Of a stretch of 64,000 bases of DNA, positions 1 to 64,000 are shown piece by piece. The notes beneath the pieces are model-generated. The model was not told where the DNA came from and searched no databases. It saw only the letters and a list, made by a program, of their open reading frames with translations. The DNA is from Brevirhabdus sp. Lineage in GTDB: Bacteria; Pseudomonadota; Alphaproteobacteria; Rhodobacterales; Rhodobacteraceae. Where the stretch lies: contig JAGXFH010000052.1 in the NCBI GenBank assembly GCA_024637315.1, positions 1 to 64,000 on the forward strand, read 5' to 3'. Numbering within the stretch: the first letter of the stretch is position 1; every line of letters begins with the position of its first letter. The position numbers and the translations under genes were made by a program.

Positions 1-42
1 CCACAAAATGGGTGTTTTTCCGCTTGGAATGCACACAAATTG

Positions 43-72
43 TTGTGTCTCCCCTCTATATTCCGCTAGATT
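43..72 (+). promoter_or_regulatory. Candidate sigma-70 promoter for the HU gene
   Basis: A TTGTGT hexamer (43-48) and a TAGATT hexamer (67-72) are separated by 18 bp, with a plausible start about 40 bp upstream of the HU start codon. An alternative TATATT box lies at 57-62 but has no well-spaced -35. This is a by-eye match only. Confidence 0.25.
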
Positions 73-117
73 CTGCGAATAAGCCCCAACTTTAGGGGAA
101 GGACGAGGAGACCATAC

Positions 118-405
118 ATGGCGAAACCAATGACAAAGACCCAGCTTGTTGCCGCGATGGCCGACGAAATGGGAACCGACAAGAAAACCGGCGCGGCTGC
201 GCTGGATGCGATCATCAACATCATCACCCGCGAAGTGTCCGCAGGTGGTGCCGTGACGCTTCCGGGTGTCGGCAAGATCATGTGCCGCGCGCGCCCGGCC
301 CGCATGGTGCGCAACCCCGCGACCGGCGAGCAGATCCAGAAAGAGGCCGACAAGGTGGTCAAGATGACCATTGCGAAGGCTCTTAAGGACAGCGTCAACG
401 ACTGA
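118..405 (+). CDS. HU/IHF-family nucleoid DNA-binding protein
   Basis: This 95-residue protein has the length and layout of the HU/IHF family: an N-terminal helical dimerisation part (KTQLVAAMADEMG) and a DNA-binding beta arm ending in RNPATGEQI, the family signature that carries the DNA-intercalating proline. It should bind and bend DNA as a dimer in the nucleoid. The ATG at 118 is chosen because GAGGAG lies 7 bp upstream; a second ATG at 130 is possible. The arm (PGVGKIMCRARPARMVRNP) is typical of alphaproteobacterial HU-like paralogues. A strong terminator follows immediately, so it is probably monocistronic on the right; its upstream neighbour is outside the window. Which HU paralogue it is cannot be told. 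Confidence 0.93.
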   Translation: MAKPMTKTQLVAAMADEMGTDKKTGAAALDAIINIITREVSAGGAVTLPGVGKIMCRARPARMVRNPATGEQIQKEADKVVKMTIAKALKDSVND

Positions 406-430
406 CGTTGCCTTCGGCTCTGATTTGAGA

Positions 431-458
431 AAGGGTCGCCCGGCGGGCGACCCTTTTT
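431..458 (+). terminator. Rho-independent terminator after the HU gene
   Basis: A perfect 10-bp stem (431-440 with 446-455) with a 5-base loop CGGCG is followed by a run of T. It sits 25 bp after the HU stop codon and 14 bp before the next start. Confidence 0.9.
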
Positions 459-471
459 CGTTGAGGCAGCT

Positions 472-1353
472 ATGGATTTTCGCGCAATCGGCATGGGGCT
501 GGCCTTTGCCTTCATGTGGTCCTCGGCCTTCACCTCGGCCCGGATCATCGTGGTCGATGCGCCGCCCGTGACAGCGCTGGCGATCCGGTTTCTGATCTCG
601 GGGCTATTGGCTGTCGGGATCGCGCTGGCGATGGGGCAAAGTTGGCGGCTGAGCCGGTCGCAGCGAAAATCGACCCTGATCTTCGGCGTTTGCCAGAATG
701 CAATCTACCTGGGCGCCTATTTCGTGGCGATACAGACGGTCGAGGCGTCGCTGGCAGCGATCATCGCGTCGACCATGCCGCTTCTGGTGGCGCTGTTGGG
801 CTGGATCGCCTTTGGCGACCGGGTTCGCCCGCTGGGCCTGGCGGGGCTGATCGCGGGTCTGGTTGGTGTCGCGATCATAATGGGCACGCGGTTGGGCGGC
901 GGCACCGATCCTTACGGCGTAGCCTTGTGTCTGATCGGTGTGGCGGCACTGTCCATTGCGACGCTTTCGGTGCGCGGTGCCTCTTCGGGCGGCAATGTGA
1001 TGATGATCGTCGGATTGCAGATGCTGGTCGGCTGCGCGGTGCTTGCAGTTGTCGCGCTGCTGACTGAAAGTTGGCAAGTCAACTGGACCTGGCAACTGAT
1101 CGCCGCGTTTGCCTATACAACGTTTGTTCCCGGACTCGCCGCCACATGGGTCTGGTTCACATTGGTCAACCGGATCGGCGCGGTGCGGGCGGCGACGTTC
1201 CATTTCCTCAATCCGTTTTTCGGTGTCGCCATCGCCGCGCTACTGCTGGGCGAGTCGCTGGGCCCGCTCGATATCTTGGGCGTCGTGATCATCGCGGCGG
1301 GCATTCTTGCGGTACAGATCGCAAAACGCGACCCTTCGCTGACGGGCATTTGA
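472..1353 (+). CDS. EamA/DMT-superfamily transporter
   Basis: A 293-residue, very hydrophobic protein with about ten membrane segments arranged as two EamA-type repeats, the usual size and fold of drug/metabolite transporters (RhaT/YdcZ-like exporters). The N-terminal FMWSSAFTSARIIV and the glycine-rich helix ends such as LLGESLGPLDILG are typical of the family. It lies in the inner membrane and probably exports amino acids or another small metabolite, but the substrate cannot be read from sequence. The ATG at 472 follows GAGGCAG by a short spacer. The ccdA-like gene starts 58 bp downstream in the same direction, so co-transcription is possible. Confidence 0.85.
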   Translation: MDFRAIGMGLAFAFMWSSAFTSARIIVVDAPPVTALAIRFLISGLLAVGIALAMGQSWRLSRSQRKSTLIFGVCQNAIYLGAYFVAIQTVEASLAAIIASTMPLLVALLGWIAFGDRVRPLGLAGLIAGLVGVAIIMGTRLGGGTDPYGVALCLIGVAALSIATLSVRGASSGGNVMMIVGLQMLVGCAVLAVVALLTESWQVNWTWQLIAAFAYTTFVPGLAATWVWFTLVNRIGAVRAATFHFLNPFFGVAIAALLLGESLGPLDILGVVIIAAGILAVQIAKRDPSLTGI

Positions 1354-1411
1354 TCGTTTGTAATCCGACTTTGCGTGACAGCCCGCCCCGCCGCAGCCTA
1401 TCCCTGAGGCG

Positions 1412-2125
1412 ATGGATCTGGTTCTTGCATATGCGGCGGGGCTTCTGACGCTCATCAATCCCTGCGTCTTGCCGATTCTGCCGATCGTTCTGGCTGCTTC
1501 GCTGCACTCCAGTCGGCATGGCCCGCTGGCCGTCGCCGCGGGGATGAGCGTGTCTTTCGTGGCGCTGGGCATGTTCGTAACTGTGCTTGGCCGAAGTTTC
1601 GGGATCACCGCGCAGGCCGTCGCCGATGCCGGGGCCGTGCTGATGGTGGGTTTCGGCTTGATCCTGGTGGCGCCCCAATTTTCGGCGCGCTTCGCGACTG
1701 CGACTGCCGGGGTGTCTGCCCGCGCTGATGCCGGTGTCGACGGGATCGACCGGCAGGGGCTTGGCGGGCAGTTTTTGGGTGGCATGCTTCTGGGGGCGGT
1801 CTGGAGCCCCTGCATTGGCCCGACTCTCGGCGGGGCGATCGGACTTGCCAGCCAGGGCGAGAGCCTGCTTCTGGGCCTTGGGATCATGATGCTCTTTGCC
1901 CTTGGTGTCTCAACGATCATTGTAACGCTGGGGTATGGTGCCCGATCGGCCATCCAGAAGCGTCAGGCCCTGATGCGCCGCGTCGCCGAGAAATCTCGCC
2001 CGATCCTTGGCGGGGTCTTCGTTGCCGTGGGGCTTGGCCTCTTGTTCCGCGTCCATCACATCATCGAGGCCTGGGCGCTTGACCGCATGCCGGGTTGGCT
2101 GATCGACTTCTCGGTCAGCATTTAG
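1412..2125 (+). CDS. ccdA: CcdA-type thiol-disulfide transmembrane transporter
   Basis: A 237-residue protein with six predicted membrane helices and the two conserved cysteine-proline motifs of CcdA/DsbD-beta proteins: NPCVLP near residue 20 and SPCIGP near residue 130. These cysteines pass reducing equivalents from cytoplasmic thioredoxin to periplasmic partners. The next gene, 21 bp downstream, encodes an exported thioredoxin with a WCSTC site, the natural electron acceptor, so the two form a periplasmic reducing pair. The family commonly serves cytochrome c maturation or repair of oxidised envelope proteins; which role applies here is not shown by context. It is slightly shorter than DsbD because it lacks the fused periplasmic domains. 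Confidence 0.85.
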   Translation: MDLVLAYAAGLLTLINPCVLPILPIVLAASLHSSRHGPLAVAAGMSVSFVALGMFVTVLGRSFGITAQAVADAGAVLMVGFGLILVAPQFSARFATATAGVSARADAGVDGIDRQGLGGQFLGGMLLGAVWSPCIGPTLGGAIGLASQGESLLLGLGIMMLFALGVSTIIVTLGYGARSAIQKRQALMRRVAEKSRPILGGVFVAVGLGLLFRVHHIIEAWALDRMPGWLIDFSVSI

Positions 2126-2146
2126 GCTCTAACAAGGAGAGATAAG

Positions 2147-2569
2147 ATGAACCGCCGCGATTTCATGATCATGACTGCCGCCGCCAGCGCCGCCACCGCC
2201 ATGCCCGCCCTAGCCGGCATAAAGGGCGCAATCGACTATGTGCCCGGCTTGGTAACGGAACGTCTTGCTGCCGGAGAGACCGTGTTTCTGGATTTCTCGG
2301 CGAGTTGGTGTTCGACCTGCAAGGCGCAAGAGCGGGTAATTGATGCGCTGATTGACGAGAATCCGGCCTATATGCAGGCAGTCACCTTCATCGTCGTCGA
2401 TTGGGATATCTACGCTATTGACCCGCTTACTCAGAGCCTGAATATCCCGCGCCGTTCGACGCTGGTGGTTCTGAAAGGAAACAAGGAACTTGGCCGTATC
2501 GTTGCCGGCACGTCGCGCAAGGATATTCAGGGACTGATGGATACCGCGCTGGGCGCGGCGACGTCGTAG
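2147..2569 (+). CDS. Tat-exported thioredoxin-fold protein, partner of CcdA
   Basis: A 140-residue thioredoxin-fold protein resembling the C-terminal (gamma) domain of DsbD. The leader begins MNRRDF, a twin-arginine-like motif, followed by an alanine-rich hydrophobic stretch and an ALA-type cleavage site near residue 23. The redox site is WCSTC near residues 54-58, and a cis-proline region (NIPRRSTLVV) follows. A ribosome-binding site AAGGAGAG precedes the ATG. It is directly downstream of ccdA, so it should be kept reduced by CcdA in the periplasm. Export through Tat rather than Sec is inferred from the RR motif and is unusual for a thioredoxin. Confidence 0.85.
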   Translation: MNRRDFMIMTAAASAATAMPALAGIKGAIDYVPGLVTERLAAGETVFLDFSASWCSTCKAQERVIDALIDENPAYMQAVTFIVVDWDIYAIDPLTQSLNIPRRSTLVVLKGNKELGRIVAGTSRKDIQGLMDTALGAATS

Positions 2570-2580
2570 ACGCCTAAATC

Positions 2581-2598
2581 CAGCCCGCGGCGGGGCTG
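2581..2598. terminator. Weak hairpin between convergent genes
   Basis: The 6-bp stem CAGCCC/GGGCTG with a GCGGCG loop lies between the convergent thioredoxin and aroC genes. There is no T-run, so it is at best a weak or Rho-assisted terminator. Confidence 0.3.
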
Positions 2599-2621
2599 TC
2601 CTTCAGACGATGATGGCCATG

Positions 2622-3722
2622 TCAGCCGATCCGGCCGCGGATGCCGCCGGTTTGCGCGCGGTCCAGAAGGATGTGATCCAGGATCACGCAAGCCATCATC
2701 GCCTCGCCCACAGGCACCGCGCGAATGCCGACGCAGGGATCGTGACGGCCTTTCGTGACGATCTCGGTCGCCTCGCCTGCGATTGTGATCGTCTTGCGCG
2801 GTGTCAGGATCGACGAGGTCGGTTTGACTGCAAAACGGCAGACGATGTCCTGCCCTGTCGAGATGCCACCGAGGATGCCGCCGGCATGATTGCTGCTGAA
2901 TTCAGGGCCATCGGGCCCCATCCTGATCTCGTCGGCATTGGCCTCTCCGGTCAGGCAGGCGGCGGCCATGCCTTCGCCGATCTCGACGCCCTTGACGGCA
3001 TTGATCGACATCATCGCTGCGGCGATATCAGTGTCCAACTTGCCATAGACCGGGGCGCCGAGCCCGGCTGGCGCCCCCTTCGCGACAACCTCTATGACCG
3101 CACCGACCGAACTGCCGGATTTCCGCAGACCGTCAAGATATACCGCCCATTCCGCAGCCGCCGTCGCATCAGGGGTCCAGAACGGATTGGCGTCGATCTG
3201 GTCCCAGTCAAAGCGGGCGCGCTCTATCTGTCGCGGACCCATCTGGACCATGTAGCCCTTGATCTGCATGCCCGGCAGCAACGCCCGGATCACTTCGCGA
3301 GCCACGCCTCCCGCGGCAACCCGCGCTGCCGTCTCTCGGGCAGAGGATCGACCGCCGCCACGCGGGTCGCGGATGCCGTATTTCTGCCAATAGGTGATAT
3401 CGGCGTGGCCAGGCCGGAACTTTTGCGCGATGTCTCCGTAATCCTTCGACCTCTGGTCGGTATTGCGGATCATCAACTGGATCGGGGTCCCGGTGGTGTG
3501 GCCCTCGTAGATGCCCGACAGGATCTCGACCTCGTCCGGTTCTCGCCTTTGTGTGGTGAACCTGTTCTGACCGGGCTTGCGCCGATCCAGCCAGTGTTGA
3601 AGCATTGCAGCGTCCAGCGATACGCCGGGAGGGCAGCCATCTATCGTTGCCCCCAGCGCGGGACCATGCGACTCGCCCCAGGTGGTGACGCGGAAGAGGT
3701 GGCCGAAGGTATTCAGGCTCAT
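2622..3722 (-). CDS. aroC: Chorismate synthase
   Basis: A 366-residue full-length chorismate synthase, the last shared enzyme of aromatic amino-acid synthesis, which converts 5-enolpyruvylshikimate-3-phosphate to chorismate using reduced FMN. Family signatures visible are the N-terminal [20 protein letters not shown], the RHDP block ([19 protein letters not shown]) near residues 318-336, and the central [18 protein letters not shown]. The ATG at 3722 gives the canonical start. It is transcribed leftward, divergent from the thiamine riboswitch, and convergent with the ccdA/thioredoxin pair. No unusual features are seen. Confidence 0.97.
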
Positions 3723-3816
3723 GGTTTAACTCCCTTTGGCAGGGGTCTAGCGGGGGCGATGGTTTGTCTCAAGAGGTTTCACCTTGCGCCGGCGAGCTGC
3801 GCGGCCTAGTTTTGAT

Positions 3817-3905
3817 CCTACCTCGGGGTGCACCGATCCGGTGCTGAGATGCGAAAGCGGACCCGTTGAACCTGAACCGGCTAACACCGGCGGAGGGAAG
3901 GTGAG
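3817..3905 (+). promoter_or_regulatory. TPP riboswitch (THI element)
   Basis: The leader of thiB carries the conserved TPP-aptamer blocks in the right order: CTCGGGGTGC (3822-3831), the CTGAGA core (3844-3849), a variable P3-like arm, then CCGTTGAACCTGAACCGG and the closing CGGAGGGAAGGTGA. It ends about 45 bp before the thiB start, so thiamine pyrophosphate should repress the thiBPQ importer, probably by hiding the ribosome-binding site (ATCTCCACC downstream could pair with GGTGAG) or by premature termination. Confidence 0.93.
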
Positions 3906-3949
3906 TTTATCTCCACCCGAACCCCGCCCGTTCGCAAATGGAGAGAAAG

Positions 3950-4942
3950 ATGAAATCCACTTTGATAGCGACGGGACTTCTGGCCTTGGCAAGCACTGCC
4001 CAGGCGCAGGAGAAGCCCGTGCTGACCGTCTACACTTATGACAGCTTTGTCGCCGAATGGGGCCCGGGACCGCAGATAGAGGCGGCGTTCGAGGCTGGCT
4101 GTGGCTGCGACCTGCAACTTGTCAGCGCCGGCGACGGGGCGGCGCTCTTGGCGCGAGTTCGCCTGGAAGGCGCGCGAACTGACGCCGATGTCGTGCTGGG
4201 TCTGGATACCAACCTGACGGCCGCCGCCGCCGAGACCGGCATATTCGCGCCGCATGGACTTGACCTGGCAGAGTTCGATATGCCGGTCGACTATCAGGAC
4301 AACATTTTCCTACCCTATGACTGGGGGTATTTCGCCTTTGTCTATGACCAGAAAACAGTTCCTAACCCACCGGAATCGTTCGAGGAGCTTGCGGCGAGCG
4401 ACCTGAAGGTAGTCATTCAGGACCCGCGATCCTCGACCCCCGGTCTGGGACTCTTGTTGTGGATCAAGGCGGCTTATGGAGACCGCGCGCCCGAGATATG
4501 GGAGGCGCTGTCGGACAATATCCTGACCGTCACAAAGGGTTGGTCGGAATCCTATGGCATGTTCCTGGCTGGCGAGGCGGATATGGTTTTGTCCTACACG
4601 ACATCGCCCGCCTATCATCTGATCGCCGAGGACGATGCCAGCAAGGCGGCGGCCAAGTTCAACGAAGGGCATTATTTGCAGATCGAGGTCGCAGCCAAGG
4701 TTGCCTCGAGCGATCAGTCGGATCTGGCGGATCAGTTCATGGAGTTCGTCCTGACGGAGGAATTTCAGAAGACCATCCCCGAAACGAACTGGATGTATCC
4801 GGCGGTCATGCCCTCGACCGGACTGCCGGAAGGGTTCGAAACGCTGATCACGCCGGAAACTGCGTTGCTGTATTCCGCAGGTGAAGCGGCAGAGATCCGC
4901 GAGGAGGCTCTGCAGGAATGGCTGACCGCGCTCAGCCGCTGA
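3950..4942 (+). CDS. thiB: Thiamine ABC transporter, periplasmic binding protein
   Basis: About 330 residues with a Sec signal peptide (MKSTLIATGLLALASTAQAQ) and the type-2 periplasmic binding fold of the ThiB/TbpA family: VLTVYTYDSFVAEWGPG at the mature N-terminus and the WGYFAFVYD and TKGWSESYGMFLAGEADMV blocks. It captures thiamine or thiamine phosphates for the ThiPQ permease. The ATG at 3950 is preferred over the in-frame ATG at 3938, because GGAGAG (3942-3947) sits just before it and the signal peptide then begins correctly. It lies directly behind a TPP riboswitch and its 3' end overlaps thiP by 25 bp, so the three genes form one thiamine-repressed operon. Confidence 0.94.
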   Translation: MKSTLIATGLLALASTAQAQEKPVLTVYTYDSFVAEWGPGPQIEAAFEAGCGCDLQLVSAGDGAALLARVRLEGARTDADVVLGLDTNLTAAAAETGIFAPHGLDLAEFDMPVDYQDNIFLPYDWGYFAFVYDQKTVPNPPESFEELAASDLKVVIQDPRSSTPGLGLLLWIKAAYGDRAPEIWEALSDNILTVTKGWSESYGMFLAGEADMVLSYTTSPAYHLIAEDDASKAAAKFNEGHYLQIEVAAKVASSDQSDLADQFMEFVLTEEFQKTIPETNWMYPAVMPSTGLPEGFETLITPETALLYSAGEAAEIREEALQEWLTALSR

Positions 4943-6489
4943 TCCGGTTCTGGCCGGGCTTTGGCGCCGCGGCACTGGTGGCGGCGCTGACGCTTGGCAC
5001 TGTGCTGGCGGTGGCGCTGCGTGCCGAGGGCTGGGCCGGACTGACGCCCTCGGATTGGGCGGCGGTTCGGTTTACTCTGTTGCAGGCGCTGCTCTCTGCT
5101 GCGATCAGCGTGGCGCTTGCAGTGCCGGTCGCACGCGCCTTGGCGCGGCGGCGGTTTCGCGGCAGGAGCTTGCTGGTGACGCTGCTGGGGGCACCCTTCA
5201 TCTTGCCCGTGATCGTGGCGATTCTGGGGTTGCTGGCGGTGTTCGGTCGAAATGGCCTGTTTAGTTACCTGTTCGGCACGATTGGTTTGCCGGCGATCGA
5301 CATCTACGGGTTGCATGGTGTGGTTTTGGCGCATGTGTTTTTCAATTTGCCGCTTGCGACGCGGTTGATCCTGCAGGGTTGGCTGGCGATCCCGGCAGAG
5401 CGGTTTCGGCTGGCGGCCTCTTTGGGGTTTGCCTCGGACGATATTGCGCGGGTCCTTGAACGGCCAATGCTGCGCAACGTGCTGCCGGGTGCCTTCATGG
5501 TGATCTTCGTGATCTGCACCACCAGCTTTGCCGTGGCTCTGGCGTTGGGTGGCGGGCCAAAGGCGACCACTGTGGAACTGGCGATCTACCAGGCATTCCG
5601 GTTCGAATTCGATCTGGGCAAGGCTGCCCTTCTGGCGTTGGTGCAATTCACGATTTGCACGGTCGCCGCCGGCTTGGCCCTATGGGCGCATGTGCCCGAA
5701 GCAGGCGCGCCGGGGCTGGACCGGGCGGTCGAGCGTTGGGATGCACGAGGTTCCGGATCGCGCTGGCTGGACGCCGCCCTGATCACGCTGGCGGCCTTGT
5801 TCTTGCTTCTGCCATTGGCCATGGTCACGGTTCACGGCGTACCGGGAATGGCGGGGTTGGGAAACTCAGTGGCGCTTGCGGCGGGACGGTCGGTTCTGGT
5901 GGCGCTGGCCGCAGCGCTTGTCACGGTGGTCCTGGCCCTGGCCCTGGCATTCGCGGTTCAGGCTGTGCGCGGCACGATTGGCAAAGGGGTGTTGGAGGGG
6001 ATCGGATATCTGGCGATCGCGGCATCGCCTCTGGTCATTGGCACCGGGTTGTTCATTGTGCTTTTCCCCTTATTAGACCCTGTTTCTGTCGCGCTGCCCA
6101 TCACGGCATTGGTCAATGCGCTGATGAGCCTGCCGTTTGCCCTGCGTGCGCTGGTTCCCGCAGTGGCGCAGGTCGAGCATCAATTCGGTCAGCTTGCCGA
6201 CAGTCTGTCGCTGCATGGCTGGGCGCGTCTGCGGCACCTTTATCTGCCGCGATTGCGCAGGCCGGTGGGATTCGCCGCCGGGCTCGCCGCGGCGTTGAGC
6301 ATGGGCGACCTTGGAGTGATCGCGTTGTTCGCCGATCCCGAGGCTGCGACTTTGCCGTTGCAGATGTATCGTCTGATGGCCGCCTACCGTATGGACGAGG
6401 CGGCGGGTGCCGGGTTGCTATTGCTCGTTCTGTCGCTGTCGCTGTTCTGGCTGTTCGATCGCGGGGGGCGCATTGATGCTGACACTTGA
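4918..6489 (+). CDS. thiP: Thiamine ABC transporter, permease
   Basis: A 523-residue inner-membrane permease with two homologous halves, each ending in a BPD_transp_1 domain with an EAA-type loop (for example AASLGFASDDIARVLERP near residue 163 and ADSLSLHGWARLRHLYLPR in the second half). This duplicated architecture and the length are those of ThiP. About 12 membrane helices are expected. It forms the channel for thiamine delivered by ThiB. The ATG at 4918 lies within the end of thiB, with GAGGAGG upstream, which implies translational coupling. Its own end overlaps thiQ by 14 bp. Confidence 0.94.
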   Translation: MADRAQPLIRFWPGFGAAALVAALTLGTVLAVALRAEGWAGLTPSDWAAVRFTLLQALLSAAISVALAVPVARALARRRFRGRSLLVTLLGAPFILPVIVAILGLLAVFGRNGLFSYLFGTIGLPAIDIYGLHGVVLAHVFFNLPLATRLILQGWLAIPAERFRLAASLGFASDDIARVLERPMLRNVLPGAFMVIFVICTTSFAVALALGGGPKATTVELAIYQAFRFEFDLGKAALLALVQFTICTVAAGLALWAHVPEAGAPGLDRAVERWDARGSGSRWLDAALITLAALFLLLPLAMVTVHGVPGMAGLGNSVALAAGRSVLVALAAALVTVVLALALAFAVQAVRGTIGKGVLEGIGYLAIAASPLVIGTGLFIVLFPLLDPVSVALPITALVNALMSLPFALRALVPAVAQVEHQFGQLADSLSLHGWARLRHLYLPRLRRPVGFAAGLAAALSMGDLGVIALFADPEAATLPLQMYRLMAAYRMDEAAGAGLLLLVLSLSLFWLFDRGGRIDADT

Positions 6490-7168
6490 ACGGATCGACA
6501 TCCGGCAGGACGAGTTCCGCCTTACTGCCGAGTTCAAGGTCGACGATAGGGCGCTTGTGGCTGTCGTCGGGCCGTCGGGAGCTGGAAAATCGACCCTGCT
6601 CAACGTTATTTCAGGGTTCTTTGCGCCGGTTGGCGGGCGGGTCTTGTGGGATGGCGCCGACATCACCGATGCGGCCCCTGGCAAGCGCCCGTTGTCGGTA
6701 GTGTTCCAGGACAACAACCTGTTTCCGCACCTGACCGCGTTTCAGAACGTGGCGTTGGGTATCAAACCGTCCCTGAAGCTGGACAAGGCCGAGGCGGTGC
6801 GCGTGAACGATGCGCTGGAGCGTGTCGGATTGGTGGGGATGGAGCTGCGCAAACCCGGGGCCCTTTCCGGCGGCCAGCAAAGCCGGGTGACGCTGGCGCG
6901 GCTTCTGGTACGGGGCAGGCCGCTGATCCTTCTGGACGAACCGTTCGCGGCGCTTGGTCCCGCCTTGCGGGTCGAGATGCTGGATCTGGTGGCGGAGCTT
7001 GTACGGGCCGAGGGTGCGACGCTGCTGATGGTCACGCACCATCCGGCGGATGCGCTCCGGATCGCGGATCAGACCATCGTTGTGGCAAATGGTGTGGCAG
7101 CCGCGCCGGTGCCCACACAGGCGCTGTTCGATGATCCGCCAAAGGTTCTGCGCGACTATCTGGGGTAG
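6476..7168 (+). CDS. thiQ: Thiamine ABC transporter, ATP-binding protein
   Basis: A 230-residue ATPase with a full set of ABC motifs: Walker A GPSGAGKST near residue 33, the Q-loop in VVFQDNNLFPHLT, the signature LSGGQQSR, Walker B LILLDEPFAALGP and the switch histidine in MVTHHPADA. The ATG at 6476 is chosen because translation upstream of it overlaps the coding end of thiP and looks unlike ABC protein; from here the N-terminus (MLTLERIDIRQDEFRL) aligns with ThiQ. It powers thiamine uptake with ThiB and ThiP. It ends just before a hairpin shared with the convergent petC gene. Confidence 0.95.
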   Translation: MLTLERIDIRQDEFRLTAEFKVDDRALVAVVGPSGAGKSTLLNVISGFFAPVGGRVLWDGADITDAAPGKRPLSVVFQDNNLFPHLTAFQNVALGIKPSLKLDKAEAVRVNDALERVGLVGMELRKPGALSGGQQSRVTLARLLVRGRPLILLDEPFAALGPALRVEMLDLVAELVRAEGATLLMVTHHPADALRIADQTIVVANGVAAAPVPTQALFDDPPKVLRDYLG

Positions 7169-7182
7169 ACCGGTCAACAACG

Positions 7183-7207
7183 AAAAACGCGCCCCGAAGG
7201 GCGCGTT
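7183..7207 (-). terminator. Terminator for petABC, shared with convergent thiBPQ
   Basis: A perfect 9-bp stem (7186-7194 with 7199-7207) with a CGAA loop. Read on the minus strand it is followed by TTTTT, so it is an intrinsic terminator for petC; on the plus strand it lacks a T-run but may still end thiQ transcripts. Confidence 0.82.
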
Positions 7208-7231
7208 CTGCTGTGTTCGGGCCCGAAAAGG

Positions 7232-8014
7232 TCAGACTTCCTTGCGGTTCTTGACCGGCGCCCAGATGCGCTTGTTCGTCAGGTAAAGCAGCACGGCGAG
7301 GATGCCGAGGAAGAGCACACCCACGAAACCCACCTGCTTGCGCGCCATCATCTTGGGTTCCGCTGCCCACATCAGGAAAGCAGAGACATCTTCTGCCAGA
7401 TGATGCGCGTCGTTGGCATGGCCATCGGCATATTCGACAATCTCGTCCGAAAGCGGCGGCGTCATCGAGATCAATCCGCCGGGAAAGACCGTGTTTTCAT
7501 AAAGCACGGCGCCAGCCTGTTCCACCTCTTCGCCGGTATAGCTGGTCAGCAGGGCGGTGATGTATTCCGGTCCGCCGATACCCTTGAAAAACTGGTTGAT
7601 CCCGAGCCCGTACGGCCCGTGAAAGCCGGCGCGGGCCTTGGCCATCATCGACAGGTCGGGCGCGTTCGCCAGCCCGGATTTCGGGAAATGATCGGTCGGC
7701 GTGGCTGGTCGGAAATCGTCCAGTTCTGAGTCGAACACCTCGAACTGGGCGGCGTAGGCCCGGACTTGCTCATCGTCGTAGCCAAGGTCCGTCAGATCAC
7801 GCAGCGGTACGTATTGTAGGCCGTGGCAGGCCGAGCAGACCTCGGTGTAGACCTGAAGACCGCGCTGAAGCTGTGCCTGATCGTATTTGCCGAACGGGCC
7901 ATCGAACGAGAAGGCGATGTTCTCGATATGCCCGTCTTCAGCGCCAGCGGCCATGACGCCGCCGGTTGTAACGGCAAAGGCGGCGAGCGCGGAAAGGGTA
8001 AGGTTCCTGATCAT
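7232..8014 (-). CDS. petC: Cytochrome c1 of the bc1 complex
   Basis: About 260 residues. A Sec signal peptide ([19 protein letters not shown]) is followed by the haem-binding motif CSACH near residue 53, the [12 protein letters not shown] block, and one C-terminal membrane anchor ([18 protein letters not shown]). The mature protein carries covalent haem c in the periplasm and passes electrons from the Rieske protein to soluble or membrane cytochromes c. The ATG at 8014 is chosen because it begins the signal peptide and has GAAAGGA upstream; an open frame to 8068 would overlap petB. It is the third gene of petABC, 16 bp after petB. Confidence 0.96.
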
Positions 8015-8030
8015 GGGTCTTGATCCTTTC

Positions 8031-9353
8031 TTACTCGGCCGGGGACGCGTCATGCGCGTAGTGATCATTGAAGTCTTCCTCGATCGTCGCCGGCTGCGGC
8101 AGCGGTTTCTCGATCACGCCGAGGATCGGCAGGATGACCAGGAAATAGGCGAACCAATAAGCCGAGCCGATCAGAGAGATGGTCGAATAGGGTGGTTCCG
8201 CGGGCATCGCGCCGCACCACATCAGAACGATGAAGTCGATGATCAGCAGGTAGAACCACCAGCGGAACATCGGCCGGTAACGGCCCGACCGCACGCTGGA
8301 AGTGTCCAGCCAAGGCGCAAGAACCATCACGAAGATCGCGCCGAACATCGCCAGTACACCAAAGAACTTGGCGTCGATTATGCCGCCGGTCACGAAGCTG
8401 GCGATCTGCACCACCCAGACGTCAGAGGTGAAAGCCCGCAGGATCGCGTAGAACGGCAGGTAGTACCATTCCGGCACGATATGGGCAGGCGTCGACAGCG
8501 GGTTCGCCTCGATGTAATTGTCGGGGTGACCGAAGTAGTTCGGCATGAAGCCGACGACGGCGAAGAACACCACCAGGATCAAGACCAGCGCGAAGAGGTC
8601 CTTGATGACGAAATAGGGCCAGAACGGCAGCGTGTCTTTCTCAGCCTCGGCTTTCGAGCCGCGCCGCACCTCAACCCCCGTCGGGTTGTTGTTGCCGGTC
8701 GTGTGGAAGGCCCAGATATGGACGATCACAAGGCCCGCGATGACGAACGGCAAGAGGTAGTGAAGCGAGAAGAAGCGGTTCAGCGTTGCGTTGCCCACCG
8801 CGGGCCCGCCCAAAAGCCAGGTCTGCAGCGGTTCACCGATGAACGGGATGGCGCCGAACAGGCCCGTAATCACCGTGGCGCCCCAGAACGACATCTGACC
8901 CCACGGCAGAACGTAGCCAAGGAATCCGGTCGCCATCATCGCCAGGTAAATCAGCATGCCGATGATCCAGGTGACTTCGCGCGGCGCCTTGTAGGAACCG
9001 TAGAAGAGGCCGCGGAACATGTGGATGTAGACCGCCAGGAAGAACAGCGATGCACCGTTCATATGGACGTAACGCAGCAGCGCGCCGCCGTTCACATTAC
9101 GCATGATATGCTCGATCGACGCAAAGGCCATGTCGACATGCGGCGTGTAATGCATTGCCAGAACGATCCCGGTGACGATCTGCAGCACCAGGCAAAAGGC
9201 CAGCACGATGCCCCAGATCCACCACCAGTTCAGGTTCTTCGGTGTGGGAATGAACAGCGTATCATACATCAGGCCCACAATCGGAAGCCGAGTGTGAAGC
9301 CATTTTTCGAAACCGGACTTGGGTTCGTAATGGTCGTGTGGAATACCAGCCAT
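8031..9353 (-). CDS. petB: Cytochrome b of the bc1 complex
   Basis: A 440-residue membrane protein with eight predicted helices. The four haem-ligating histidines are in helices B and D ([47 protein letters not shown]). The quinol-oxidation PEWY motif ([15 protein letters not shown]) and the GxWxxG-type [10 protein letters not shown] segment are present. It holds both quinone sites and haems bL and bH of the complex. Its length and the hydrophilic C-terminal tail fit Rhodobacterales cytochrome b. It lies between petA (11 bp gap) and petC in a leftward operon. Confidence 0.97.
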
Positions 9354-9364
9354 CTTGCGCTCCG

Positions 9365-9931
9365 TTATCCGAGGATGAGAGTGGATTCATCGTCGAAGAC
9401 AGCGACGGGAATCGGAAGGTTTTCAGGCGCGGGTCCTTTGCGGATTCGGCCAGACGTATCGTAATGCGAACCGTGGCAGGGGCAGAACCAGCCGCCAAAC
9501 TCACCAGCATTGCCCAAGGGGACGCAGCCCAGATGCGTGCAGACGCCCATCATCACCAGCCATTCGCCGCCTTCATCCATCGAGCGGTTTTCGTCGGTGG
9601 CGGGCGCCTCGCCCGAATCGTTGGCGTTGCGTGCCAGCGGGTCTGGCAGTTCGTCGAGATCAACTGCGCGGGCCGCTTCGATCTCTTCGGGGGTGCGGCG
9701 GCGGATAAATACCGGCTTGCCCAGCCACTTTACTGTCAATTGCGTACCCGGTTCGACGCCGGATATGTCGACGCGGATCGAGGACAGCGCCTGTACGTCG
9801 GCAGACGGGTTCATCTGGTTGATCAGCGGCCAGACGGCAGCGCCGGTGGCGACAACACCTGCACCAGCCGTGGCATAGTACAGAAAGTCGCGGCGGGTGC
9901 CTTCGTGTTCTTCAACGTGGGACACGAGCAT
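9365..9931 (-). CDS. petA: Rieske iron-sulfur subunit of the bc1 complex
   Basis: A 188-residue Rieske protein. The N-terminus has the twin-arginine motif [13 protein letters not shown] used for Tat export of the folded protein, and the single membrane helix stays as an anchor. The [2Fe-2S] ligands are in CTHLGC and CPCHGSHYD near the C-terminus, and both disulfide cysteines are present. The ATG at 9931 is chosen because GGAGAA precedes it; the longer open frame to 10081 has no family similarity. The sequence is close to the Rhodobacter type ([16 protein letters not shown]). It is the first gene of petABC. Confidence 0.97.
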
Positions 9932-10181
9932 TTCTCCATTTCCCGGCCGGTTGACCCGGCGCAATAGTTCGGCGGCTGCGGTTTCCCACAGCCTTCGCAT
10001 GGCGCTTTTAGCGAGCCATCCGGCCCGCGTCCAGCGGACAATCGGGCGCAGAGGCGGCAGACTGTCGCGGTGAGTCCACACTCTGGCCGTGCTAACGATA
10101 TGTTTACAATTTTGAATTGAACTCGGTCATCATCCGATTATGTGCTAATCGTGGGGATGTAGACGAAAGGATTTGGGTCCG

Positions 10182-10832
10182 ATGCGCAGGTTGCTGCCAA
10201 CCACGCTGGCTTTGATGGTGATCGCCGGTCTCGCTCAGGCCGAGGATCAATTGAGTTTCTATGGCGGCGTCCAGGGGTCACCGCACAGCGGCGTGACCGG
10301 AAACGATCCGGGCGGCGTCGGCGCCATCGATTTCACTGCGGGCTGGGAAGGTCGCTCGACCGACATGCCGCCCTATTGGGGTCTGCGCTGGACCCGCTGG
10401 CAGAACGAAACCTTCGGCTGGGGCGTCGATATTAATCACGCCAAGGTCTATGCCGATGACGAGACGCTTGCCGAAAGCGGGTTTTCGCATTTCGAGTTCA
10501 CGGATGGCCTGAACATCGTCACGTTGAACGCCTGGCGGCGCTTTCCTGGCAATGACCTGCCCGTAACGCCTTACGTCGGTGCCGGGATCGGGCTGTCGAT
10601 CCCGCATGTCGAGGTGACGACGCCGGGGGGCAAGGTTGCCGAGTACCAGATCACCGGACCCGCCGTGCAATGGGTGGCCGGTGCCAGCTACTCGATCAAC
10701 GACCGTTGGTCGGTCTTTGGCGAGTACAAGGGCACCTACTCGATGAACGAGGCCGACCTGGGCAGCGGCGGCACACTGGAAACCGACATCATCACCAACG
10801 CATTCAACGTCGGGGTCAGCCTAGGTTTCTAA
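10182..10832 (+). CDS. Outer-membrane beta-barrel protein (OmpA/OmpW-like or lipid A oxidase-like)
   Basis: A 216-residue exported protein: a signal peptide (MRRLLPTTLALMVIAGLAQA), alternating amphipathic strands, and a C-terminal strand ending VGVSLGF with terminal phenylalanine, the sorting signal for outer-membrane barrels. The pattern YVGAGIGLSIPHVEV plus WSVFGEYKGTYS is common to small eight-stranded barrels. Proteins of this look in Rhodobacterales are often annotated as outer-membrane protein or lipid A oxidase, but no catalytic residues can be assigned. The ATG at 10182 is used because AAAGGA lies at proper spacing; a TTG at 10173 is too close to it. Its last 4 bp overlap the convergent GST gene. 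Confidence 0.72.
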   Translation: MRRLLPTTLALMVIAGLAQAEDQLSFYGGVQGSPHSGVTGNDPGGVGAIDFTAGWEGRSTDMPPYWGLRWTRWQNETFGWGVDINHAKVYADDETLAESGFSHFEFTDGLNIVTLNAWRRFPGNDLPVTPYVGAGIGLSIPHVEVTTPGGKVAEYQITGPAVQWVAGASYSINDRWSVFGEYKGTYSMNEADLGSGGTLETDIITNAFNVGVSLGF

Positions 10833-11440
10833 CCCCTTGGTGGAACAGTTGCCGCGAAACTTTCGCGTTTGGCAAAGATCATGAACCAATCTGCCAAAGC
10901 CTTATTGCCATTGCGCCAATCGCGGTCGGCGTGCCGGAAGTCGATATAGCCAAGCGCGCAAGCCACCGCGACCTGACCCATGTCGAGGGGACCGTTCAGG
11001 TGGCTCATCCAGCGCGAATTGATCGCCTCGACGGCGCGGGTGATCTTGGCCCACTGGCCGTCGACCCATTCGGGCAGACGTTTGTCCTCGGGCCGCACGC
11101 GCACCTCGTAGACCATAAGGATCGCCGCATCGAGAATGCCGTCCGCCGTCGCCTCGAGCGTCAGCGTGTCCCATAGCCGGTTGCCCTGGGGATAAAGCCT
11201 GCCACCGACACGAGCGTCCAGATAGCGGCAGATCACCCGGCTATCGTAAATCGCAGGACCATCGCCGCGTTCCAGCGCCGGCAGCTTGCCCAGCGGGTTC
11301 TGCGCCAAAGGCATGTTCTGCGGATCAAGCGGGGTGCCGTGGGCGGCAACGATCTCGACATCGTCCAGTTGACCGGTTTCATGAAGTAGCATCCTCACCT
11401 TGCGTGCATAGGGTGACGTTTCGGCGGAATAGAGCCTCAT
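10829..11440 (-). CDS. Glutathione S-transferase family protein
   Basis: A 203-residue cytosolic protein with an N-terminal thioredoxin-like GST domain (MRLYSAETSPYARKVRMLLH, with Ser near residue 9 as the likely glutathione-activating residue; NPLGKLPAL with the cis-proline; YDSRVICRYLD with the SNAIL-like loop) and an all-helical C-terminal domain. It may conjugate glutathione to electrophiles; the substrate is unknown. The ATG at 11440 starts the fold exactly; the longer frame to 11581 is not GST-like. It lies just behind the small hypothetical gene in a leftward cluster. Confidence 0.88.
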   Translation of the reverse strand: MRLYSAETSPYARKVRMLLHETGQLDDVEIVAAHGTPLDPQNMPLAQNPLGKLPALERGDGPAIYDSRVICRYLDARVGGRLYPQGNRLWDTLTLEATADGILDAAILMVYEVRVRPEDKRLPEWVDGQWAKITRAVEAINSRWMSHLNGPLDMGQVAVACALGYIDFRHADRDWRNGNKALADWFMIFAKRESFAATVPPRG

Positions 11441-11441
11441 T

Positions 11442-11726
11442 TCAGACCTTTCGAAAGCGGATACGGCCAAGCGCCGTGATGTCAATCTCAACGCCGGGTC
11501 CGTCCGCGCCAAAGCGCACGACGCGGCGAAACCGGGTGGTTCCGTTGACCTGCTCGGGGTGTCGGCGGACCGTGATGCCATCGGTCACGTCATCCATCGC
11601 CTCTTCGCCGCGCTGGTCGTAATGGCCCTTCTGAATGCTGATCCTGCGAGTCAGGGCATAAGTCGCAACTGCCACGGCACCGTAGCGAATCGCAATTCCG
11701 GCAATCGGCGCAAGCGGCAGGGGCAT
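11442..11726 (-). CDS. Small hypothetical protein with N-terminal membrane segment
   Basis: A 94-residue protein I do not recognise. The first 26 residues (MPLPLAPIAGIAIRYGAVAVATYALT) form one hydrophobic helix; the rest is polar and charged (VRRHPEQVNGTTRFRRVVRF) and ends ITALGRIRFRKV, with a beta-strand-like pattern. The ATG at 11726 has GGAGG 6 bp upstream. It is one base from the GST gene start, so the two are likely co-transcribed. The orientation with the helix inserted and the C-terminus in the cytoplasm is likely, from the arginine after the helix. Confidence 0.7.
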   Translation of the reverse strand: MPLPLAPIAGIAIRYGAVAVATYALTRRISIQKGHYDQRGEEAMDDVTDGITVRRHPEQVNGTTRFRRVVRFGADGPGVEIDITALGRIRFRKV

Positions 11727-11782
11727 CGTGACCTCCAAGGCTGAACTGTCCTTAATGTAGGAAGCCGCGAGCCCCAAGTCCA

Positions 11783-12406
11783 CTAAGACGAAGGCGGATC
11801 GGCCATCAGAGCGGCGATTACCTGCGCCTCCAGCCCGAACCCGTGCCGTGCGACATGGCCCGAGGCTGCGATCCGCGCTGCATCAGGCTTGTTCTGTGCC
11901 AGTTTCCAGGTGCCGTCGACCGATTGCACCTGCATCCGGAACGGTACCACCATTCGCATCAAGCGGTCGATCAGCTCGCCCGGCATCTTGTCGGCCCGCC
12001 AAGGTGGTTTCGGGGCCAGCCGCGCCTCGAAGAACTCGGTGAGGTGATCCAGAACCGCGCGCATCTCTTCCTGCGGTCGCATTTCCAGAAGACCGCGCAG
12101 ATGCACCGCGACATAGTTCCATGTCGGCACCTGATCGGGCATCTCATACCAATCCGGTGAAACGTAGCTGTCAGCCCCGGAAACAGCCACAACCGCCTGT
12201 TTAGGCTCTGATACGATCCGCACGATCGGATTCGAGCGCACAAGGTGCAGCGTCAGCGTGCCGCCGTCGTCGGACAACCGATAGGGGATATGCGAGATCA
12301 GTGGCGCGGGGTCGGCATTGACCGAAAGAACGCCAAAGGCCCGATCGCGGGCGAACGCGAGATTATCGCGGTCACTTGCGGTACGAAAGGCCGGGTTCGG
12401 ATGCAC
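11783..12406 (-). CDS. PaiB-type FMN-binding negative regulator
   Basis: A 207-residue protein of the PaiB/FMN-binding family with a split-barrel flavin fold. The N-terminal MHPNPAFRTASDRDNLAFAR block, the SHIPYRLSDDGG and HLVRSNPI strands and the conserved VPTWNYVAVHLRG segment (near residue 95) are diagnostic. In Bacillus PaiB was described as a negative regulator of sporulation and protease genes; in proteobacteria the role is unclear and may be enzymatic. Its start lies 3 bp after the stop of the LacI-type gene, so the two are probably translated from one message. Confidence 0.88.
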   Translation of the reverse strand: MHPNPAFRTASDRDNLAFARDRAFGVLSVNADPAPLISHIPYRLSDDGGTLTLHLVRSNPIVRIVSEPKQAVVAVSGADSYVSPDWYEMPDQVPTWNYVAVHLRGLLEMRPQEEMRAVLDHLTEFFEARLAPKPPWRADKMPGELIDRLMRMVVPFRMQVQSVDGTWKLAQNKPDAARIAASGHVARHGFGLEAQVIAALMADPPSS

Positions 12407-12409
12407 GGC

Positions 12410-13450
12410 CTAATGCCGCCGCAGGGTGTCGCCGAACTGGATTTGCGGGCTCAGCACGATCTTTTCGCCGGGGGCGGTATCGGGCTTTGCCACCCGCGTG
12501 GCGATGATTTGTGCGGCGGCGCGTCCAATCTCGGCCCGGCAGGCATCCATCGTTGCCAACCTGCGTGGCAGTCCTTTGAGCAACTCGACCCCGTTGAACC
12601 CGGCAAGCCCGATTTGCCCCGGCACATCAATGCCCTTGTCCAGGCAGTAAAGCAGCCCGCCTGCACCGATCATATCGTTGGAATAATAAAGGAAATCCAG
12701 ATCCGGTGTTCGCGACAGAATGGCCTCGGTCATTTCCCGGCCCTTGGCCAAAGCCGATCCGCCGGAATAGAATTCCTGATCCGCCACTTCCAGACCGGCC
12801 TTGGCGAGCGCATCGGTGAAGCCCTCGAACCGTTTGCGTGCCCTGTGATCCAGCGGCATCTTGGTGCCAAGAAAGCCGATCCGTTCATAGCCAGCCTCGA
12901 CAATGGCCTGCGCCATCTCGCGCCCCGCGCGGCGATGCGAGATACCGACTACAGAATCGACCGGCTCGCCATCGACGTCCATTATTTCGACAATCGGGAT
13001 GCCGGAGGCCTTCAGCATCGCCCTTGATGCATCGGAATGCTCCAGCCCCGCGATGATCACGCCCGAGGGTCGCCAGGACAGCATTTCGTAAAGCACTTTT
13101 TCTTCGCGCTCGGGCTGGTAGTTGGTGACACCGAAGACCGGCTGCAACGGTGTACCGTCCAGCACTTCGGAAATGCCGGTTAGCACCTCTGGAAACACCA
13201 TGTTGGACAGGGAAGGGACCATCACGGCGATCAGATTCACCCGCTGCGAGGCCAGCGCCCCCGCGATCTTGTTCGGCACATAGCCAAGCTCTTTCGCCGC
13301 TTCCAGCACTTTGACCCGGGTCGTTTCCGAAACGTCACCGCGATTGCGAAGCACCCGGCTGACGGTCATTTCGCTGACGCCGGAAGCCTCTGAGACATCG
13401 CGCAGCGTCAGTGTGCGCGGCGGCGGGCTGACGGGAGAGTTTGCTGGCAT
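12410..13450 (-). CDS. LacI/GntR-type (gluconate repressor-like) transcriptional regulator
   Basis: A 346-residue LacI-family protein. The helix-turn-helix (TLRDVSEASGVSEMTVSRVL, residues about 14-33) is followed by the hinge helix GALASQRVNLIAVMVPSL and a periplasmic-binding-protein-like sensor domain. The pattern (NMVFPEVLTGI, YEMLSWRPSGVIIAGLEHSD) is that of the gluconate repressor branch rather than LacI itself, so a sugar acid is a likely ligand. It is first in a leftward group with PaiB, a small membrane protein and GST. Palindromic TGTTANCG elements just upstream suggest autoregulation. No sugar-acid catabolic gene is next to it in this window. Confidence 0.9.
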   Translation of the reverse strand: MPANSPVSPPPRTLTLRDVSEASGVSEMTVSRVLRNRGDVSETTRVKVLEAAKELGYVPNKIAGALASQRVNLIAVMVPSLSNMVFPEVLTGISEVLDGTPLQPVFGVTNYQPEREEKVLYEMLSWRPSGVIIAGLEHSDASRAMLKASGIPIVEIMDVDGEPVDSVVGISHRRAGREMAQAIVEAGYERIGFLGTKMPLDHRARKRFEGFTDALAKAGLEVADQEFYSGGSALAKGREMTEAILSRTPDLDFLYYSNDMIGAGGLLYCLDKGIDVPGQIGLAGFNGVELLKGLPRRLATMDACRAEIGRAAAQIIATRVAKPDTAPGEKIVLSPQIQFGDTLRRH

Positions 13451-13484
13451 TTCAGGACCCCTGATCGTTCCCCATTATCCCCTT

Positions 13485-13543
13485 GTTAGCGACAAACATG
13501 ACACTTGTCCAAGCTAACCGGCGGTATGATGTTAACGCTAACA
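13485..13543. promoter_or_regulatory. Candidate LacI/GntR-type operators
   Basis: TGTTAACGCTAACA (13530-13543) is a near-perfect inverted repeat of the kind bound by gluconate-repressor-type LacI proteins, and a second element starting TGTTAGCG lies at 13485-13499. Both are within 100 bp upstream of the regulator gene, which fits autorepression. Confidence 0.55.
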
Positions 13544-13549
13544 AATGCC

Positions 13550-13590
13550 TCTGGATCGCGTGGGGTGCTTTCTTCTCCTGGCGATCCAGA
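13550..13590. repeat. Perfect 10-bp inverted repeat in a gene-free stretch
   Basis: TCTGGATCGC (13550-13559) and its exact reverse complement GCGATCCAGA (13581-13590) are separated by 21 bp, directly beside the LacI-type operator. The surrounding 13451-13970 segment (520 bp) holds no convincing gene; a 100-codon frame there has no family look. The repeat could be a transcript hairpin or a protein-binding site. Confidence 0.5.
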
Positions 13591-13970
13591 TCATGAGAGG
13601 GGGAGTGGTGTGCAAGAGTTCACCCTCGCTTTTCAGGGCCAGCAGACCCAATAGCCCGAGTCGGCAGACCTTCGATCTCCGGAACTCCTTTTCTGTCATC
13701 GAAGTCGCGATCATCAGGCGCGAGGTTCGGTATGTGTCCGCAAGCCACCCGGTCGAGCTTATGCAGGACGCCCATCATGCCGACGCCGAAAACACGCTGG
13801 ATCGGATTGCCCGGATCAAGAAGACCGGAGGGATCAGCAAATATTGAAACCGGAAGCTGACGCTACGGTAGACAAAGAGCCATGTGCTGGTAACATGATG
13901 GCGTAGGTTTTGTATCGCCGGTCGCGTTGAAAGCCCAAGTGCTAAGAGTCGAAAACAAGGAGAGTTTCCA

Positions 13971-14264
13971 ATGCAGACCAAGACGATTTGCAAGCTTGGT
14001 GCCGCAATCGCCCTGATCATGTCGGTCGCCGCCTGCGAGGTGCCCGCGCCGCAGCCCACTGCCAGGGTGGTCACACCAGAGGCTGTGCCCGCACCCAGGC
14101 GGGTTGCACCTACACCTGCACCTGCACCTACCCCTGCACCCGCGCCTGTCGTGACGCCATCTGTTCCGACGCCGCCGCCCTTTGGCGGATTCAACGATGG
14201 TGGAGGCGGCGGTGGTGGCAGTGGTGGCGGTGGCGGCGGCGGTGGTGGAGGAGGCTGGAGCTGA
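13971..14264 (+). CDS. Small lipoprotein with Pro-rich linker and polyglycine tail
   Basis: A 97-residue protein in three visible parts. Residues 1-22 form a lipoprotein signal with lipobox VAAC (cysteine 22). Residues 23-70 are a Pro/Ala/Thr/Val-rich linker (VAPTPAPAPTPAPAPVV). From residue 71 a tail is almost pure glycine, broken by one serine, and ends in Trp-Ser. AAGGAG precedes the ATG. The protein should be anchored in a membrane with an extended flexible arm. Its stop codon overlaps the start of the caspase gene by one base (TGATG), and its glycine codons GGAGGAGGC supply the ribosome-binding site for that gene. Function unknown; I know of no characterised relative. Confidence 0.75.
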   Translation: MQTKTICKLGAAIALIMSVAACEVPAPQPTARVVTPEAVPAPRRVAPTPAPAPTPAPAPVVTPSVPTPPPFGGFNDGGGGGGGSGGGGGGGGGGGWS

Positions 14265-16729
14265 TGGCCAGACCGTTCCCGGTATCGCGATTTGCCGCCT
14301 GCCTTCTGTCGGTCTCGGCGCTGGCCGCAGGGTCCGCAATGGCGCAGAGCGCTTCTGTTATTGATCGCCTGATCCAGAATTCGACAACGAACGCGCCGCT
14401 GCGGAGCATCGACACCAGCACACGGGCCTCGAACCGCTATGCGATAGTGATCGGGAATTCCGACTACACCGCGGTTCCCGATCTCAAGAACGCCATTGCC
14501 GACGCCCGAGTGATGGCTGAATTCTTCAAGGCGCAGGGCTATGACGTCCGCTATCACGAAGACATCTCGAAGCGCGGCTTTGAAGGCGTGCTGCGGAGAG
14601 TCTTGTTCGATGTGGATGAAGACACCGAAGTCGTCGTTTTCTTTGCGGGCCACGGCTTTCAGATCGGGTCAGAGAACTATCTGGTTCCTGTCGATGCCGA
14701 TCTTGACACCATCTATGACGTCCCGTTCGAGGCTGTTTCGCTGGGCAGTCTCGTCGGCATCGTCGGCGCCCGCGCGCGGCTTCAGGTGGTGATGCTTGAC
14801 AGCTGCCGCGACAATCCATTTGCCGGCAAGGCCGTACTGACCCAGATCGGCAATGAACTGCGCGAAACCCGCACGGGCTTTTCCTCGCAGGCAGCGCCGC
14901 TGAACTCGATGCTGATCTTCTCGACTGCCCCCGGTACGGTCGCTTATGACGGTGACGGCGACAACAGCCCGTTCACCGCCTCGTTCATCGAAGAGGTCAG
15001 CACGCGTCCGGATGATCTGGTCAAGGACGTGTTCGAAGGCGTGCGTCGCCTGGTCTACGAAAAGACCAATGGCCGGCAGGTGCCGTGGGACAGTTCGACC
15101 CTTATCGAACCTGCCAGCTTCGGCATTGGCGCGGCACTTTCGCGCCCGATCCTCGTCGATGGTCAGGGCGGCGGCGAATCCCGCGGCCTGGCGCGGATCG
15201 CGGAAAACCAGCCGCAATCCTCGTCGCCCACACGAACCGTGGCGGATGGCAATCTGGTCATCGACGCCGATTTCGTGCCAGAGGTCGAGATCGGAACTGC
15301 GCTGGGCGACGCGCTTGACCTGACGCCAGCCGATCAGGTGACAATCGTGGAAGGCCCCGAAACCGGGCGGCTGATCCTGACCGACGATACAGGCTTTCGC
15401 CGCAACGTCGCCGGAGAGACCCTTTCCAGCGCCGATATCGACAAGCTGCTGCTGGTGAACGAATCCATCCAGATCCCCGCCCGGTCAATGAAAGGGCCGT
15501 CGATCTTGGACGCGGTGACAGTTTCGGTGAACGGAGAGCAACAGCGGATCGCGGTGAACCTGATCCCGGATCCCTGCGATTACGAGGCTGGCGATCATCT
15601 TGATCCCGACGGCATGGGCATCACCCGGTATGCCAACGAGTTGGAGCCGGAAAAGGCGCTGGCCGCGTGCGAAGCCGCAGTTGCCCGCGACCCCGAAGCT
15701 GGCCGCTTCCACTATCAGCTTGGCCGGGCTCTGACCGCTTTGCGCCGCACCGACGAGGCCAAGGTGGCCTTCGACCGTGCCCGCGAACTTGGCCATTCCC
15801 GCGCTTGGAACGCGCTTGGCAATGCCGCGCTGAACGAGGCGCGTGTAACCGGCGGTCTTGCCACGCCGAAAGCCAGCGACGAGGTCCTGCAGCTGTTTGC
15901 ACGTGGCGTCGAGGAAGGCGATCCCTATGCCTATTATGCGCTCGGTCGTCAGTTCATGCGCTTCGGCGGCACCGATCAGATCGAGATCGAAGGTTACGAT
16001 CTGATGATGCGTTCGCTGGAGGTTGGTCATACGTTCGCGATGAACGAGCTTGGGTATTTCTACCTCGACGAAGATGCCGACTACTACGACCCCGAACGCG
16101 GCCTTCGTTACCTGCGAGAAAGCGCCGCCCGCGACGATATTTACGGCTTCAACAATATGGGTCTGGTCTATCTGCGCGGCCTTGGAGGCACCGAGGTCGA
16201 TTATCCCGCAGCGTTCGAGATGTTCACCAAGGCGGCAGAAGGCGGTCAGCCCGATGCGCCCTTCAACCTCGGTGTGATGTATCGCGACGGGCTGGTCAGC
16301 ACCGGCACGGATTTGAAGAAATCCGTCGAATGGTTCCTGAAGGGCCTCGAGCGGGGCGACTCGCTGGCTGGGGGCAATGCCGCCTACCTGATCTCGTCCG
16401 CAGGGGTGTCAGGATACGACATGTTCGACGCCGCGATGATCGGCGCCAAGGCCGCCGCGTTGCGCAACCGCGATGCGGCGCAAAGATCGCGCGACCTGAT
16501 CGCCTCCTATCCGCGCAACGTGCTTGATGGGGGCGCGCAGAAGCTGATCGTCGAGCTTGGCGGCACGATCGAGGTGGATGGCGCTTTCGGTCCCGGCAAC
16601 CAGACCGCGATGGATGAGGTTCTGGCCCGTAATGGCGCCGGCCCGGCTGAAACCGATCCGGTCGAGCGGATCATCCAGCTTGCCTCCGTCGTCTGGAAAG
16701 CCTCGCCGTTCCGCGTCGACCTCTACTGA
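14264..16729 (+). CDS. Secreted caspase-fold (peptidase C14) protease with Sel1-like repeats
   Basis: An 821-residue protein: signal peptide (residues 1-28, ending AMAQ); caspase p20-like domain (about 55-290) with intact catalytic histidine H130 in FFAGHGFQ and cysteine C181 in MLDSCRDNPF; a middle region (about 360-440) of beta character; then tetratricopeptide/Sel1-like repeats (about 455-740: FHYQLGRALTAL, AMNELGYFYL, GFNNMGLVYLRG, APFNLGVMYRDG); and a C-terminal segment with VDGAFGPGNQTAMDEVL, which resembles a peptidoglycan-binding-1 motif. The ATG at 14264 overlaps the lipoprotein stop and has GGAGGAGG upstream; the open frame continues 5' but runs through the lipoprotein gene. It should act in the periplasm. 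Bacterial caspase homologues usually cut after arginine or lysine; the target here is unknown. Confidence 0.88.
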   Translation: MARPFPVSRFAACLLSVSALAAGSAMAQSASVIDRLIQNSTTNAPLRSIDTSTRASNRYAIVIGNSDYTAVPDLKNAIADARVMAEFFKAQGYDVRYHEDISKRGFEGVLRRVLFDVDEDTEVVVFFAGHGFQIGSENYLVPVDADLDTIYDVPFEAVSLGSLVGIVGARARLQVVMLDSCRDNPFAGKAVLTQIGNELRETRTGFSSQAAPLNSMLIFSTAPGTVAYDGDGDNSPFTASFIEEVSTRPDDLVKDVFEGVRRLVYEKTNGRQVPWDSSTLIEPASFGIGAALSRPILVDGQGGGESRGLARIAENQPQSSSPTRTVADGNLVIDADFVPEVEIGTALGDALDLTPADQVTIVEGPETGRLILTDDTGFRRNVAGETLSSADIDKLLLVNESIQIPARSMKGPSILDAVTVSVNGEQQRIAVNLIPDPCDYEAGDHLDPDGMGITRYANELEPEKALAACEAAVARDPEAGRFHYQLGRALTALRRTDEAKVAFDRARELGHSRAWNALGNAALNEARVTGGLATPKASDEVLQLFARGVEEGDPYAYYALGRQFMRFGGTDQIEIEGYDLMMRSLEVGHTFAMNELGYFYLDEDADYYDPERGLRYLRESAARDDIYGFNNMGLVYLRGLGGTEVDYPAAFEMFTKAAEGGQPDAPFNLGVMYRDGLVSTGTDLKKSVEWFLKGLERGDSLAGGNAAYLISSAGVSGYDMFDAAMIGAKAAALRNRDAAQRSRDLIASYPRNVLDGGAQKLIVELGGTIEVDGAFGPGNQTAMDEVLARNGAGPAETDPVERIIQLASVVWKASPFRVDLY

Positions 16730-16847
16730 CCCGACCGCAGCGAGAACCTTGTCGCATCCGCCCGCCGACGGATACGACAGGCGATCTTGAACAGCGTAGG
16801 CGCAGCGACTAAAGAGGGCAGGCGTTTCCGTACCGGGACACGCGCAA

Positions 16848-16923
16848 GGCCTCGTAGCTCAGGGGATAGAGCAACCGCCTCCTAAGCGGTAGGTCTCAGG
16901 TTCGAATCCTGACGGGGCCGCCA
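16848..16923 (+). tRNA. tRNA-Arg (anticodon CCU)
   Basis: A 76-nt cloverleaf with acceptor stem GGCCTCG/CGGGGCC (one G-T pair), D-arm TAGCTCAGGGGATAGAGC, anticodon stem ACCGC/GCGGT around loop CTCCTAA (anticodon CCT, reading AGG), T-arm with GGTTCGAATCC, and an encoded CCA. It is transcribed rightward 118 bp after the caspase gene. tRNA-Arg(CCU) genes are frequent integration sites. Confidence 0.96.
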
Positions 16924-17229
16924 ATCACGACCATCAAGTGATTGATAAATAAATATTAAGGCGTCAAGATTTCGGATCGTTCCCCTGGTGTTCACCCAAG
17001 ACATAAGTTTGCTGGCTTGTGTCGGAAGTGGTGGTTCACTTGATTCATCGACGTGCCGCGCCAACCTTTGCGGTTTCATTCTGACGCTGCGAAAGTTTGG
17101 CGGCCACCGCCGTCTCGATTCCGTTTGATCCAGAGAACCCAGCCGCCGGCTTTTGGGCATGGCAAGGGCGCTGACCATCGCGTGCCGCAGGTCGTGGAAC
17201 CGGCTGCGATATCGGGCGGGGGTCTTGCC
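16924..17229. other. Gene-free stretch after the tRNA
   Basis: These 306 bp hold no supportable gene. The region is somewhat A+T-richer just after the tRNA (16924-16960) and then returns to average. I did not see a repeat of the tRNA 3' end elsewhere in the window. Confidence 0.4.
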
Positions 17230-18456
17230 TCACATCCCGCGATCCGCGATTGCAGCGCCGTCCTTCAGCGTTGAGGGCGGGAACAGCACCACGCGCGCGC
17301 CTTGCTCAAGCCCGTCCAGAACCTCGGCCCGGCCGTCGCTCTGCCGCCCGATGCCTACAGGGGTCAGCCGCGCGCGGCCGTTCTCCATCACGAACACCGC
17401 CCAGCCCTCGCCCTGCCGGAACAGCGCGGGCTGCGGCAGGTGCAGTACATCGTCGGCTTGCCACACGATCAGGCTGACATGAACGCGAAACCCGTCGCCA
17501 AGGCCCGGGCGGGCCGCGGGCGGGTCGAGCAGATCCAGGCGCAGCCGGACCCGCTGCTCTTCGATGCCCAGGGCGGACACGCGGGTGAAGGCGGCTGGGT
17601 CGATCCGGCGCACCCGTGCCTCGAGAACCCCTTCGCCGCCCCAGCGATCGACAAGCGCGCTCGCTCCGGGCTGGACCTGCACCGCGTCGCTTGACAGAAG
17701 GTCCAGCTCTATATCCAGATCATTGAGATCGCCGATGGTCAGAAGCGGGCTGCCCGCCTGGACGACCCGCGCGTTCTGATCCGCGACCGACAGGACAAGC
17801 CCGCTATGCGGCGCCATGATGCGCAGGCAGCATTCGCCGGGATCTGCCGATACGTCGATGATCGCACGAGGACCGATCAGCTGAGTCCGCGCCCGCACCA
17901 GCGCGGCGCGGTTGAGGTCCAGTTCTGATTGCGCGGCTCTGAGTGTCTGGTGCGCGGTTTCATGCGCCGCCACGACATCCTCTAGAACCCGGCTGGGAAT
18001 CACGCCACGCTCGGCCAGCGCCCTGTTGCGGTCGAGTTGCGCCCTGGCATGGGCCAGACCGGTTTCGGCGCTTTGCAGGTTGGCCTCTGCCAGCGCCACG
18101 GCGGCCTCGGCCTCGGCCACAGTGGCCTCGGCCTGGGCGCGGCTGCGCATGTCCATGAGGGCGGGATCGGCTGGGCGGATAACCGCCACCTCGGTTTCGC
18201 CGGCGATGACCCGGTCACCCACCTCGACTGGCGCGCGCGTCGTGGTGCCCGCAAGCGGGGCGGTGACGGCGAAGGGTTCGCGCACACGGGTCACGCCCTG
18301 CGCGGTGATCACGCCCTGCATCTGCCCGCGCGCGACCGGGGCGAGGTCAACCGCCAGAGGCTGCGGCCGGAGCGCCCAGACCAGCGCCACCGCCAGCAAC
18401 AGCCCTATCCCCCCGAGTGTTCCCCTGCGTATCCAAGCCATCATGATCGTCCTCAT
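17230..18456 (-). CDS. Periplasmic adaptor (HlyD/MacA-type membrane fusion protein)
   Basis: About 408 residues. One N-terminal membrane anchor (GTLGGIGLLLAVALVWAL) is followed by a lipoyl/barrel-sandwich half (PVEVGDRVIAGETEVAVI), a long alanine-rich alpha-hairpin (about 105-190; repeated AEATVAEAEAAVALAEANLQ) with the IPSRVLEDVVAAHET turn, the second lipoyl half (IMAPHSGLVLSVADQNARVV) and a beta-barrel domain. This is the adaptor of a tripartite or MacB-like ABC exporter. The ATG at 18456 overlaps the permease stop by 4 bp (ATGA), which supports this start over the longer frame. No outer-membrane TolC gene is nearby. Substrate unknown. Confidence 0.88.
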   Translation of the reverse strand: MRTIMMAWIRRGTLGGIGLLLAVALVWALRPQPLAVDLAPVARGQMQGVITAQGVTRVREPFAVTAPLAGTTTRAPVEVGDRVIAGETEVAVIRPADPALMDMRSRAQAEATVAEAEAAVALAEANLQSAETGLAHARAQLDRNRALAERGVIPSRVLEDVVAAHETAHQTLRAAQSELDLNRAALVRARTQLIGPRAIIDVSADPGECCLRIMAPHSGLVLSVADQNARVVQAGSPLLTIGDLNDLDIELDLLSSDAVQVQPGASALVDRWGGEGVLEARVRRIDPAAFTRVSALGIEEQRVRLRLDLLDPPAARPGLGDGFRVHVSLIVWQADDVLHLPQPALFRQGEGWAVFVMENGRARLTPVGIGRQSDGRAEVLDGLEQGARVVLFPPSTLKDGAAIADRGM

Positions 18457-20813
18457 TCGCGTTCCTTCAGGGCGCTGGCAAGATCGACCCGGTCCAGCCG
18501 CCGCCGCACCAGCAGGACAGAGCCGAACGCCGCCAAGGATACCGCCACCGCCGCCAGAGCAAAAGTGCGCCGGGTGATGTGAAAGGGTATCTGGACCACA
18601 TCTGTCGACATAACGCTGACCAACCCCATCGACAGCCAGTAGCCGACAGCCCATCCAAGCGGGATGGCAAGCAGCGTCAGCAACATCGTCTCGCCGACGA
18701 TCACGAAGGCGACCTCGCCGCGGCTAAAGCCCAGAACCCTGAGGCTTGCCAGTTCGTAGCTGCGTTCCGAAAGCTGGATGCGAGCGGCATTGTACACGAC
18801 ACCGACGGCGATCAGCGCGCCGATCAGCGTGTAGATCACCACCATGGTCAGCAGGTTTTCGCGGAGCGTCGCGTCGAACTGCTTGCGCACATTGGACCAG
18901 TCCGACAGGCTGGCAACGGCGGGGGTCTGCTTGACCGCGGCATTGAGATCATCCATCCGGTCGGCATCGACCGCGAGATAGATCATGTTCACTTGCGGCG
19001 CGCTGTCCATCGCGGCAAAAAGGGCAGGGGCCGCGATATGCGCCTCTTGCCCCAGGCCCTGATCGATGACCGCCGTCACCGGCAGGATCAGCGTCTTGCG
19101 CGGGGCGGCCAGCATTTCGACCCGCAGCATCGAGCCTGGCCGGATGTGCAGCGCACGCGCCAGAATAGCCGGCAGCACCAGACCCTCGGTCGGGGGCTGC
19201 ATCACCTGGCCCGCGTCGTCGATCAGCCGCGCAAGTTCGGCCCCGGCGAAATGCGCCTGCACCGCGCTCAGGCGGCTGCGGTGGCCATGAGTCAGCCGCA
19301 CCGGCATGGCATAGCCACCCTCGGCACGGCGCACGCCCGGCAGCGCGCCGGCATCCAGAACCGCCTGTTCGCTCCGGGCCTGCGACAGTGCAAGGGTCAC
19401 CTGCTGGCGGTTGGCCTGATCGAAGATGCTGCCGCCCAACCGCTCGACCGCGTCGAACATGCTGTAGGACATCACCAACACCCCGACCGAGGCGGCGACG
19501 CCGAAGACCGTGATCATGGCCCGCCCCGGCCAGCGGAGGATGGAGCGGAAGATCATCATCGAGGTCTGGCGCAGAGGCATCAGAGCCAGCAGGCGGTCGG
19601 CCGGGCCGCGGGCATAGCTTGGCGGCGCGGGCGGCTGCATCGACTCGGCGGGCGGCAGTCTCAGCGACGACCAGACCGCCCGTAGCCCCCCCAGCAGAAC
19701 CGCGGCAAGCCCCAGAACGCCCGAGACCACCAGCGCCTGGGTGCCGAAGTCGCGCAGAATGAAGGGAAAGCGGAAGAAATCGCCATAAAGCCCGATCATC
19801 GCATCTGCGATCCACCAGCCGAAGGCCCATCCCACCGCGATTCCGATCGCCCCGATCAGCAGCGCAAGCGTCAGGTAATGCGCCGCGATCCGGCCCCTCC
19901 CGTACCCGATCGCCTTGAGCAACCCGATCTGCGCGCGCTCGAGGGCGATCAGCCGGCCCAGAACCATGTTCACCAGAAACGCCGCCACGATCAGAAAAAC
20001 CGGCGGCAGCCAAGCCGCCATCGCGCCAAGCTGCTGCAATTCGCTGTTGAGAAACGCGTGGGAGCTCTGGCGGTCACGCCCATGGGCTCCGGTGCCGCCG
20101 TAAGGGTCCAGCAGTCGGTCCAGCGCAAGGATCACCGCCCGCACGTCGGCCTCGCGGGTGAGCCTGAGCGCGATGTTGTTGACCGCGCCCGACATGTCCA
20201 TTACCGCCGCCGCCGCCTGCTCGGGCATCCACAGGATGCCGAAACGACTGTCATCGGGCATGATCGCGCCGGGGGGCATGGCATAGACGAATTCGGGGCT
20301 TAGCACCCAGCCGGTGACCTGCAGGTCCTGCAAGCGCCCGTTCAGAACACCGCGCAGGCGGCTTCCCGGAACCAGCCCGTGGTGTTCTGCGAACGGTTCG
20401 TTCAACGCCACTTCCTGCGGTTGGTCGGGCAACGGCAACCGGCCCCGGCGCAACATCGGAAGGTTCAGCGTGGCCCCGTCACGCGGCAGCGAGAGGACGC
20501 GCCCGGTCGCGGCCTCGGTCATTCCGTCGATGTCGAGGATGACGTCGAAGGCGATCCGCCCCTCGGCCCGGGCCACCCCGTCGATCAGCGCGGCGCTCTC
20601 GATCACGAAGTCAGGCACTCGTGTGGCCCCGGCGAACACATCGGCAAACCGCTGGCGCTCATAATAGGCGGCCTGGGTCTGGGTGAGTGTCGCCTGCGTG
20701 GCATTCGCGCCGACCATGACCATGACGCCACAACCCAGCACCAGCGCGATGGCCAGCGTCTGCGCCCAGATGCGCCGGAGATCGCGTAGCATCTTGGTGT
20801 CAAGCGCTCTCAC
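18453..20813 (-). CDS. ABC exporter permease with two FtsX domains
   Basis: A 786-residue permease with an N-terminal membrane helix ([21 protein letters not shown]), a large periplasmic region, three helices of the first FtsX domain (about 265-390), a linker with [15 protein letters not shown], a second periplasmic domain and a second FtsX domain at the C-terminus ending [17 protein letters not shown]. This double-FtsX layout is that of large macrolide/lipoprotein-type exporter permeases (COG0577 relatives), longer than MacB. The start codon is GTG at 20813, in a GTGA overlap with the ATPase stop. It works with the downstream adaptor and the upstream ATPase. Substrate unknown. Confidence 0.9.
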
Positions 20814-21532
20814 CAGCTGATCTCCCGTGGCAGCGCGCGTTCGCGGTTGACCTCGTCATTGGTTACCTTCCCGTCGGCGAGGATGACTACACGGTGCGCG
20901 ATGCGTCGGATCGCGGCATTGTGGGTGATCAGCACCGTCGCCGTTCCCAAATCGCGGTTGACCTCGTTCAGTGCCTCCAGCACCTGAATGCCGGTCTTGC
21001 TGTCAAGTGCGCCGGTCGGTTCGTCGCAGAGCAGGACATCGGGTCGCTTGGCGATGGCGCGGGCGATTGCCACACGCTGCTGTTCGCCGCCCGAAAGCTC
21101 TGACGGGAAATGATCCATCCGCGGCCCGAGGCCGACGCGATCAAGCGCCTCTTCCGGGGTCATCGGATTCTGCGCAATCTCGGTCACCAGCGCGACATTC
21201 TCGCGCGCGGTCAGGCTGGGCACCAGATTGTAGTGCTGAAAGACGAAGCCGACATGATCGCGCCGGAACGCGGTCAGGTCCCGGTCGCTGGCATGGGTCA
21301 ACTCTTGCTCGCGGAAGAAGACGCGCCCCCCGGTCGGCAGATCAAGCCCTCCCAGGATGTTCAGCAACGTCGACTTTCCAGACCCCGAGGCCCCAAGAAG
21401 CACGACCATCTCGCCTTCGGCCAGCGTAAGATCGACACCGCGCAGCGCCCAGACCTCGACCGCACCGGTCCGGTAGACCCGGGTCACGCCTTCAGCCCGA
21501 AAAACCGGACGACTGGTGTTCTGTTTCGCCAT
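20810..21532 (-). CDS. ABC exporter ATP-binding protein (LolD/MacB type)
   Basis: About 240 residues with full ABC motifs: Walker [11 protein letters not shown]-loop [13 protein letters not shown], signature LSGGEQQR, Walker [14 protein letters not shown] and switch His in LITHNA. The EPTGALDS and [10 protein letters not shown] wording marks the LolD/MacB/FtsE class, which drives mechanotransmission through FtsX-type permeases. The ATG at 21532 begins family similarity shortly after; an ATG at 21556 is also possible, as neither has a strong ribosome-binding site. The open frame to 21808 is not ABC-like in its first 84 codons. First gene of the three-gene exporter operon. Confidence 0.92.
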
Positions 21533-21720
21533 GCTCCACCATAGATAGCCGATCATCGCGGTGATTTGATCGAAATCTGGAGCAGAGCCAAGGGTGCGGG
21601 CGAAACTGCGAGTCGCCGGGGCTGCCGGACTGCGCCCCATTACCAAGCGATCGACATGGACTTGCCCGGGCGGCCCGACCCGCCCTGCCGCCAGGCCTGC
21701 GCAGATCGGACGGAAACGCC

Positions 21721-22447
21721 ATGGACAAGAAACAGCAAATCCATATCTGGTATTTCGTGGCTGCCTTGATGCTATTGCTGCTGGCGCAATCGTGCTTCTC
21801 GCAGGCATCGGTCACCGAGCGCATCCCCCAAGGCACCTTTCTGCAATATCTCGAGTCGGACCGAATCGCATCGGTCGCGGTGCCCGCCGAACAGGTCGAG
21901 GGGCGATACCGCGATGCGATCGACGGCAGAACCCATTTCTTTACCAATATCGTGCCTCCGGACCTGACCGAGCGTCTGGAGCGCTCCGGCGCAGAACGCT
22001 TTCCTGAGCATGTTTCTGTCCTGGGTGGTTCCGATCCTGCTGATCTTCGCGCTCTGGAGTTTCCTGTTGCGTGGGATGGTCGAGAAACAGGGCATGGGCG
22101 GAATGATGAATGTCGGCAAGTCCCGCGCCAAGGTCTATGTCGAGCGCGACACCGACGTGACCTTCGACGATGTGGACGGCGTGGACGAAGCCAAATCCGA
22201 ACTCAAGGAGATCGTCGATTTTCTGAAAGAACCCGAGAAATACGGTCGTCTGGGCGCGCGTAATCCCAAGGGCATCCTGCTGACCGACCCGCCCGGCACC
22301 GGCAAGACGCTGTTTGCGCGCGCCATCGCGGGCGAGGCCGGGGTGCCGTTCTTCTCGATCTCGGGCAGCGAGCCCGTCGAGATGTTCGTTGGCGTCGGCG
22401 CGGCGCGAATACGCGATCTTTTCAATCAGGCGCGCAAGGCCGCACCG
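21721..22447 (+). pseudogene. ftsH-like protease gene, broken (5' part only)
   Basis: The first reading frame (21721 to about 21995) encodes an FtsH-like N-terminus: cytoplasmic [20 protein letters not shown], one helix and the periplasmic segment [20 protein letters not shown] up to [14 protein letters not shown]. The homology then jumps to another frame (from about 22010, [20 protein letters not shown]) with some residues missing, and continues through the second helix and the start of the AAA domain. Walker A reads DPPGTGKT where FtsH has GPPGTGKT, a damaging change. At about 22440 the AAA domain is cut off before Walker B and runs straight into PhaC-like sequence. The protease domain (HEXXH) is absent. 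It cannot make a working FtsH. It is divergent from the ABC exporter. Confidence 0.85.
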
Positions 22448-22814
22448 ATCTTCGTCGTGGGCGCCGAAACCGACCACATCGCGCCGTGGCGCACGGTCTG
22501 CAAGACAGCGCTCTTTACCGATTGCGACATGCATTTTCTGCTGACCAAGGGCGGCTAAAACGGCGGTATCCTGTCAGAGCCGGGCCACAAGCGCCGCCAT
22601 TGCCGGATCGGTCACCGGCCCGGCGGGGGCGCATTACCGCGTCCCCGAGGCCGGGCTGGCGGCGCATGATCCGTTGCCGGGGTCATGGTGGCCGGAATGT
22701 GCGCGTTGGCTGGAGGTTCACAACACCGGCAGGGTAGCCGCGCGCATGCCCGGCAGCCATGCGGCCTATCCCGCCCAGGATGATGAGCCGGGGCGATACA
22801 TTCACCAGATCTGA
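22448..22814 (+). pseudogene. 3' remnant of a PhaC-type poly(3-hydroxyalkanoate) synthase gene
   Basis: Starting inside the ftsH frame, the translation becomes [20 protein letters not shown], then LLTKGG, stop, NGGILSEPGHKRRH: the C-terminal end of PhaC-family synthases, where the usual text is (V/F)VGxExDHVAPWRSVYK and LTSGGHNAGIVSEPGHPRRHYR. The catalytic-histidine codon position (GGHN) is a TAA stop here. A frameshift near 22600 is needed to continue with HYRVPEAG, PGSWWPECARWLEVHNTGR and PGRYIHQI, ending at TGA 22812-22814. The tail's tryptophan-rich motif is characteristic. The nucleophile-bearing N-terminal two thirds of the gene is missing. Confidence 0.8.
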
Positions 22815-23176
22815 AAACGGGCCACCTGGTAGACGACAATGGTCCTTAGCAATCATGGAAATGACTGTGGCAAGTGGGGCCTGCTCGTTTCGGAATGTCG
22901 CGGCAGGCATCCCGTTGCCAAGCCAGCGAGCCGAAGGCGATTCTTTGGAACAGGGTCGCGACAAGCGAGAACTGCCGGATGATCACGGCGGTCAGGTGGC
23001 CCGAGGTGCTTGGGCCTCTGCGGTGAGCTTGACTCGACTGCTGTCATTGTTGGGTCCGCAATCCGTCCGGTCGAGTTCGATGGCATTTGCGTCGAACCGC
23101 ACTGCGACCGCATCATACGACGCTGCGACATTCACCAAGGCGCTGTGGGAAAAGATTGAATCGGGGTTGCCCTGCG
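22815..23176. other. Gene-free stretch after the pseudogenes
   Basis: These 362 bp contain only short frames without family similarity on either strand. I see nothing supportable in them; decayed sequence is the simplest reading given the pseudogenes to the left. Confidence 0.4.
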
Positions 23177-24220
23177 TTAACTGGTGAAATCCGTGATCAC
23201 CGCCACGCCCGGCGCCCCCGGCGCATCAAACGCCTCGAGTTCCTCGGTGGCCTGCGACAGACGCACCTTTCGCGCCACGATTGGCGACAGGTCCACATGC
23301 CCGCCCGCAATCATGTTCAGGAGCGCAGGATAGCGATGCGCCGGCATCCCCCGCGTGCCAAAAACCGCCAATTGCCCGGAATAGACCGCATCCATCGGAA
23401 GAGCCATGGTCACATGCTCGCCGGCAGGCATGCCCACCTGCACCATGCGCCCCAGTTTGCGCAAGCATCTCAGCGCGTTGACCGTCGTTTCCGCAATCCC
23501 CAGCGCCTCGATGGCGACATGCGCCCCGCCGCCCGTGGCCGCCCGCACCGCCTCTGCCGCATTTTCCTTGCGCGCATTGACAACCGCATCCGCCCCCAGC
23601 GCCGCCGCATAATCCAGCCGTTCCGGTACCACATCCACCACGACAACCCTTGCGCCCAGCGCGCGCCCTAGCAACAGCGCCGACAACCCCACACCGCCGC
23701 CGCCAAACACCGCCAACCATTCCCCCGCCTGCAACGCCGCCCGCCCCGTCAGCGCCTGCCAGGCGGTGGTCGTCCGACAGCCCAGCGCGGCTGCCAGCGC
23801 GGGTGCCATGCCGACGGGTAAGGCGGCCAGGTTCACATCCGCAAACGGCACTGCGACCTGCTCGGCAAAGGCGCCTGGACAGGTGAACCCCGGCAAGACC
23901 TGATCGGCGCAGATCGTCTGATTCCCTGCCGCGCAGTCGCTGCATTGCCCGCAGGCCAGGATGAACGGTGCGATTACCCGATCACCCACCGACCAGCGCC
24001 GTACTCCCTGTCCTACGGCGACAATTTCGCCGCAATATTCATGTCCCGGCACATGTGGTAGCCCTACATCGGGGTCCGCGCCCACCCAGACATGCCAATC
24101 CGACCGGCAAATGCCACAGGCCAGAACCCGCAGCACTACGCCCCCTTCCGGCGCCACAGGCGCCTCTCGCTCCACCAGGGCCAGCGGCGTCCGCCAGCCG
24201 TGCAGTTCCGCTGCAATCAT
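23177..24220 (-). CDS. Zinc-dependent alcohol dehydrogenase (MDR family)
   Basis: A 347-residue medium-chain dehydrogenase. Catalytic-zinc residues are seen in CGICRSDWHVW and in the GHEYCGEIV block; the structural-zinc cysteines are in CGQCSDCAAGNQTIC. The Rossmann fold shows FGGGGVGLSALLLGRALG. It should oxidise an alcohol or reduce an aldehyde with NAD(P); the CRSDWHVW form is common among broad-range alcohol dehydrogenases acting on primary and secondary alcohols. The ATG at 24220 follows GGGGGAG by 6 bp and begins MIAAELHGWR; the longer frame to 24283 adds residues of no known similarity. It is a single gene with degraded DNA on both sides. Confidence 0.9.
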   Translation of the reverse strand: MIAAELHGWRTPLALVEREAPVAPEGGVVLRVLACGICRSDWHVWVGADPDVGLPHVPGHEYCGEIVAVGQGVRRWSVGDRVIAPFILACGQCSDCAAGNQTICADQVLPGFTCPGAFAEQVAVPFADVNLAALPVGMAPALAAALGCRTTTAWQALTGRAALQAGEWLAVFGGGGVGLSALLLGRALGARVVVVDVVPERLDYAAALGADAVVNARKENAAEAVRAATGGGAHVAIEALGIAETTVNALRCLRKLGRMVQVGMPAGEHVTMALPMDAVYSGQLAVFGTRGMPAHRYPALLNMIAGGHVDLSPIVARKVRLSQATEELEAFDAPGAPGVAVITDFTS

Positions 24221-24712
24221 CCGATACTCCCCCAGTGGCTCGCCATTCAACGCCAACGTTGCCCGAGTTGGCGGACTGATCAAGTGTTCCCTTGCCGGTC
24301 GCGCTGGCGGTATTGACGAAAGCTGCTGTCAGGGATTTCGCCGCCGATCCAGTGGCGCGCACCATATAAGTTCCCGCATTCTTTCCCCCAGGATCGCGGA
24401 GCGCGCTGGAAAATGCAGGGCCGCACTGGCGCTATGGGTGACAAAGCCACTTCACTCTGATGGCCTTGGGTGCATTACCTGGAATGTTCCGAATTGGGGT
24501 TATGCGGTAGACGGTCCCGCCATTCCACAAACAGGTGTTCTCCCGCAGGTGATCTACGGCGCGACCAGCAGACACCGGCTGAACAAGCCTGCGCGCCGGT
24601 GCTGAAGGGGTGCCGGATTTCAATCCCCCGCGATCAGGGACACGTCCGTCGACCGCCATTCAAGGCAGCCCGCCCTTGCAACCGCTCTGCCGACCGATCG
24701 GGTCTCAGACTC
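24221..24712. other. Gene-free stretch with a tRNA-Ser-like relic
   Basis: No coding gene is supported in these 492 bp. On the minus strand, about 24697-24612 reads GGCAGAGCGGTTGCAAGGG, then a GGGGGATTGAAATCC arm, similar in order and spacing to the D-arm and T-arm of a long-variable-arm tRNA (Ser). The acceptor stem and a 7-base anticodon loop cannot be formed, so it is at most a relic. Confidence 0.3.
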
Positions 24713-25765
24713 TCAGGCGGCTTCGGCCTTGTTGCCGGCCAGCCTCGTGTCGACGATTTCGACGATCTCGTCGATCACGGGATGTGACTGGCCCATCGCA
24801 TCGCCCGTCAGCTTGATGAGCTTGTCGACGCGCTCGATGTCGGTCGCACCCGAGAAGACTGCGCGGGCGGCCGAGGAGGGCTTGAGAAGGTTCTTCGCTG
24901 CGGTGGCGTATTTCTCGAACGGGACCATGTCGGCGGCATCTGCCCCCAAAGTCACGACAAGATCGGTGACATAGGTATAGATTTCTTCTGATTGGGCGAT
25001 GTCTGAATGAACGGCATCCCGGATCGATCGCGGACCGCTTGGCGTGATGCAGCGGTAGTTGCCGGTTGCCAGCATGGCCCATTTCGCGAAGGGGACAAAA
25101 AGCGAGTCGAAGACCCGTAGCTTGACCGGGACATCCATGCCGTCGAACCGGTAGGCGTCGATGCCGGATTCCAGCGTTTCAAGAATTTTGTCAAGCTTGG
25201 GATCGTGGAACTTGGAAACCTTGAAATTGGTGGGCAACCCGACGTGCAGGACATTCGCGGCCTCTTCCGGGGGGCGGAAGGCCTGCGGATCGGGAGAGCA
25301 GAGGGTCATCAGTTTAGGATCGAACTCGTCCCAGATCTTCGGGTTCAGAAACGCGGCGCGCAGGCCAGAAGAGTCAAGGGCAGGGATGCGTTTCAGATAA
25401 GGCAGGGGCGGCATGTTCATGATCGACATGCAGGGCACCCGAGCTTGTGCAATTCTGGACAGAAGAGCCCTGAGGGTCGGGTGAGAATATTGCGGTTCTT
25501 GCATGGCGAGACACACCAGGTCGTATTCCTTCGGCTCGACCTCGTCGGGCGTCATAGCATCCAGCGCGCCGCTCAGCGCGCCTGAGACGAAGCTGCGATG
25601 GCTGTCTTCATCCCGAAGCTTGATCCGGACTTCCGTGCCTTTCTCGTTGATCAGGGCAGCAGTCTCGGCACGGCATACAAGTGTCACATCGTGTCCTGAC
25701 GCAATGAACTTCGTCCCCAGAAGCGATCCGTAGGAGGCTCCGAGAATCAGGATCTTGTAGGCCAT
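24713..25765 (-). CDS. PanE/ApbA-family reductase, candidate oxalyl-CoA reductase
   Basis: A 350-residue protein with an N-terminal Rossmann fold of the ketopantoate-reductase type (KILILGASYGSLLGTKFIAS, then CRAE and later LVCLAMQEPQYS) and an all-helical C-terminal domain. It is longer than classical PanE (about 300). Its place at the edge of an oxc-frc oxalate region matters: in Methylobacterium extorquens a PanE-like protein (PanE2) is reported to reduce oxalyl-CoA to glyoxylate in oxalate assimilation, which makes that the best guess here. A true ketopantoate reductase or an opine-type dehydrogenase are alternatives. It is divergent from the ScfR-type regulator, with 135 bp of A+T-rich control DNA between them. 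Confidence 0.7.
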   Translation of the reverse strand: MAYKILILGASYGSLLGTKFIASGHDVTLVCRAETAALINEKGTEVRIKLRDEDSHRSFVSGALSGALDAMTPDEVEPKEYDLVCLAMQEPQYSHPTLRALLSRIAQARVPCMSIMNMPPLPYLKRIPALDSSGLRAAFLNPKIWDEFDPKLMTLCSPDPQAFRPPEEAANVLHVGLPTNFKVSKFHDPKLDKILETLESGIDAYRFDGMDVPVKLRVFDSLFVPFAKWAMLATGNYRCITPSGPRSIRDAVHSDIAQSEEIYTYVTDLVVTLGADAADMVPFEKYATAAKNLLKPSSAARAVFSGATDIERVDKLIKLTGDAMGQSHPVIDEIVEIVDTRLAGNKAEAA

Positions 25766-25900
25766 ATGTCAATTCCTCTCATAGGTTTAATTTACGTATA
25801 GCAGTTAATAATGGCGATCTGTTCCAAAAACGTGTTAATCTGTTTGCATAAAGTAATAACAGCACTCAGATTTGTTATATTGTGAACAACGGGATTTCGG
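25766..25900. promoter_or_regulatory. Divergent A+T-rich control region
   Basis: This 135-bp stretch between the PanE-like gene and the ScfR-type regulator is much richer in A+T than its flanks. It holds TTGCAT (25844-25849) and TTATATT (25875-25881), possible promoter parts for the rightward gene, and GTTTGCATAAAG, loosely like the TTTGCAAA elements bound by RamB-type regulators. Binding is inference. Confidence 0.4.
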
Positions 25901-27307
25901 ATGCGCAAAGCCTTCATTGGTCCGCAATTGCGGCAGCTCCGCCGGGACCGCGAACTGACGCAGTCCGAAATGGCGCAGGCCCTTGGGGTCAGCGCGTCGT
26001 ACATCAACATGCTGGAAAACAATCAGCGCAGCCTTTCGGTTCAGATGTTGATGGCGATTTCAGAGACCTACGAGGTTGATTGGCGAAACCTGGTCAAGGA
26101 TCCGCCGCGCAACCTGCTGGTCGATCTGCGGAACATCCTTCAGGATCCCGCATTCGGTTCCGAGGTTCCTGACTTGCAGGAACTGCGCGCCGCGATCGAC
26201 CATGCGCCGCGCTTTGTCGATTGTTTCGTCAAGCTGCATCGGAACCACAGCACGACGCTTGAAAAGATCATGCGGCAGGACGAGGCCGGTCCCAGCCAGG
26301 CACTGGCCGAAGCGTCGCCAGAGGCGCTGATCTATGATTTCTTCCGCGACAACGACAATTACTTCAACCTGCTGGAACGCGAGGCCGAGGCTTTGCGGAT
26401 GGAAGAGCCCTGCACCAGCGAAGATGTGTATTTCGTCCTGAAGAACCGGTTGAAGGAGAAGCACGGGATCACCGCGCGGACCCGGCCGATGGAAGAGATG
26501 CAGGAAGCCCTGCGGCTTTATGACAAGAAGGCGAGGGCGGTGTATCTGTCAGAGGCTCTGGATTTCCAGAATCGGGTCTTTCAACTGGCGCATGTGCTCT
26601 GCCTTGTCGAGTTCGATGGCGCGCTGGAAGAGCTGACGGCATCCAGCGGGATCAAGAACGATCGCGGAATTGCCCGCTGCCAGGTCGAGTTGGCCAATTA
26701 TTTCGCGGCGGCGTTTCTGATGCCTTACCGGGAATTTCGCAAGACCGCCGAGAAAACCCGCTATGACGTTTCGCGGATTGCGGCCAAATTCAACTGTTCG
26801 TATGAACAGGTCTGTCATCGGTTGACCACGATGCAGCGCCCCAACGCCAAGGGCGTGCCGTTCTTTTTTCTAAGGATCGACCGGGCCGGGAACGTGTCAA
26901 AACGGTTCAACGCGACATCTTTCAATCTGGCTGAATTCGGCGGATCCTGTCCCGTCTGGAATATCCACACGGCGTTCCGCTCTCCGGGAGAGGTGTTGCC
27001 GCAATTCGTGGAACTGCCGGACGGAAAACGCTATTTCACGTTGAGCAGGACATCAGACCGGCCATCGTTCAGCAATGACACCAAGGACCATCGTCTGACC
27101 GTCGCGATCGGGTGTGAAATGAAATATGCGCATCTGGTGGGCTATGCCAAGGCGTTCAATTTCCAGGTTCCAAACCTGTTCAGTCCAATCGGAATCAACT
27201 GTCACGTCTGCCCGCGCCAAGCCTGCGCACAGCGCGCGCATCAGCCGATGTTCATGGAACTTCCCATTGACCTTCGGCGGCGTGGGAATACCCGGTACGA
27301 AAGCTGA
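25901..27307 (+). CDS. ScfR/RamB-type XRE transcriptional regulator with degenerate IrrE domain
   Basis: A 468-residue regulator. The Cro/C1 helix-turn-helix lies at residues about 8-62 (QLRRDRELTQSEMAQALGVS). The middle contains the IrrE/ImmA-like domain, but the peptidase HExxH is replaced (LAHVLCL), as in other members of this family. The C-terminal part has a cysteine cluster INCHVCPRQACAQRAHQP typical of short-chain-acyl-CoA regulators such as RamB, which govern acetate and propionate metabolism by sensing acyl-CoA or related metabolites. Next to a candidate oxalyl-CoA reductase and sucCD, control of acyl-CoA-linked genes is plausible. The start ATG at 25901 gives the canonical MRKAFIGPQLRQLR. 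Confidence 0.9.
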   Translation: MRKAFIGPQLRQLRRDRELTQSEMAQALGVSASYINMLENNQRSLSVQMLMAISETYEVDWRNLVKDPPRNLLVDLRNILQDPAFGSEVPDLQELRAAIDHAPRFVDCFVKLHRNHSTTLEKIMRQDEAGPSQALAEASPEALIYDFFRDNDNYFNLLEREAEALRMEEPCTSEDVYFVLKNRLKEKHGITARTRPMEEMQEALRLYDKKARAVYLSEALDFQNRVFQLAHVLCLVEFDGALEELTASSGIKNDRGIARCQVELANYFAAAFLMPYREFRKTAEKTRYDVSRIAAKFNCSYEQVCHRLTTMQRPNAKGVPFFFLRIDRAGNVSKRFNATSFNLAEFGGSCPVWNIHTAFRSPGEVLPQFVELPDGKRYFTLSRTSDRPSFSNDTKDHRLTVAIGCEMKYAHLVGYAKAFNFQVPNLFSPIGINCHVCPRQACAQRAHQPMFMELPIDLRRRGNTRYES

Positions 27308-27320
27308 CCCAGCCGTCCAA

Positions 27321-27354
27321 GCGGGCCGACGACGACAACGCCGCGTCGGCCCGC
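27321..27354. terminator. Bidirectional hairpin terminator between regulator and sucD
   Basis: GCGGGCCGAC (27321-27330) pairs perfectly with GTCGGCCCGC (27345-27354) across a 14-base loop, between two convergent genes. There is no long T-run, so efficiency is uncertain. Confidence 0.65.
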
Positions 27355-27363
27355 AAGGTCTTG

Positions 27364-28263
27364 CTATTTCAACATTTCAACGAGGGTTTCCCCTAGTTTC
27401 GCGGGCGAAGGAGATACCTGGATCCCAGCGGATTGCATGGCTTCGATCTTGTCTTCGGCACCGCCCTTGCCGCCCGAGATTACGGCTCCTGCATGGCCCA
27501 TCGTCCGGCCCGGAGGTGCTGTGCGACCGGCGATGAACCCGACAGTCGGCTTCGACCTGCCGCGCTTGGCCTCGTCCTTGAGGAACTGCGCCGCGTCCTC
27601 TTCGGCAGAGCCGCCGATCTCTCCGATCATTATGATCGACTGGGTTTCCGGGTCGGCAAGGAAAAGCTCCAACACGTCGATGAACTCTGTCCCCTTGACC
27701 GGGTCGCCGCCAATCCCGACGGCAGTGGTCTGGCCCAGCCCCGCCATGGTGGTCTGAAAAACCGCTTCATAGGTCAGTGTGCCCGACCGTGACAGCACGC
27801 CAACCGATCCCTTGCGAAAAATGGACCCCGGCATGATGCCGATCTTGCATTCATCGGGGGTCATCAGGCCGGGGCAGTTGGGGCCGACAAGTCGGCTGGG
27901 AGAAGCGTCGAGTTTTTCCTTCACGCGCACCATGTCGAGGACGGGAACGCCCTCGGTGATGCAGGTGATCAGGTCGATGCCGGCGTCGATGGCTTCCTCG
28001 ATCGCGGCGGCTGCGCCCGCAGGGGGCACGTAGATCACGCTGGCGGTGGCGCCGGTGGCGTCCTTCGCCTCGGCGACGCTGGCATAGATCGGCAGCGTTT
28101 CGCCATTCGCGCCGGTCCAGTTGGTGCCGCCCTTCTTGGGATGGGTTCCGGCGACCATCTTGGTGCCGTGATAGGCCAGCGCCTGTTCGGTATGGAACGT
28201 GCCGGTCTTGCCGGTCAGACCCTGGACGATGATCTTGGTGTCTTTGTTGATCAGAATGGACAT
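27364..28263 (-). CDS. sucD: Succinyl-CoA synthetase, alpha subunit (or related acyl-CoA ligase)
   Basis: A 299-residue CoA-ligase alpha subunit with a CoA-binding Rossmann domain ([20 protein letters not shown]), the PNCPGLM block and the phosphohistidine region [18 protein letters not shown] (the His in MGHAG is the phosphorylated residue). The length matches SucD. It pairs with the preceding sucC, 4 bp away. Unusually, it is not beside mdh/sucAB as in typical Rhodobacterales TCA clusters but in an oxalate region, read from a promoter facing gntR-oxc-frc. It may therefore be a second copy that supplies succinyl-CoA for CoA transfer to oxalate; malate-CoA ligase is an alternative. Ligase function is sure, pathway use is inference. 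Confidence 0.93.
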
Positions 28264-28267
28264 GGGC

Positions 28268-29461
28268 CTACCCTTTCACGGCTTTGACGATCTTCTGGGC
28301 GGCATCGTCCAGATCGTCGGCGGCGATGACGTTGAGGCCGCTTTCATTGATGATCTTCTTGCCTTCTTCGACCTTCGTGCCTTCCAGCCGGACCACAAGC
28401 GGTACCTTTAGGCCGACATCCTTGACCGCCTGCACGACGCCCTCGGCGATCACGTCACAACGCATGATACCGCCGAAGATGTTCACCAGAATACCTTTGA
28501 CGTTCGGATCAGAGGTGATGATCTTGAAGGCTGCGGTAACCTTTTCGGTCGTCGCGCCGCCGCCCACATCCAGGAAGTTGGCGGGTTCGGCCCCGTAGAG
28601 CTTGATGATATCCATGGTCGCCATGGCAAGCCCTGCTCCGTTGACCATGCAGCCGATCTCGCCATCGAGGGCGATATAGGCGAGGTCGTATTTCGAGGCT
28701 TCGATTTCCTTGGCGTCCTCTTCGGTCTCGTCGCGGTATTCCATGATGTCGGGATGCCGGAAGAGCGCATTGCCGTCGAAGGAGACCTTGGCATCCAGCA
28801 CCTGAATGTCATTCGACTTGGTGACGATCAGCGGGTTGATCTCCAGCAGGCTCATGTCCTTGCTGGTGAAGGCCTCGTAAAGCGTACGGAACAGCTTGTT
28901 GCCCTGCTCGCGGGCAGTTCCGGTCAGGCCATATGCATCGGCCAGCTTTTCGGCATCCGCGTCGGTCACGCCCTTCGAGGCGGTGATGCCAATGGTGTGG
29001 ATCTTCTCGGGGGTCTCCTCGGCGACCGCCTCGATATCCATCCCGCCCTCGGTCGATGCGACAAAGGACACCTTGCCGGTCTCGCGATCCACAAGGATGG
29101 ACAGATAGAGTTCGCGGTCGATCTCGGCGCCATCTTCGATGTAGAGGCGGTTCACCTGCTTGCCCGCCGGGCCAGTCTGCTTGGTTACAAGGGTGTTGCC
29201 CAGCATCTCCTTGGCGTTGGCCAACGCATCCTCCGCCGAAAACGAGACCCGGACGCCGCCCTTGGCATCGCCTGGCAGTTCCTTGAACTTGCCCTTGCCG
29301 CGACCTCCCGCATGGATCTGGCTCTTGACGACCCAGACCGGTCCGGGCATCGAAGCGACGGCGGCCTCTGCCTGATCCAGGCTGGTGATCGCAACGCCAT
29401 TCGCAACCGGCGCGCCGAAACCCTTGAGGACTTCCTTGGCCTGATGTTCGTGGATGTTCAT
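28268..29461 (-). CDS. sucC: Succinyl-CoA synthetase, beta subunit (or related acyl-CoA ligase)
   Basis: A 397-residue ATP-grasp subunit: N-terminal [19 protein letters not shown], the glycine-rich [12 protein letters not shown], the metal-binding LEINPLIV and [10 protein letters not shown], and the C-terminal [19 protein letters not shown]. It binds nucleotide and the acid substrate, and forms the ligase with SucD. The sequence is canonical for an alphaproteobacterial SucC, with no obvious change that would assign it to malate. It follows the isochorismatase-fold gene by 23 bp, so a three-gene leftward operon (hydrolase-sucC-sucD) is likely. Confidence 0.94.
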
Positions 29462-29484
29462 CTAATTCTCCCTGAAGTTGTGTA

Positions 29485-30027
29485 TCACTTGATCAGTGGC
29501 AGCATCTGCCTGAATGCTTCCGTGCCCGCCTGACCCAACCACTCGAATATGACCATTTCCGTGGTGACGATGCTCACACCTGCAGCGCTTAGGCGCGCAA
29601 GGCAAGCCATCTCGCTTTCCGCAGTTCGAGAGGCGGTGGCATCGGAGACCACGAAGACCTCGTATCCCTCTTCGACGAGGCTGGCGGCTGTCTGGACGAC
29701 GCAGATATGCGCCTCCATCCCGGTCAGGATCGCCTGACGTCGACCGAGTTCCCTGAACGCAGCCGAGAAACCCTGATCCTCCATGCAGGAGAAGTGCATC
29801 TTTGGTATGACCACGGCATCCCCGGCAGCCTTCCGGATTTCCGGAATGGTGTGCCCAAGACCTTGCGGATACTGTTCTGTCAAGAGTGCGGGAACGCCGG
29901 TTTTGGCAGCGGCCTGCAACAGCAGGCGCGCGTTCTTGATGGTGCGCGCGGGGGCGATCATTGCGGGAACCAGCCGTTCCTGCATATCAATCACAACAAG
30001 CGCGGAATCATTTGCCCTGATCAGCAA
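29485..30027 (-). CDS. Isochorismatase-fold cysteine hydrolase
   Basis: A 180-residue hydrolase of the isochorismatase-like family (YcaC/nicotinamidase relatives). The catalytic triad is visible: Asp in ALVVIDMQ, Lys in PKMHFSCM and Cys in GMEAHICVVQTA. It probably hydrolyses an amide or related bond. It starts at TTG 30027 (no ATG is available before the catalytic Asp) with a GGGG ribosome-binding site. It heads the leftward arm of a divergon with sucC and sucD, facing gntR-oxc-frc. Family members act on oxamate, ureidoacrylate, biuret and similar compounds, so release of oxalate from an amide is one possibility. Substrate unknown. Confidence 0.85.
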   Translation of the reverse strand: MLIRANDSALVVIDMQERLVPAMIAPARTIKNARLLLQAAAKTGVPALLTEQYPQGLGHTIPEIRKAAGDAVVIPKMHFSCMEDQGFSAAFRELGRRQAILTGMEAHICVVQTAASLVEEGYEVFVVSDATASRTAESEMACLARLSAAGVSIVTTEMVIFEWLGQAGTEAFRQMLPLIK

Positions 30028-30061
30028 TTATTCGGCCCCCCGAAACATGAATTTATAGGCA

Positions 30062-30075
30062 TGTGGTATACCACA
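30062..30075. promoter_or_regulatory. Candidate GntR/FCD operator 1
   Basis: TGTGGTATACCACA is a perfect 14-bp palindrome containing the TGGTATACCA core typical of FadR/VanR-type GntR regulators. It lies 35 bp upstream of the hydrolase start and downstream of a TTGACA on the minus strand (30089-30084). Confidence 0.75.
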
Positions 30076-30145
30076 ACCCAAAATGTCAAATGTTTTCTAG
30101 GGAATCTGATAAAAAGAAATCGTTTGACTGATAGAGTCGCAGGTG

Positions 30146-30159
30146 TAAGGTATACCACA
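30146..30159. promoter_or_regulatory. Candidate GntR/FCD operator 2
   Basis: TAAGGTATACCACA shares 12 of 14 positions with operator 1, including the whole GGTATACCACA stretch. It is 60 bp upstream of the gntR start and follows TTGACT (30124-30129), so it may overlap the -10 region of the rightward promoter. Its centre is exactly 84 bp from that of operator 1. Confidence 0.72.
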
Positions 30160-30220
30160 CACCGTCCGGAAACGGAGGTGGACAAAATCATGACGCAGCC
30201 GGCGTCGGGGGGATGATTTG

Positions 30221-30946
30221 GTGGCGATTGGCGACAAGCTTAGCCCAATAGCAGAAAGCTTTACATTGAAGGATCACACCTTCACCGTGTTGCGCGCCGC
30301 GATCCTGGACATGGATATCTACCAGCCCGATGCGGACCTGCGGCTGGACGAGCGTAAGCTGGCCGAAAGGCTTGGCATATCGCGCACTCCTGTCCGCGAG
30401 GCCCTGGCCAGGTTGGCGCAAGAGAATCTGGTGCAGATCGTGCCTCGCAAGGGCGTTTTCGTATGCCGCAAGTCCCGTGAAGAGATTCTGGAAATGGTCG
30501 TGACATGGGCTGCGCTGGAAAGTATGGCGGCCCGTCTGGCGACTGAGAATGCGACAGACGCGCAGATCAAGGCGCTGCGGAAATTCGCGATGAAGCACAG
30601 CAGCGATGCCGTGCGCGCGGATATCGAGGAATACTCGGACGCTAACGTCGTCTTTCATCAGACCATCCTGGAGCTGTCGGGCTGCTCGCTTCTGCGGACG
30701 ACGGCGGATGGGCTGTTCACCCATATGCAGGCTGTTCGGCGGCGGGCGATGGGTGAGAGCGACCGCGCGCGGCGCTCGGTTGCCGACCATATGGAAATCA
30801 TCGACGCTCTTGCGTCGCGCAATGCCGATCTGGCGTCGCGCCGCGTACGAGAGCACACGATGCGGTTGCATGATCACATAAGCAAGACATGGACCCGTCT
30901 GGAATCAATCGGTTCGCTGAGACAAGCGGCCAACGAAGCCAACTGA
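30221..30946 (+). CDS. GntR-family regulator with FCD sensor domain
   Basis: About 241 residues. The winged helix-turn-helix (residues about 15-80: [21 protein letters not shown]) is the classic GntR form, followed by an all-helical FCD domain ([20 protein letters not shown], then the metal-coordinating [15 protein letters not shown] and [11 protein letters not shown], with histidines at the usual positions). The FCD type usually binds organic acids. GTG at 30221 is preferred over TTG 30218, since GGGGGGA lies about 8 bp upstream. It starts the rightward arm with oxc 17 bp downstream, so it should respond to oxalate or a derivative; the two palindromes upstream are its likely binding sites. 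Confidence 0.92.
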
Positions 30947-30963
30947 AATTCGCGAGGAAGAGC

Positions 30964-32715
30964 ATGACCCAATCCGCAACGGCGCAAAGCGTGGATGCAA
31001 CATCAGAGCAGGCACAGTCGGGGGCGTTGACCGATGGCTTCCACCTGCTGATCGACGCGCTCAAGCTGAACGACGTAAAGACAATTTACGGAGTTCCGGG
31101 AATTCCGATTACCGATTTCGGCCGCATGGCGCAGGCTTCCGGCATTCGGGTCCTGTCGTTCCGGCATGAACAGAACGCGGGCAACGCCGCCGCCATCGCG
31201 GGCTTTCTGACCAAGAAGCCGGGAATATGCCTGACGGTTTCCGCGCCGGGCTTTCTCAACGGTCTCACCGCCCTTGCCCATGCAACGACCAATTGCTGGC
31301 CGATGATCCTGATGTCGGGATCGTCCGAGCGCGAAGTCGTCGACCTGATGCAGGGTGATTACGAGGAAATGGACCAGCTGGCAATCGCCAAGCCGCTTTG
31401 CAAGGCGGCCTACCGGATCCTGCATGCGGAAGATATCGGCATCGGCGTCGCGCGTGCCATCCGCGCCGCGGTTTCCGGGCGCCCGGGCGGGGTCTATCTC
31501 GATATTCCCGGCGCATTGCTGGGGCAGGTGATGGATGAGGTCAAGGGTCAGAAGTCGCTGGTCAAGGTCATTGACCCCGCGCCCGCCCAGATCCCCGCGC
31601 CCGACGCCGTTGCCCGCGCGCTGGATGTCATCAAGGGCGCCAAGAAGCCGCTGATCATTCTTGGCAAGGGTGCGGCCTATGCACAGGCCGACGATCTGGT
31701 CCGCGAGTTCGTGGAAACCAGCGGTATCCCCTACCTGCCGATGAGCATGGCCAAGGGACTGCTGCCCGATACCCACGACCTGTCTGCCGGTCCCGCGCGG
31801 TCGCTGGTTCTGAAAGAGGCCGACGTGGTCATCATGGTAGGCGCGCGGCTGAACTGGCTGTTGAGCCACGGCAAGGGCAAGCAATGGGGCGCGCCCCATT
31901 CGACGAAGTTCGTTCAGATCGACATCGAGCCGAAGGAGATGGACAGCAACGTCGAGATCGTCGCACCCCTTGTGGGTGATATCGGGTCGGTCCTGTCCGC
32001 GCTGCTGGATGGCATGGGCAAGGACTGGCAGAAGGCGCCTTCCGACTGGACCGAAGCGGTCAAGGCCAAGAAGGACACGAACATCGCGCGGATGGCCGCC
32101 AAATTACAGAACAACAACGTGCCGATGGATTACGAAGGCGCGCTTGGCGCGTTGAAGAAGATCATCGCCGAGCGGCCTGATGCGATCCTGGTGAACGAGG
32201 GCGCCAATACGCTCGATTTCGCACGATCGATCATCGACATGTACAAGCCCCGCAAACGGCTGGACGTCGGAACCTGGGGTGTCATGGGTGTCGGAATGGG
32301 AAGCGCGATTGCCGCTGCGGTCGAAACCGGCCATCCCGTGCTTTGCGTCGAGGGCGACAGCGCCTTCGGCTTCTCGGGCATGGAGGTCGAGACGATCTGC
32401 CGCTACAATCTTCCGGTCTGCATTGTGGTCTTCAACAACAACGGCATCTATCGCGGCACCGACAAGAACGAGTCAGGTGGCGAGGATGTGGCGACCACGG
32501 TGTTCGTCGAAAACGCTCGCTACGACATGATGATGAAGGCTTTCGGTGGCGAAGGTGTGAATGTCGCCAACCCCGATGAATTGAGCCGCGCGGTCAATGC
32601 CGCAATGGACTCGGGCAAGCCGACCCTGATCAACGCCATGATCGACCCCGCTGCCGGCAAGGAAAGCGGCAATATCGGTAGTCTCAACCCGGTCAGCGTC
32701 GTCGGGAAGAAGTAA
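30964..32715 (+). CDS. oxc: Oxalyl-CoA decarboxylase
   Basis: A 583-residue thiamine-diphosphate enzyme that splits oxalyl-CoA to formyl-CoA and CO2. The N-terminal pyrimidine-binding domain has [10 protein letters not shown] and [14 protein letters not shown] (the catalytic glutamate), and the C-terminal domain has the ThDP/magnesium motif [20 protein letters not shown] followed by [10 protein letters not shown], which matches oxalyl-CoA decarboxylase rather than acetolactate synthase. The ATG at 30964 with GAGGAAG is chosen; the frame from 30889 would overlap gntR. It is followed 41 bp later by frc, its functional partner. Confidence 0.95.
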
Positions 32716-32756
32716 GCCCGACCGCAAAGAACAACTTCTAAAGACAGGAATTCGGA

Positions 32757-34016
32757 ATGAAAGCTCTGGAAGGCGTCAAGATACTCGATTTCACTCACGT
32801 TCAGTCGGGTCCGACCTGCACGCAGTTGCTGGCCTGGTTCGGCGCCGACGTGATAAAGGTCGAGCGGCCAGGGGTCGGCGATGCGACGCGCAAGCAGCTT
32901 GTGGATGTGCCGGGCGCGGACAGCCTGTATTTCACGATGCTGAACCACAACAAGCGCTCGATCGAGTTGAACCCGAAGACGCCCGAGGGCAAGAAGGTTC
33001 TGACCCGCCTGGTCGAGGAATGCGACGTGCTGGTCGAGAACTTCGCCCCAGGCGCGCTGGACCGGATGGGATTCTCCTGGGAGAATATCCAGACGATCAA
33101 TCCGCGCATCATCATGGCGTCGATCAAGGGCTTCGGACCCGGCAAGTATCAGGATTGCAAGGTCTATGAAAACGTCGCGCAATGCGCGGGCGGCTCTGCG
33201 TCGACGACCGGTTTCCGCGATGGCCCACCACTCGTGACCGGTGCCCAGATTGGGGATTCTGGCACCGGTCTTCATCTGGCGCTTGGCATCGTGACCGCCC
33301 TTTTCCAGCGCGAGAAATCGGGTCGGGGTCAGAAGGTTTCGGCGGCGATGCAGGATGGCGTGCTGAACCTCGCCCGGGTCAAGCTGCGCGACCAGCAGCG
33401 GCTTGCGGCAGGTCCGCTGGAGGAATATTCTCAATTCGGCGAAGGCATCCCGTTTGGCGATGCAGTGCCGCGTGCGGGCAATGACAGTGGGGGTGGACAA
33501 CCGGGGCGCATCCTCAAATGCAAGGGATGGGAGCAGGATCCCAACGCCTACACCTACTTCATCATTCAGGCCGCGATCTGGGACAAGGTCTGCGACGTGA
33601 TCGGCGAGCCGGAATGGAAGACCAAGGATGGCTTCGCCAAGCCCAAGGACCGCCTGGACAAGCTGAACCAGATTTTCGACCGGATCGAACAATGGACCAT
33701 GACCATGACCAAGTTCGAGGTGATGGACACTTGCAATCCGCATGACATTCCCGTCGGCCCGATCCTGTCGATGAAAGAGATCATGGAGGACGAGGGCCTT
33801 TACGCGACTGGAACTCTGGTCAAGGTGCCGCATCCCGAGCGCGGCGAATATGTCTCGGTCGGGTGCCCGATCAAGTTGTCGGACAGCGACGTCAAGGTCG
33901 AGCGGTCGCCGCTTCTGGGTGAGCATACCAGGCAGATCCTGTCCGATGTGCTGGGATATGCGGGCACTGAGTTGGACGAGATCATCGCCTCGGGTGCGGT
34001 CGGGGAGGTCAAGTGA
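32757..34016 (+). CDS. frc: Formyl-CoA:oxalate CoA-transferase
   Basis: A 419-residue class III CoA-transferase. The N-terminus [20 protein letters not shown] and the catalytic aspartate in IGDSGTGLH (D167, matching Asp169 of the Oxalobacter enzyme) are diagnostic, and the glycine loop appears as SGGGQPG. It moves CoA from formyl-CoA (or succinyl-CoA) to oxalate, making oxalyl-CoA for Oxc and releasing formate. Length matches Frc. It sits between oxc and the ALDH1L-like gene, overlapping the latter by one base. Confidence 0.95.
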
Positions 34017-34933
34017 TGCGTTTGATCGTGATGGGTCAGCAGGCCTTCGGAAAGGACGTTCTGGCCACGCTTCTGGACGCCGGCATTGACGACGTCGTAG
34101 CGGTGTATTGCGAGCCCGACAAAGACGGCAAGCCAGTCGATCCGATCAAGGAGTTCGCGCTGGAAAAGGGCCTGCCTGTCCTGCAGCCTGCGCATTTCAA
34201 GGATCAGTCCACCATCGACGAACTGGCCGCGTTCAAGGCCGATCTGATGATCATGGCCTTCGTCAACGTCTTCGTTCCCGAGGTCGCGCGCGACACGCCC
34301 AATCATGGCTCGATCTGCTTCCACCCGTCGCTTCTGCCGCTGCACCGCGGGCCGTCGGCCGTCAACTGGCCGATCATCATGGGCAGCACCAAGTCGGGCT
34401 ATTCGTGGTTCTATCCTTCGGACGGGCTGGATGAAGGCGATATCCTTCTGCAATGGGAATGCGAGATCGGGCCGGACGATACGGTGATCGACCTCTATTT
34501 CAAGAAGATCTACCCGTCTGCCGTCGACTCGGCACTGAAGGTCTGCGATCTTTATCGCGACGGCAATCCTCCGCATATCGAACAGGACGAATCCAAGGCA
34601 ACATACGAACGGCGGTGCACCACAAAGCACTGCCAGATCGACTGGAACAAGCCAGTCAAGCAGGTTTACGACCTGATCCGCGGCACCAATCCGGCGCCGG
34701 GGGCTTGGACCACCCACAAGGGCCAAAAGATCAGCATCTACGATAGCGCCCGGGCCGAAGGTGACGGAACTTCGGGCCGGGTCGTGAACGTGTCGGAATC
34801 CGGCATCACGGTGCAATGCATCGGTGGTCGTATCCTCGTCAAACGCGTCAAGCCGGACGGTGGTGACAAGCAGGCGGCCTCCGCCTGGGCGGCCTCGGTC
34901 GGGTTGAGCGTTGGCGACAACATAGGAAATTAG
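34016..34933 (+). CDS. Formyltetrahydrofolate hydrolase/transferase, ALDH1L N-domain type
   Basis: A 305-residue stand-alone protein like the hydrolase domain of 10-formyltetrahydrofolate dehydrogenase (ALDH1L1): HPSLLPLHRGPSAVNWPIIM holds the catalytic histidine, SDGLDEGDILLQ the catalytic aspartate, and the C-terminal formyl-transferase-C-like domain has QIDWNKPVKQVYDLIRG. The aldehyde-dehydrogenase part is absent. It is not the housekeeping Fmt, as the whole block GPDDTVIDLYFKK looks like the ALDH1L group. The ATG at 34016 overlaps the frc stop (TGATG). Between frc and fhs it should handle formyl groups on tetrahydrofolate; whether it hydrolyses formyl-folate or exchanges formyl with CoA is not known. 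Confidence 0.8.
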   Translation: MRLIVMGQQAFGKDVLATLLDAGIDDVVAVYCEPDKDGKPVDPIKEFALEKGLPVLQPAHFKDQSTIDELAAFKADLMIMAFVNVFVPEVARDTPNHGSICFHPSLLPLHRGPSAVNWPIIMGSTKSGYSWFYPSDGLDEGDILLQWECEIGPDDTVIDLYFKKIYPSAVDSALKVCDLYRDGNPPHIEQDESKATYERRCTTKHCQIDWNKPVKQVYDLIRGTNPAPGAWTTHKGQKISIYDSARAEGDGTSGRVVNVSESGITVQCIGGRILVKRVKPDGGDKQAASAWAASVGLSVGDNIGN

Positions 34934-34942
34934 GAAAACATC

Positions 34943-36619
34943 ATGGCCCACAAGACGGACATCCAGATCGCGCGCGAAGCCAAGAAGAAACCGATTCAGG
35001 AGATCGGCGCCAAACTGGACATCCCTTCGGAACACCTGCTGCCTTTCGGTCACGACAAGGCCAAGGTGTCGGAAGAGTTCATCAAATCCCTTGAAGGCAG
35101 GAAAAATGGTCACCTGGTCCTTGTGACCGCGATCAACCCGACGCCCGCGGGCGAAGGCAAGACCACGACGACGGTCGGCCTTGGCGACGGACTGAACGCG
35201 ATCGGCAAGAAGGCCGCGATATGTATTCGCGAAGCCTCGTTGGGGCCAAACTTCGGGATGAAGGGCGGCGCCGCCGGCGGTGGCATGTCGCAGGTCGTTC
35301 CGATGGAGGACATGAACCTTCACTTCACCGGCGATTTTCACGCCATTACCAGCGCCCACAACCTGCTGTCCGCGATGCTGGACAACCACATCTACTGGGG
35401 CAATGAGCTGGATATCGACATCCGCCGCATCCCCTACCGCCGCGTGATGGACATGAACGACCGCGCGCTGCGCGAGATTGTCTGCAACCTTGGCGGCGTC
35501 GCCAACGGCTTCCCGCGCGAAACCGGTTTCGACATCACCGTGGCTTCGGAAGTCATGGCGATCCTGTGCCTTGCCACCGATCTGCGCGATCTGGAACGCC
35601 GCCTCGGCGACATCATCGTGGCCTACCGCCGCGACCGTTCGCCGGTCTATGCCCGTGACATCAAGGCAGACGGCGCGATGACCGTTCTCTTGCAACAGGC
35701 CATGCAGCCGAACCTGGTGCAGACGCTGGAAAACAACCCGGCCTTTGTTCATGGCGGCCCGTTCGCCAACATCGCGCATGGCTGCAACTCCGTCATCGCC
35801 ACCACGACGGCGCTGAAACTTGCCGACTACGTGGTGACAGAGGCCGGCTTCGGGGCCGACCTGGGGGCCGAGAAGTTCTTTGACATCAAGTGCCGCAAGG
35901 CCGGATTGAAGCCAGAGGCCGTGGTCCTTGTCGCCACCGTCCGCGCGATGAAGATGAACGGCGGCGTCGCCAAGGCCGATCTGGGCAACGAGAATGTCGA
36001 TGCGGTCAAGAAGGGCTGCGCGAACCTGGGTCAGCACATCGAGAACATCAAGCAGTTCGGTGTTCCGGCCGTCGTCGGCATTAACCATTTTGTCACCGAT
36101 ACCGATGCCGAAGTGCAGGCGATCAAGGACTATGTCGCCTCTCAAGGCTCGGAAGCCGTCCTGTGCAAGCACTGGGCGCAGGGTGGAAAGGGCGCCGAGG
36201 AACTGGCCCAAAAAGTCGTCGCCATGGTCGAGAATAAATCCGCGCAGTTCGCGCCGCTCTACCCCGACGACATGGGGCTGTTCGAGAAGATCGAAACCAT
36301 CGCCAAGCGCATCTATCGCGCCGACGAGGTTCTGGCCGACAAGAAGATCCGTGACCAGTTGAAGCAATGGGAAGAGCAGGGTTACGGAAGCCTGCCGGTC
36401 TGCATGGCCAAGACCCAGTACAGCTTCACCACCGACCCCAACCGCCGCGGCGCGCCGCGCGGTCACAGCCTGCCGGTGCGCGAAGTGCGTCTGTCGGCGG
36501 GTGCAGGGTTCGTGGTCGTCATCTGCGGTGAGATCATGACCATGCCGGGCCTGCCACGGGTTCCGTCGGCAGAGAACATCCGGATCAACGAGGACGGCCT
36601 GATCGACGGCCTGTTCTAG
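34943..36619 (+). CDS. fhs: Formate-tetrahydrofolate ligase
   Basis: A 558-residue enzyme that makes 10-formyltetrahydrofolate from formate, ATP and tetrahydrofolate. Seen are the P-loop-like [16 protein letters not shown], the long conserved [19 protein letters not shown], the folate-site [13 protein letters not shown] and [10 protein letters not shown], and the C-terminal [16 protein letters not shown]. The length is standard. It follows the formyltransferase gene by 9 bp, so it probably belongs to the oxc-frc operon and feeds formate carbon from oxalate into the C1 pool. Confidence 0.96.
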
Positions 36620-36631
36620 GGAGGGATCGAC

Positions 36632-37489
36632 GTGATACGCAAGATACTGGTTCCAGTTCGGGGCGATGGCAAGGGCGACAACGTCCTTGCTCATGCCTCC
36701 GCGCTCGCGCATCGCTACAACGCCCATATCGAGGTCGTGCACTGTCGTGCACGACCAGAAGACCTGATGCCCTACGGGGTCCACATTCCCGAATTCCTGC
36801 GAAAACAGATCATCAAGCAGTCCTACGAAGTCGCCGATCAGGAAGAGGCCGGGCTTCGAGGTGAACTCGAGGTGCTTGCGAAATCGTTGAAGCTCGAGCA
36901 GTCCGCAGACAGCATCGGCAAGACAGCCACGATTTCCTTCATCGAGGAAGCAGGGCGTCAGGTCGATGTCATCAAGCGGCGCGGGCGACTGTCGGACATG
37001 ATCGCGGTCGCCAAGCCGGATCGGGACAGAAACCTCGGCCACAACACGCTGAAGGCCGCGCTGTTTCACTCTGGTCGGCCGGTGCTGATGTGCCCGCTGG
37101 CGGACCCCGCGCCGACAATGCTTGGCGCCAAGGTCTCACTGGCTTGGAACGGCAGCGCCGAATCCGCCCGTGCGCTTTCGCAGTGCAAAAGCGTTCTGCG
37201 CAGCGCGGATACGATCTGGATACTGTCGAACGGCAAGCATTCCGGTGTCGGAACCTCGGCGGAAGATCTGGTGGATTATCTTGCGCTGCACGGCATCACC
37301 GCCACGATCGAGGGATTCTCGGCAAAGCGCGACATCGGTGGCGAACTGCTGCGCGCCAGCGCGGCGCTGGGGGCGGACATGATGATCATGGGGGCCTACG
37401 GCGACAGCCATGAGCGGGAGACGGTGTTTGGGGGCAATACCCAGACGGTCGTCGACACCGCAACGAAACCGGTGCTTCTGAATCACTGA
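36632..37489 (+). CDS. Tandem universal stress protein (UspA family)
   Basis: A 285-residue cytoplasmic protein of two Usp domains. The first (residues 1-150: KILVPVRGDGKGDNVLAHAS) lacks a clear ATP-binding loop; the second (about 165-285: VSLAWNGSAESARALSQC, then MIMGAYGDSHERETVFGGNTQ) ends in a G-x2-G-x9-G-S/T-like loop (GAYGDSHERETVFGG), so nucleotide binding is possible only there. It begins at GTG 36632 with GGGAGGG upstream, 12 bp after fhs, and so is likely in the same transcript. Role in the oxalate pathway unknown. Confidence 0.88.
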   Translation: MIRKILVPVRGDGKGDNVLAHASALAHRYNAHIEVVHCRARPEDLMPYGVHIPEFLRKQIIKQSYEVADQEEAGLRGELEVLAKSLKLEQSADSIGKTATISFIEEAGRQVDVIKRRGRLSDMIAVAKPDRDRNLGHNTLKAALFHSGRPVLMCPLADPAPTMLGAKVSLAWNGSAESARALSQCKSVLRSADTIWILSNGKHSGVGTSAEDLVDYLALHGITATIEGFSAKRDIGGELLRASAALGADMMIMGAYGDSHERETVFGGNTQTVVDTATKPVLLNH

Positions 37490-37560
37490 TTCAGAGGCGC
37501 TGTGACCTGGTCGAACAAACGACCGATAACATGAAGGCCGCGCCAAGACGGTCAAGACCA

Positions 37561-37577
37561 GCGGGAATACTTCCCGC
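37561..37577 (+). other. Hairpin upstream of the TTT transporter
   Basis: GCGGGAA and TTCCCGC form a perfect 7-bp stem with a TAC loop, 33 bp before the tctC-like start. It has no T-run and may mark a transcript end, attenuation or RNA stability element. Confidence 0.4.
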
Positions 37578-37609
37578 GAAACGACGAACCAGCCTTAAGG
37601 GAGGACCAA

Positions 37610-38578
37610 ATGGCTACTACATCAACGATCTTCAAAAGAGCGGTCGGCGCAGCTGCGCTTGGCCTGATGACAATGGCGGGCACAGCCCAGGCCTGGGAGC
37701 CGAACAAACCGATCGATTTCGTGATCATGGCGGGTGCCGGTGGTGGCGCTGACCAGATCGCGCGGTTCGTTCAGTCCGTGGCCGAGAAGAACGACCTGAC
37801 CGTTCGTCCGCTGGTGCCCAACAACAAGGGCGGCGGTTCCGGTGCCGAGGCGCTGATTGCGCTTAACGGTGCATCCGATCCGGATCATACGCTTCTGGTG
37901 ACCCTCAACTCGTTCTTCACCACTCCGATGCGCCAGGAGAACCTGGGTATCGACGTGATGACCTTCACGCCGGTGGCGATGATGGGCGTCGATCCGTTCG
38001 TTCTTTGGGTACACAAGGACAGCGGCATCACGTCGTTCGAACAGTGGCTCGAAACGGTGAAATCTGCTGATGAATACATCATGGGCGGCACCGGCACGGG
38101 GCAAGAGGACTCGATCGTGATCGCATTCATGGAGTCAGCCTTCGATATCGACGTCAAGTACATCCCCTACAAGGGCGGCGGCGATGTTGCGAAAGATCTT
38201 GCCGGCCAGCAGATCATGGCAACCGTGAACAACCCGGCGGAAACCAAGGGCTTCTATGCCAATGGTGACGTCGTGCCGCTTCTGTCCTTTTCGGACGAGC
38301 GCATGCCGGCCTTCCCGGATGTCCCGACCGTCAAGGAGCTGGGCCATGACTTCAGCTACTACAACCAGCGTGCCGTTGTTGGCGCACCGGGCATGACGGA
38401 TGAAGCGGCTGAATACTATCAGAACCTCTTCAAGACGATCTACGAGTCCGAGGAATGGCAGGGCTACATGGAATCCGAAAGCCTGTCGCCGCTCTGGTTG
38501 GATGCTGGTGAGCAGAAGGCTTACTGGGAAACCCAGATCGCCAACCACAAGGACCTTCTCGCCGCAATGGGCGAGTAG
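37610..38578 (+). CDS. TTT-family (TctC-like) periplasmic binding protein
   Basis: A 322-residue binding protein: signal peptide with cleavage near GTAQA/WE (residues about 23-28), then the TctC/Bug fold (NKPIDFVIMAGAGGGADQIAR, VRPLVPNNKGGGSGAEALIAL, VKYIPYKGGGDVAKDLAGQQ, FPDVPTVKELG). Bug proteins bind carboxylates through two bridging waters. The ATG at 37610 has GGGAGG upstream. It is the first gene of a TctCBA-type set, placed behind oxc-frc-fhs-usp; oxalate or a related C2-C3 acid is the likely ligand, which is inference from context. Confidence 0.9.
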   Translation: MATTSTIFKRAVGAAALGLMTMAGTAQAWEPNKPIDFVIMAGAGGGADQIARFVQSVAEKNDLTVRPLVPNNKGGGSGAEALIALNGASDPDHTLLVTLNSFFTTPMRQENLGIDVMTFTPVAMMGVDPFVLWVHKDSGITSFEQWLETVKSADEYIMGGTGTGQEDSIVIAFMESAFDIDVKYIPYKGGGDVAKDLAGQQIMATVNNPAETKGFYANGDVVPLLSFSDERMPAFPDVPTVKELGHDFSYYNQRAVVGAPGMTDEAAEYYQNLFKTIYESEEWQGYMESESLSPLWLDAGEQKAYWETQIANHKDLLAAMGE

Positions 38579-38616
38579 ATCCGAACAGCCGACTCAAGGG
38601 TACAAGGGAGGTCGCG

Positions 38617-39120
38617 ATGCGGCGCGGAGAGTTCATTACGGCAGGCATTCTGGCCGTCCTGTCCATCTACATGATGTGGAAAAGTACCGAATTGAACGTC
38701 GGCTATGTCAGGGGTGAAGGCCCGGGAGGCGGAGCATGGCCGTTCTGGCTCTCGGGGATCATGCTGCTCTGCACAGCCCTGATTGCATACAACGCGGTAA
38801 GGCGGACATCTCCGCCTTCCCAATCCGACGAACCGGTTCTCGACTCTGAAGGGCGCAAGATGATCTTGCAGGTCTTTGGCGGGATCTTCGTGTTTGTCGC
38901 ACTTGTCGGGATCATCTCGATGTACGGTGCCATGCTGGTGTTCCTGTTCTACTACCTGTGGTTCCTGGGACGTCATTCGCTGCGCCTGTCGCTGACGATT
39001 TCGATCCTGACGCCTGTTGTCTTCTTTTTCTTCTTCGAGGCGCTCATGCGCGTCACGTTGCCGAAGGGCTTGCGGTTCACCGATCCGTTCTTCAACTGGC
39101 TCTACACACTCATCTACTGA
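38617..39120 (+). CDS. TTT-family (TctB-like) small membrane subunit
   Basis: A 167-residue protein with four hydrophobic helices, the size of TctB, the small and poorly conserved subunit of tripartite tricarboxylate transporters. The text GPGGGAWPFWLSGIMLL near residue 35 is typical of the family (the GPGxxP/WP motif). It lies between the binding protein and the large permease with gaps of 38 and 48 bp, in the usual order C-B-A, so subunit assignment is firm although the sequence is variable. Confidence 0.88.
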   Translation: MRRGEFITAGILAVLSIYMMWKSTELNVGYVRGEGPGGGAWPFWLSGIMLLCTALIAYNAVRRTSPPSQSDEPVLDSEGRKMILQVFGGIFVFVALVGIISMYGAMLVFLFYYLWFLGRHSLRLSLTISILTPVVFFFFFEALMRVTLPKGLRFTDPFFNWLYTLIY

Positions 39121-39168
39121 CCGAAGCATACCCATGCCTGAATACGGCGACGGAGTGGAATATAAGTC

Positions 39169-40689
39169 ATGGAAATCCTAGGACTTCTCTCATCTGGCCT
39201 GATTGAAGCGCTGCAGCCGATCAACCTTCTGTTGATCATCCTCGGCGTGACCCTCGGCCTCTTTATCGGCATGATGCCCGGCTTGGGGTCTGTGAACGGT
39301 GTGGCGATCCTGCTGCCGATCACCTTCCTCGTCCCGCCTGCATCGGCCATCATCTTTCTGGCCGCGATCTACTACGGGGCAATGTACGGGGGGGCGATCA
39401 GTTCGATCACATTGGGAATTCCCGGCGCCTCAACGGCGGTTGCGACGACCTTTGACGGGCGACCGCTGGCGCTGAAAGGCAAGGCCAGCCTGGCACTGGT
39501 GACGGCAGCGATCGCCTCTTTTGTGGGCGGCACGGTCTCGATCATCCTCTTCACGATGTTCGCACCTATGCTTGCCTCGGTCGCCCTCAGCTTTGGCTCG
39601 CCCGAAATCTTCGCACTGATGCTTCTGGCCTTTGCAACCTTCGTGGGCCTGGGTGGCGATGACATCCCCAAGACGATCCTGTCGATCTGCCTTGGCCTTG
39701 TCTTCGCTTCCGTCGGGTTCGACGAGATTTCCGGTGAACCGCGCCTTGTCTTCTTCGGCATCTCGGGCTTTCTGCATGGCATCAACTTCCTTGTGCTGGC
39801 GATCGGCGTCTACGGTATCGGCGAGATGCTTTGGACCATCGACACCACGCGCGGCAAGATCACCCAGACCGAAGCGAAAATCAGCTTCAAGGGCGTGGTC
39901 TCGGACACCAAGGAATCGGTCACGAAGGGTTGGAAGGGCATGTCGATTGGGTCCTTTCTGGGCTTCTTCGTCGGCATTCTGCCTGCAGCGGGCGCCACGC
40001 CCGGTTCGCTGATGGCCTACGGGGTGACCAAGTTGACCTCGAGGAACCCCGACTCCTACGGCAAAGGCAATCCGGATGGCGTGGCTGCTCCCGAAGCGGC
40101 GAACAACTCTGCCTCGACCGGATCGATGCTTCCGATGCTGACACTAGGCATTCCCGGATCACCGACGACCGCCATCCTGCTTGGTGGAATGGTCATCTGG
40201 GGCCTGACACCGGGTCCGCGGCTGTTCACCGACCAGCCCGCTTTCGTCTGGGGTCTGATCGGGTCGTTCTACGTGTCGAACTTCTTCGCCCTGGTGATCA
40301 ACCTTAGCTTCATCCCGCTGTTCATCTGGATGCTGCGAATGCCGTTCACCATTCTGGCTCCGATGATCTTTGTCCTGTCGATCGTGGGCGGCTACGCGGC
40401 GACCAATGACATGCACGACGTCTGGCTGATGATCGGCTTCGGTCTCAGCGCATTCTTCCTGCGGAAGTTCGACTATCCGCTTGCCCCAGCGGTTCTGGCC
40501 ATCGTGCTGGGGCCGATTGCCGAACCAACGCTGCGCCAGTCGCTGCTGTTGTCTTCGGGTGACTTCACGATCTTCCTGACCCGACCCATCGCCGGCCCGA
40601 TCACGATCATCGCGATCATCCTGATCCTGCTGCCGCTGTTCAAGGTCATCAAGGACCGGATCTGGGGCCGCAACACCCGCGACGCATGA
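39169..40689 (+). CDS. TTT-family (TctA-like) large permease
   Basis: A 506-residue membrane protein with about 11-12 helices. The TctA signatures are present: the GMMPGLGSVNGVAILLP motif near residues 35-51, the YYGAMYGGAISSITLGIPG block with its GIPG, and a second GIPGSPTTAILLGG (near residue 325) with the PEAANNSA(S)TG segment. It carries the acid across the inner membrane using a proton or sodium gradient. A strong terminator follows, so it is the last gene of the transporter unit. Confidence 0.93.
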   Translation: MEILGLLSSGLIEALQPINLLLIILGVTLGLFIGMMPGLGSVNGVAILLPITFLVPPASAIIFLAAIYYGAMYGGAISSITLGIPGASTAVATTFDGRPLALKGKASLALVTAAIASFVGGTVSIILFTMFAPMLASVALSFGSPEIFALMLLAFATFVGLGGDDIPKTILSICLGLVFASVGFDEISGEPRLVFFGISGFLHGINFLVLAIGVYGIGEMLWTIDTTRGKITQTEAKISFKGVVSDTKESVTKGWKGMSIGSFLGFFVGILPAAGATPGSLMAYGVTKLTSRNPDSYGKGNPDGVAAPEAANNSASTGSMLPMLTLGIPGSPTTAILLGGMVIWGLTPGPRLFTDQPAFVWGLIGSFYVSNFFALVINLSFIPLFIWMLRMPFTILAPMIFVLSIVGGYAATNDMHDVWLMIGFGLSAFFLRKFDYPLAPAVLAIVLGPIAEPTLRQSLLLSSGDFTIFLTRPIAGPITIIAIILILLPLFKVIKDRIWGRNTRDA

Positions 40690-40731
40690 CCACGACCGCG
40701 CGGGGCGGCGTCAACATCACGTAGCAAGATC

Positions 40732-40762
40732 GGGACGGCAGCTCTTGCCGTCCCTTTCCCTT
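40732..40762 (+). terminator. Rho-independent terminator after the TTT transporter
   Basis: GGGACGGCA (40732-40740) pairs perfectly with TGCCGTCCC (40746-40754) across a 5-base loop and is followed by TTTCCCTTTTTT. Confidence 0.88.
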
Positions 40763-40781
40763 TTTTGGACAAGGACACAGG

Positions 40782-42524
40782 ATGACCGCGTCACAAGACC
40801 AGTATCACGCCTGGAACCCCGGCCTGACCTCCGAGATTCCGGCGCGGTTGATGTCGCAGGTCACACTTTACGATCCGCGGAACTCGGACACCGACTATGC
40901 CACCGCGAAAGAGGCGGCCGGGTTCTGTGGTCTGAAACCGCAAGACATGGTGGCTTTCCGCGTCAGCCGCCTGGTGATGCATGAAATCCTGATCCGGGTG
41001 ACGGCGGATCTTTTCGTGCCGGACGGACCCAGCTACGAAGAACTGGGACTGAATCTGCGCAGCATGGCCGCGCGCATTCTCAATGGCCATGCGCTGCCCC
41101 GGATGCCGCAGTTCGAGGCGGAATTCGCCAAGCTGCGGTCAGAGGCCGAACAGAGGCTTGATGCGATCCTCGACCGCAACATCTTCAAGCGCACGGCCGC
41201 GCCTGCCGCGGAGCATGGCCTTCTGTCTCGCCTGTTGGGCCGGTCGAAAGCGGCGACACCAGACGCAGGATTGCCAGAGTTACGGGCTCTGGAAGAGTGG
41301 CAGTCGGAACTCGACGGCAGCCCGTCCGACCTAGACGCCGCCTGCCTGAAAGGTCTGCTGACCATCGTCGGCGGCATCGTCGGCCAGCGCGGCCGGCTGC
41401 TTGCCGACAAGGCTCTGGTGGTGCGGTTGGCGGCGAACTGGGTCTGCAACAGCTACGGCAGCCACCGGATCGGCGAGCTGCTGACACCGATCATCCAAGA
41501 GGCCGCAGAGGCCGAGGGTTACCGGCTGCTTCCGTTTCAGAGCAAGCCCGTGGTGATGAACGTCAAGGGCGCGTCAGGTGCCGGCAAGAGCACGCTGCGC
41601 CCATTGCAGCGCGATCTGGCAGAGCGTCTGGGCATCCCGTGGCAGGATTTCGCGCTTGTCAGTCCGGATTACTGGCGGAAATTCCTGCTCGATTACAAAA
41701 GCCTCGGCGAAGACTACAAATATGCCGCGATGCTGACCGGGCGGGAGCTCGAGATCATCGACAAAAAGCTCGACCGCTACATGGAAGGCAAGGCCGCGCG
41801 GGGAGAGATGCCGCATCTGTTGATCGACCGCTTCCGTTTCGACAGTTTCGCGACCTCGCCGAAACAGCAGGCCGAGGGACGGTTGCTCAGCCGGTTCGGA
41901 GACAGAGTATTCATGTTCCTCATGATCACGCCGCCCCCGGAAACTGTCGAACGCGCGTGGAAGCGCGGCATCGAGACCGGCCGCTTCAAGGCGGTGGACG
42001 ACCTGCTTTACCACAATATCGAGGCCTACACCGGAATGCCGCAATTGTTCTTCAACCTGGTGAACAAGCAGCGGCAGAAGATCCATTTCGAGTTTCTCGA
42101 CAACAGCGTACCCTATGGCGAACGACCCAGAACCGCGGCATTCGGCTGGAACGGGCGGCTCAACGTACTGGACATCGACTGCATGCGACTGCTGAACCGA
42201 TATCGCCGGATCAACATCGACGCGCGCCGCCCGGAAGATGTGTTCGAGATTCCGGCGGGTGCCGAAGACGCCGGGCCTGCAGATGACATCCTTGCGGACT
42301 GCATCCGAAAGATCCCCGAAGTGGCGTTCATCGACCCGAAGACCCTGAAGGTGCTTGGCCGGACCCAAGGGGGCGTCAAGGTCGAAGAGGATGACGCATT
42401 TTTCGAAAAGGCCAAGCTCGCAGCGGCAGTGCGATCAGACGGCGATGGTAACGAGCAGCCGGACACCGCGACCCTGGACGCGGATCACGAGAAGAAGTTC
42501 ACGGTCGGCGCCTGGGGGGCTTGA
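40782..42524 (+). CDS. Large P-loop (zeta-toxin-like) protein of unknown function
   Basis: A 580-residue soluble protein. Residues about 1-240 have no recognised domain (helical, with EYATAKE-type charged runs and a middle linker LLGRSKAATP). From about residue 260 there is a P-loop kinase domain: Walker A GASGAGKSTLRP (263-274), then an SPDYWRKFLLDYKSLGEDYKYAAMLTGREL substrate-like stretch (quoted in part: DYWRKFLLDYKSL), RFRFDSFA and ITPPPETVERAWKRG, the pattern of zeta-toxin-type kinases that phosphorylate small molecules. There is no antitoxin gene beside it, and the length is twice that of zeta toxins. It follows a terminator, so it is transcribed separately from the transporter. Function unknown. 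Confidence 0.75.
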   Translation: MTASQDQYHAWNPGLTSEIPARLMSQVTLYDPRNSDTDYATAKEAAGFCGLKPQDMVAFRVSRLVMHEILIRVTADLFVPDGPSYEELGLNLRSMAARILNGHALPRMPQFEAEFAKLRSEAEQRLDAILDRNIFKRTAAPAAEHGLLSRLLGRSKAATPDAGLPELRALEEWQSELDGSPSDLDAACLKGLLTIVGGIVGQRGRLLADKALVVRLAANWVCNSYGSHRIGELLTPIIQEAAEAEGYRLLPFQSKPVVMNVKGASGAGKSTLRPLQRDLAERLGIPWQDFALVSPDYWRKFLLDYKSLGEDYKYAAMLTGRELEIIDKKLDRYMEGKAARGEMPHLLIDRFRFDSFATSPKQQAEGRLLSRFGDRVFMFLMITPPPETVERAWKRGIETGRFKAVDDLLYHNIEAYTGMPQLFFNLVNKQRQKIHFEFLDNSVPYGERPRTAAFGWNGRLNVLDIDCMRLLNRYRRINIDARRPEDVFEIPAGAEDAGPADDILADCIRKIPEVAFIDPKTLKVLGRTQGGVKVEEDDAFFEKAKLAAAVRSDGDGNEQPDTATLDADHEKKFTVGAWGA

Positions 42525-42533
42525 CGTCCGCGG

Positions 42534-43520
42534 CTATGGAACCAGCAGAATCTTTCCGCGATGGCTCGCCTCTTCCATCATCTCATGCGCGGCGGTCGCC
42601 TCGGCGAAGCCGAATACCTTGTGCGTCTGCGCCTCAAGCCCGCCAGCGGCGAACATCGGCCAGACCTTTTCGCGCAGGTCGGCCGCGACCTCCGACTTGA
42701 AAGCCTCGGGGCGTGATCGAAGCGTCGACCCGGTATACACCAGCCGCTTCAACATGATCGGCATCAGGTTGATCTCGACCTTGGATCCGGCGTTGAACGC
42801 CAGCTGCACAATCCGCGCGTCGGCGCTGGCAGCCTTGATGTTGCGCGCCACATAGTCGCCGCCGATGATGTCGAGGATCAGGTTCGCACCGCCTGCCTCG
42901 CGGACGATCTCGACGAAATCTTCATCGTTGAAATTGATCGCGCGCTCCGCGCCCAGACCTTCGGCATAGGCGCAATCCTCGGCATTGGCGCAGGTGGTGA
43001 AGACCCGCATCCCCATCTGACGTCCAAGCTGGATCGCCGTCGATCCGATCCCGCCCGCTCCGCCATGCGCCAGCAGGATCTGTCCCGGCACGATCTTCTG
43101 GTGGAAGAAGAGATTGCTCCAGACCGTGAAATAGGTCTCGCACAGCCCCGCCGCGTCGATCTCCGGCACCCCCTTGGGGATCGGCAGGCAATGCGTCGCG
43201 TCGATGGCGACATATTCGGCATAGCCGCCGCCATTCGTCAGGGCGCACAACTTGTCTTCTACAGACCAGCCGGACACAGCCGCACCAAGCGCCACGACCT
43301 CGCCGGACACTTCCAGTCCCAATAGGTCCGAAGCGCCCTTCGGAGGTGGGTAATGCCCTCGCCGCTGCACCAGGTCCGGGCCGTTCACCCCGGCCGCGAT
43401 CACCCGCACCATAACCTCGCCCTCGCGCAACTCCGGCAGCGGTCGCTCGCCGATCTCCAGCACCTCGGGTTTGCCGGGTTCACGCATTTCGATCGTCTTC
43501 ATCTTGGCTGGCAGCATCAT
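42534..43520 (-). CDS. NAD(P)H:quinone oxidoreductase, zinc-free MDR family
   Basis: A 328-residue medium-chain reductase of the quinone oxidoreductase (QOR, PIG3-like) group: MKTIEMREPGKPEVLEIGER at the N-terminus, GVNGPDLVQRRGHYPPPKGAS, and the dinucleotide fold HGGAGGIGSTAIQLGRQMG. No zinc cysteine cluster is present. It may reduce quinones or enones with NADPH. Two adjacent ATGs at 43520 and 43517 follow GGAGG by 2 and 5 bp, so 43517 is possibly the true start. It lies between the P-loop gene (9 bp convergent gap) and the LysR gene (divergent). Confidence 0.9.
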   Translation of the reverse strand: MMLPAKMKTIEMREPGKPEVLEIGERPLPELREGEVMVRVIAAGVNGPDLVQRRGHYPPPKGASDLLGLEVSGEVVALGAAVSGWSVEDKLCALTNGGGYAEYVAIDATHCLPIPKGVPEIDAAGLCETYFTVWSNLFFHQKIVPGQILLAHGGAGGIGSTAIQLGRQMGMRVFTTCANAEDCAYAEGLGAERAINFNDEDFVEIVREAGGANLILDIIGGDYVARNIKAASADARIVQLAFNAGSKVEINLMPIMLKRLVYTGSTLRSRPEAFKSEVAADLREKVWPMFAAGGLEAQTHKVFGFAEATAAHEMMEEASHRGKILLVP

Positions 43521-43624
43521 TGCCTCCGGGGCGATTTCACTGGTAGGTTTTTCAGGAAAACCTATCCTCAGGCGAAATTATTTGCCGCCGCCCAGAATGG
43601 CAAACAGAAAGCCGGGAACGAACG

Positions 43625-44503
43625 ATGGCGGATATCCGCGACCTGCAACTTCTTGTCGCGCTCGCGCGACACAAGCATTTTACCCGCGCCGCGGACGATT
43701 GCGGCATTTCGCAACCGGCGTTTTCGGCGCGCATCCGCAAGATGGAGGAGGGCTTTGCCCTGCCACTGGTGCGGCGCGGCAATACCTTCCTCGGATTCAC
43801 CCGCGAAGGCGAAGTGGTGTTGAAATGGGCGCGCAAGCTTCTGGCCGATGTCGAGGGCATGCGCCAGGAGATCGACGCGCTCAGCAGCAACCTGAACGGC
43901 AAGCTTGCGGTCGGGGTGATTCCCACCGCCCTGCCTTTTGCCGCGCGGGCGTCGGCGCAATTGCGCCGGCTTCACCCGAACCTGCTTATCGAGATTCACT
44001 CGCTTTCGACGCGGCTGATCGAAATTCGGCTGAACGATTTTTCGCTGGATGCCGGGATCATGTATTACGATGACGCGGATCCCGAAACCACAGACAAGCT
44101 TTATGAAGAGACCTATGTGCTGATCATGCCCAAGGCGATGGCACCGCGCAGCACCGGTCAGGCGACATGGTCGGAAGCCGCCAGATTGCCGCTCTGCCTG
44201 CTGACCCGGGACATGCGAAACCGTCAGCTGCTGGACGATGTTTTCAAGGGACTCCAGGAGGTTCCGACAATCGACATGGAAGCCAGCGACTTTACCGCCG
44301 TGCTGGCCCAGGTCGCCAGCGGCACCGCGGCGACGATTGCACCTTTGGATGTCGCAAAGACCTTTCTTGCGCCCGGAACCACGGTCCAGCTTACGCTCGT
44401 CGACCCGGTGGTCAGCCACATGGTCGGCCTCTCGATCAAGGATCAAAGCCCGCCCCTGCCGATGGTGCAGGCGCTGCGCCTGGCGGTGACTGCGTCATTA
44501 TAA
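43625..44503 (+). CDS. LysR-family transcriptional regulator, probably of formate dehydrogenase
   Basis: A 292-residue LysR-type regulator: N-terminal winged helix-turn-helix (residues 1-60: LQLLVALARHKHFTRAADDCG, SQPAFSARIRKME) and a two-lobed substrate-binding effector domain. It stands directly before and in the same direction as the formate dehydrogenase genes, and a perfect TTCCAAT-N6-ATTGGAA palindrome lies between them. LysR genes linked to NAD-dependent formate dehydrogenases are common, where formate or a C1 metabolite is the inducer. The effector itself is not predictable. Confidence 0.88.
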   Translation: MADIRDLQLLVALARHKHFTRAADDCGISQPAFSARIRKMEEGFALPLVRRGNTFLGFTREGEVVLKWARKLLADVEGMRQEIDALSSNLNGKLAVGVIPTALPFAARASAQLRRLHPNLLIEIHSLSTRLIEIRLNDFSLDAGIMYYDDADPETTDKLYEETYVLIMPKAMAPRSTGQATWSEAARLPLCLLTRDMRNRQLLDDVFKGLQEVPTIDMEASDFTAVLAQVASGTAATIAPLDVAKTFLAPGTTVQLTLVDPVVSHMVGLSIKDQSPPLPMVQALRLAVTASL

Positions 44504-44520
44504 CGAAAGCAAATGACATG

Positions 44521-44540
44521 TTCCAATGGCTCTATTGGAA
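44521..44540. promoter_or_regulatory. Candidate LysR operator upstream of formate dehydrogenase
   Basis: TTCCAAT (44521-44527) and ATTGGAA (44534-44540) are perfect inverted repeats with a 6-bp spacer, inside the T-N11-A class of LysR sites. The element is 51 bp upstream of the fdhB start and 17 bp behind the LysR gene. Confidence 0.65.
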
Positions 44541-44590
44541 ACTATGATTGATTTCTGCGATAAGAGCCTCGATATTTGGGAGAGGTCGCT

Positions 44591-46282
44591 ATGAACGTAC
44601 AGAACACGAAGGCCGGGGTCTGGAAATCAGGCAAGGGCAAGGGGCGCCATACGCCCAAGGGCCGCCAGTATGACGATGCGGCACTGGCCGATGTACGTGA
44701 CCTGCTTGGCGACCGCCCCCTCCGCCGAGATCTGTTGATTGAACATCTGCATCTGATCCAGGATCGATTCGGCCACCTCTCTGCGGCGCACTTGCGGGCG
44801 CTTGCCGAAGAGATGCGGCTGTCGCAGGCTGAGGTTTACGAGGTCGCGACCTTCTACGCGCATTTCGACGTTATCAAGGAAGGCGAAACGCCGCCACCCG
44901 ACCTTACCATCCGCGTCTGTGACAGCCTGTCTTGTGAACTGGCCGGTGCGCAGCAATTGCTTGCCGCCCTGGAAAAAGGGATGGACCCGACCAAGGTGCG
45001 TGTCCTCCGCGCGCCTTGCATGGGCCGCTGCGACACCGCGCCGGTTCTCGAGATCGGGCACAACCATATCGACCACGCGACCCCCGAACTGGTCGACAAG
45101 GCGATTGCCGCGGGCGACACCCATGCCCATGTTCCGGCTTATGAAACCCTCGCAAGCTACCAGGCGGCGGGCGGCTACAAGGCGCTTGCTGATCTGCGTG
45201 GCGGGTCCTCGACACCGGATGCAGTGCAGGACCAGGTCCTTGCCTCAGGGCTACGCGGGCTGGGCGGCGCCGGCTTTCCCTCTGGCCGCAAATGGTCCTT
45301 CGTTCGTGCCGAGAAAGGCCCGCGTTATCTGGCTGTGAACGGCGACGAGGGCGAGCCGGGCACCTTCAAGGACCGCTACTACCTTGAACGCACGCCGCAT
45401 CTGTTCCTGGAAGGCATGCTGATCGCCGCTTGGGCGGTCGAGGCCGAAACCTGCTTCATCTACATGCGCGATGAATACCCGGCGGTGCTGCACATCCTGG
45501 CTACCGAAATCACGGCTCTGGAACAGGCCGGCATCGTCGCCCCCGGATATATCGACCTGCGCCGCGGCGCAGGCGCCTATATCTGCGGCGAGGAAAGCGC
45601 AATGATCGAATCCATCGAGGGCAAGCGTGGAATGCCGCGGCACCGCCCGCCCTTCGTTGCGCAAGTCGGCGTTTTCGACCGCCCGACGCTGGTTCACAAT
45701 GTCGAAACGCTTTACTGGGTCGCAAAGGTCTGTCGCGAGGGGCCAGAAGTGCTGTCGGGCACGGAAAAGAACGGCCGCAAGGGGCTGCGCTCCTTCTCGG
45801 TGTCGGGTCGGGTGAAAAACCCCGGTGTCCACCTTCTGCCAGCCGGATCGACCATCACGGATATCATCGAAGCAGCTGGTGGAATGCTCGACGGCCACAG
45901 CTTCAAGGCCTACCAGCCCGGCGGCCCCTCTGCCGGCCTCTTGCCGGCCTCGATGAACGATATCCCGATGGATTTCGACACGTTGCAGCCGCATGGCAGC
46001 TTCATCGGCTCTGCTGCCATTGTGATCCTGTCAGACAAGGACCGCGCACGCGATGCGGCGCTGAACATGCTGCGGTTTTTCGAGGATGAAAGCTGCGGCC
46101 AGTGCACACCCTGCCGCGTCGGCTGCGAAAAGGCCGTCAAATTGATGCAGGAGGACACCTGGGACCAGCCGCTTCTGAAAGAGTTGTGCGAGGTCATGGT
46201 CGATGCCTCGATCTGCGGCCTCGGGCAGGCGGCGCCGAACCCGATCCTGCTGACGATGAAACACTTTGCGGACGAGGTGTAA
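44591..46282 (+). CDS. Formate dehydrogenase beta subunit, fused gamma-beta (NuoE/NuoF-like)
   Basis: A 563-residue fusion. The N-terminal part (residues about 1-150) is a NuoE/thioredoxin-like [2Fe-2S] domain with cysteines in CDSLSCELAG and CMGRC. The rest is NuoF-like: NADH-binding GLGGAGFPSGRKW, FMN-binding NGDEGEPGTFKDRYYLE, GAGAYICGEESAMIESIEG and the 4Fe-4S SCGQCTPCRVGC. It takes electrons from the alpha subunit and reduces NAD. In the FdsGBA type the two parts are separate genes; the fused form is like Fdh1B of Methylobacterium. The ATG at 44591 has GGGAGAGG upstream; TTG 44576 is less likely. It is followed by the alpha subunit after 3 bp. Confidence 0.93.
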   Translation: MNVQNTKAGVWKSGKGKGRHTPKGRQYDDAALADVRDLLGDRPLRRDLLIEHLHLIQDRFGHLSAAHLRALAEEMRLSQAEVYEVATFYAHFDVIKEGETPPPDLTIRVCDSLSCELAGAQQLLAALEKGMDPTKVRVLRAPCMGRCDTAPVLEIGHNHIDHATPELVDKAIAAGDTHAHVPAYETLASYQAAGGYKALADLRGGSSTPDAVQDQVLASGLRGLGGAGFPSGRKWSFVRAEKGPRYLAVNGDEGEPGTFKDRYYLERTPHLFLEGMLIAAWAVEAETCFIYMRDEYPAVLHILATEITALEQAGIVAPGYIDLRRGAGAYICGEESAMIESIEGKRGMPRHRPPFVAQVGVFDRPTLVHNVETLYWVAKVCREGPEVLSGTEKNGRKGLRSFSVSGRVKNPGVHLLPAGSTITDIIEAAGGMLDGHSFKAYQPGGPSAGLLPASMNDIPMDFDTLQPHGSFIGSAAIVILSDKDRARDAALNMLRFFEDESCGQCTPCRVGCEKAVKLMQEDTWDQPLLKELCEVMVDASICGLGQAAPNPILLTMKHFADEV

Positions 46283-46285
46283 GCC

Positions 46286-49054
46286 ATGACGAACCCGATC
46301 AAATTCTCGCTGGACGGCAAGGAAGTCACCGCCGACGCTGGTGAAACCATCTGGCAAGTCGCCAAACGCGAAGGCACCACCATTCCGCACCTCTGCCACA
46401 AGGATGCGCCGGGCTACCGCTCTGACGGAAACTGTCGCGCCTGCATGGTCGAGATCGACGGCGAACGTGTTCTGGCCGCCTCCTGCGTCCGTACGCCGAC
46501 CGAAGGCATGGTGGTGAAATCCGACTCTGGCCGCGCCAGAACCGCCCGCAAGCTGGTCATCGAGATGCTGGTCGCCGACCAGCCATCGAAGGAAGAGGCC
46601 CATGACCGCGGCTCGCATTTCTGGGACATGGCCGATGTGCAGGGCGTCACCAGCAGCCGTTTCCCGAAAATCGAGTCAGACCGAATTCCGCTGCTCGATG
46701 CCTCGCACCTCGCGATGTCGGTCAATCTCGACGCCTGCATCCATTGCAACCTTTGCGTCCGGGCCTGCCGCGAAGTGCAGGTCAACGACGTGATCGGCAT
46801 GTCGGGCCGCGGTCACGACGCCAAGATCACCTTCGACTTCGACGATCCGATGGGGGACTCGACCTGTGTGGCCTGCGGCGAATGCGTGCAGGCCTGTCCG
46901 ACCGGCGCATTGATGCCGGCTACCGTGCTTGACGAGGCCGGCCATGGGTCAAGCAAGGAGTTCGACCGCGAAGTGGAAAGCGTCTGCCCGTTCTGCGGTG
47001 TCGGCTGCCAGCTGTCGTTCAAGATCAAGGACGACAAGGTCGCCTGGGTCGACGGTGTGGACGGACCTGCGAACGAGAACCGGCTATGCGTCAAGGGCCG
47101 CTTCGGCTTCGATTATATCCACCATCCGCACCGGCTGACGAAACCGCTGATCCGGCGCGACGATGCGCCCGCCAAGGGCCTCAATGTCGATCCCGGAAAC
47201 CTGATGAACCATTTCCGCGAAGCGACATGGGACGAGGCGCTGGACGTTGCTGCCAATGGCATGAAGGGACGTGGCACCGAGATCGCCGGTTTCGGTTCCG
47301 CAAAATGCTCGAACGAAGAAGCCTATCTGTTCCAGAAACTCATCCGTCAGGCATTCAAGCACAACAACGTCGACCATTGCACCCGGCTCTGCCATGCATC
47401 GTCCGTCGCGGCGCTGCTGGAGAACGTTGGGTCCGGCGCTGTCACGGCAACATTCAACGAGATCGAGAATGCCGACGTCGCCATCGTCATCGGCGCGAAC
47501 CCGATCGAGAACCACCCCGTCGCCGCGACATATTTCAAGCAGTTCACCAAGCGCGGCGGCAAGCTGATCGTGATGGACCCGCGCGGCGTCGGGCTCAAGC
47601 GTTACGCCAGCCACCGGCTGCAGTTCCGCCCCGGTACTGATGTGGCGATGCTGAACGCGATCATGAACGTGATCGTCGAGGAAAAGCTCTACGACGAACA
47701 GTATATCGCCGGTTTCACCGAGAACTGGGACGCGATGAAGGAGCATCTGAAGGGGTTCACGCCCGAGAAGATGGAACCGCTCTGCGGCATCAAGGCCGAT
47801 GTGCTGCGCGATGTCGCCCGCACCTTCGCCGGCGCCAAGGCGGCGATGATCTTCTGGGGCATGGGGATCTCACAGCATATCCATGGCACTGACAATTCGC
47901 GCTGCCTGATCAGCCTTGCTCTGATGACGGGCCAGGTCGGCCGCCCCGGTTCCGGCCTGCACCCGCTTCGCGGCCAGAACAATGTACAGGGCGCGTCCGA
48001 CGCGGGTCTGATCCCGATGTTCCTGCCCGACTACCAGAGCGTCACCGACGATGGGGTGCGCAAGGCGTTCACCGATGTCTGGGGCACCGGCGATTTCTCT
48101 GCCGAGAAGGGACTGACAGTCGTCGAGATCATGGATGCAGTCCATACCGGCGATATCAAGGGCATGTATATCCTTGGCGAGAACCCTGCCATGTCCGATC
48201 CGGATGTGGAACATGCCCGCGATGCGCTGGCCAAACTGGATCATCTGGTGGTTCAGGACATTTTCCTGACCGAAACCGCGAACTACGCCGATGTGGTGCT
48301 GCCGTCGTCGGCCTGGCCGGAAAAGTCCGGCACCGTGACCAACACCAACCGTCAGGTCCAGATGGGTCGCCCTGCCGTGCCGCCTCCGGGCGAGGCCAAG
48401 GAAGACTGGTGGATCACCACGGAACTGGCCAAGCGGCTGGGGCTGAAGTGGGATTACACCCATCCCAAACAGGTCTTCAACGAGATGAAGATCAATATGA
48501 AGAGCTTCGACAACATTACATGGGAACGGCTCGAAAAGGCGGCCGTCACCTATCCAAGCCTGTCACCGGATGATCCGGGCCAGCCGATCGTGTTTGCCGA
48601 AGGCTTTCCGCGTCCGAACGGGCGCGCGCGCTTCACCCCCGCTCAGGTTACCGCCCCGGCAGAGACACCGGATGCGGAGTTTCCGATGATCCTGATCACC
48701 GGCCGACAACTGGAACACTGGCATACCGGCTCGATGACCCGCCGCGCCTCGGTGCTGGACTGGGCAGAGCCAGAGGCGAATGCCTCGTTGCATCCCAAAA
48801 CCCTGCGCAGGCTGGGTGTCGAACCGGGCGGCATGATCACCCTTGAAACCCGCCGCGGAGCGATCCGGATCATGGCTCGCGCCGACCGCGCAGTGGCAGA
48901 GGACATGGTGTTCCTTCCCTTCGCCTATGTGGAAGCGGCGGCCAACATCCTGACCAATCCCAGCCTCGATCCTTACGGCAAGATCCCCGAGTTCAAGTTC
49001 TCGGCTTGCCGGGTGACGGCGGGCACGGTCGAAGCCGCGCACGCCGCCGAGTAG
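46286..49054 (+). CDS. Formate dehydrogenase alpha (catalytic) subunit
   Basis: A 922-residue molybdenum- or tungsten-bis-pterin enzyme. Domain order: a [2Fe-2S] ferredoxin part (residues 1-80, CRACMVEI), a His-Cys 4Fe-4S region, two 4Fe-4S clusters (CIHCNLCVRAC, CVACGECVQAC), then the oxidoreductase proper starting CPFCGVGCQLSF. The metal-ligand cysteine is C369 in RLCHASSVA with the catalytic histidine 370 next to it. It oxidises formate to CO2. The enzyme ends the oxalate pathway and yields NADH with the beta subunit. The cysteine is not selenocysteine. Confidence 0.95.
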   Translation: MTNPIKFSLDGKEVTADAGETIWQVAKREGTTIPHLCHKDAPGYRSDGNCRACMVEIDGERVLAASCVRTPTEGMVVKSDSGRARTARKLVIEMLVADQPSKEEAHDRGSHFWDMADVQGVTSSRFPKIESDRIPLLDASHLAMSVNLDACIHCNLCVRACREVQVNDVIGMSGRGHDAKITFDFDDPMGDSTCVACGECVQACPTGALMPATVLDEAGHGSSKEFDREVESVCPFCGVGCQLSFKIKDDKVAWVDGVDGPANENRLCVKGRFGFDYIHHPHRLTKPLIRRDDAPAKGLNVDPGNLMNHFREATWDEALDVAANGMKGRGTEIAGFGSAKCSNEEAYLFQKLIRQAFKHNNVDHCTRLCHASSVAALLENVGSGAVTATFNEIENADVAIVIGANPIENHPVAATYFKQFTKRGGKLIVMDPRGVGLKRYASHRLQFRPGTDVAMLNAIMNVIVEEKLYDEQYIAGFTENWDAMKEHLKGFTPEKMEPLCGIKADVLRDVARTFAGAKAAMIFWGMGISQHIHGTDNSRCLISLALMTGQVGRPGSGLHPLRGQNNVQGASDAGLIPMFLPDYQSVTDDGVRKAFTDVWGTGDFSAEKGLTVVEIMDAVHTGDIKGMYILGENPAMSDPDVEHARDALAKLDHLVVQDIFLTETANYADVVLPSSAWPEKSGTVTNTNRQVQMGRPAVPPPGEAKEDWWITTELAKRLGLKWDYTHPKQVFNEMKINMKSFDNITWERLEKAAVTYPSLSPDDPGQPIVFAEGFPRPNGRARFTPAQVTAPAETPDAEFPMILITGRQLEHWHTGSMTRRASVLDWAEPEANASLHPKTLRRLGVEPGGMITLETRRGAIRIMARADRAVAEDMVFLPFAYVEAAANILTNPSLDPYGKIPEFKFSACRVTAGTVEAAHAAE

Positions 49055-49096
49055 GGGTGGAGCCACTCCCGGAACCGAAGAAGGCATGCCAGAACT

Positions 49097-49133
49097 GGCG
49101 CGCCTTCGCGTTGGTGCGCCGAACTGGCCTTTT
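49097..49133 (+). terminator. Probable terminator after formate dehydrogenase
   Basis: GGCGCGCC (49097-49104) pairs with GGTGCGCC (49113-49120, one G-T) and is followed after 9 bp by TTTT. It lies 40 bp behind the alpha-subunit stop and could also end the convergent hypothetical gene. Confidence 0.5.
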
Positions 49134-49147
49134 GCAGCTGTAATTGA

Positions 49148-49495
49148 TCAGCAATCCAACGCCGGCACACGAAAGTCCGTTGGTCGCGTCCGACCGAGGT
49201 AGAAGCGGATATCGAATGATCCGCGCCGCAGGCTCGGCCTGTATTCCGGCATGTCCCGATTGTGCATCGCGATAGCGTCCCGAAAGACCGACGCGATGCG
49301 TTCCTGCGCTACAATCACGATTGCCGGATCGTCCCGCCCGACGCGGTAGGACGGTGCAATGTTTTCGACGACCACTTCATCCTTGTCGGCCAAGCCGCAA
49401 AGGCCGATCACATGCGAAAATCCAGTGCGCAGGGATTGCTCTGACAGCGCGCTGATCGGGACCCAATCTAGGATCAGTTCATGGCGGGTCCTCAT
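49148..49495 (-). CDS. Hypothetical protein of 115 residues
   Basis: I do not recognise this protein. From the ATG at 49495 it reads MRTRHELILDWVPISALSEQ and ends in RPTDFRVPALDC; it has mixed alpha/beta character (VIVAQERIASVFRDAIAMH) and no signal peptide or membrane helix. The codon choice looks coding, with G/C in third positions. A longer frame reaches 49645, but the added 50 residues are low-complexity arginine/serine-rich and are probably not translated. It is convergent with the formate dehydrogenase operon and lies beside possible mobile-element debris. Confidence 0.5.
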   Translation of the reverse strand: MRTRHELILDWVPISALSEQSLRTGFSHVIGLCGLADKDEVVVENIAPSYRVGRDDPAIVIVAQERIASVFRDAIAMHNRDMPEYRPSLRRGSFDIRFYLGRTRPTDFRVPALDC

Positions 49496-50003
49496 GATCT
49501 TCCAGTTTTCTCCGGGAAGCGGCGAGGATGCGGCCCTAGCGATCCGGCGGCGGCTCCGAGACGTTTTGCCCCGCGGCAGCGCCCCAGCGCCCCGCATCAT
49601 CGACATGTTGAAGGTCTCAATCCTGGTCACCGTCGAACACCCCACATCACCATCTGGTCAAGCCATTGATCCCAGCAGGTTGGTTTCACGTCGCTGCGCA
49701 AACTCGATATCCGCAGGAACGACCTTAGCGTGTTGCCATAAGAGGTGCTTGATAAGGCCCGAATCCGAAAATCAACGTTCAGTTTTGGGAAACAATCATG
49801 CTTAATTCTGCCACAATCCTAAAAAGCCGCAATGAATTGGCATTAATTCTGACACATTCCAGCCACAATCACCGGGGGCAGGCCGCAATTCGACATTGAA
49901 ATACGGGCCTGTAGTGCTGACTTTCATCACACCTGACCTTTTGAACAGCTTTCCGGCGCCAGAAAGCCCGCATCTGCGACTGCATTTTGCGAATCACCAA
50001 AAT
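49496..50003. other. Gene-free stretch, possibly decayed mobile DNA
   Basis: These 508 bp contain no supportable complete gene. On the minus strand an open segment ending at the stop 49658-49660 encodes SDSGLIKHLLWQHAKVV and further protein-like sequence of about 36 codons without a start, which looks like a gene fragment that I cannot name. An A+T-rich part at 49770-49900 contains a repeated element listed separately. Confidence 0.4.
49801..49860. repeat. Two imperfect 19-bp direct repeats
   Basis: CTTAATTCTGCCACAATCC (49801-49819) and ATTAATTCTGACACATTCC (49842-49860) match at 16 of 19 positions, spaced 41 bp apart. Repeated units like these are seen at the ends of IS21-type elements and also as operators. 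Confidence 0.5.
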
Positions 50004-51062
50004 TTATCCGGGACGTATCCCCAGCAGACGGAACAGCAGCGGCGCGCCAAAGATCACCAGGGTGATCCGCGCCACATGGCTTAGCGAGACATAGGCAATC
50101 TCCTGCCCCATCGCCAGTGCCAGCAGGCTCATTTCGGTCAAGCCGCCCGGAGAATAAGCCAGGAACGCCTGCCGCGCGTCGACCCCGTTCAGTCGCGCCA
50201 GCAGTTCGGCAAAGCCGACGGCGACAAGGATCATGAGGACCGACGACCCTGTGCCCAGCATCAGGTCGCGCCCGATGTCGCGCAGAGCGGAGCCCGCGAA
50301 TCGGCAGCCGATCACGGTGCCCAGAACGATCTGCGCGGCGATGACCAGAAGCGTCGGGGGTGGAACCTCGACGACGCCCGCGACATGCGCAAGACCTGAC
50401 AGAAGCATCGGCCCCAGCATCGGCGCAGCAGGAAGCCGCAGGACCCGGCCCAGTGGAATCCCGGCAAGCCCCGCCGCCACCAGCCAGACCATATCGCCCG
50501 GTCCAAGCGCGCCGACCCCGACCCATGGCCGCGACTGCTGGTCCGATGCCACGCCCAGCACCAACCCGAAGAACAGCACCACGAAGACGATCACGATCAG
50601 GATCCGCACCGCATGAGCCAGCGCGACCCGACGTTCGTCGGCACCAGCGGCGGCGCCCAGGATCACCATGTCGTTCAGCCCGCCCGGCATCGCCGAGAAG
50701 AACGCCGTCACGGGGTCGAATCCGCCGACCCGCCTATAGAATTGATAGGATGCGGTTCCGGCAAACACCAGGAACGGAACCAGAAGCAGCATCGAGGGCC
50801 ACCAGCTCATCGCCTGTGCCAATACCTCGCGGCTGATCGCCGACCCCAGCATCACCCCGATCACCGGGATCACCAGCGGCCGCAGCACAATCGGTGCCGC
50901 CACTGGAAGCCGGACCATTGCCGCAACGGTGTTGCCGATCATCGGCCCAAGCATCCAGGGCAAAGGCAAACCGGCCCGGTTGGCCAGGATGCCAGAGCCG
51001 ATGCCGATGCACAGTGCCAGCAGGGCTTGCGGTCCGCCGATGCGCAGGGATCTGATTGTCAT
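50004..51062 (-). CDS. AbrB-family membrane protein (putative transporter)
   Basis: A 352-residue protein with about ten membrane helices in two homologous halves, each with the AbrB-family motif: LPLPWMLGPMIGNTVAAM (residue about 33) and LRLPAAPMLGPMLLSGLAH. The PGGLNDMVIL and SPGGLTEMSLLALAMG motifs near the end of each half repeat the same pattern (SAMPGGLN, YSPGGLTE). The Escherichia member (AbrB) is linked to aidB regulation, but the activity is unknown; transport of a small molecule is likely. It is leftward, 126 bp from trhO. Confidence 0.85.
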   Translation of the reverse strand: MTIRSLRIGGPQALLALCIGIGSGILANRAGLPLPWMLGPMIGNTVAAMVRLPVAAPIVLRPLVIPVIGVMLGSAISREVLAQAMSWWPSMLLLVPFLVFAGTASYQFYRRVGGFDPVTAFFSAMPGGLNDMVILGAAAGADERRVALAHAVRILIVIVFVVLFFGLVLGVASDQQSRPWVGVGALGPGDMVWLVAAGLAGIPLGRVLRLPAAPMLGPMLLSGLAHVAGVVEVPPPTLLVIAAQIVLGTVIGCRFAGSALRDIGRDLMLGTGSSVLMILVAVGFAELLARLNGVDARQAFLAYSPGGLTEMSLLALAMGQEIAYVSLSHVARITLVIFGAPLLFRLLGIRPG

Positions 51063-51188
51063 GCTGCCTGATTAACCCGCTCTCGCGGGGGCTGCGACCC
51101 GCAAAAAACCCCGCCGCATCATTTGTCCGGAAATATCCCTGCCGGAGGCAAGAAAATCCCGGCGCAGCGGCGACGCCGCGATGCCCTA

Positions 51189-52097
51189 TCAGTCCCGTCG
51201 ACCGACATGCGCCACGCCCCGCGACCTGGCCAGTGCGATCTGCTTCTGACGTTCGCGGAATCTTGCTTTGTCAGAGTGCGAAGTCGCGTCGATGCAGTGA
51301 TGGCAGGAAACGCCCGCCTCGAATTCCGGCCGCGCCCTGTCCTCCGGCAATATCGGCCTGCGGCAGGCAAAGCACAACTCATGCGGACCCTCGCGAAGGC
51401 CGTGCCCCACCGAAACCCGGCCATCGAACACAAAGCATTCCCCGGTCCAGCGGCTCTCCTCTTGCGCAACGACTTCCAGATACTTCAGGATGCCTCCCTT
51501 CAGGTGGTAGACTTCTTCGACACCCTGCCCCAGCAGGTAGTTCGTCGATTTCTCGCAGCGGATGCCGCCGGTGCAGAACATCGCGATCCGCTTGTTGTGG
51601 AACCGCGCCTTGTTAGCCTCCCACCAGGCCGGGAATTCGCCGAAGCTGCGGGTGGCCGGGTCGACCGCGCCCTCGAAGCTGCCGATGGCGACCTCATAGT
51701 CGTTGCGGGTGTCGATCACCGCGACATCCGGCGCCGAGATCAAGGCGTTCCAGTCCGCCGCCTCGACATAATGTCCAACACCGACCAGCGGATCGACATC
51801 CGGTTGACCCATCGTCACGATCTCGCGCTTCAACCGCACCTTCATGCGGTGGAACGGCATCGTGGCGGCGGTGCTTTCCTTCCAGTCCAGCCCGGCGCAG
51901 CCGGGCAGTCTACGCACATGCGCCATCACCGCGTCGATGCCCGTCCTTGACCCCGCGATGGTTCCATTGATCCCTTCGCGCGCTAGTAGCAGCGTTCCCC
52001 GAACGCCCTGTGACAGGCACAGATCCAGCAGCGGTGCGCGCAGCGCGGCGGGATCGGCAAAGCGGGTGAAGTGATACAGGGCGGCGACTGTGAACAT
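51189..52097 (-). CDS. trhO: tRNA uridine-34 hydroxylase TrhO (YceA, rhodanese domain)
   Basis: A 302-residue protein: N-terminal acylphosphatase-like part ([16 protein letters not shown] to [13 protein letters not shown]), then a rhodanese domain with the active cysteine in [17 protein letters not shown], and a C-terminal cysteine-rich part ([14 protein letters not shown]). TrhO hydroxylates uridine-34 in tRNA to ho5U, using oxygen. The ATG at 52097 ([10 protein letters not shown]) is chosen as the first that begins the fold; the open frame extends to 52217 without similarity. It is divergent from pncA. Confidence 0.92.
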
Positions 52098-52262
52098 GGC
52101 CCGCGGCATAAGCCAGATCCGGGGCCCGGGGCAAGACCCGGCGGCAATGGAACCACCCCACTGGCCGATACGTTGACCAAAGGGATAACAGATGCCGCGG
52201 CCTGCCATTGACGCCACGTCGTGCCATCCTTACCCATGACAGCACCGGAAAAGGAGATCCTC

Positions 52263-52871
52263 ATGCAACCGGCAACGCACGCGCTTCTCGTCATCGACAT
52301 GCAGAACGATTTCTGCCCCGGCGGCGCCCTTGCCGTGCAAGAGGGTGACGCCATCGTTCCCGGCGTCAATGCGCTGATGCAGGATTTCACGACTGTCATT
52401 CTGACCCAGGACTGGCACCCCGAAGACCATTCCTCATTCGCCAGCCGGCACAAGGACGCAGAGCCATTCAGCCTGACCGAAATGCCCTATGGGCCGCAGG
52501 TGCTCTGGCCCGACCATTGTGTGCAGGGCTCGAAAGGCGCCGCGTTTCACAAGGACCTCGAAACCGACCGCGCCCATTTGGTCATCCGCAAAGGCTTCCG
52601 CCCGCAGATCGACAGCTACTCGGCCTTCTTCGAGAATGACCACGAGACCCCTACCGGGCTTCACGGTTATTGCCAGGAACGCGGCATCGACCGCCTGACC
52701 CTGGTCGGTCTGGCGACCGATTTCTGCGTACAGTATTCCGCTCTCGACGCCGCCCGCCTCGGCTACGCCGTCACGGTGCAACAGGACCTCTGTCGTGCCA
52801 TCGATCTCGATGGTTCGCTTGAAGACGCTCGGGCGGCGATGCTGTCGGCCAATGTCGTATTGGAGAATTGA
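52263..52871 (+). CDS. pncA: Nicotinamidase
   Basis: A 202-residue enzyme of the isochorismatase-like fold that hydrolyses nicotinamide to nicotinate and ammonia in NAD salvage. The catalytic triad is present: Asp in LLVIDMQNDF (residue 12 region), Lys in LVIRKGF, and Cys in ATDFCVQYS; the metal site is in TQDWHPEDHSSFAS. The ATG at 52263 follows AAGGAGAT. It abuts pncB without any gap, so one operon turns nicotinamide into nicotinate mononucleotide. Confidence 0.95.
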   Translation: MQPATHALLVIDMQNDFCPGGALAVQEGDAIVPGVNALMQDFTTVILTQDWHPEDHSSFASRHKDAEPFSLTEMPYGPQVLWPDHCVQGSKGAAFHKDLETDRAHLVIRKGFRPQIDSYSAFFENDHETPTGLHGYCQERGIDRLTLVGLATDFCVQYSALDAARLGYAVTVQQDLCRAIDLDGSLEDARAAMLSANVVLEN

Positions 52872-54164
52872 ATGGCCGACATCGCCGAGCGGGTCTATGC
52901 TCACAAATGGAAGATCGACCCGATCATACGGTCGCTGATCGACACTGATTTCTACAAGTTGCTGATGTGCCAGTCGGTGTTTCGCAACAAGCCCGATACG
53001 CAAGTCACCTTCTCGCTGATCAACCGGACCAAAAGCATCCGCGTCGCCGATCTGGTCGATGAAGGCGAGCTGCGCGAACAACTCGACCATGCCCGGTCGC
53101 TGAAGCTGGCGCGCGGCGAGAGCACATGGCTGCGCGGCAACACCTTCTACGGCAAACGCCAGATGTTTCGCCCCGATTTCATGGAATGGTTCGAGGATCT
53201 TCGGCTGCCAGACTATCACCTGGAAAGGCGCGACGGCCAGTATGAACTGACCTTCGAGGGCAAATGGCCCGAAGTCATGATGTGGGAAATCCCGGCGCTG
53301 GCGATCCTGATGGAATTGCGCGGCCGCGCCGTGCTGCGCGACATGGGCCGGTTCGAATTGCAGGTGCTCTATGCCCGCGCGATGACAAGGGTCTGGGAAA
53401 AGGTCGAAAAGCTGCGCGACCTGCCGGACCTGCGGCTGGCCGATTTCGGTACCCGCCGCCGGCATTCGTTCCTCTGGCAGGACTGGTGCGTGCAGGCGTT
53501 GATGGAAGGGCTTGGCGACAAGTTCACCGGCACCTCGAACTGCCTGATCGCGATGCGCCGCGACATCGAGGCGATCGGCACCAATGCGCATGAATTGCCG
53601 ATGGTCTATGCCGCACTGGCCGACAATGACCAAGACCTCGCCCGCGCGCCCTATGATGTGCTGGCCGACTGGCAGGAGGAACATGACGGTAACCTCAGGA
53701 TCATCCTGCCCGACACCTTCGGCACCAGGGGATTCCTTGAAAACGCCCCCGACTGGCTGGCCGGCTGGACCGGCATCCGCGTCGACAGCGGCGATCCGGC
53801 AGAGGGGGCAGAGATTGCCATCGACTGGTGGAAGAGCCGGGGCGAGGATCCTCGCAAGAAGCTGGTGATCTTCTCGGACGGTCTGGACGTCGACAAGATC
53901 ACCGCGCTGCAAGATCACTTCGCGGGGCGGGTGCGGGTATCGTTCGGCTGGGGCACGCTCTTGACCAACGACTTCCGCGGCCTTGTGCCGGACGATGCAC
54001 TGGCGCCGTTCTCGCTGGTGTGCAAGGCAGTCTCGGCCAATGGGCGCCCGACCGTGAAGCTTTCGGACAACCCGAACAAGGCGATGGGACCGGCGGATCA
54101 GATAGAACGCTACAAGCGGGTGTTCGGCGTGGGTGAGCAAGAGCGACGCGCGGTGGTCGTCTAG
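52872..54164 (+). CDS. pncB: Nicotinate phosphoribosyltransferase
   Basis: A 430-residue enzyme that joins nicotinate and PRPP (with ATP) to form nicotinate mononucleotide. Family marks: [16 protein letters not shown] near residue 24-39, [16 protein letters not shown] with the GTSN-like [13 protein letters not shown], and [14 protein letters not shown] with the phosphate-binding [10 protein letters not shown]. Length matches proteobacterial PncB. Its start codon comes directly after the pncA stop, and it uses a start near the end of the pncA message, so the two are translationally linked. Confidence 0.95.
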
Positions 54165-54556
54165 CCGCCGCCAATGCCGCTTTCGATCATCAGGCCATTA
54201 CCTGGAAAAGAGTTCTTGTCTCGCCGGCCGCGGTTGAACCGTCGACTACAGCGGTTCGGGGAAGAGTTGAGACAGAAAGCATCGGAATTCGCGTTCGAGC
54301 CCAGCGAGAGGCAGTGAATTTCCGATTCAAGGTTTTCCCGAAACGCTTTGGTTGCTGATCAAGGGCAATCCCTGCGATCGAAAATGCAAGCCTCACTTGC
54401 TGGTCCCGGCTGCACTCAAGATCGCAAAAGGTAACCCCAAGCGCTGCCATCTGACTCTGGGGGATGTTGGTGCGGCAAGGCTCTCTCTATCCGGGGCTTG
54501 ACCTGTGCGAGGCTCACACTGCCGGCACTCTGGAATTGCCGGGACGGCAATAACCG
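54165..54556. other. Gene-free stretch between pncB and ParB-like gene
   Basis: No supportable gene in these 392 bp. An 86-codon minus-strand frame (54190-54450) has no ribosome-binding site and no recognised family, so I do not call it. Confidence 0.4.
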
Positions 54557-54805
54557 TCAATGCAGCCGCGCCTGCACCAGATAAACCTCGATGCTTTCCT
54601 CGCCCAGCGCGCGTAGTGCTTCCAGCCGGTGCAGTCCCTCGATCAGCACGAAGCCCTCGCCATCCGCCCGCACCCGGATCGGAGTGGTCTGGCCGTTTTC
54701 CAGCATGTCTTCGGCGATCGTGCGGACTTTCTCGGCGTCGAGCGTCTTGACCCGCTTCACCGGCACCCGGACATTCGCAATCGGCACTTTCTGCTTTTTC
54801 AACAT
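54557..54805 (-). CDS. Small ParB/sulfiredoxin-fold protein
   Basis: An 82-residue protein with the ParB N-terminal/Srx fold: VPIANVRVPVKRVKTLDAEKV, a helix ending AEDMLENGQTTPIRVR and the conserved GLHRLEALRALGEESI, where ParB-like proteins have the GERRWRA box that binds nucleotide (CTP in true ParB). It lacks the helix-turn-helix and C-terminal parts, so it is not a partition ParB. Possible roles are a nucleotide-binding regulator or a Srx-like enzyme. It is divergent from ugpB with 131 bp between. Confidence 0.75.
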   Translation of the reverse strand: MLKKQKVPIANVRVPVKRVKTLDAEKVRTIAEDMLENGQTTPIRVRADGEGFVLIEGLHRLEALRALGEESIEVYLVQARLH

Positions 54806-54936
54806 GCGCCGATCCTGCGCCTGTTGTCCGCAGGATGCCAGTGCTGATGTCGTGGAATCTTCAAACTACAATGCCTTGCCAGAATCGTTCTCCGACCGAT
54901 ACGGTCGAACCAGAAATTCAATTCTGGGAGGATACC

Positions 54937-56247
54937 ATGAAGATCAGAGCTTATCTTGGCGCGACCGTGGCCACGTTGGCAATGGCGACAAGCGCATATG
55001 CGGCAACGGAAATTCAGTGGTGGCATGCATTCACCGGCCGTCTTGGGGAACTCCTTGACGCACAGGTGGCGGAATTCAACGCCAGCCAGGAAGACTATCA
55101 GGTCGTAGCCAGCCACAAGGGCAACTATTCCGAGACGTTGAACGCGGGCATCGCCGCTTTCCGCGCCGGCGAGCAGCCGCACATCATGATGGTATTCGAG
55201 GTCGGAACCGCCACCATGATGGCCGCGGAAGGCGCGATCATGCCGGTCTATCAGGTGATGGCGGATACCGGGGTAGAGTTCGACCCGGACGCCTATTTGG
55301 GCGCGGTCAAGGGCTATTACACCAACACCGATGGCGAGATGCTGTCGCTTCCCTTCAACTCGTCGACGCCGGTACTTTACGTCAACCGCGATCTCTTCGA
55401 ACAGGCCGGGCTTGATCCCGACATGGACCTTTCGACCTGGCAAGAGGTCAGCGAGGCGCTGGACGGGTTGAAGGCCGGTGGCGTCACTTGCCCGCTGACG
55501 ACTGCATGGCAAAGCTGGGTGCATCTCGAAAACCTTTCGACCTGGCACAACGTGCCCTTTGCGACGCAGGAAAACGGCTTTGCGGGCATGGATGCGGAAC
55601 TGGTCTTCAACGGCCCGGTGCAGGTCCAGCATATCCAGGCGATGGGCGACTGGGCCAAGGACGGCAAGTTCGTCTATGCCGGTCGTCGCAATGAAGGCGG
55701 CGCCAATTTCCGCGCCGGCGAATGCGCGCTCTTCACCGAAAGCTCGGCGGGCTATGCCGGGGTCAAGGCAGAGGCAGAGTTCGATTTCGAGATCCGGCAA
55801 CTGCCGTATTGGGAAGGTGTCGAGGGCGCGCCACAGAACACCATCATCGGCGGTGCGTCGCTTTGGGTGATGGCTGGTCACGAGCCCGAGGAATACAAGG
55901 GTGTTGCAGAATTCCTCGCGTTCCTTTCGACCTCTGACATCCAGGCCAAATGGCATCAGGATACCGGCTATCTTCCAATCACCACGGCCGCCGCCGAACA
56001 AACCAAGTCCGAAGGCTTCTACGAGGCCAATCCAGGCACCGAGATCGCCGGTATGCAGATGACGATGAACCCGCCGACGGCGAATTCGAAAGGCCTGCGC
56101 CTTGGGTCCTTCGACCAGATCCGTACCATCATCGACGAGGAGCTGGAGGCCGTCTGGGCAGGTGACAAGGATGCGCAGGCAGCGCTGGACAGCGCGGTTG
56201 TGCGCGGCAACGAATTGCTGCGCCGCTTCGAAGCCGCCAACCGCTAA
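54937..56247 (+). CDS. ugpB: Glycerol-3-phosphate ABC transporter, binding protein
   Basis: A 436-residue periplasmic binding protein with signal peptide (MKIRAYLGATVATLAMATSAYA). It follows the Escherichia UgpB text closely: WWHAFTGRLGELLD, ASHKGNYSETLNAGIAAFRAGEQPHI, EVGTATMMAAEGAI, LPFNSSTPVLYVNRDLF and WHQDTGYLPITTAAA. It binds sn-glycerol-3-phosphate or glycerophosphodiesters. The ATG at 54937 follows GGGAGG; the longer frame is not similar to anything. It heads the ugpBAEC operon. No clear Pho box was seen in the 131 bp upstream. Confidence 0.95.
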   Translation: MKIRAYLGATVATLAMATSAYAATEIQWWHAFTGRLGELLDAQVAEFNASQEDYQVVASHKGNYSETLNAGIAAFRAGEQPHIMMVFEVGTATMMAAEGAIMPVYQVMADTGVEFDPDAYLGAVKGYYTNTDGEMLSLPFNSSTPVLYVNRDLFEQAGLDPDMDLSTWQEVSEALDGLKAGGVTCPLTTAWQSWVHLENLSTWHNVPFATQENGFAGMDAELVFNGPVQVQHIQAMGDWAKDGKFVYAGRRNEGGANFRAGECALFTESSAGYAGVKAEAEFDFEIRQLPYWEGVEGAPQNTIIGGASLWVMAGHEPEEYKGVAEFLAFLSTSDIQAKWHQDTGYLPITTAAAEQTKSEGFYEANPGTEIAGMQMTMNPPTANSKGLRLGSFDQIRTIIDEELEAVWAGDKDAQAALDSAVVRGNELLRRFEAANR

Positions 56248-56254
56248 GCCAGCA

Positions 56255-56276
56255 GCGGGGGCTGACCGGCCCCCGC
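56255..56276 (+). other. Intergenic hairpin between ugpB and ugpA
   Basis: GCGGGGGC (56255-56262) pairs with GCCCCCGC (56269-56276) around a 6-base loop. Such stems behind binding-protein genes usually protect the upstream message and lower permease expression. Confidence 0.65.
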
Positions 56277-56283
56277 GCCCTTC

Positions 56284-57165
56284 ATGGAAAAGCGCGTAAC
56301 ATTCAAAGGCTGGCTACTGCCGCTCTGCCTGCTTCTGCCGCAGGTGGTCATAACGGCCGTGTTCTTTTTTTATCCGGCGGGGCAGGCGATCTATCAGTCG
56401 CTGTTCATCCCCGACCCGTTCGGCCTGTCGATGCGCTTCGTCGGGCTCGGCAATTTCGAATACCTGCTGGGCGATCCCTATTACCGCGCGTCCTTCCTGA
56501 CGACGGCGATCTTCTCGGGGCTGGTCACGGTGGTCTCGATGGGCATGGCGCTTTACCTTGCCGTTCTGGCGGACCGGCTGATCAAGGGTTCTGGCACCTA
56601 CAGGACGCTGTTGATCTGGCCCTACGCGGTGGCCCCGGCGGTTGCCGGTGTGCTCTGGCTGTTCATGTTCAATACTCGCGTCGGCGTGGTGTCCTGGTAT
56701 CTCGGCATTCTGGGCTATGACTGGAACCATGTGCTGAACGAGACCGAGGCGATGGGACTTGTCGTCGTCGCCTCCAGCTGGGGGCGGGTCAGCTACAACT
56801 TCCTGTTCTTTCTTGCCGGTCTGCAAGCGATCCCGAAATCTGTGATCGAGGCAGCGGCCATCGACGGCGCGCATTTCTGGACCCGGTTTCGCACCATTGT
56901 CTTTCCGCTGCTGTCGCCCACCACCTTCTTCCTGCTGGTGGTCAACATCGTCTACGCCTTCTTCGAAACCTTCGGGGTGATCCACACGATCACCTCGGGC
57001 GGACCGCAACAGGCGACGACAATCCTTGTCTACAAAGTCTACTCGGACGGGTTCGTCGGTCAGGACCTTGGATCCTCGGCCGCGCAATCAGTCATCCTGC
57101 TGATCGTCGTCGGCATCCTGACCATCGTGCAGTTCAAGTTCATCGAGCGAAGGGTGCACTACTGA
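56284..57165 (+). CDS. ugpA: Glycerol-3-phosphate ABC transporter, permease A
   Basis: A 293-residue inner-membrane permease with six helices and the EAA-loop [25 protein letters not shown]. The N-terminal [28 protein letters not shown] and the [12 protein letters not shown] segment are those of UgpA. It pairs with UgpE to make the channel for glycerol-3-phosphate. It is separated from ugpB by a hairpin and overlaps ugpE by one base (TGATG). Confidence 0.95.
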
Positions 57166-58013
57166 TGGCAGACGGCATGGTCGAAAAACGTGGCGTCGGG
57201 CTCTGGTTCACCCATCTGGGGCTGATCATCGGCGTGCTGATCATCTTCTTCCCGATCTGGCTGGCCTTCGTCGCCTCGACCGTCACCCAGCCCGAGATCG
57301 TGCGGCCGCCGATGCCGCTGTGGCCCGGCGACCAGTTCTTCGAGAACTACCGCAAGGCGCTGGTTTCCGGCATCAATGCGCCGGTGGCGAAGATGCTTTT
57401 CAACTCGTTCGTCATGGCGATGGGGATTGCGCTTGGAAAGATCGTGATTTCGCTTCTGTCCGCTTTCGCCATCGTCTATTTCAAGTTTCCCGGCCGACGA
57501 CTGTTCTTCTGGCTGATCTTCCTGACCCTGATGCTGCCGGTCGAGGTTCGGATCGTCCCGACCTACGAGGTGGTGGCGGGCTTCGGAATGCTCAACAGCT
57601 ATTCCGGCCTGATCTTTCCGCTGATAGCCTCGGCCACCGCGACGTTCCTGTTCCGGCAATTCTTCATGACCGTCCCCGATGAACTGGCAGAGGCGGCGCG
57701 CGTCGACGGCGCGCGTCCGATGCGGTTCTTCTGGGATATCCTGCTGCCGATGAGCCGTACCAATATCGCGGCGCTCTTCGTCATCCTCTTCATCTATGGC
57801 TGGAACCAGTATCTCTGGCCGCTTCTGATCACCACCGATCCGTCGATGAATACCATCGTCATGGGCATCAAGCAGATGTTCCCGTCGGGCGACGACATTG
57901 CCGACTGGCCGGTCATCATGGCCACCTCGATCCTTGCGATGCTGCCGCCGATCATTGTCGTGATCTCGATGCAGAAGCTCTTCATCCGCGGCCTGGTCGA
58001 TAGCGAGAAATAA
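57165..58013 (+). CDS. ugpE: Glycerol-3-phosphate ABC transporter, permease E
   Basis: A 282-residue permease with six helices, ending in the EAA-loop ELAEAARVDGARPMRFFWDI and LPMSRTNIAALFVILFIYGWNQYLWPLLITTD, the characteristic UgpE tail. N-terminus ends with VTQPEIVRPPMPLWPGDQFFENY, as in the family. Start and ugpA stop overlap by one base. It is followed 3 bp later by ugpC, completing the transporter. Confidence 0.95.
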   Translation: MADGMVEKRGVGLWFTHLGLIIGVLIIFFPIWLAFVASTVTQPEIVRPPMPLWPGDQFFENYRKALVSGINAPVAKMLFNSFVMAMGIALGKIVISLLSAFAIVYFKFPGRRLFFWLIFLTLMLPVEVRIVPTYEVVAGFGMLNSYSGLIFPLIASATATFLFRQFFMTVPDELAEAARVDGARPMRFFWDILLPMSRTNIAALFVILFIYGWNQYLWPLLITTDPSMNTIVMGIKQMFPSGDDIADWPVIMATSILAMLPPIIVVISMQKLFIRGLVDSEK

Positions 58014-58016
58014 AAA

Positions 58017-59045
58017 ATGGCGACCCTGAAACTCGACAACGTCAAGAAACGCTTCGGCCAGACAGAGGTCATCCACGGCGTCAGCATCGACGTGAAGGAC
58101 GGCGAATTCATCGTCATCGTCGGCCCATCTGGTTGCGGCAAATCAACCCTGCTGCGGATGGTGGCCGGGCTGGAAGCCGTCAGCTCCGGCGAAATCCAAA
58201 TCGACGGCACCCGGGTGAACGACGCAGAGCCGATGGACCGCGACATCGCAATGGTGTTCCAGAACTACGCCCTGTATCCGCACATGTCGGTCTTCGACAA
58301 CATGGCCTACGGACTCAAGATAGCCAAAACCCCGAAACTGGAGATCGCCGACCGGGTCGGCACCGCCGCGAAGATGCTGGAACTGGAAGATTACCTGACC
58401 CGCAAACCTCGCGAATTGTCCGGCGGCCAGCGTCAGCGCGTCGCGATGGGCCGCGCCATCGTGCGAAAGCCGGCAGTGTTCCTGTTCGATGAGCCCTTGT
58501 CGAACCTCGACGCCAAGCTGCGCGTCCAGATGCGACTGGAGATCAAGGATCTGCAGCGCAAGCTCGGCATCACCGCGCTCTATGTGACCCACGATCAGGT
58601 CGAGGCGATGACCCTGGCCGACCGGATGATCGTTATGAATGCCGGTGTCGCCGACCAGATCGGCGCGCCGCTGGAGGTGTATGAAAACCCGCAGACCGAA
58701 TTCGTGGCCGGGTTCATCGGTTCGCCCGCGACCAATTTCATTCCCGCCGAGACCCTGGGCGACCGCCCCGCCAAGGTCGCCCGCGTCGGCGTGCGCCCCG
58801 AACACGCAGTGCTTGCAGACGCCGGCACGGGCCAGATACAGGGCAAGCTGGTCTATGCAGAGGCGCTTGGCGCCGAGACCCTGCTGCATCTGCGGTTGCA
58901 ATCGGGCGAGATGTTCACGATCCGGCAGGACGGCACTGTCCCGGTCCCCGCCGACGGCACGCTCACCGGCGTCGACTGGCGGCAGAGCCGCGAGATCTCG
59001 TTTGGCTCGGACGGCCACCGCACGCCCAACGAATCCGCCGCCTAA
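58017..59045 (+). CDS. ugpC: Glycerol-3-phosphate ABC transporter, ATP-binding protein
   Basis: A 342-residue ATPase of the MalK/UgpC class. Walker A is GPSGCGKST (residue about 36), the Q-loop [13 protein letters not shown], the signature LSGGQRQR, Walker [14 protein letters not shown] and the switch His in [10 protein letters not shown]. After residue 235 comes the TOBE regulatory domain. UgpC-type proteins couple glycerol-3-phosphate uptake to phosphate status. It is the last gene of ugpBAEC. Confidence 0.95.
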
Positions 59046-59164
59046 GGCTGCGCTTTCGTTGGCAGGTTTGTACCCGGAACCGCCACCGGAACTCGCCGCA
59101 TCCGGTCTTCCAGCGCGCTGGTGACGCTGAAGAGCGACAGTGCGAACACCATCGGCAAGGTCAT
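59042..59164 (-). pseudogene. Possible membrane-protein gene fragment
   Basis: A minus-strand frame of 40 codons from an ATG at 59164 (MTLPMVFALSLFSVTSALED) continues a longer open stretch without an upstream start. It contains one hydrophobic segment and could be the 3' end of a lost membrane protein gene. No ribosome-binding site was identified. It ends within the ugpC stop. Weakly supported. Confidence 0.2.
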
Positions 59165-59320
59165 CGACAGCAGCAGCCCGCTGATGCTCAGCGCCTGAAA
59201 CGGGGCCAACGCAGATACCTTGTGCTGATCGTCGATGACGGCGGTTCTGTATCCGGCCGCGCTCCGAAGCGCCGGAGGTGTCAGGCGGCAATGGCGCGGC
59301 AGACACTGCTCCCGACTGAA

Positions 59321-60037
59321 CTAGGTTGTTTCAAAGCCACCAAGGCCACCGCGCTTCGCGATCAGCCGCGCGCCATCCAGAATCGAGTACACCCGGCGGC
59401 CTGTCGCCGCTTCGATCTCCGCTGCATAGGGCGGCAGGTTGCCGCATTCCAGAACGAAGGCGGCAAGATCGGCGGTGCCGGCGCAAAGATGCTCGGCCTT
59501 GGCGATTGCGGCGGCCCTGATCGCGTCCTGATCGAGCTGGGTCGATTGTTCCGCCTTCGGGCGCAGGATAGCCTCTTTGAATGCGCCGCAATCCTCCATC
59601 CCGGCAAGCCGCACATCCCCGGGCGCGATGCCAGCGGCGCAAAGCGCATCCGGCCCCAGTTCTGAGGCCGAGGCCGTCAGGACGCCAACCGGGCGTTTGC
59701 CATGCGCTGCCCGCACCATCGGCACAAGCGACAAGGCCGACAACATCACCGGAACCCGAACCGCCTGCGCGATCTCTGCCTGAACGCGGATCAGGAAGCC
59801 GCAGGTCGAAACGATCGCACACGCCCCTTCGGCCTCCAATTCGCGCGCCGCGAGGATGAAGGCTTGCACCAGGTGTTCGGGCGGCATTGCATCGCGCACG
59901 ATGTCGGGCGATCCGGCATTCGGCACGACCCGCAGGCGGGCCGGCATCCCGTAACTTTCGACATTCCCGGCATCGCCCAACGGCCGGGGAAACCGGGTGT
60001 CGAGCATCAACACGCCAATGAACCTCGACCGGCTCAT
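59321..60037 (-). CDS. Asp/Glu-racemase-superfamily protein (decarboxylase or isomerase)
   Basis: A 238-residue protein of the Asp/Glu/hydantoin racemase superfamily, which includes arylmalonate decarboxylase and maleate isomerase. The two catalytic cysteines are in IVSTCGFL (residue about 78) and LECGNLPPYA (about 200). The N-terminal IGVLMLDTRFPRPLGDAGN is typical of the non-racemase branch. Its start overlaps the BASS-transporter stop by 4 bp. With a TRAP importer upstream, it probably acts on the imported acid; substrate unknown. Confidence 0.85.
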   Translation of the reverse strand: MSRSRFIGVLMLDTRFPRPLGDAGNVESYGMPARLRVVPNAGSPDIVRDAMPPEHLVQAFILAARELEAEGACAIVSTCGFLIRVQAEIAQAVRVPVMLSALSLVPMVRAAHGKRPVGVLTASASELGPDALCAAGIAPGDVRLAGMEDCGAFKEAILRPKAEQSTQLDQDAIRAAAIAKAEHLCAGTADLAAFVLECGNLPPYAAEIEAATGRRVYSILDGARLIAKRGGLGGFETT

Positions 60038-60963
60038 TCAGCCGCTGATACCTGCTTCGGGCGAAACAACGCGGGCGTCGCATAAATCGGGATCTGTGCT
60101 GCCGCCACGAACACGCTGAGGACCGGGTTGAACGGCAGCACGGCAAGATAGAACGAGACGTTGCGGTTGCCAAACATCAGCCCCAGCGCATCCGCCGTCC
60201 GGCTGTCGGAAACCGCCAGCGCGGCGCGGCGGGTCGCCAGATTGCCGCCGACATTCAGGATCACCGCCAGCACCAGCAACCCTGCCGATTGCAGTGGCGC
60301 GGCCAGAACATAGGTAAAGACCCCGTCAAGCAATGGAAACAGGAACAGCAGCATCGACAAGGCAACCGCACCGTTGAAGGCCGCGGCGTTGGCCTCGATC
60401 CGACCTTTGCCGATGACACGCTGCAACCCCAGCCCGATGGCGAACCCGCCCGTGATCATCACCGCGATCCGGGCGGCCATCGCGATCAGGTCGATCCGCG
60501 CATCGACGCCTGCCAGCACAAAGCAGAGCGGCCCGATAAGCGGCAGCGCCACCGTGGCCAGCAGCCCCACCTGCAGCGTGATCCGGGCATTGTAGCCCAT
60601 CAAGAGCGCCAGGCTTGCTGCCGAACTCAGCGGTGGAGCGGCGCCGAAGACCAGCAAGACCAGCACCGTATCCTCGGCCAGTCCCAGCAGCCGTCCCAAT
60701 GCGACCAGCGCAAGGCAGGTCAGCGGCAGGAACAGCGCCACGATGCCTGCCAGCCACGCGGCCTTGCGCATTTCAGTGAAGTCGCGCAGCACCTGCCCGA
60801 CCTCCAGCCGGGCGATGCCCAGCCCCAGCACCAGCGATACCAAGAACGGCAGCAACGGCCGCAACAGCGCCGAGATGCCGGGCAGCAGCGCCACCACGCC
60901 CATGCCGATGATCAGCACTGCCGCGGCGTGGTTTCCGATCAGCGACAGCAGGCGCAGCATCAT
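60034..60963 (-). CDS. BASS/SBF-type transporter (bile acid:sodium symporter superfamily)
   Basis: A 309-residue membrane protein with nine to ten helices, of the BASS (bile acid:sodium symporter, SBF) type, with features such as LVFGAAPPLSSAASLALLMG and the ending GLMFGNRNVSFYLAVLPF. It would use the sodium gradient to move an organic anion. The ATG at 60963 overlaps the TRAP permease stop by 4 bp (ATGA) and the racemase-like gene starts 4 bp inside its end. A BASS protein in a TRAP operon is uncommon; export of a product is one possibility. Confidence 0.8.
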   Translation of the reverse strand: MMLRLLSLIGNHAAAVLIIGMGVVALLPGISALLRPLLPFLVSLVLGLGIARLEVGQVLRDFTEMRKAAWLAGIVALFLPLTCLALVALGRLLGLAEDTVLVLLVFGAAPPLSSAASLALLMGYNARITLQVGLLATVALPLIGPLCFVLAGVDARIDLIAMAARIAVMITGGFAIGLGLQRVIGKGRIEANAAAFNGAVALSMLLFLFPLLDGVFTYVLAAPLQSAGLLVLAVILNVGGNLATRRAALAVSDSRTADALGLMFGNRNVSFYLAVLPFNPVLSVFVAAAQIPIYATPALFRPKQVSAAE

Positions 60964-62906
60964 CCGGGCCGTCGCAAAAGTTGCTCGGGCAGCCACGTCG
61001 CCAGTCCCGGAAACGCCACCAGAATCGCCACCATCACCACCATGATCAGAAACATCGGCACTGCGGTCTTCGAGATATAGGCGATGTCATGCTGCGTCAT
61101 GCCCTGCAGCACGAACAGGTTGAAGCCGATCGGCGGTGTGATCTGCGCCATCTCTACGACCACGACGATGAAGATGCCGAACCAGATCAGGTCGATGCCC
61201 GCGGTGCGGATCATCGGCTCGATGATCGCCATCGTCAGCACCACGGCCGAGATACCGTCAAGGAACATGCCGATAACAATGTAGAAGACCGTCAGCGCCG
61301 CGATCAGTGCAATCGGCGAAAGCCCCAGCGAGGCGATCCATTCGGCCAGCGCCCGCGGCAATCCGGTGAACCCCATCGACAGTGACAGGAACCCGGCCCC
61401 CATCAGGATCAGTGCGATCATCGCGCTGGTTCGGGTCGCGCCCAGCAGGCTTTCGATGAACGTGGTGCGGGTCAGAGATCCCTGCAGCGCGGCAAGCACC
61501 AGCGCGCCGATCACGCCAAAGGCGGCGGCCTCGGTCGCCGTGGCATAGCCGGTGTACATCGAGCCGATGACCAGCGTGACAAGCGCGATGACCGGGATCA
61601 GCAGCGTCGAGTTCCGCAACGCCGCGCCGAAGCCGACCGGCGGGTCGGGCTCGGGCCGCTGGCTCGGTTTCAGGTAATACCAGGCGACGATGTAAAGCAT
61701 GAACATCCCCGCCAGAACGAGGCCCGGAAAGACCCCGGCCATGAACAGCTTGGTGATGCTTTCCTTTACCGTCACGCCGTAGACGATCAGCGTCAGCGAG
61801 GGCGGGATCATCAGACCCAGAGTCGCCGCGCCCGCCAGTGTGCCGATGGTCATGAATTCCGGATAGCCGCGCTTGCGCAGTTCCGGGATCGACATCTTGC
61901 CGACTGTCGTCAGCGTGGCCGCCGACGACCCCGAGACCGCGGCAAAAACCGTGCACCCGACCACGTTGGTGTGCAACAACCCGCCGGGAAACCGCGCCAG
62001 CCAGGGCGCGAGACCCCTGAACATATCCTCGGACAGCCGCGTGCGATACAGGATCTCTCCCATCCAGATGAAGAGCGGCAGCGCGGTCAGCGTCCAGCTG
62101 CTTGCCCCGGTCCAGACGGTAATGATCATCGCGTTGCCCGGATCGCGGGTGGTGAAGCCGATCATGCCGATATAGGCGACACCCATCAACGCCAATCCTA
62201 CCCAGATGCCCGAGCCGAGCAGGAAGAACAGCACGACCAGGAACAGAACGATCTTCAGCGCCACTGTATCGCGGTCAAAGCCGGTCATCATCTGCGTCGC
62301 GGCATAGACGACGACCAGCACCACGCCCAGCAGGATCAGCCGGCTGACACGCGACCCGAACAGATAATCGCCCCAATCGGCGGCATGTTCATCCGGTTCG
62401 ACCCCCTGATGCTCGGCAAAGATGATCCGCACCAGATTGTCCAGAACCGCAATCGCGAAGATCACCGCGCCCACCGCCATGAAGGTCTGCGGGATCCACA
62501 GCGGCGTCGCATCCTGTCCCTGCGAGATGTCGTTGAACCGCAACGACACCCGCACCGCATCAATCGCGTACCAGGCCAGGAACAACGTCGTCAAAGTGGC
62601 GATCGCATAGCACCAGATCTCGACACCGCGGCGCAGCGCCCCGGCCTTGCTGACGAACAGCGATACCCGGATATGGGCATTGTGGTTGAACGTATAGGCC
62701 ATCGCCAGAAACGAGGTCGTGGCCATCGCATAGCCCGCATATTGCGCGCCGCCCGGAATCAGCGACCCCGACCAGCGGGCAACCATCTGCGCGGTGACCA
62801 GAAACAGGATCGCGATCAGCGCAAGCGCCGCGCCAAAACCGGCGATTTTGTAAAGACCGTCAAGCAAGCTGCGCAAACCGAAACCCTCTAGCGGCAACCC
62901 GTCCAC
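60960..62906 (-). CDS. TRAP transporter, fused small and large membrane subunits (DctQM)
   Basis: About 640 residues. The N-terminal part (four helices, residues about 1-180) corresponds to DctQ and the rest, beginning near VALKIVLFLVVLFFLLGSG, to DctM with about 12 helices (GEILYRTRLSEDMFRGLAPW, SGSSAATLTTVGKM, LMIPPSLTLIVYGV, and GMFLDGISAVVL near the end). Fused DctQM forms occur in many TRAP systems. The start is uncertain: GTG 62906 lacks a ribosome-binding site, while TTG 62876 has GAGGG 7 bp upstream. It imports with DctP and ion symport. Confidence 0.9.
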   Translation of the reverse strand: MDGLPLEGFGLRSLLDGLYKIAGFGAALALIAILFLVTAQMVARWSGSLIPGGAQYAGYAMATTSFLAMAYTFNHNAHIRVSLFVSKAGALRRGVEIWCYAIATLTTLFLAWYAIDAVRVSLRFNDISQGQDATPLWIPQTFMAVGAVIFAIAVLDNLVRIIFAEHQGVEPDEHAADWGDYLFGSRVSRLILLGVVLVVVYAATQMMTGFDRDTVALKIVLFLVVLFFLLGSGIWVGLALMGVAYIGMIGFTTRDPGNAMIITVWTGASSWTLTALPLFIWMGEILYRTRLSEDMFRGLAPWLARFPGGLLHTNVVGCTVFAAVSGSSAATLTTVGKMSIPELRKRGYPEFMTIGTLAGAATLGLMIPPSLTLIVYGVTVKESITKLFMAGVFPGLVLAGMFMLYIVAWYYLKPSQRPEPDPPVGFGAALRNSTLLIPVIALVTLVIGSMYTGYATATEAAAFGVIGALVLAALQGSLTRTTFIESLLGATRTSAMIALILMGAGFLSLSMGFTGLPRALAEWIASLGLSPIALIAALTVFYIVIGMFLDGISAVVLTMAIIEPMIRTAGIDLIWFGIFIVVVVEMAQITPPIGFNLFVLQGMTQHDIAYISKTAVPMFLIMVVMVAILVAFPGLATWLPEQLLRRPG

Positions 62907-62962
62907 CGCAGCGGACGGGCCGACAAGGAAAGACCCCCGGCAGACTGCATCTTCTTCCGGGG
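62898..62962 (-). other. Two hairpins between the TRAP binding protein and permease
   Basis: CCCGTCC/GGACGGG (62898-62919) and CCCCGG/CCGGGG (62935-62962) form two stems in the gap between dctP and dctQM. The first would overlap a GTG 62906 start. They fit differential expression of binding protein and permease. Confidence 0.5.
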
Positions 62963-62973
62963 AGCCGGCTCAG

Positions 62974-63942
62974 TTACTGCTTGAACGCATCGACGATGGC
63001 CTTGCCGTCCTCGCCCGCACTTTCCAGCCACTCGCTGGTCATGGTCTCGCCGATGGCGGCCAGATCTTCGGCAAGCTGTTCTTCGGGCACCACGATCTGC
63101 ATGCCGTTCGCCGCCAGTTCATCGACGAAGCCGCCTGCCAGGTCCGCCGCCGTGGCGCTGCCTCTGGCCTCGGCATTGGCGGCCTCGTCCATCAGACATT
63201 TCTGCGAGGCTTCGGGCAGGGCGTCGAACGCCTCGGTGTTCACGAAGACCGAGTTGCGCGGCAGCCAGGCCTTTGCATCGTAGAAATGCGTCAGATCTTC
63301 CCAGACTTTCTCATCGACTCCGGTCGAGCCGGAGGAGATGAACGATGATACCACGCCTGTTGCCAAAGCTTGCTTCAACTCGGACGCTTCGATCTGGGTC
63401 GGCACCATGCCGGAAAGTTCAGCCACTCGGGCAGTCGCGGCGTTATAGGCGCGAAACTTTATGCCGGCCATATCGTCGGTCGAAGTCACCTCTTGCGCGA
63501 AGTAAAGACCCTGCGGCGGCCACGGAACCGAGTAGAGCAGCGTCAGCCCCTGATCGTTCAGAACCTTGTTCAGCGTCGGTTTCGCGGCATCGCGCAACTT
63601 GTCGGACGCGTCGAACGAGGTCGCAAGGAACGGCACTGAATCATATCCGAAAACCGGGTTCTCGTTCGCATGGGCCGACAACAGCCGCTCTCCGATCTGC
63701 GCCTCGCCGACTTGCACCGCACGCTTGATCTCGTCGCCCTTGAACAGCGACCCGCCGGCATGAATTGTGATCTCGAGTTCGCCGCCGGTGCATTCACTGA
63801 CCGCATCGACGAACATCTGCGCATTCTCTGTGTGGTAATTGTTTGCCGGATAGGCCATTGGCATATCCCAGTTCTCGGACATGGCGGCCCCGGTCAGGGC
63901 CAGCGTTGCGGCCGAGGCGGCAAAGAGTGATTTCGTCGTCAT
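62974..63942 (-). CDS. TRAP transporter binding protein (DctP family)
   Basis: A 322-residue exported protein: signal peptide MTTKSLFAASAATLALTGAA, mature protein starting near SENWDMPMAYPANNYH. The DctP fold shows VQVGEAQIGERLLSAHA, LLYSVPWPPQGLYFAQEV and the ligand-binding arginine region MAGIKFRAYN. It binds a carboxylate for the fused TRAP permease. The ATG at 63942 has GGGAG upstream; an upstream frame to 63981 is excluded by the signal peptide. It is the first gene of the leftward TRAP-BASS-racemase operon. Confidence 0.92.
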   Translation of the reverse strand: MTTKSLFAASAATLALTGAAMSENWDMPMAYPANNYHTENAQMFVDAVSECTGGELEITIHAGGSLFKGDEIKRAVQVGEAQIGERLLSAHANENPVFGYDSVPFLATSFDASDKLRDAAKPTLNKVLNDQGLTLLYSVPWPPQGLYFAQEVTSTDDMAGIKFRAYNAATARVAELSGMVPTQIEASELKQALATGVVSSFISSGSTGVDEKVWEDLTHFYDAKAWLPRNSVFVNTEAFDALPEASQKCLMDEAANAEARGSATAADLAGGFVDELAANGMQIVVPEEQLAEDLAAIGETMTSEWLESAGEDGKAIVDAFKQ

Positions 63943-64000
63943 AAGCAGTACTCCCTTTTTGTTGCGCTTGAGTTCCATCAAGTCGTGCGGTCCGGCGCAT

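Follow-up and report, generated by a model that had tools for sequence, protein, structure and literature searches.

A secreted caspase homologue of Alphaproteobacteria is kept beside an exported partner with a tryptophan-tipped tail

Results

A lipoprotein and a secreted caspase homologue overlap by one base

We analysed a 64,000-nucleotide stretch of Brevirhabdus sp. DNA (positions 1 to 64,000 of contig JAGXFH010000052.1, assembly GCA_024637315.1), hereafter called the window. An earlier note, made from the sequence alone, had described a lipoprotein with a proline-rich arm and a glycine tail that overlaps a protease gene by one base, and the open reading frames are indeed arranged in this way: a lipoprotein of 97 residues (13971-14264) shares one base with a caspase homologue of 821 residues (14264-16729). 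The shared base, 14264, closes the TGA stop codon of the lipoprotein (14262-14264) and opens the ATG of the caspase (14264-14266). The features of the pair are as follows.

13957-13962, + strand: Shine-Dalgarno-like AAGGAG, 8 nt 5' of the lipoprotein ATG, read from the sequence
13971-14264, + strand: open reading frame of the lipoprotein partner, 97 residues, stop included
13971-14036, + strand: lipoprotein signal peptide with lipobox VAA-C22, assigned by eye, the lipobox pattern by script
14037-14183, + strand: Pro/Ala-rich arm of the lipoprotein, about residues 23-71, from the translation
14199-14261, + strand: glycine-rich lipoprotein tail ending Gly-Trp-Ser, with the conserved W96 at 14256-14258, from the translation and relatives
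14264-16729, + strand: secreted caspase homologue, 821 residues, from the open reading frame and Pfam
14264-14344, + strand: caspase signal peptide, residues 1-27, assigned by eye; model confidence is low for residues 1-29
14435-15109, + strand: Peptidase_C14 catalytic domain, residues 58-282, from Pfam and a MALT1-like fold
14651-14653 and 14804-14806, + strand: catalytic residues H130 and C181, present in 78/78 aligned caspases among the matches listed
15254-15571, + strand: beta-rich domain, residues 331-436, poorly conserved, from the secondary structure of the model and conservation
15572-16408, + strand: TPR (residues 437-530) and Sel1 (531-715) repeats, a candidate tail-binding surface, from Pfam, the model and conservation
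16409-16726, + strand: C-terminal helical domain, residues 716-821, PG_binding_3/PG_binding_1-like by weak profile and fold matches, with the end R-x-D-L-Y

Residues 77-97 of the lipoprotein read GGGGGGGSGGGGGGGGGGGWS, and a Pfam search with the lipoprotein returned no match. A scan for promoters and terminators gave results near or below the chance level. PADLOC returned a single caspase match of 25.6 bits, which we did not accept as evidence of a defence function.

The catalytic domain and the repeats of the caspase are equally conserved

Peptidase_C14 (PF00656) covers residues 58-282 of the caspase (E 1.6e-35, 123.3 bits against a cut-off of 21.4), downstream of an N-terminal signal peptide that is of the Sec type by eye. 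With a score above the Pfam cut-off and with the His130/Cys181 dyad intact, as the earlier note had read it, the window protein is by its sequence a C14 protease, for which proteolysis is predicted. Assignment to the EACC1-associated caspases (NF047832) was rejected, at 40.9 bits against 140. In two relatives (L126 and L128) the His lies within an SGHA motif and the Cys is kept, and the caspase frame of a third (L053) has a second His-type motif further upstream.

Three acidic residues of S1 type, D80, D179 and D229, are found in 78/78 caspases among the matches listed. In a sequence alignment with MALT1, D80 and D179 each fall on an Asp; we take these to be its D365 and D462, two residues assigned to the P1-Arg pocket in excerpts of PMC4357240. 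D229 falls outside that alignment and would, by our reading of the motif, be the counterpart of MALT1 E500. From these acidic residues, Arg or Lys is predicted at P1.

An AlphaFold2 model of the caspase, built on 16 sequences, reached a mean pLDDT of 83.6 and a pTM of 0.84. Its catalytic domain is nearest to the solved MALT1 paracaspase (Z 26.5, 2.3 Å over 220 residues), and its last 106 residues are modelled at pLDDT 92.9. For this C-terminal segment a peptidoglycan-binding likeness had been suggested earlier. PG_binding_3 matches 15 of 16 aligned caspase C-termini at E<=1 (best 5.1e-8), and its match to the window protein is weak and below the cut-off (E 0.072). The domain alone gave no Foldseek match in the PDB at E<=0.001, and the best VIA row, a peptidoglycan-binding protein, had a Z of only 5.0.

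Pfam bears out the TPR/Sel1-like repeats that had been proposed for the protease, with TPR_19 and three Sel1 stretches. The mean frequency of the top residue is 0.60 and 0.55 in the TPR/Sel1 region, compared with 0.57 in the catalytic domain, and H589 and N594, both in the repeat region, occur in 78/78 caspases among the matches listed. Because the repeats are as conserved as the catalytic domain, a fixed ligand fits them better than a role as a plain spacer.

The pair is kept while its gene order changes

A family survey matched the caspase in 19 of 394 genomes at E<=1e-50, own genome included. From its loci, L009, L046, L047 and L050 were dropped before the counts below as partial genes, and L048 and L049 because they duplicate L052 and L051, respectively. 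Scanning the genome collection gave at least 79 caspase loci, the best among the matches listed. Reduction to non-redundancy at 95% identity left 78 caspases whose catalytic ORF is complete; L068, L089, L092 and L098, in which it is not, were left out together with L093, which is cut at its 3' end. Addition by hand of L126 and L128, on their SGHA motif, brought the set to 80 non-redundant caspases, and since L066 stops at a contig edge, 79 are assessable. The excluded L093 and L098 nonetheless adjoin a Trp-ended ORF.

Among the matches listed, 77 of the 79 assessable caspases adjoin an ORF with a Trp in its last four residues; 76 of these were found by script, and the other is L087, whose tail falls below the script's richness threshold. 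The partner of L078 ends in Phe (FSF) instead of Trp, and a Labrys caspase (L090) is the sole case of the 79, among the matches listed, in which no adjacent partner was found. In one MAG (L065), counted within the 77, the lipobox part and the tail lie in two different frames that are not joined. The pairing is thus that of a dedicated two-gene module, as the earlier note had supposed, and the lipoprotein is not missing beside most homologues in this caspase clade, which that note had named as the outcome that would speak against its claim.

The partner lies 5' of the caspase in 48 of 76 cases among the matches listed, namely in Rhodobacterales and in the distant genomes G523 and G540, and 3' of it in the remaining 28 of 76, again among the matches listed (Hyphomicrobiales and one Amaricoccus). 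On a caspase tree of 85 rows including one outgroup, which was built quickly, has long branches and was not bootstrapped, the 'upstream' label changes at least three times. The two genes overlap by one base in the window and are closely spaced in relatives.

In a survey of the class, 12 of 289 genomes matched at E<=1e-36, own included, and, among near neighbours within 1.5-kb flanks, the partner was found beside two of the others, in G540 and G523, although the caspases of these two lack the R-x-D-L-F/Y end. A later sample, drawn after the pattern was known, comprised 299 Pseudomonadota genomes, of which 25 matched at E<=1e-33, own included. Of 20 loci picked by hand from this phylum survey, 11 have frames of 670 residues or more and 9 have shorter ones. 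The partner stands beside 6/6 caspases of this sample that end in R-x-D-[LV]-[FY], five by script and the sixth by eye. In two relatives (G001 and G272) the caspase is reduced to a C-terminal remnant, and the stretch examined around it shows no Gly-rich Trp-ended ORF. Because the neighbour persists in 77/79 caspases plus one Phe-ended case (among the matches listed) and in 6/6 of the later sample, we reject chance or an annotation artefact.

Other caspases examined lack the tailed neighbour

As controls we used 42 other caspase ORFs from two sets of 20 loci, and none had a Gly-rich Trp-ended immediate neighbour, in one set on both strands over the whole locus and in the other on the same strand among close neighbours only. 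Fourteen control loci with 1.5-kb flanks, which cover near neighbours only, contained no Gly-rich Trp-ended ORF, and the two other caspases of the own genome have no such neighbour. Trp-ended ORFs flagged at L189 and L251 were discarded as not Gly-rich. Among the 42 control caspases, four come from loci that also contain a signature caspase with its partner; in L237, L238 and L240 the control lies beyond the partner, and in L235 it lies before the signature caspase.

The pattern GGGW[SGR]-stop has one match in the own genome. Across the family it occurs in 72 of 394 genomes, near the rate of the reversed pattern (about 61, by hand count), so that a genome-wide sorting signal is unsupported. 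When 30 loci with GGGW[SGR]-stop were examined, two were lipoproteins with a Gly-rich tail, namely that of the window (L152) and the partner of the caspase of G236 (L132).

A near-terminal Trp is the constant feature of the tail

The conserved feature of the tail is a Trp near the C-terminus and not glycine as such. In the 76 partners among the matches listed, the number of residues behind this Trp is 0 (15 partners), 1 (36), 2 (20) or 3 (5), and the residue in front of it is Gly (55), Ser (18), Cys (2) or Pro (1). Since 0 to 3 residues follow the Trp, a strict pocket for the C-terminal carboxylate is unlikely. Polyglycine as the constant element is rejected because in L035, L036, L053 and L094 the Trp is kept on a tail rich in Asp, Pro or Ser, and Ser-rich tails also occur in several Rhizobium partners. 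The near-pure glycine tail, on which the earlier note had placed the weight, has to give way to the Trp.

The body that precedes the tail consists of a lipid anchor alone or of a lipid anchor with a PG_binding_1 domain, which passed its cut-off in 4/4 partners tested, in one narrowly (23.8 versus 23). By script, 66 of 76 partners among the matches listed have the lipobox pattern and 10 lack it; two of these 10 (L177 and L178) resemble plain secreted proteins. The partners in G523 and G540 are exported and have no visible lipobox, so membrane tethering is not universal.

Arg and Lys are absent from two mature partners, and 64 others have their most C-terminal Arg or Lys 7-82 residues from the end. 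A conserved Arg/Lys cut in the lipoprotein is therefore unsupported, and the lack of a constant position argues against regular cleavage there by a protease with the Arg/Lys preference that its S1-type residues suggest.

S74 domains in Rhizobium begin directly behind the tip

In four Rhizobium loci (L101, L103, L104 and L105), and likewise in four Rhizobium plasmid records (L201, L202, L203 and L205), the tail runs on into an S74 domain that starts SDRRLK. The residues before the S74 Ser are GGTSW, DPGW, GGPSW, GGSW, SGGW or GGGWG in Rhizobium, and GGGGGW|SDIRLK is found at the junction in G941, from another family. In the four proteins tested, the Pfam Peptidase_S74 match begins at the junction Ser, with Lys at +5; SDRRLK is present in 4/4, and three of the four score above the Peptidase_S74 cut-off, L103 staying below it (17.4 versus 22). 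Relatives without S74 (L100, L102, L200 and L204) simply stop at GGTSW or GGPSW.

According to excerpts of PMC8326128 and PMC3742443, the cut in MyRF falls immediately in front of the matching Ser, and both this Ser and the Lys at +5 are essential. If the Rhizobium S74 domains were cut in the same way, the mature end would equal that of the other partners. Cut at that point, the tails would end in ...GGSW, GGW or GGWG, and these variants form a natural experiment that points at the tail tip.

Discussion

We propose that the pair is a dedicated protease module of the envelope, in which the Trp-tipped tail docks on the caspase, a reading to which we give a probability of about 0.5. Both products would be exported, the lipoprotein being held at the membrane by its lipid and, in some species, also by its PG_binding_1 domain. 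The flexible Gly/Pro/Ser/Asp-rich tail would then present the Trp tip as a docking peptide, most likely taken up by the conserved TPR/Sel1 superhelix or by the C-terminal domain with its R-x-D-L-F/Y end. Such docking would bring a paracaspase-like protease to the envelope and may activate or silence it, in the way that Prc and CtpA are served by their lipoprotein partners. The kept neighbourhood with its changed order, the near-terminal Trp, the catalytic and acidic S1-type residues and the placement of the S74 domains were computed; physical docking, its site, any effect on activity and the membrane concerned are what we infer.

Conservation of the TPR/Sel1 repeats, together with retention of the tail tip, speaks for a tip that docks on the caspase, and the tip is probably the part that the protease recognises. 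More tentatively, and at somewhat below even odds, we suggest that the near-terminal Trp on its disordered tether is an address read through the TPR/Sel1 groove of the caspase. It would have been kept across Alphaproteobacteria although the order of the genes and the type of anchor changed. In two lineages it would be made by a self-cleaving S74 domain, which would expose the new C-terminus only after folding.

The lipoprotein might instead be a substrate, its tail being recognised by the caspase, which then cuts, and so releases or trims, the lipoprotein. In 78 of the 79 assessable cases among the matches listed, the protease does stand beside a low-complexity exported neighbour, which in one case is Phe-ended, and the intact dyad with acidic S1-type residues in 78/78 caspases (among the matches listed) would suit such an activity. 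We nevertheless consider it unlikely: with Arg or Lys predicted at P1 the partners offer no conserved site, and a cut in the body leaves unexplained why the tip is retained through changes of order and at S74 junctions. Less likely still is that the tip blocks the caspase in the manner of a ball on a chain, until envelope damage pulls it off and activates the protease. An anchor, a long flexible chain and a bulky tip are the parts that this would take, the one-base overlap in the window and the short spacing in relatives agree with it, and where a self-cleaving S74 domain follows the tail, as in some species, the tip would become free only once processing has taken place; however, Trp is unsuited to an S1 pocket of the Arg/Lys type, some partners lack a lipobox, and one caspase stands without a partner next to it.

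Very improbable, in our view, is that the two are neighbours without contact, the lipoprotein spanning the periplasm and merely sharing its regulation with the caspase, since the same tip is kept under reversed gene order and was not seen beside the other caspases examined. GPI8 and PorU are clan CD enzymes that act like sortases, and a conserved short C-terminal signal beside a clan CD enzyme could be taken to mean that the caspase acts on the Gly-Trp end of its partners, joining or trimming them there. This we rate the least probable of the alternatives, because the single GGGW[SGR]-stop in the own genome and a family rate near that of the reversed pattern provide no substrate set, and because the S74 variants would cut the end beforehand. 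Docking of the tip on the caspase remains the reading that we prefer.

Prokaryotic orthocaspases and metacaspases with TPR or Sel1 repeats are likewise Peptidase_C14 proteins with a His-Cys dyad. The excerpts of the survey PMC3501461 that we used treat Sel1/TPR repeats on bacterial caspases and caspase operons, record Sel1 in 6.0% (40) of the sequences surveyed, and name no such lipoprotein partner. Compared with these proteins, the window system adds a Trp-tailed exported partner, a beta-rich insert and a PG-binding-like C-terminus. MALT1, the nearest solved fold to the catalytic domain, is eukaryotic and cytosolic and is not known to have Sel1 repeats. The Rhizobium partners have the Pfam S74 match and the Ser...Lys(+5) arrangement in common with the S74/ICA chaperone domains of endosialidase and MyRF, but differ in that the domain stands behind the tail of a lipoprotein, where its cleavage would free a tip with Trp.

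In NlpI-Prc and LbcA-CtpA the helical repeats are on the lipoprotein, and the NlpI-Prc type consists of a helical-repeat lipoprotein with a CTP-family protease. The window pair falls outside this type, with a C14 protease that itself carries the repeats. What it has in common with both systems (PMC5686067, PMC8764530, PMC11021448) is the pairing of a periplasmic protease with a lipoprotein. In contrast to them, its lipoprotein is a tail in which Pfam recognises no domain, and its protease belongs to another clan. We found no description of a caspase paired with a Trp-tailed lipoprotein in the openly licensed literature.

To our knowledge, neither targets nor regulators have been established for most bacterial caspases. 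Through the pair described here, a clade of exported caspases in several Alphaproteobacterial families gains a genetically fixed partner, and the near-terminal Trp is named as the exact residue to mutate. Present in many Alphaproteobacteria, the pair has the look of a protease system of the envelope in two parts that has so far gone undescribed, one that would tie caspase-type proteolysis to a lipoprotein tether, as for Prc and CtpA, in an unrelated protease clan.

Annotation of the partner gene in database records

In Rhizobium johnstonii 3841 pRL11 (locus L200), the gene encoding the small exported partner of the caspase is absent from the gene table, which at 3311-3661 lists instead a hypothetical CDS, RL_RS40040, on the strand opposite to that of the partner ORF:

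3315-3635 (stop excluded), + strand, partner ORF in L200

Directly 3' of the partner gene, this plasmid record and the other Rhizobium plasmid records examined (L200-L205) carry a gene of the isoprenylcysteine carboxylmethyltransferase family.

Record WNWL01000001 (locus L095) is titled Oceanobacillus sp. HTM 045. The module that it contains is of the Rhodobacterales type, and the caspase encoded there is a near-copy of the one on contig C292 of genome G005. We consider this record to be probably mislabelled.

Variation of the module and its surroundings

In the window, a tRNA-Arg (CCT) gene (16848-16923) lies about 120 nt 3' of the caspase gene.

In two relatives, one of the same genus (L009, genome G001) and another (L050, genome G272), the caspase is reduced to a C-terminal remnant, 71% and 65% identical, respectively. 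The stretch of flanking DNA available around each remnant was searched for a Gly-rich, Trp-ended ORF, and none was found. Three close relatives (L035, L036 and L037) encode an additional small exported protein 5' of the lipoprotein, in ORFs of 106-138 aa that carry the motif AWRSDPAKTL or a similar one; a search for the pattern DP.KTL among the ORFs of window positions 11001-15000 gave no match.

Other loci carry a second, shorter caspase close to the module. This lies across the lipoprotein from the long caspase in L179 (genome G010), approximately 700-1,200 nt past the lipoprotein in L237, L238 and L240, and immediately ahead of the long caspase in L235. In genomes of family f159 (L246-L252), there are shorter caspases that themselves end in a Gly-rich tail, whose last residues are GRY, RRY, TRY or GGY. 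Perhaps these caspases carry the tail in cis.
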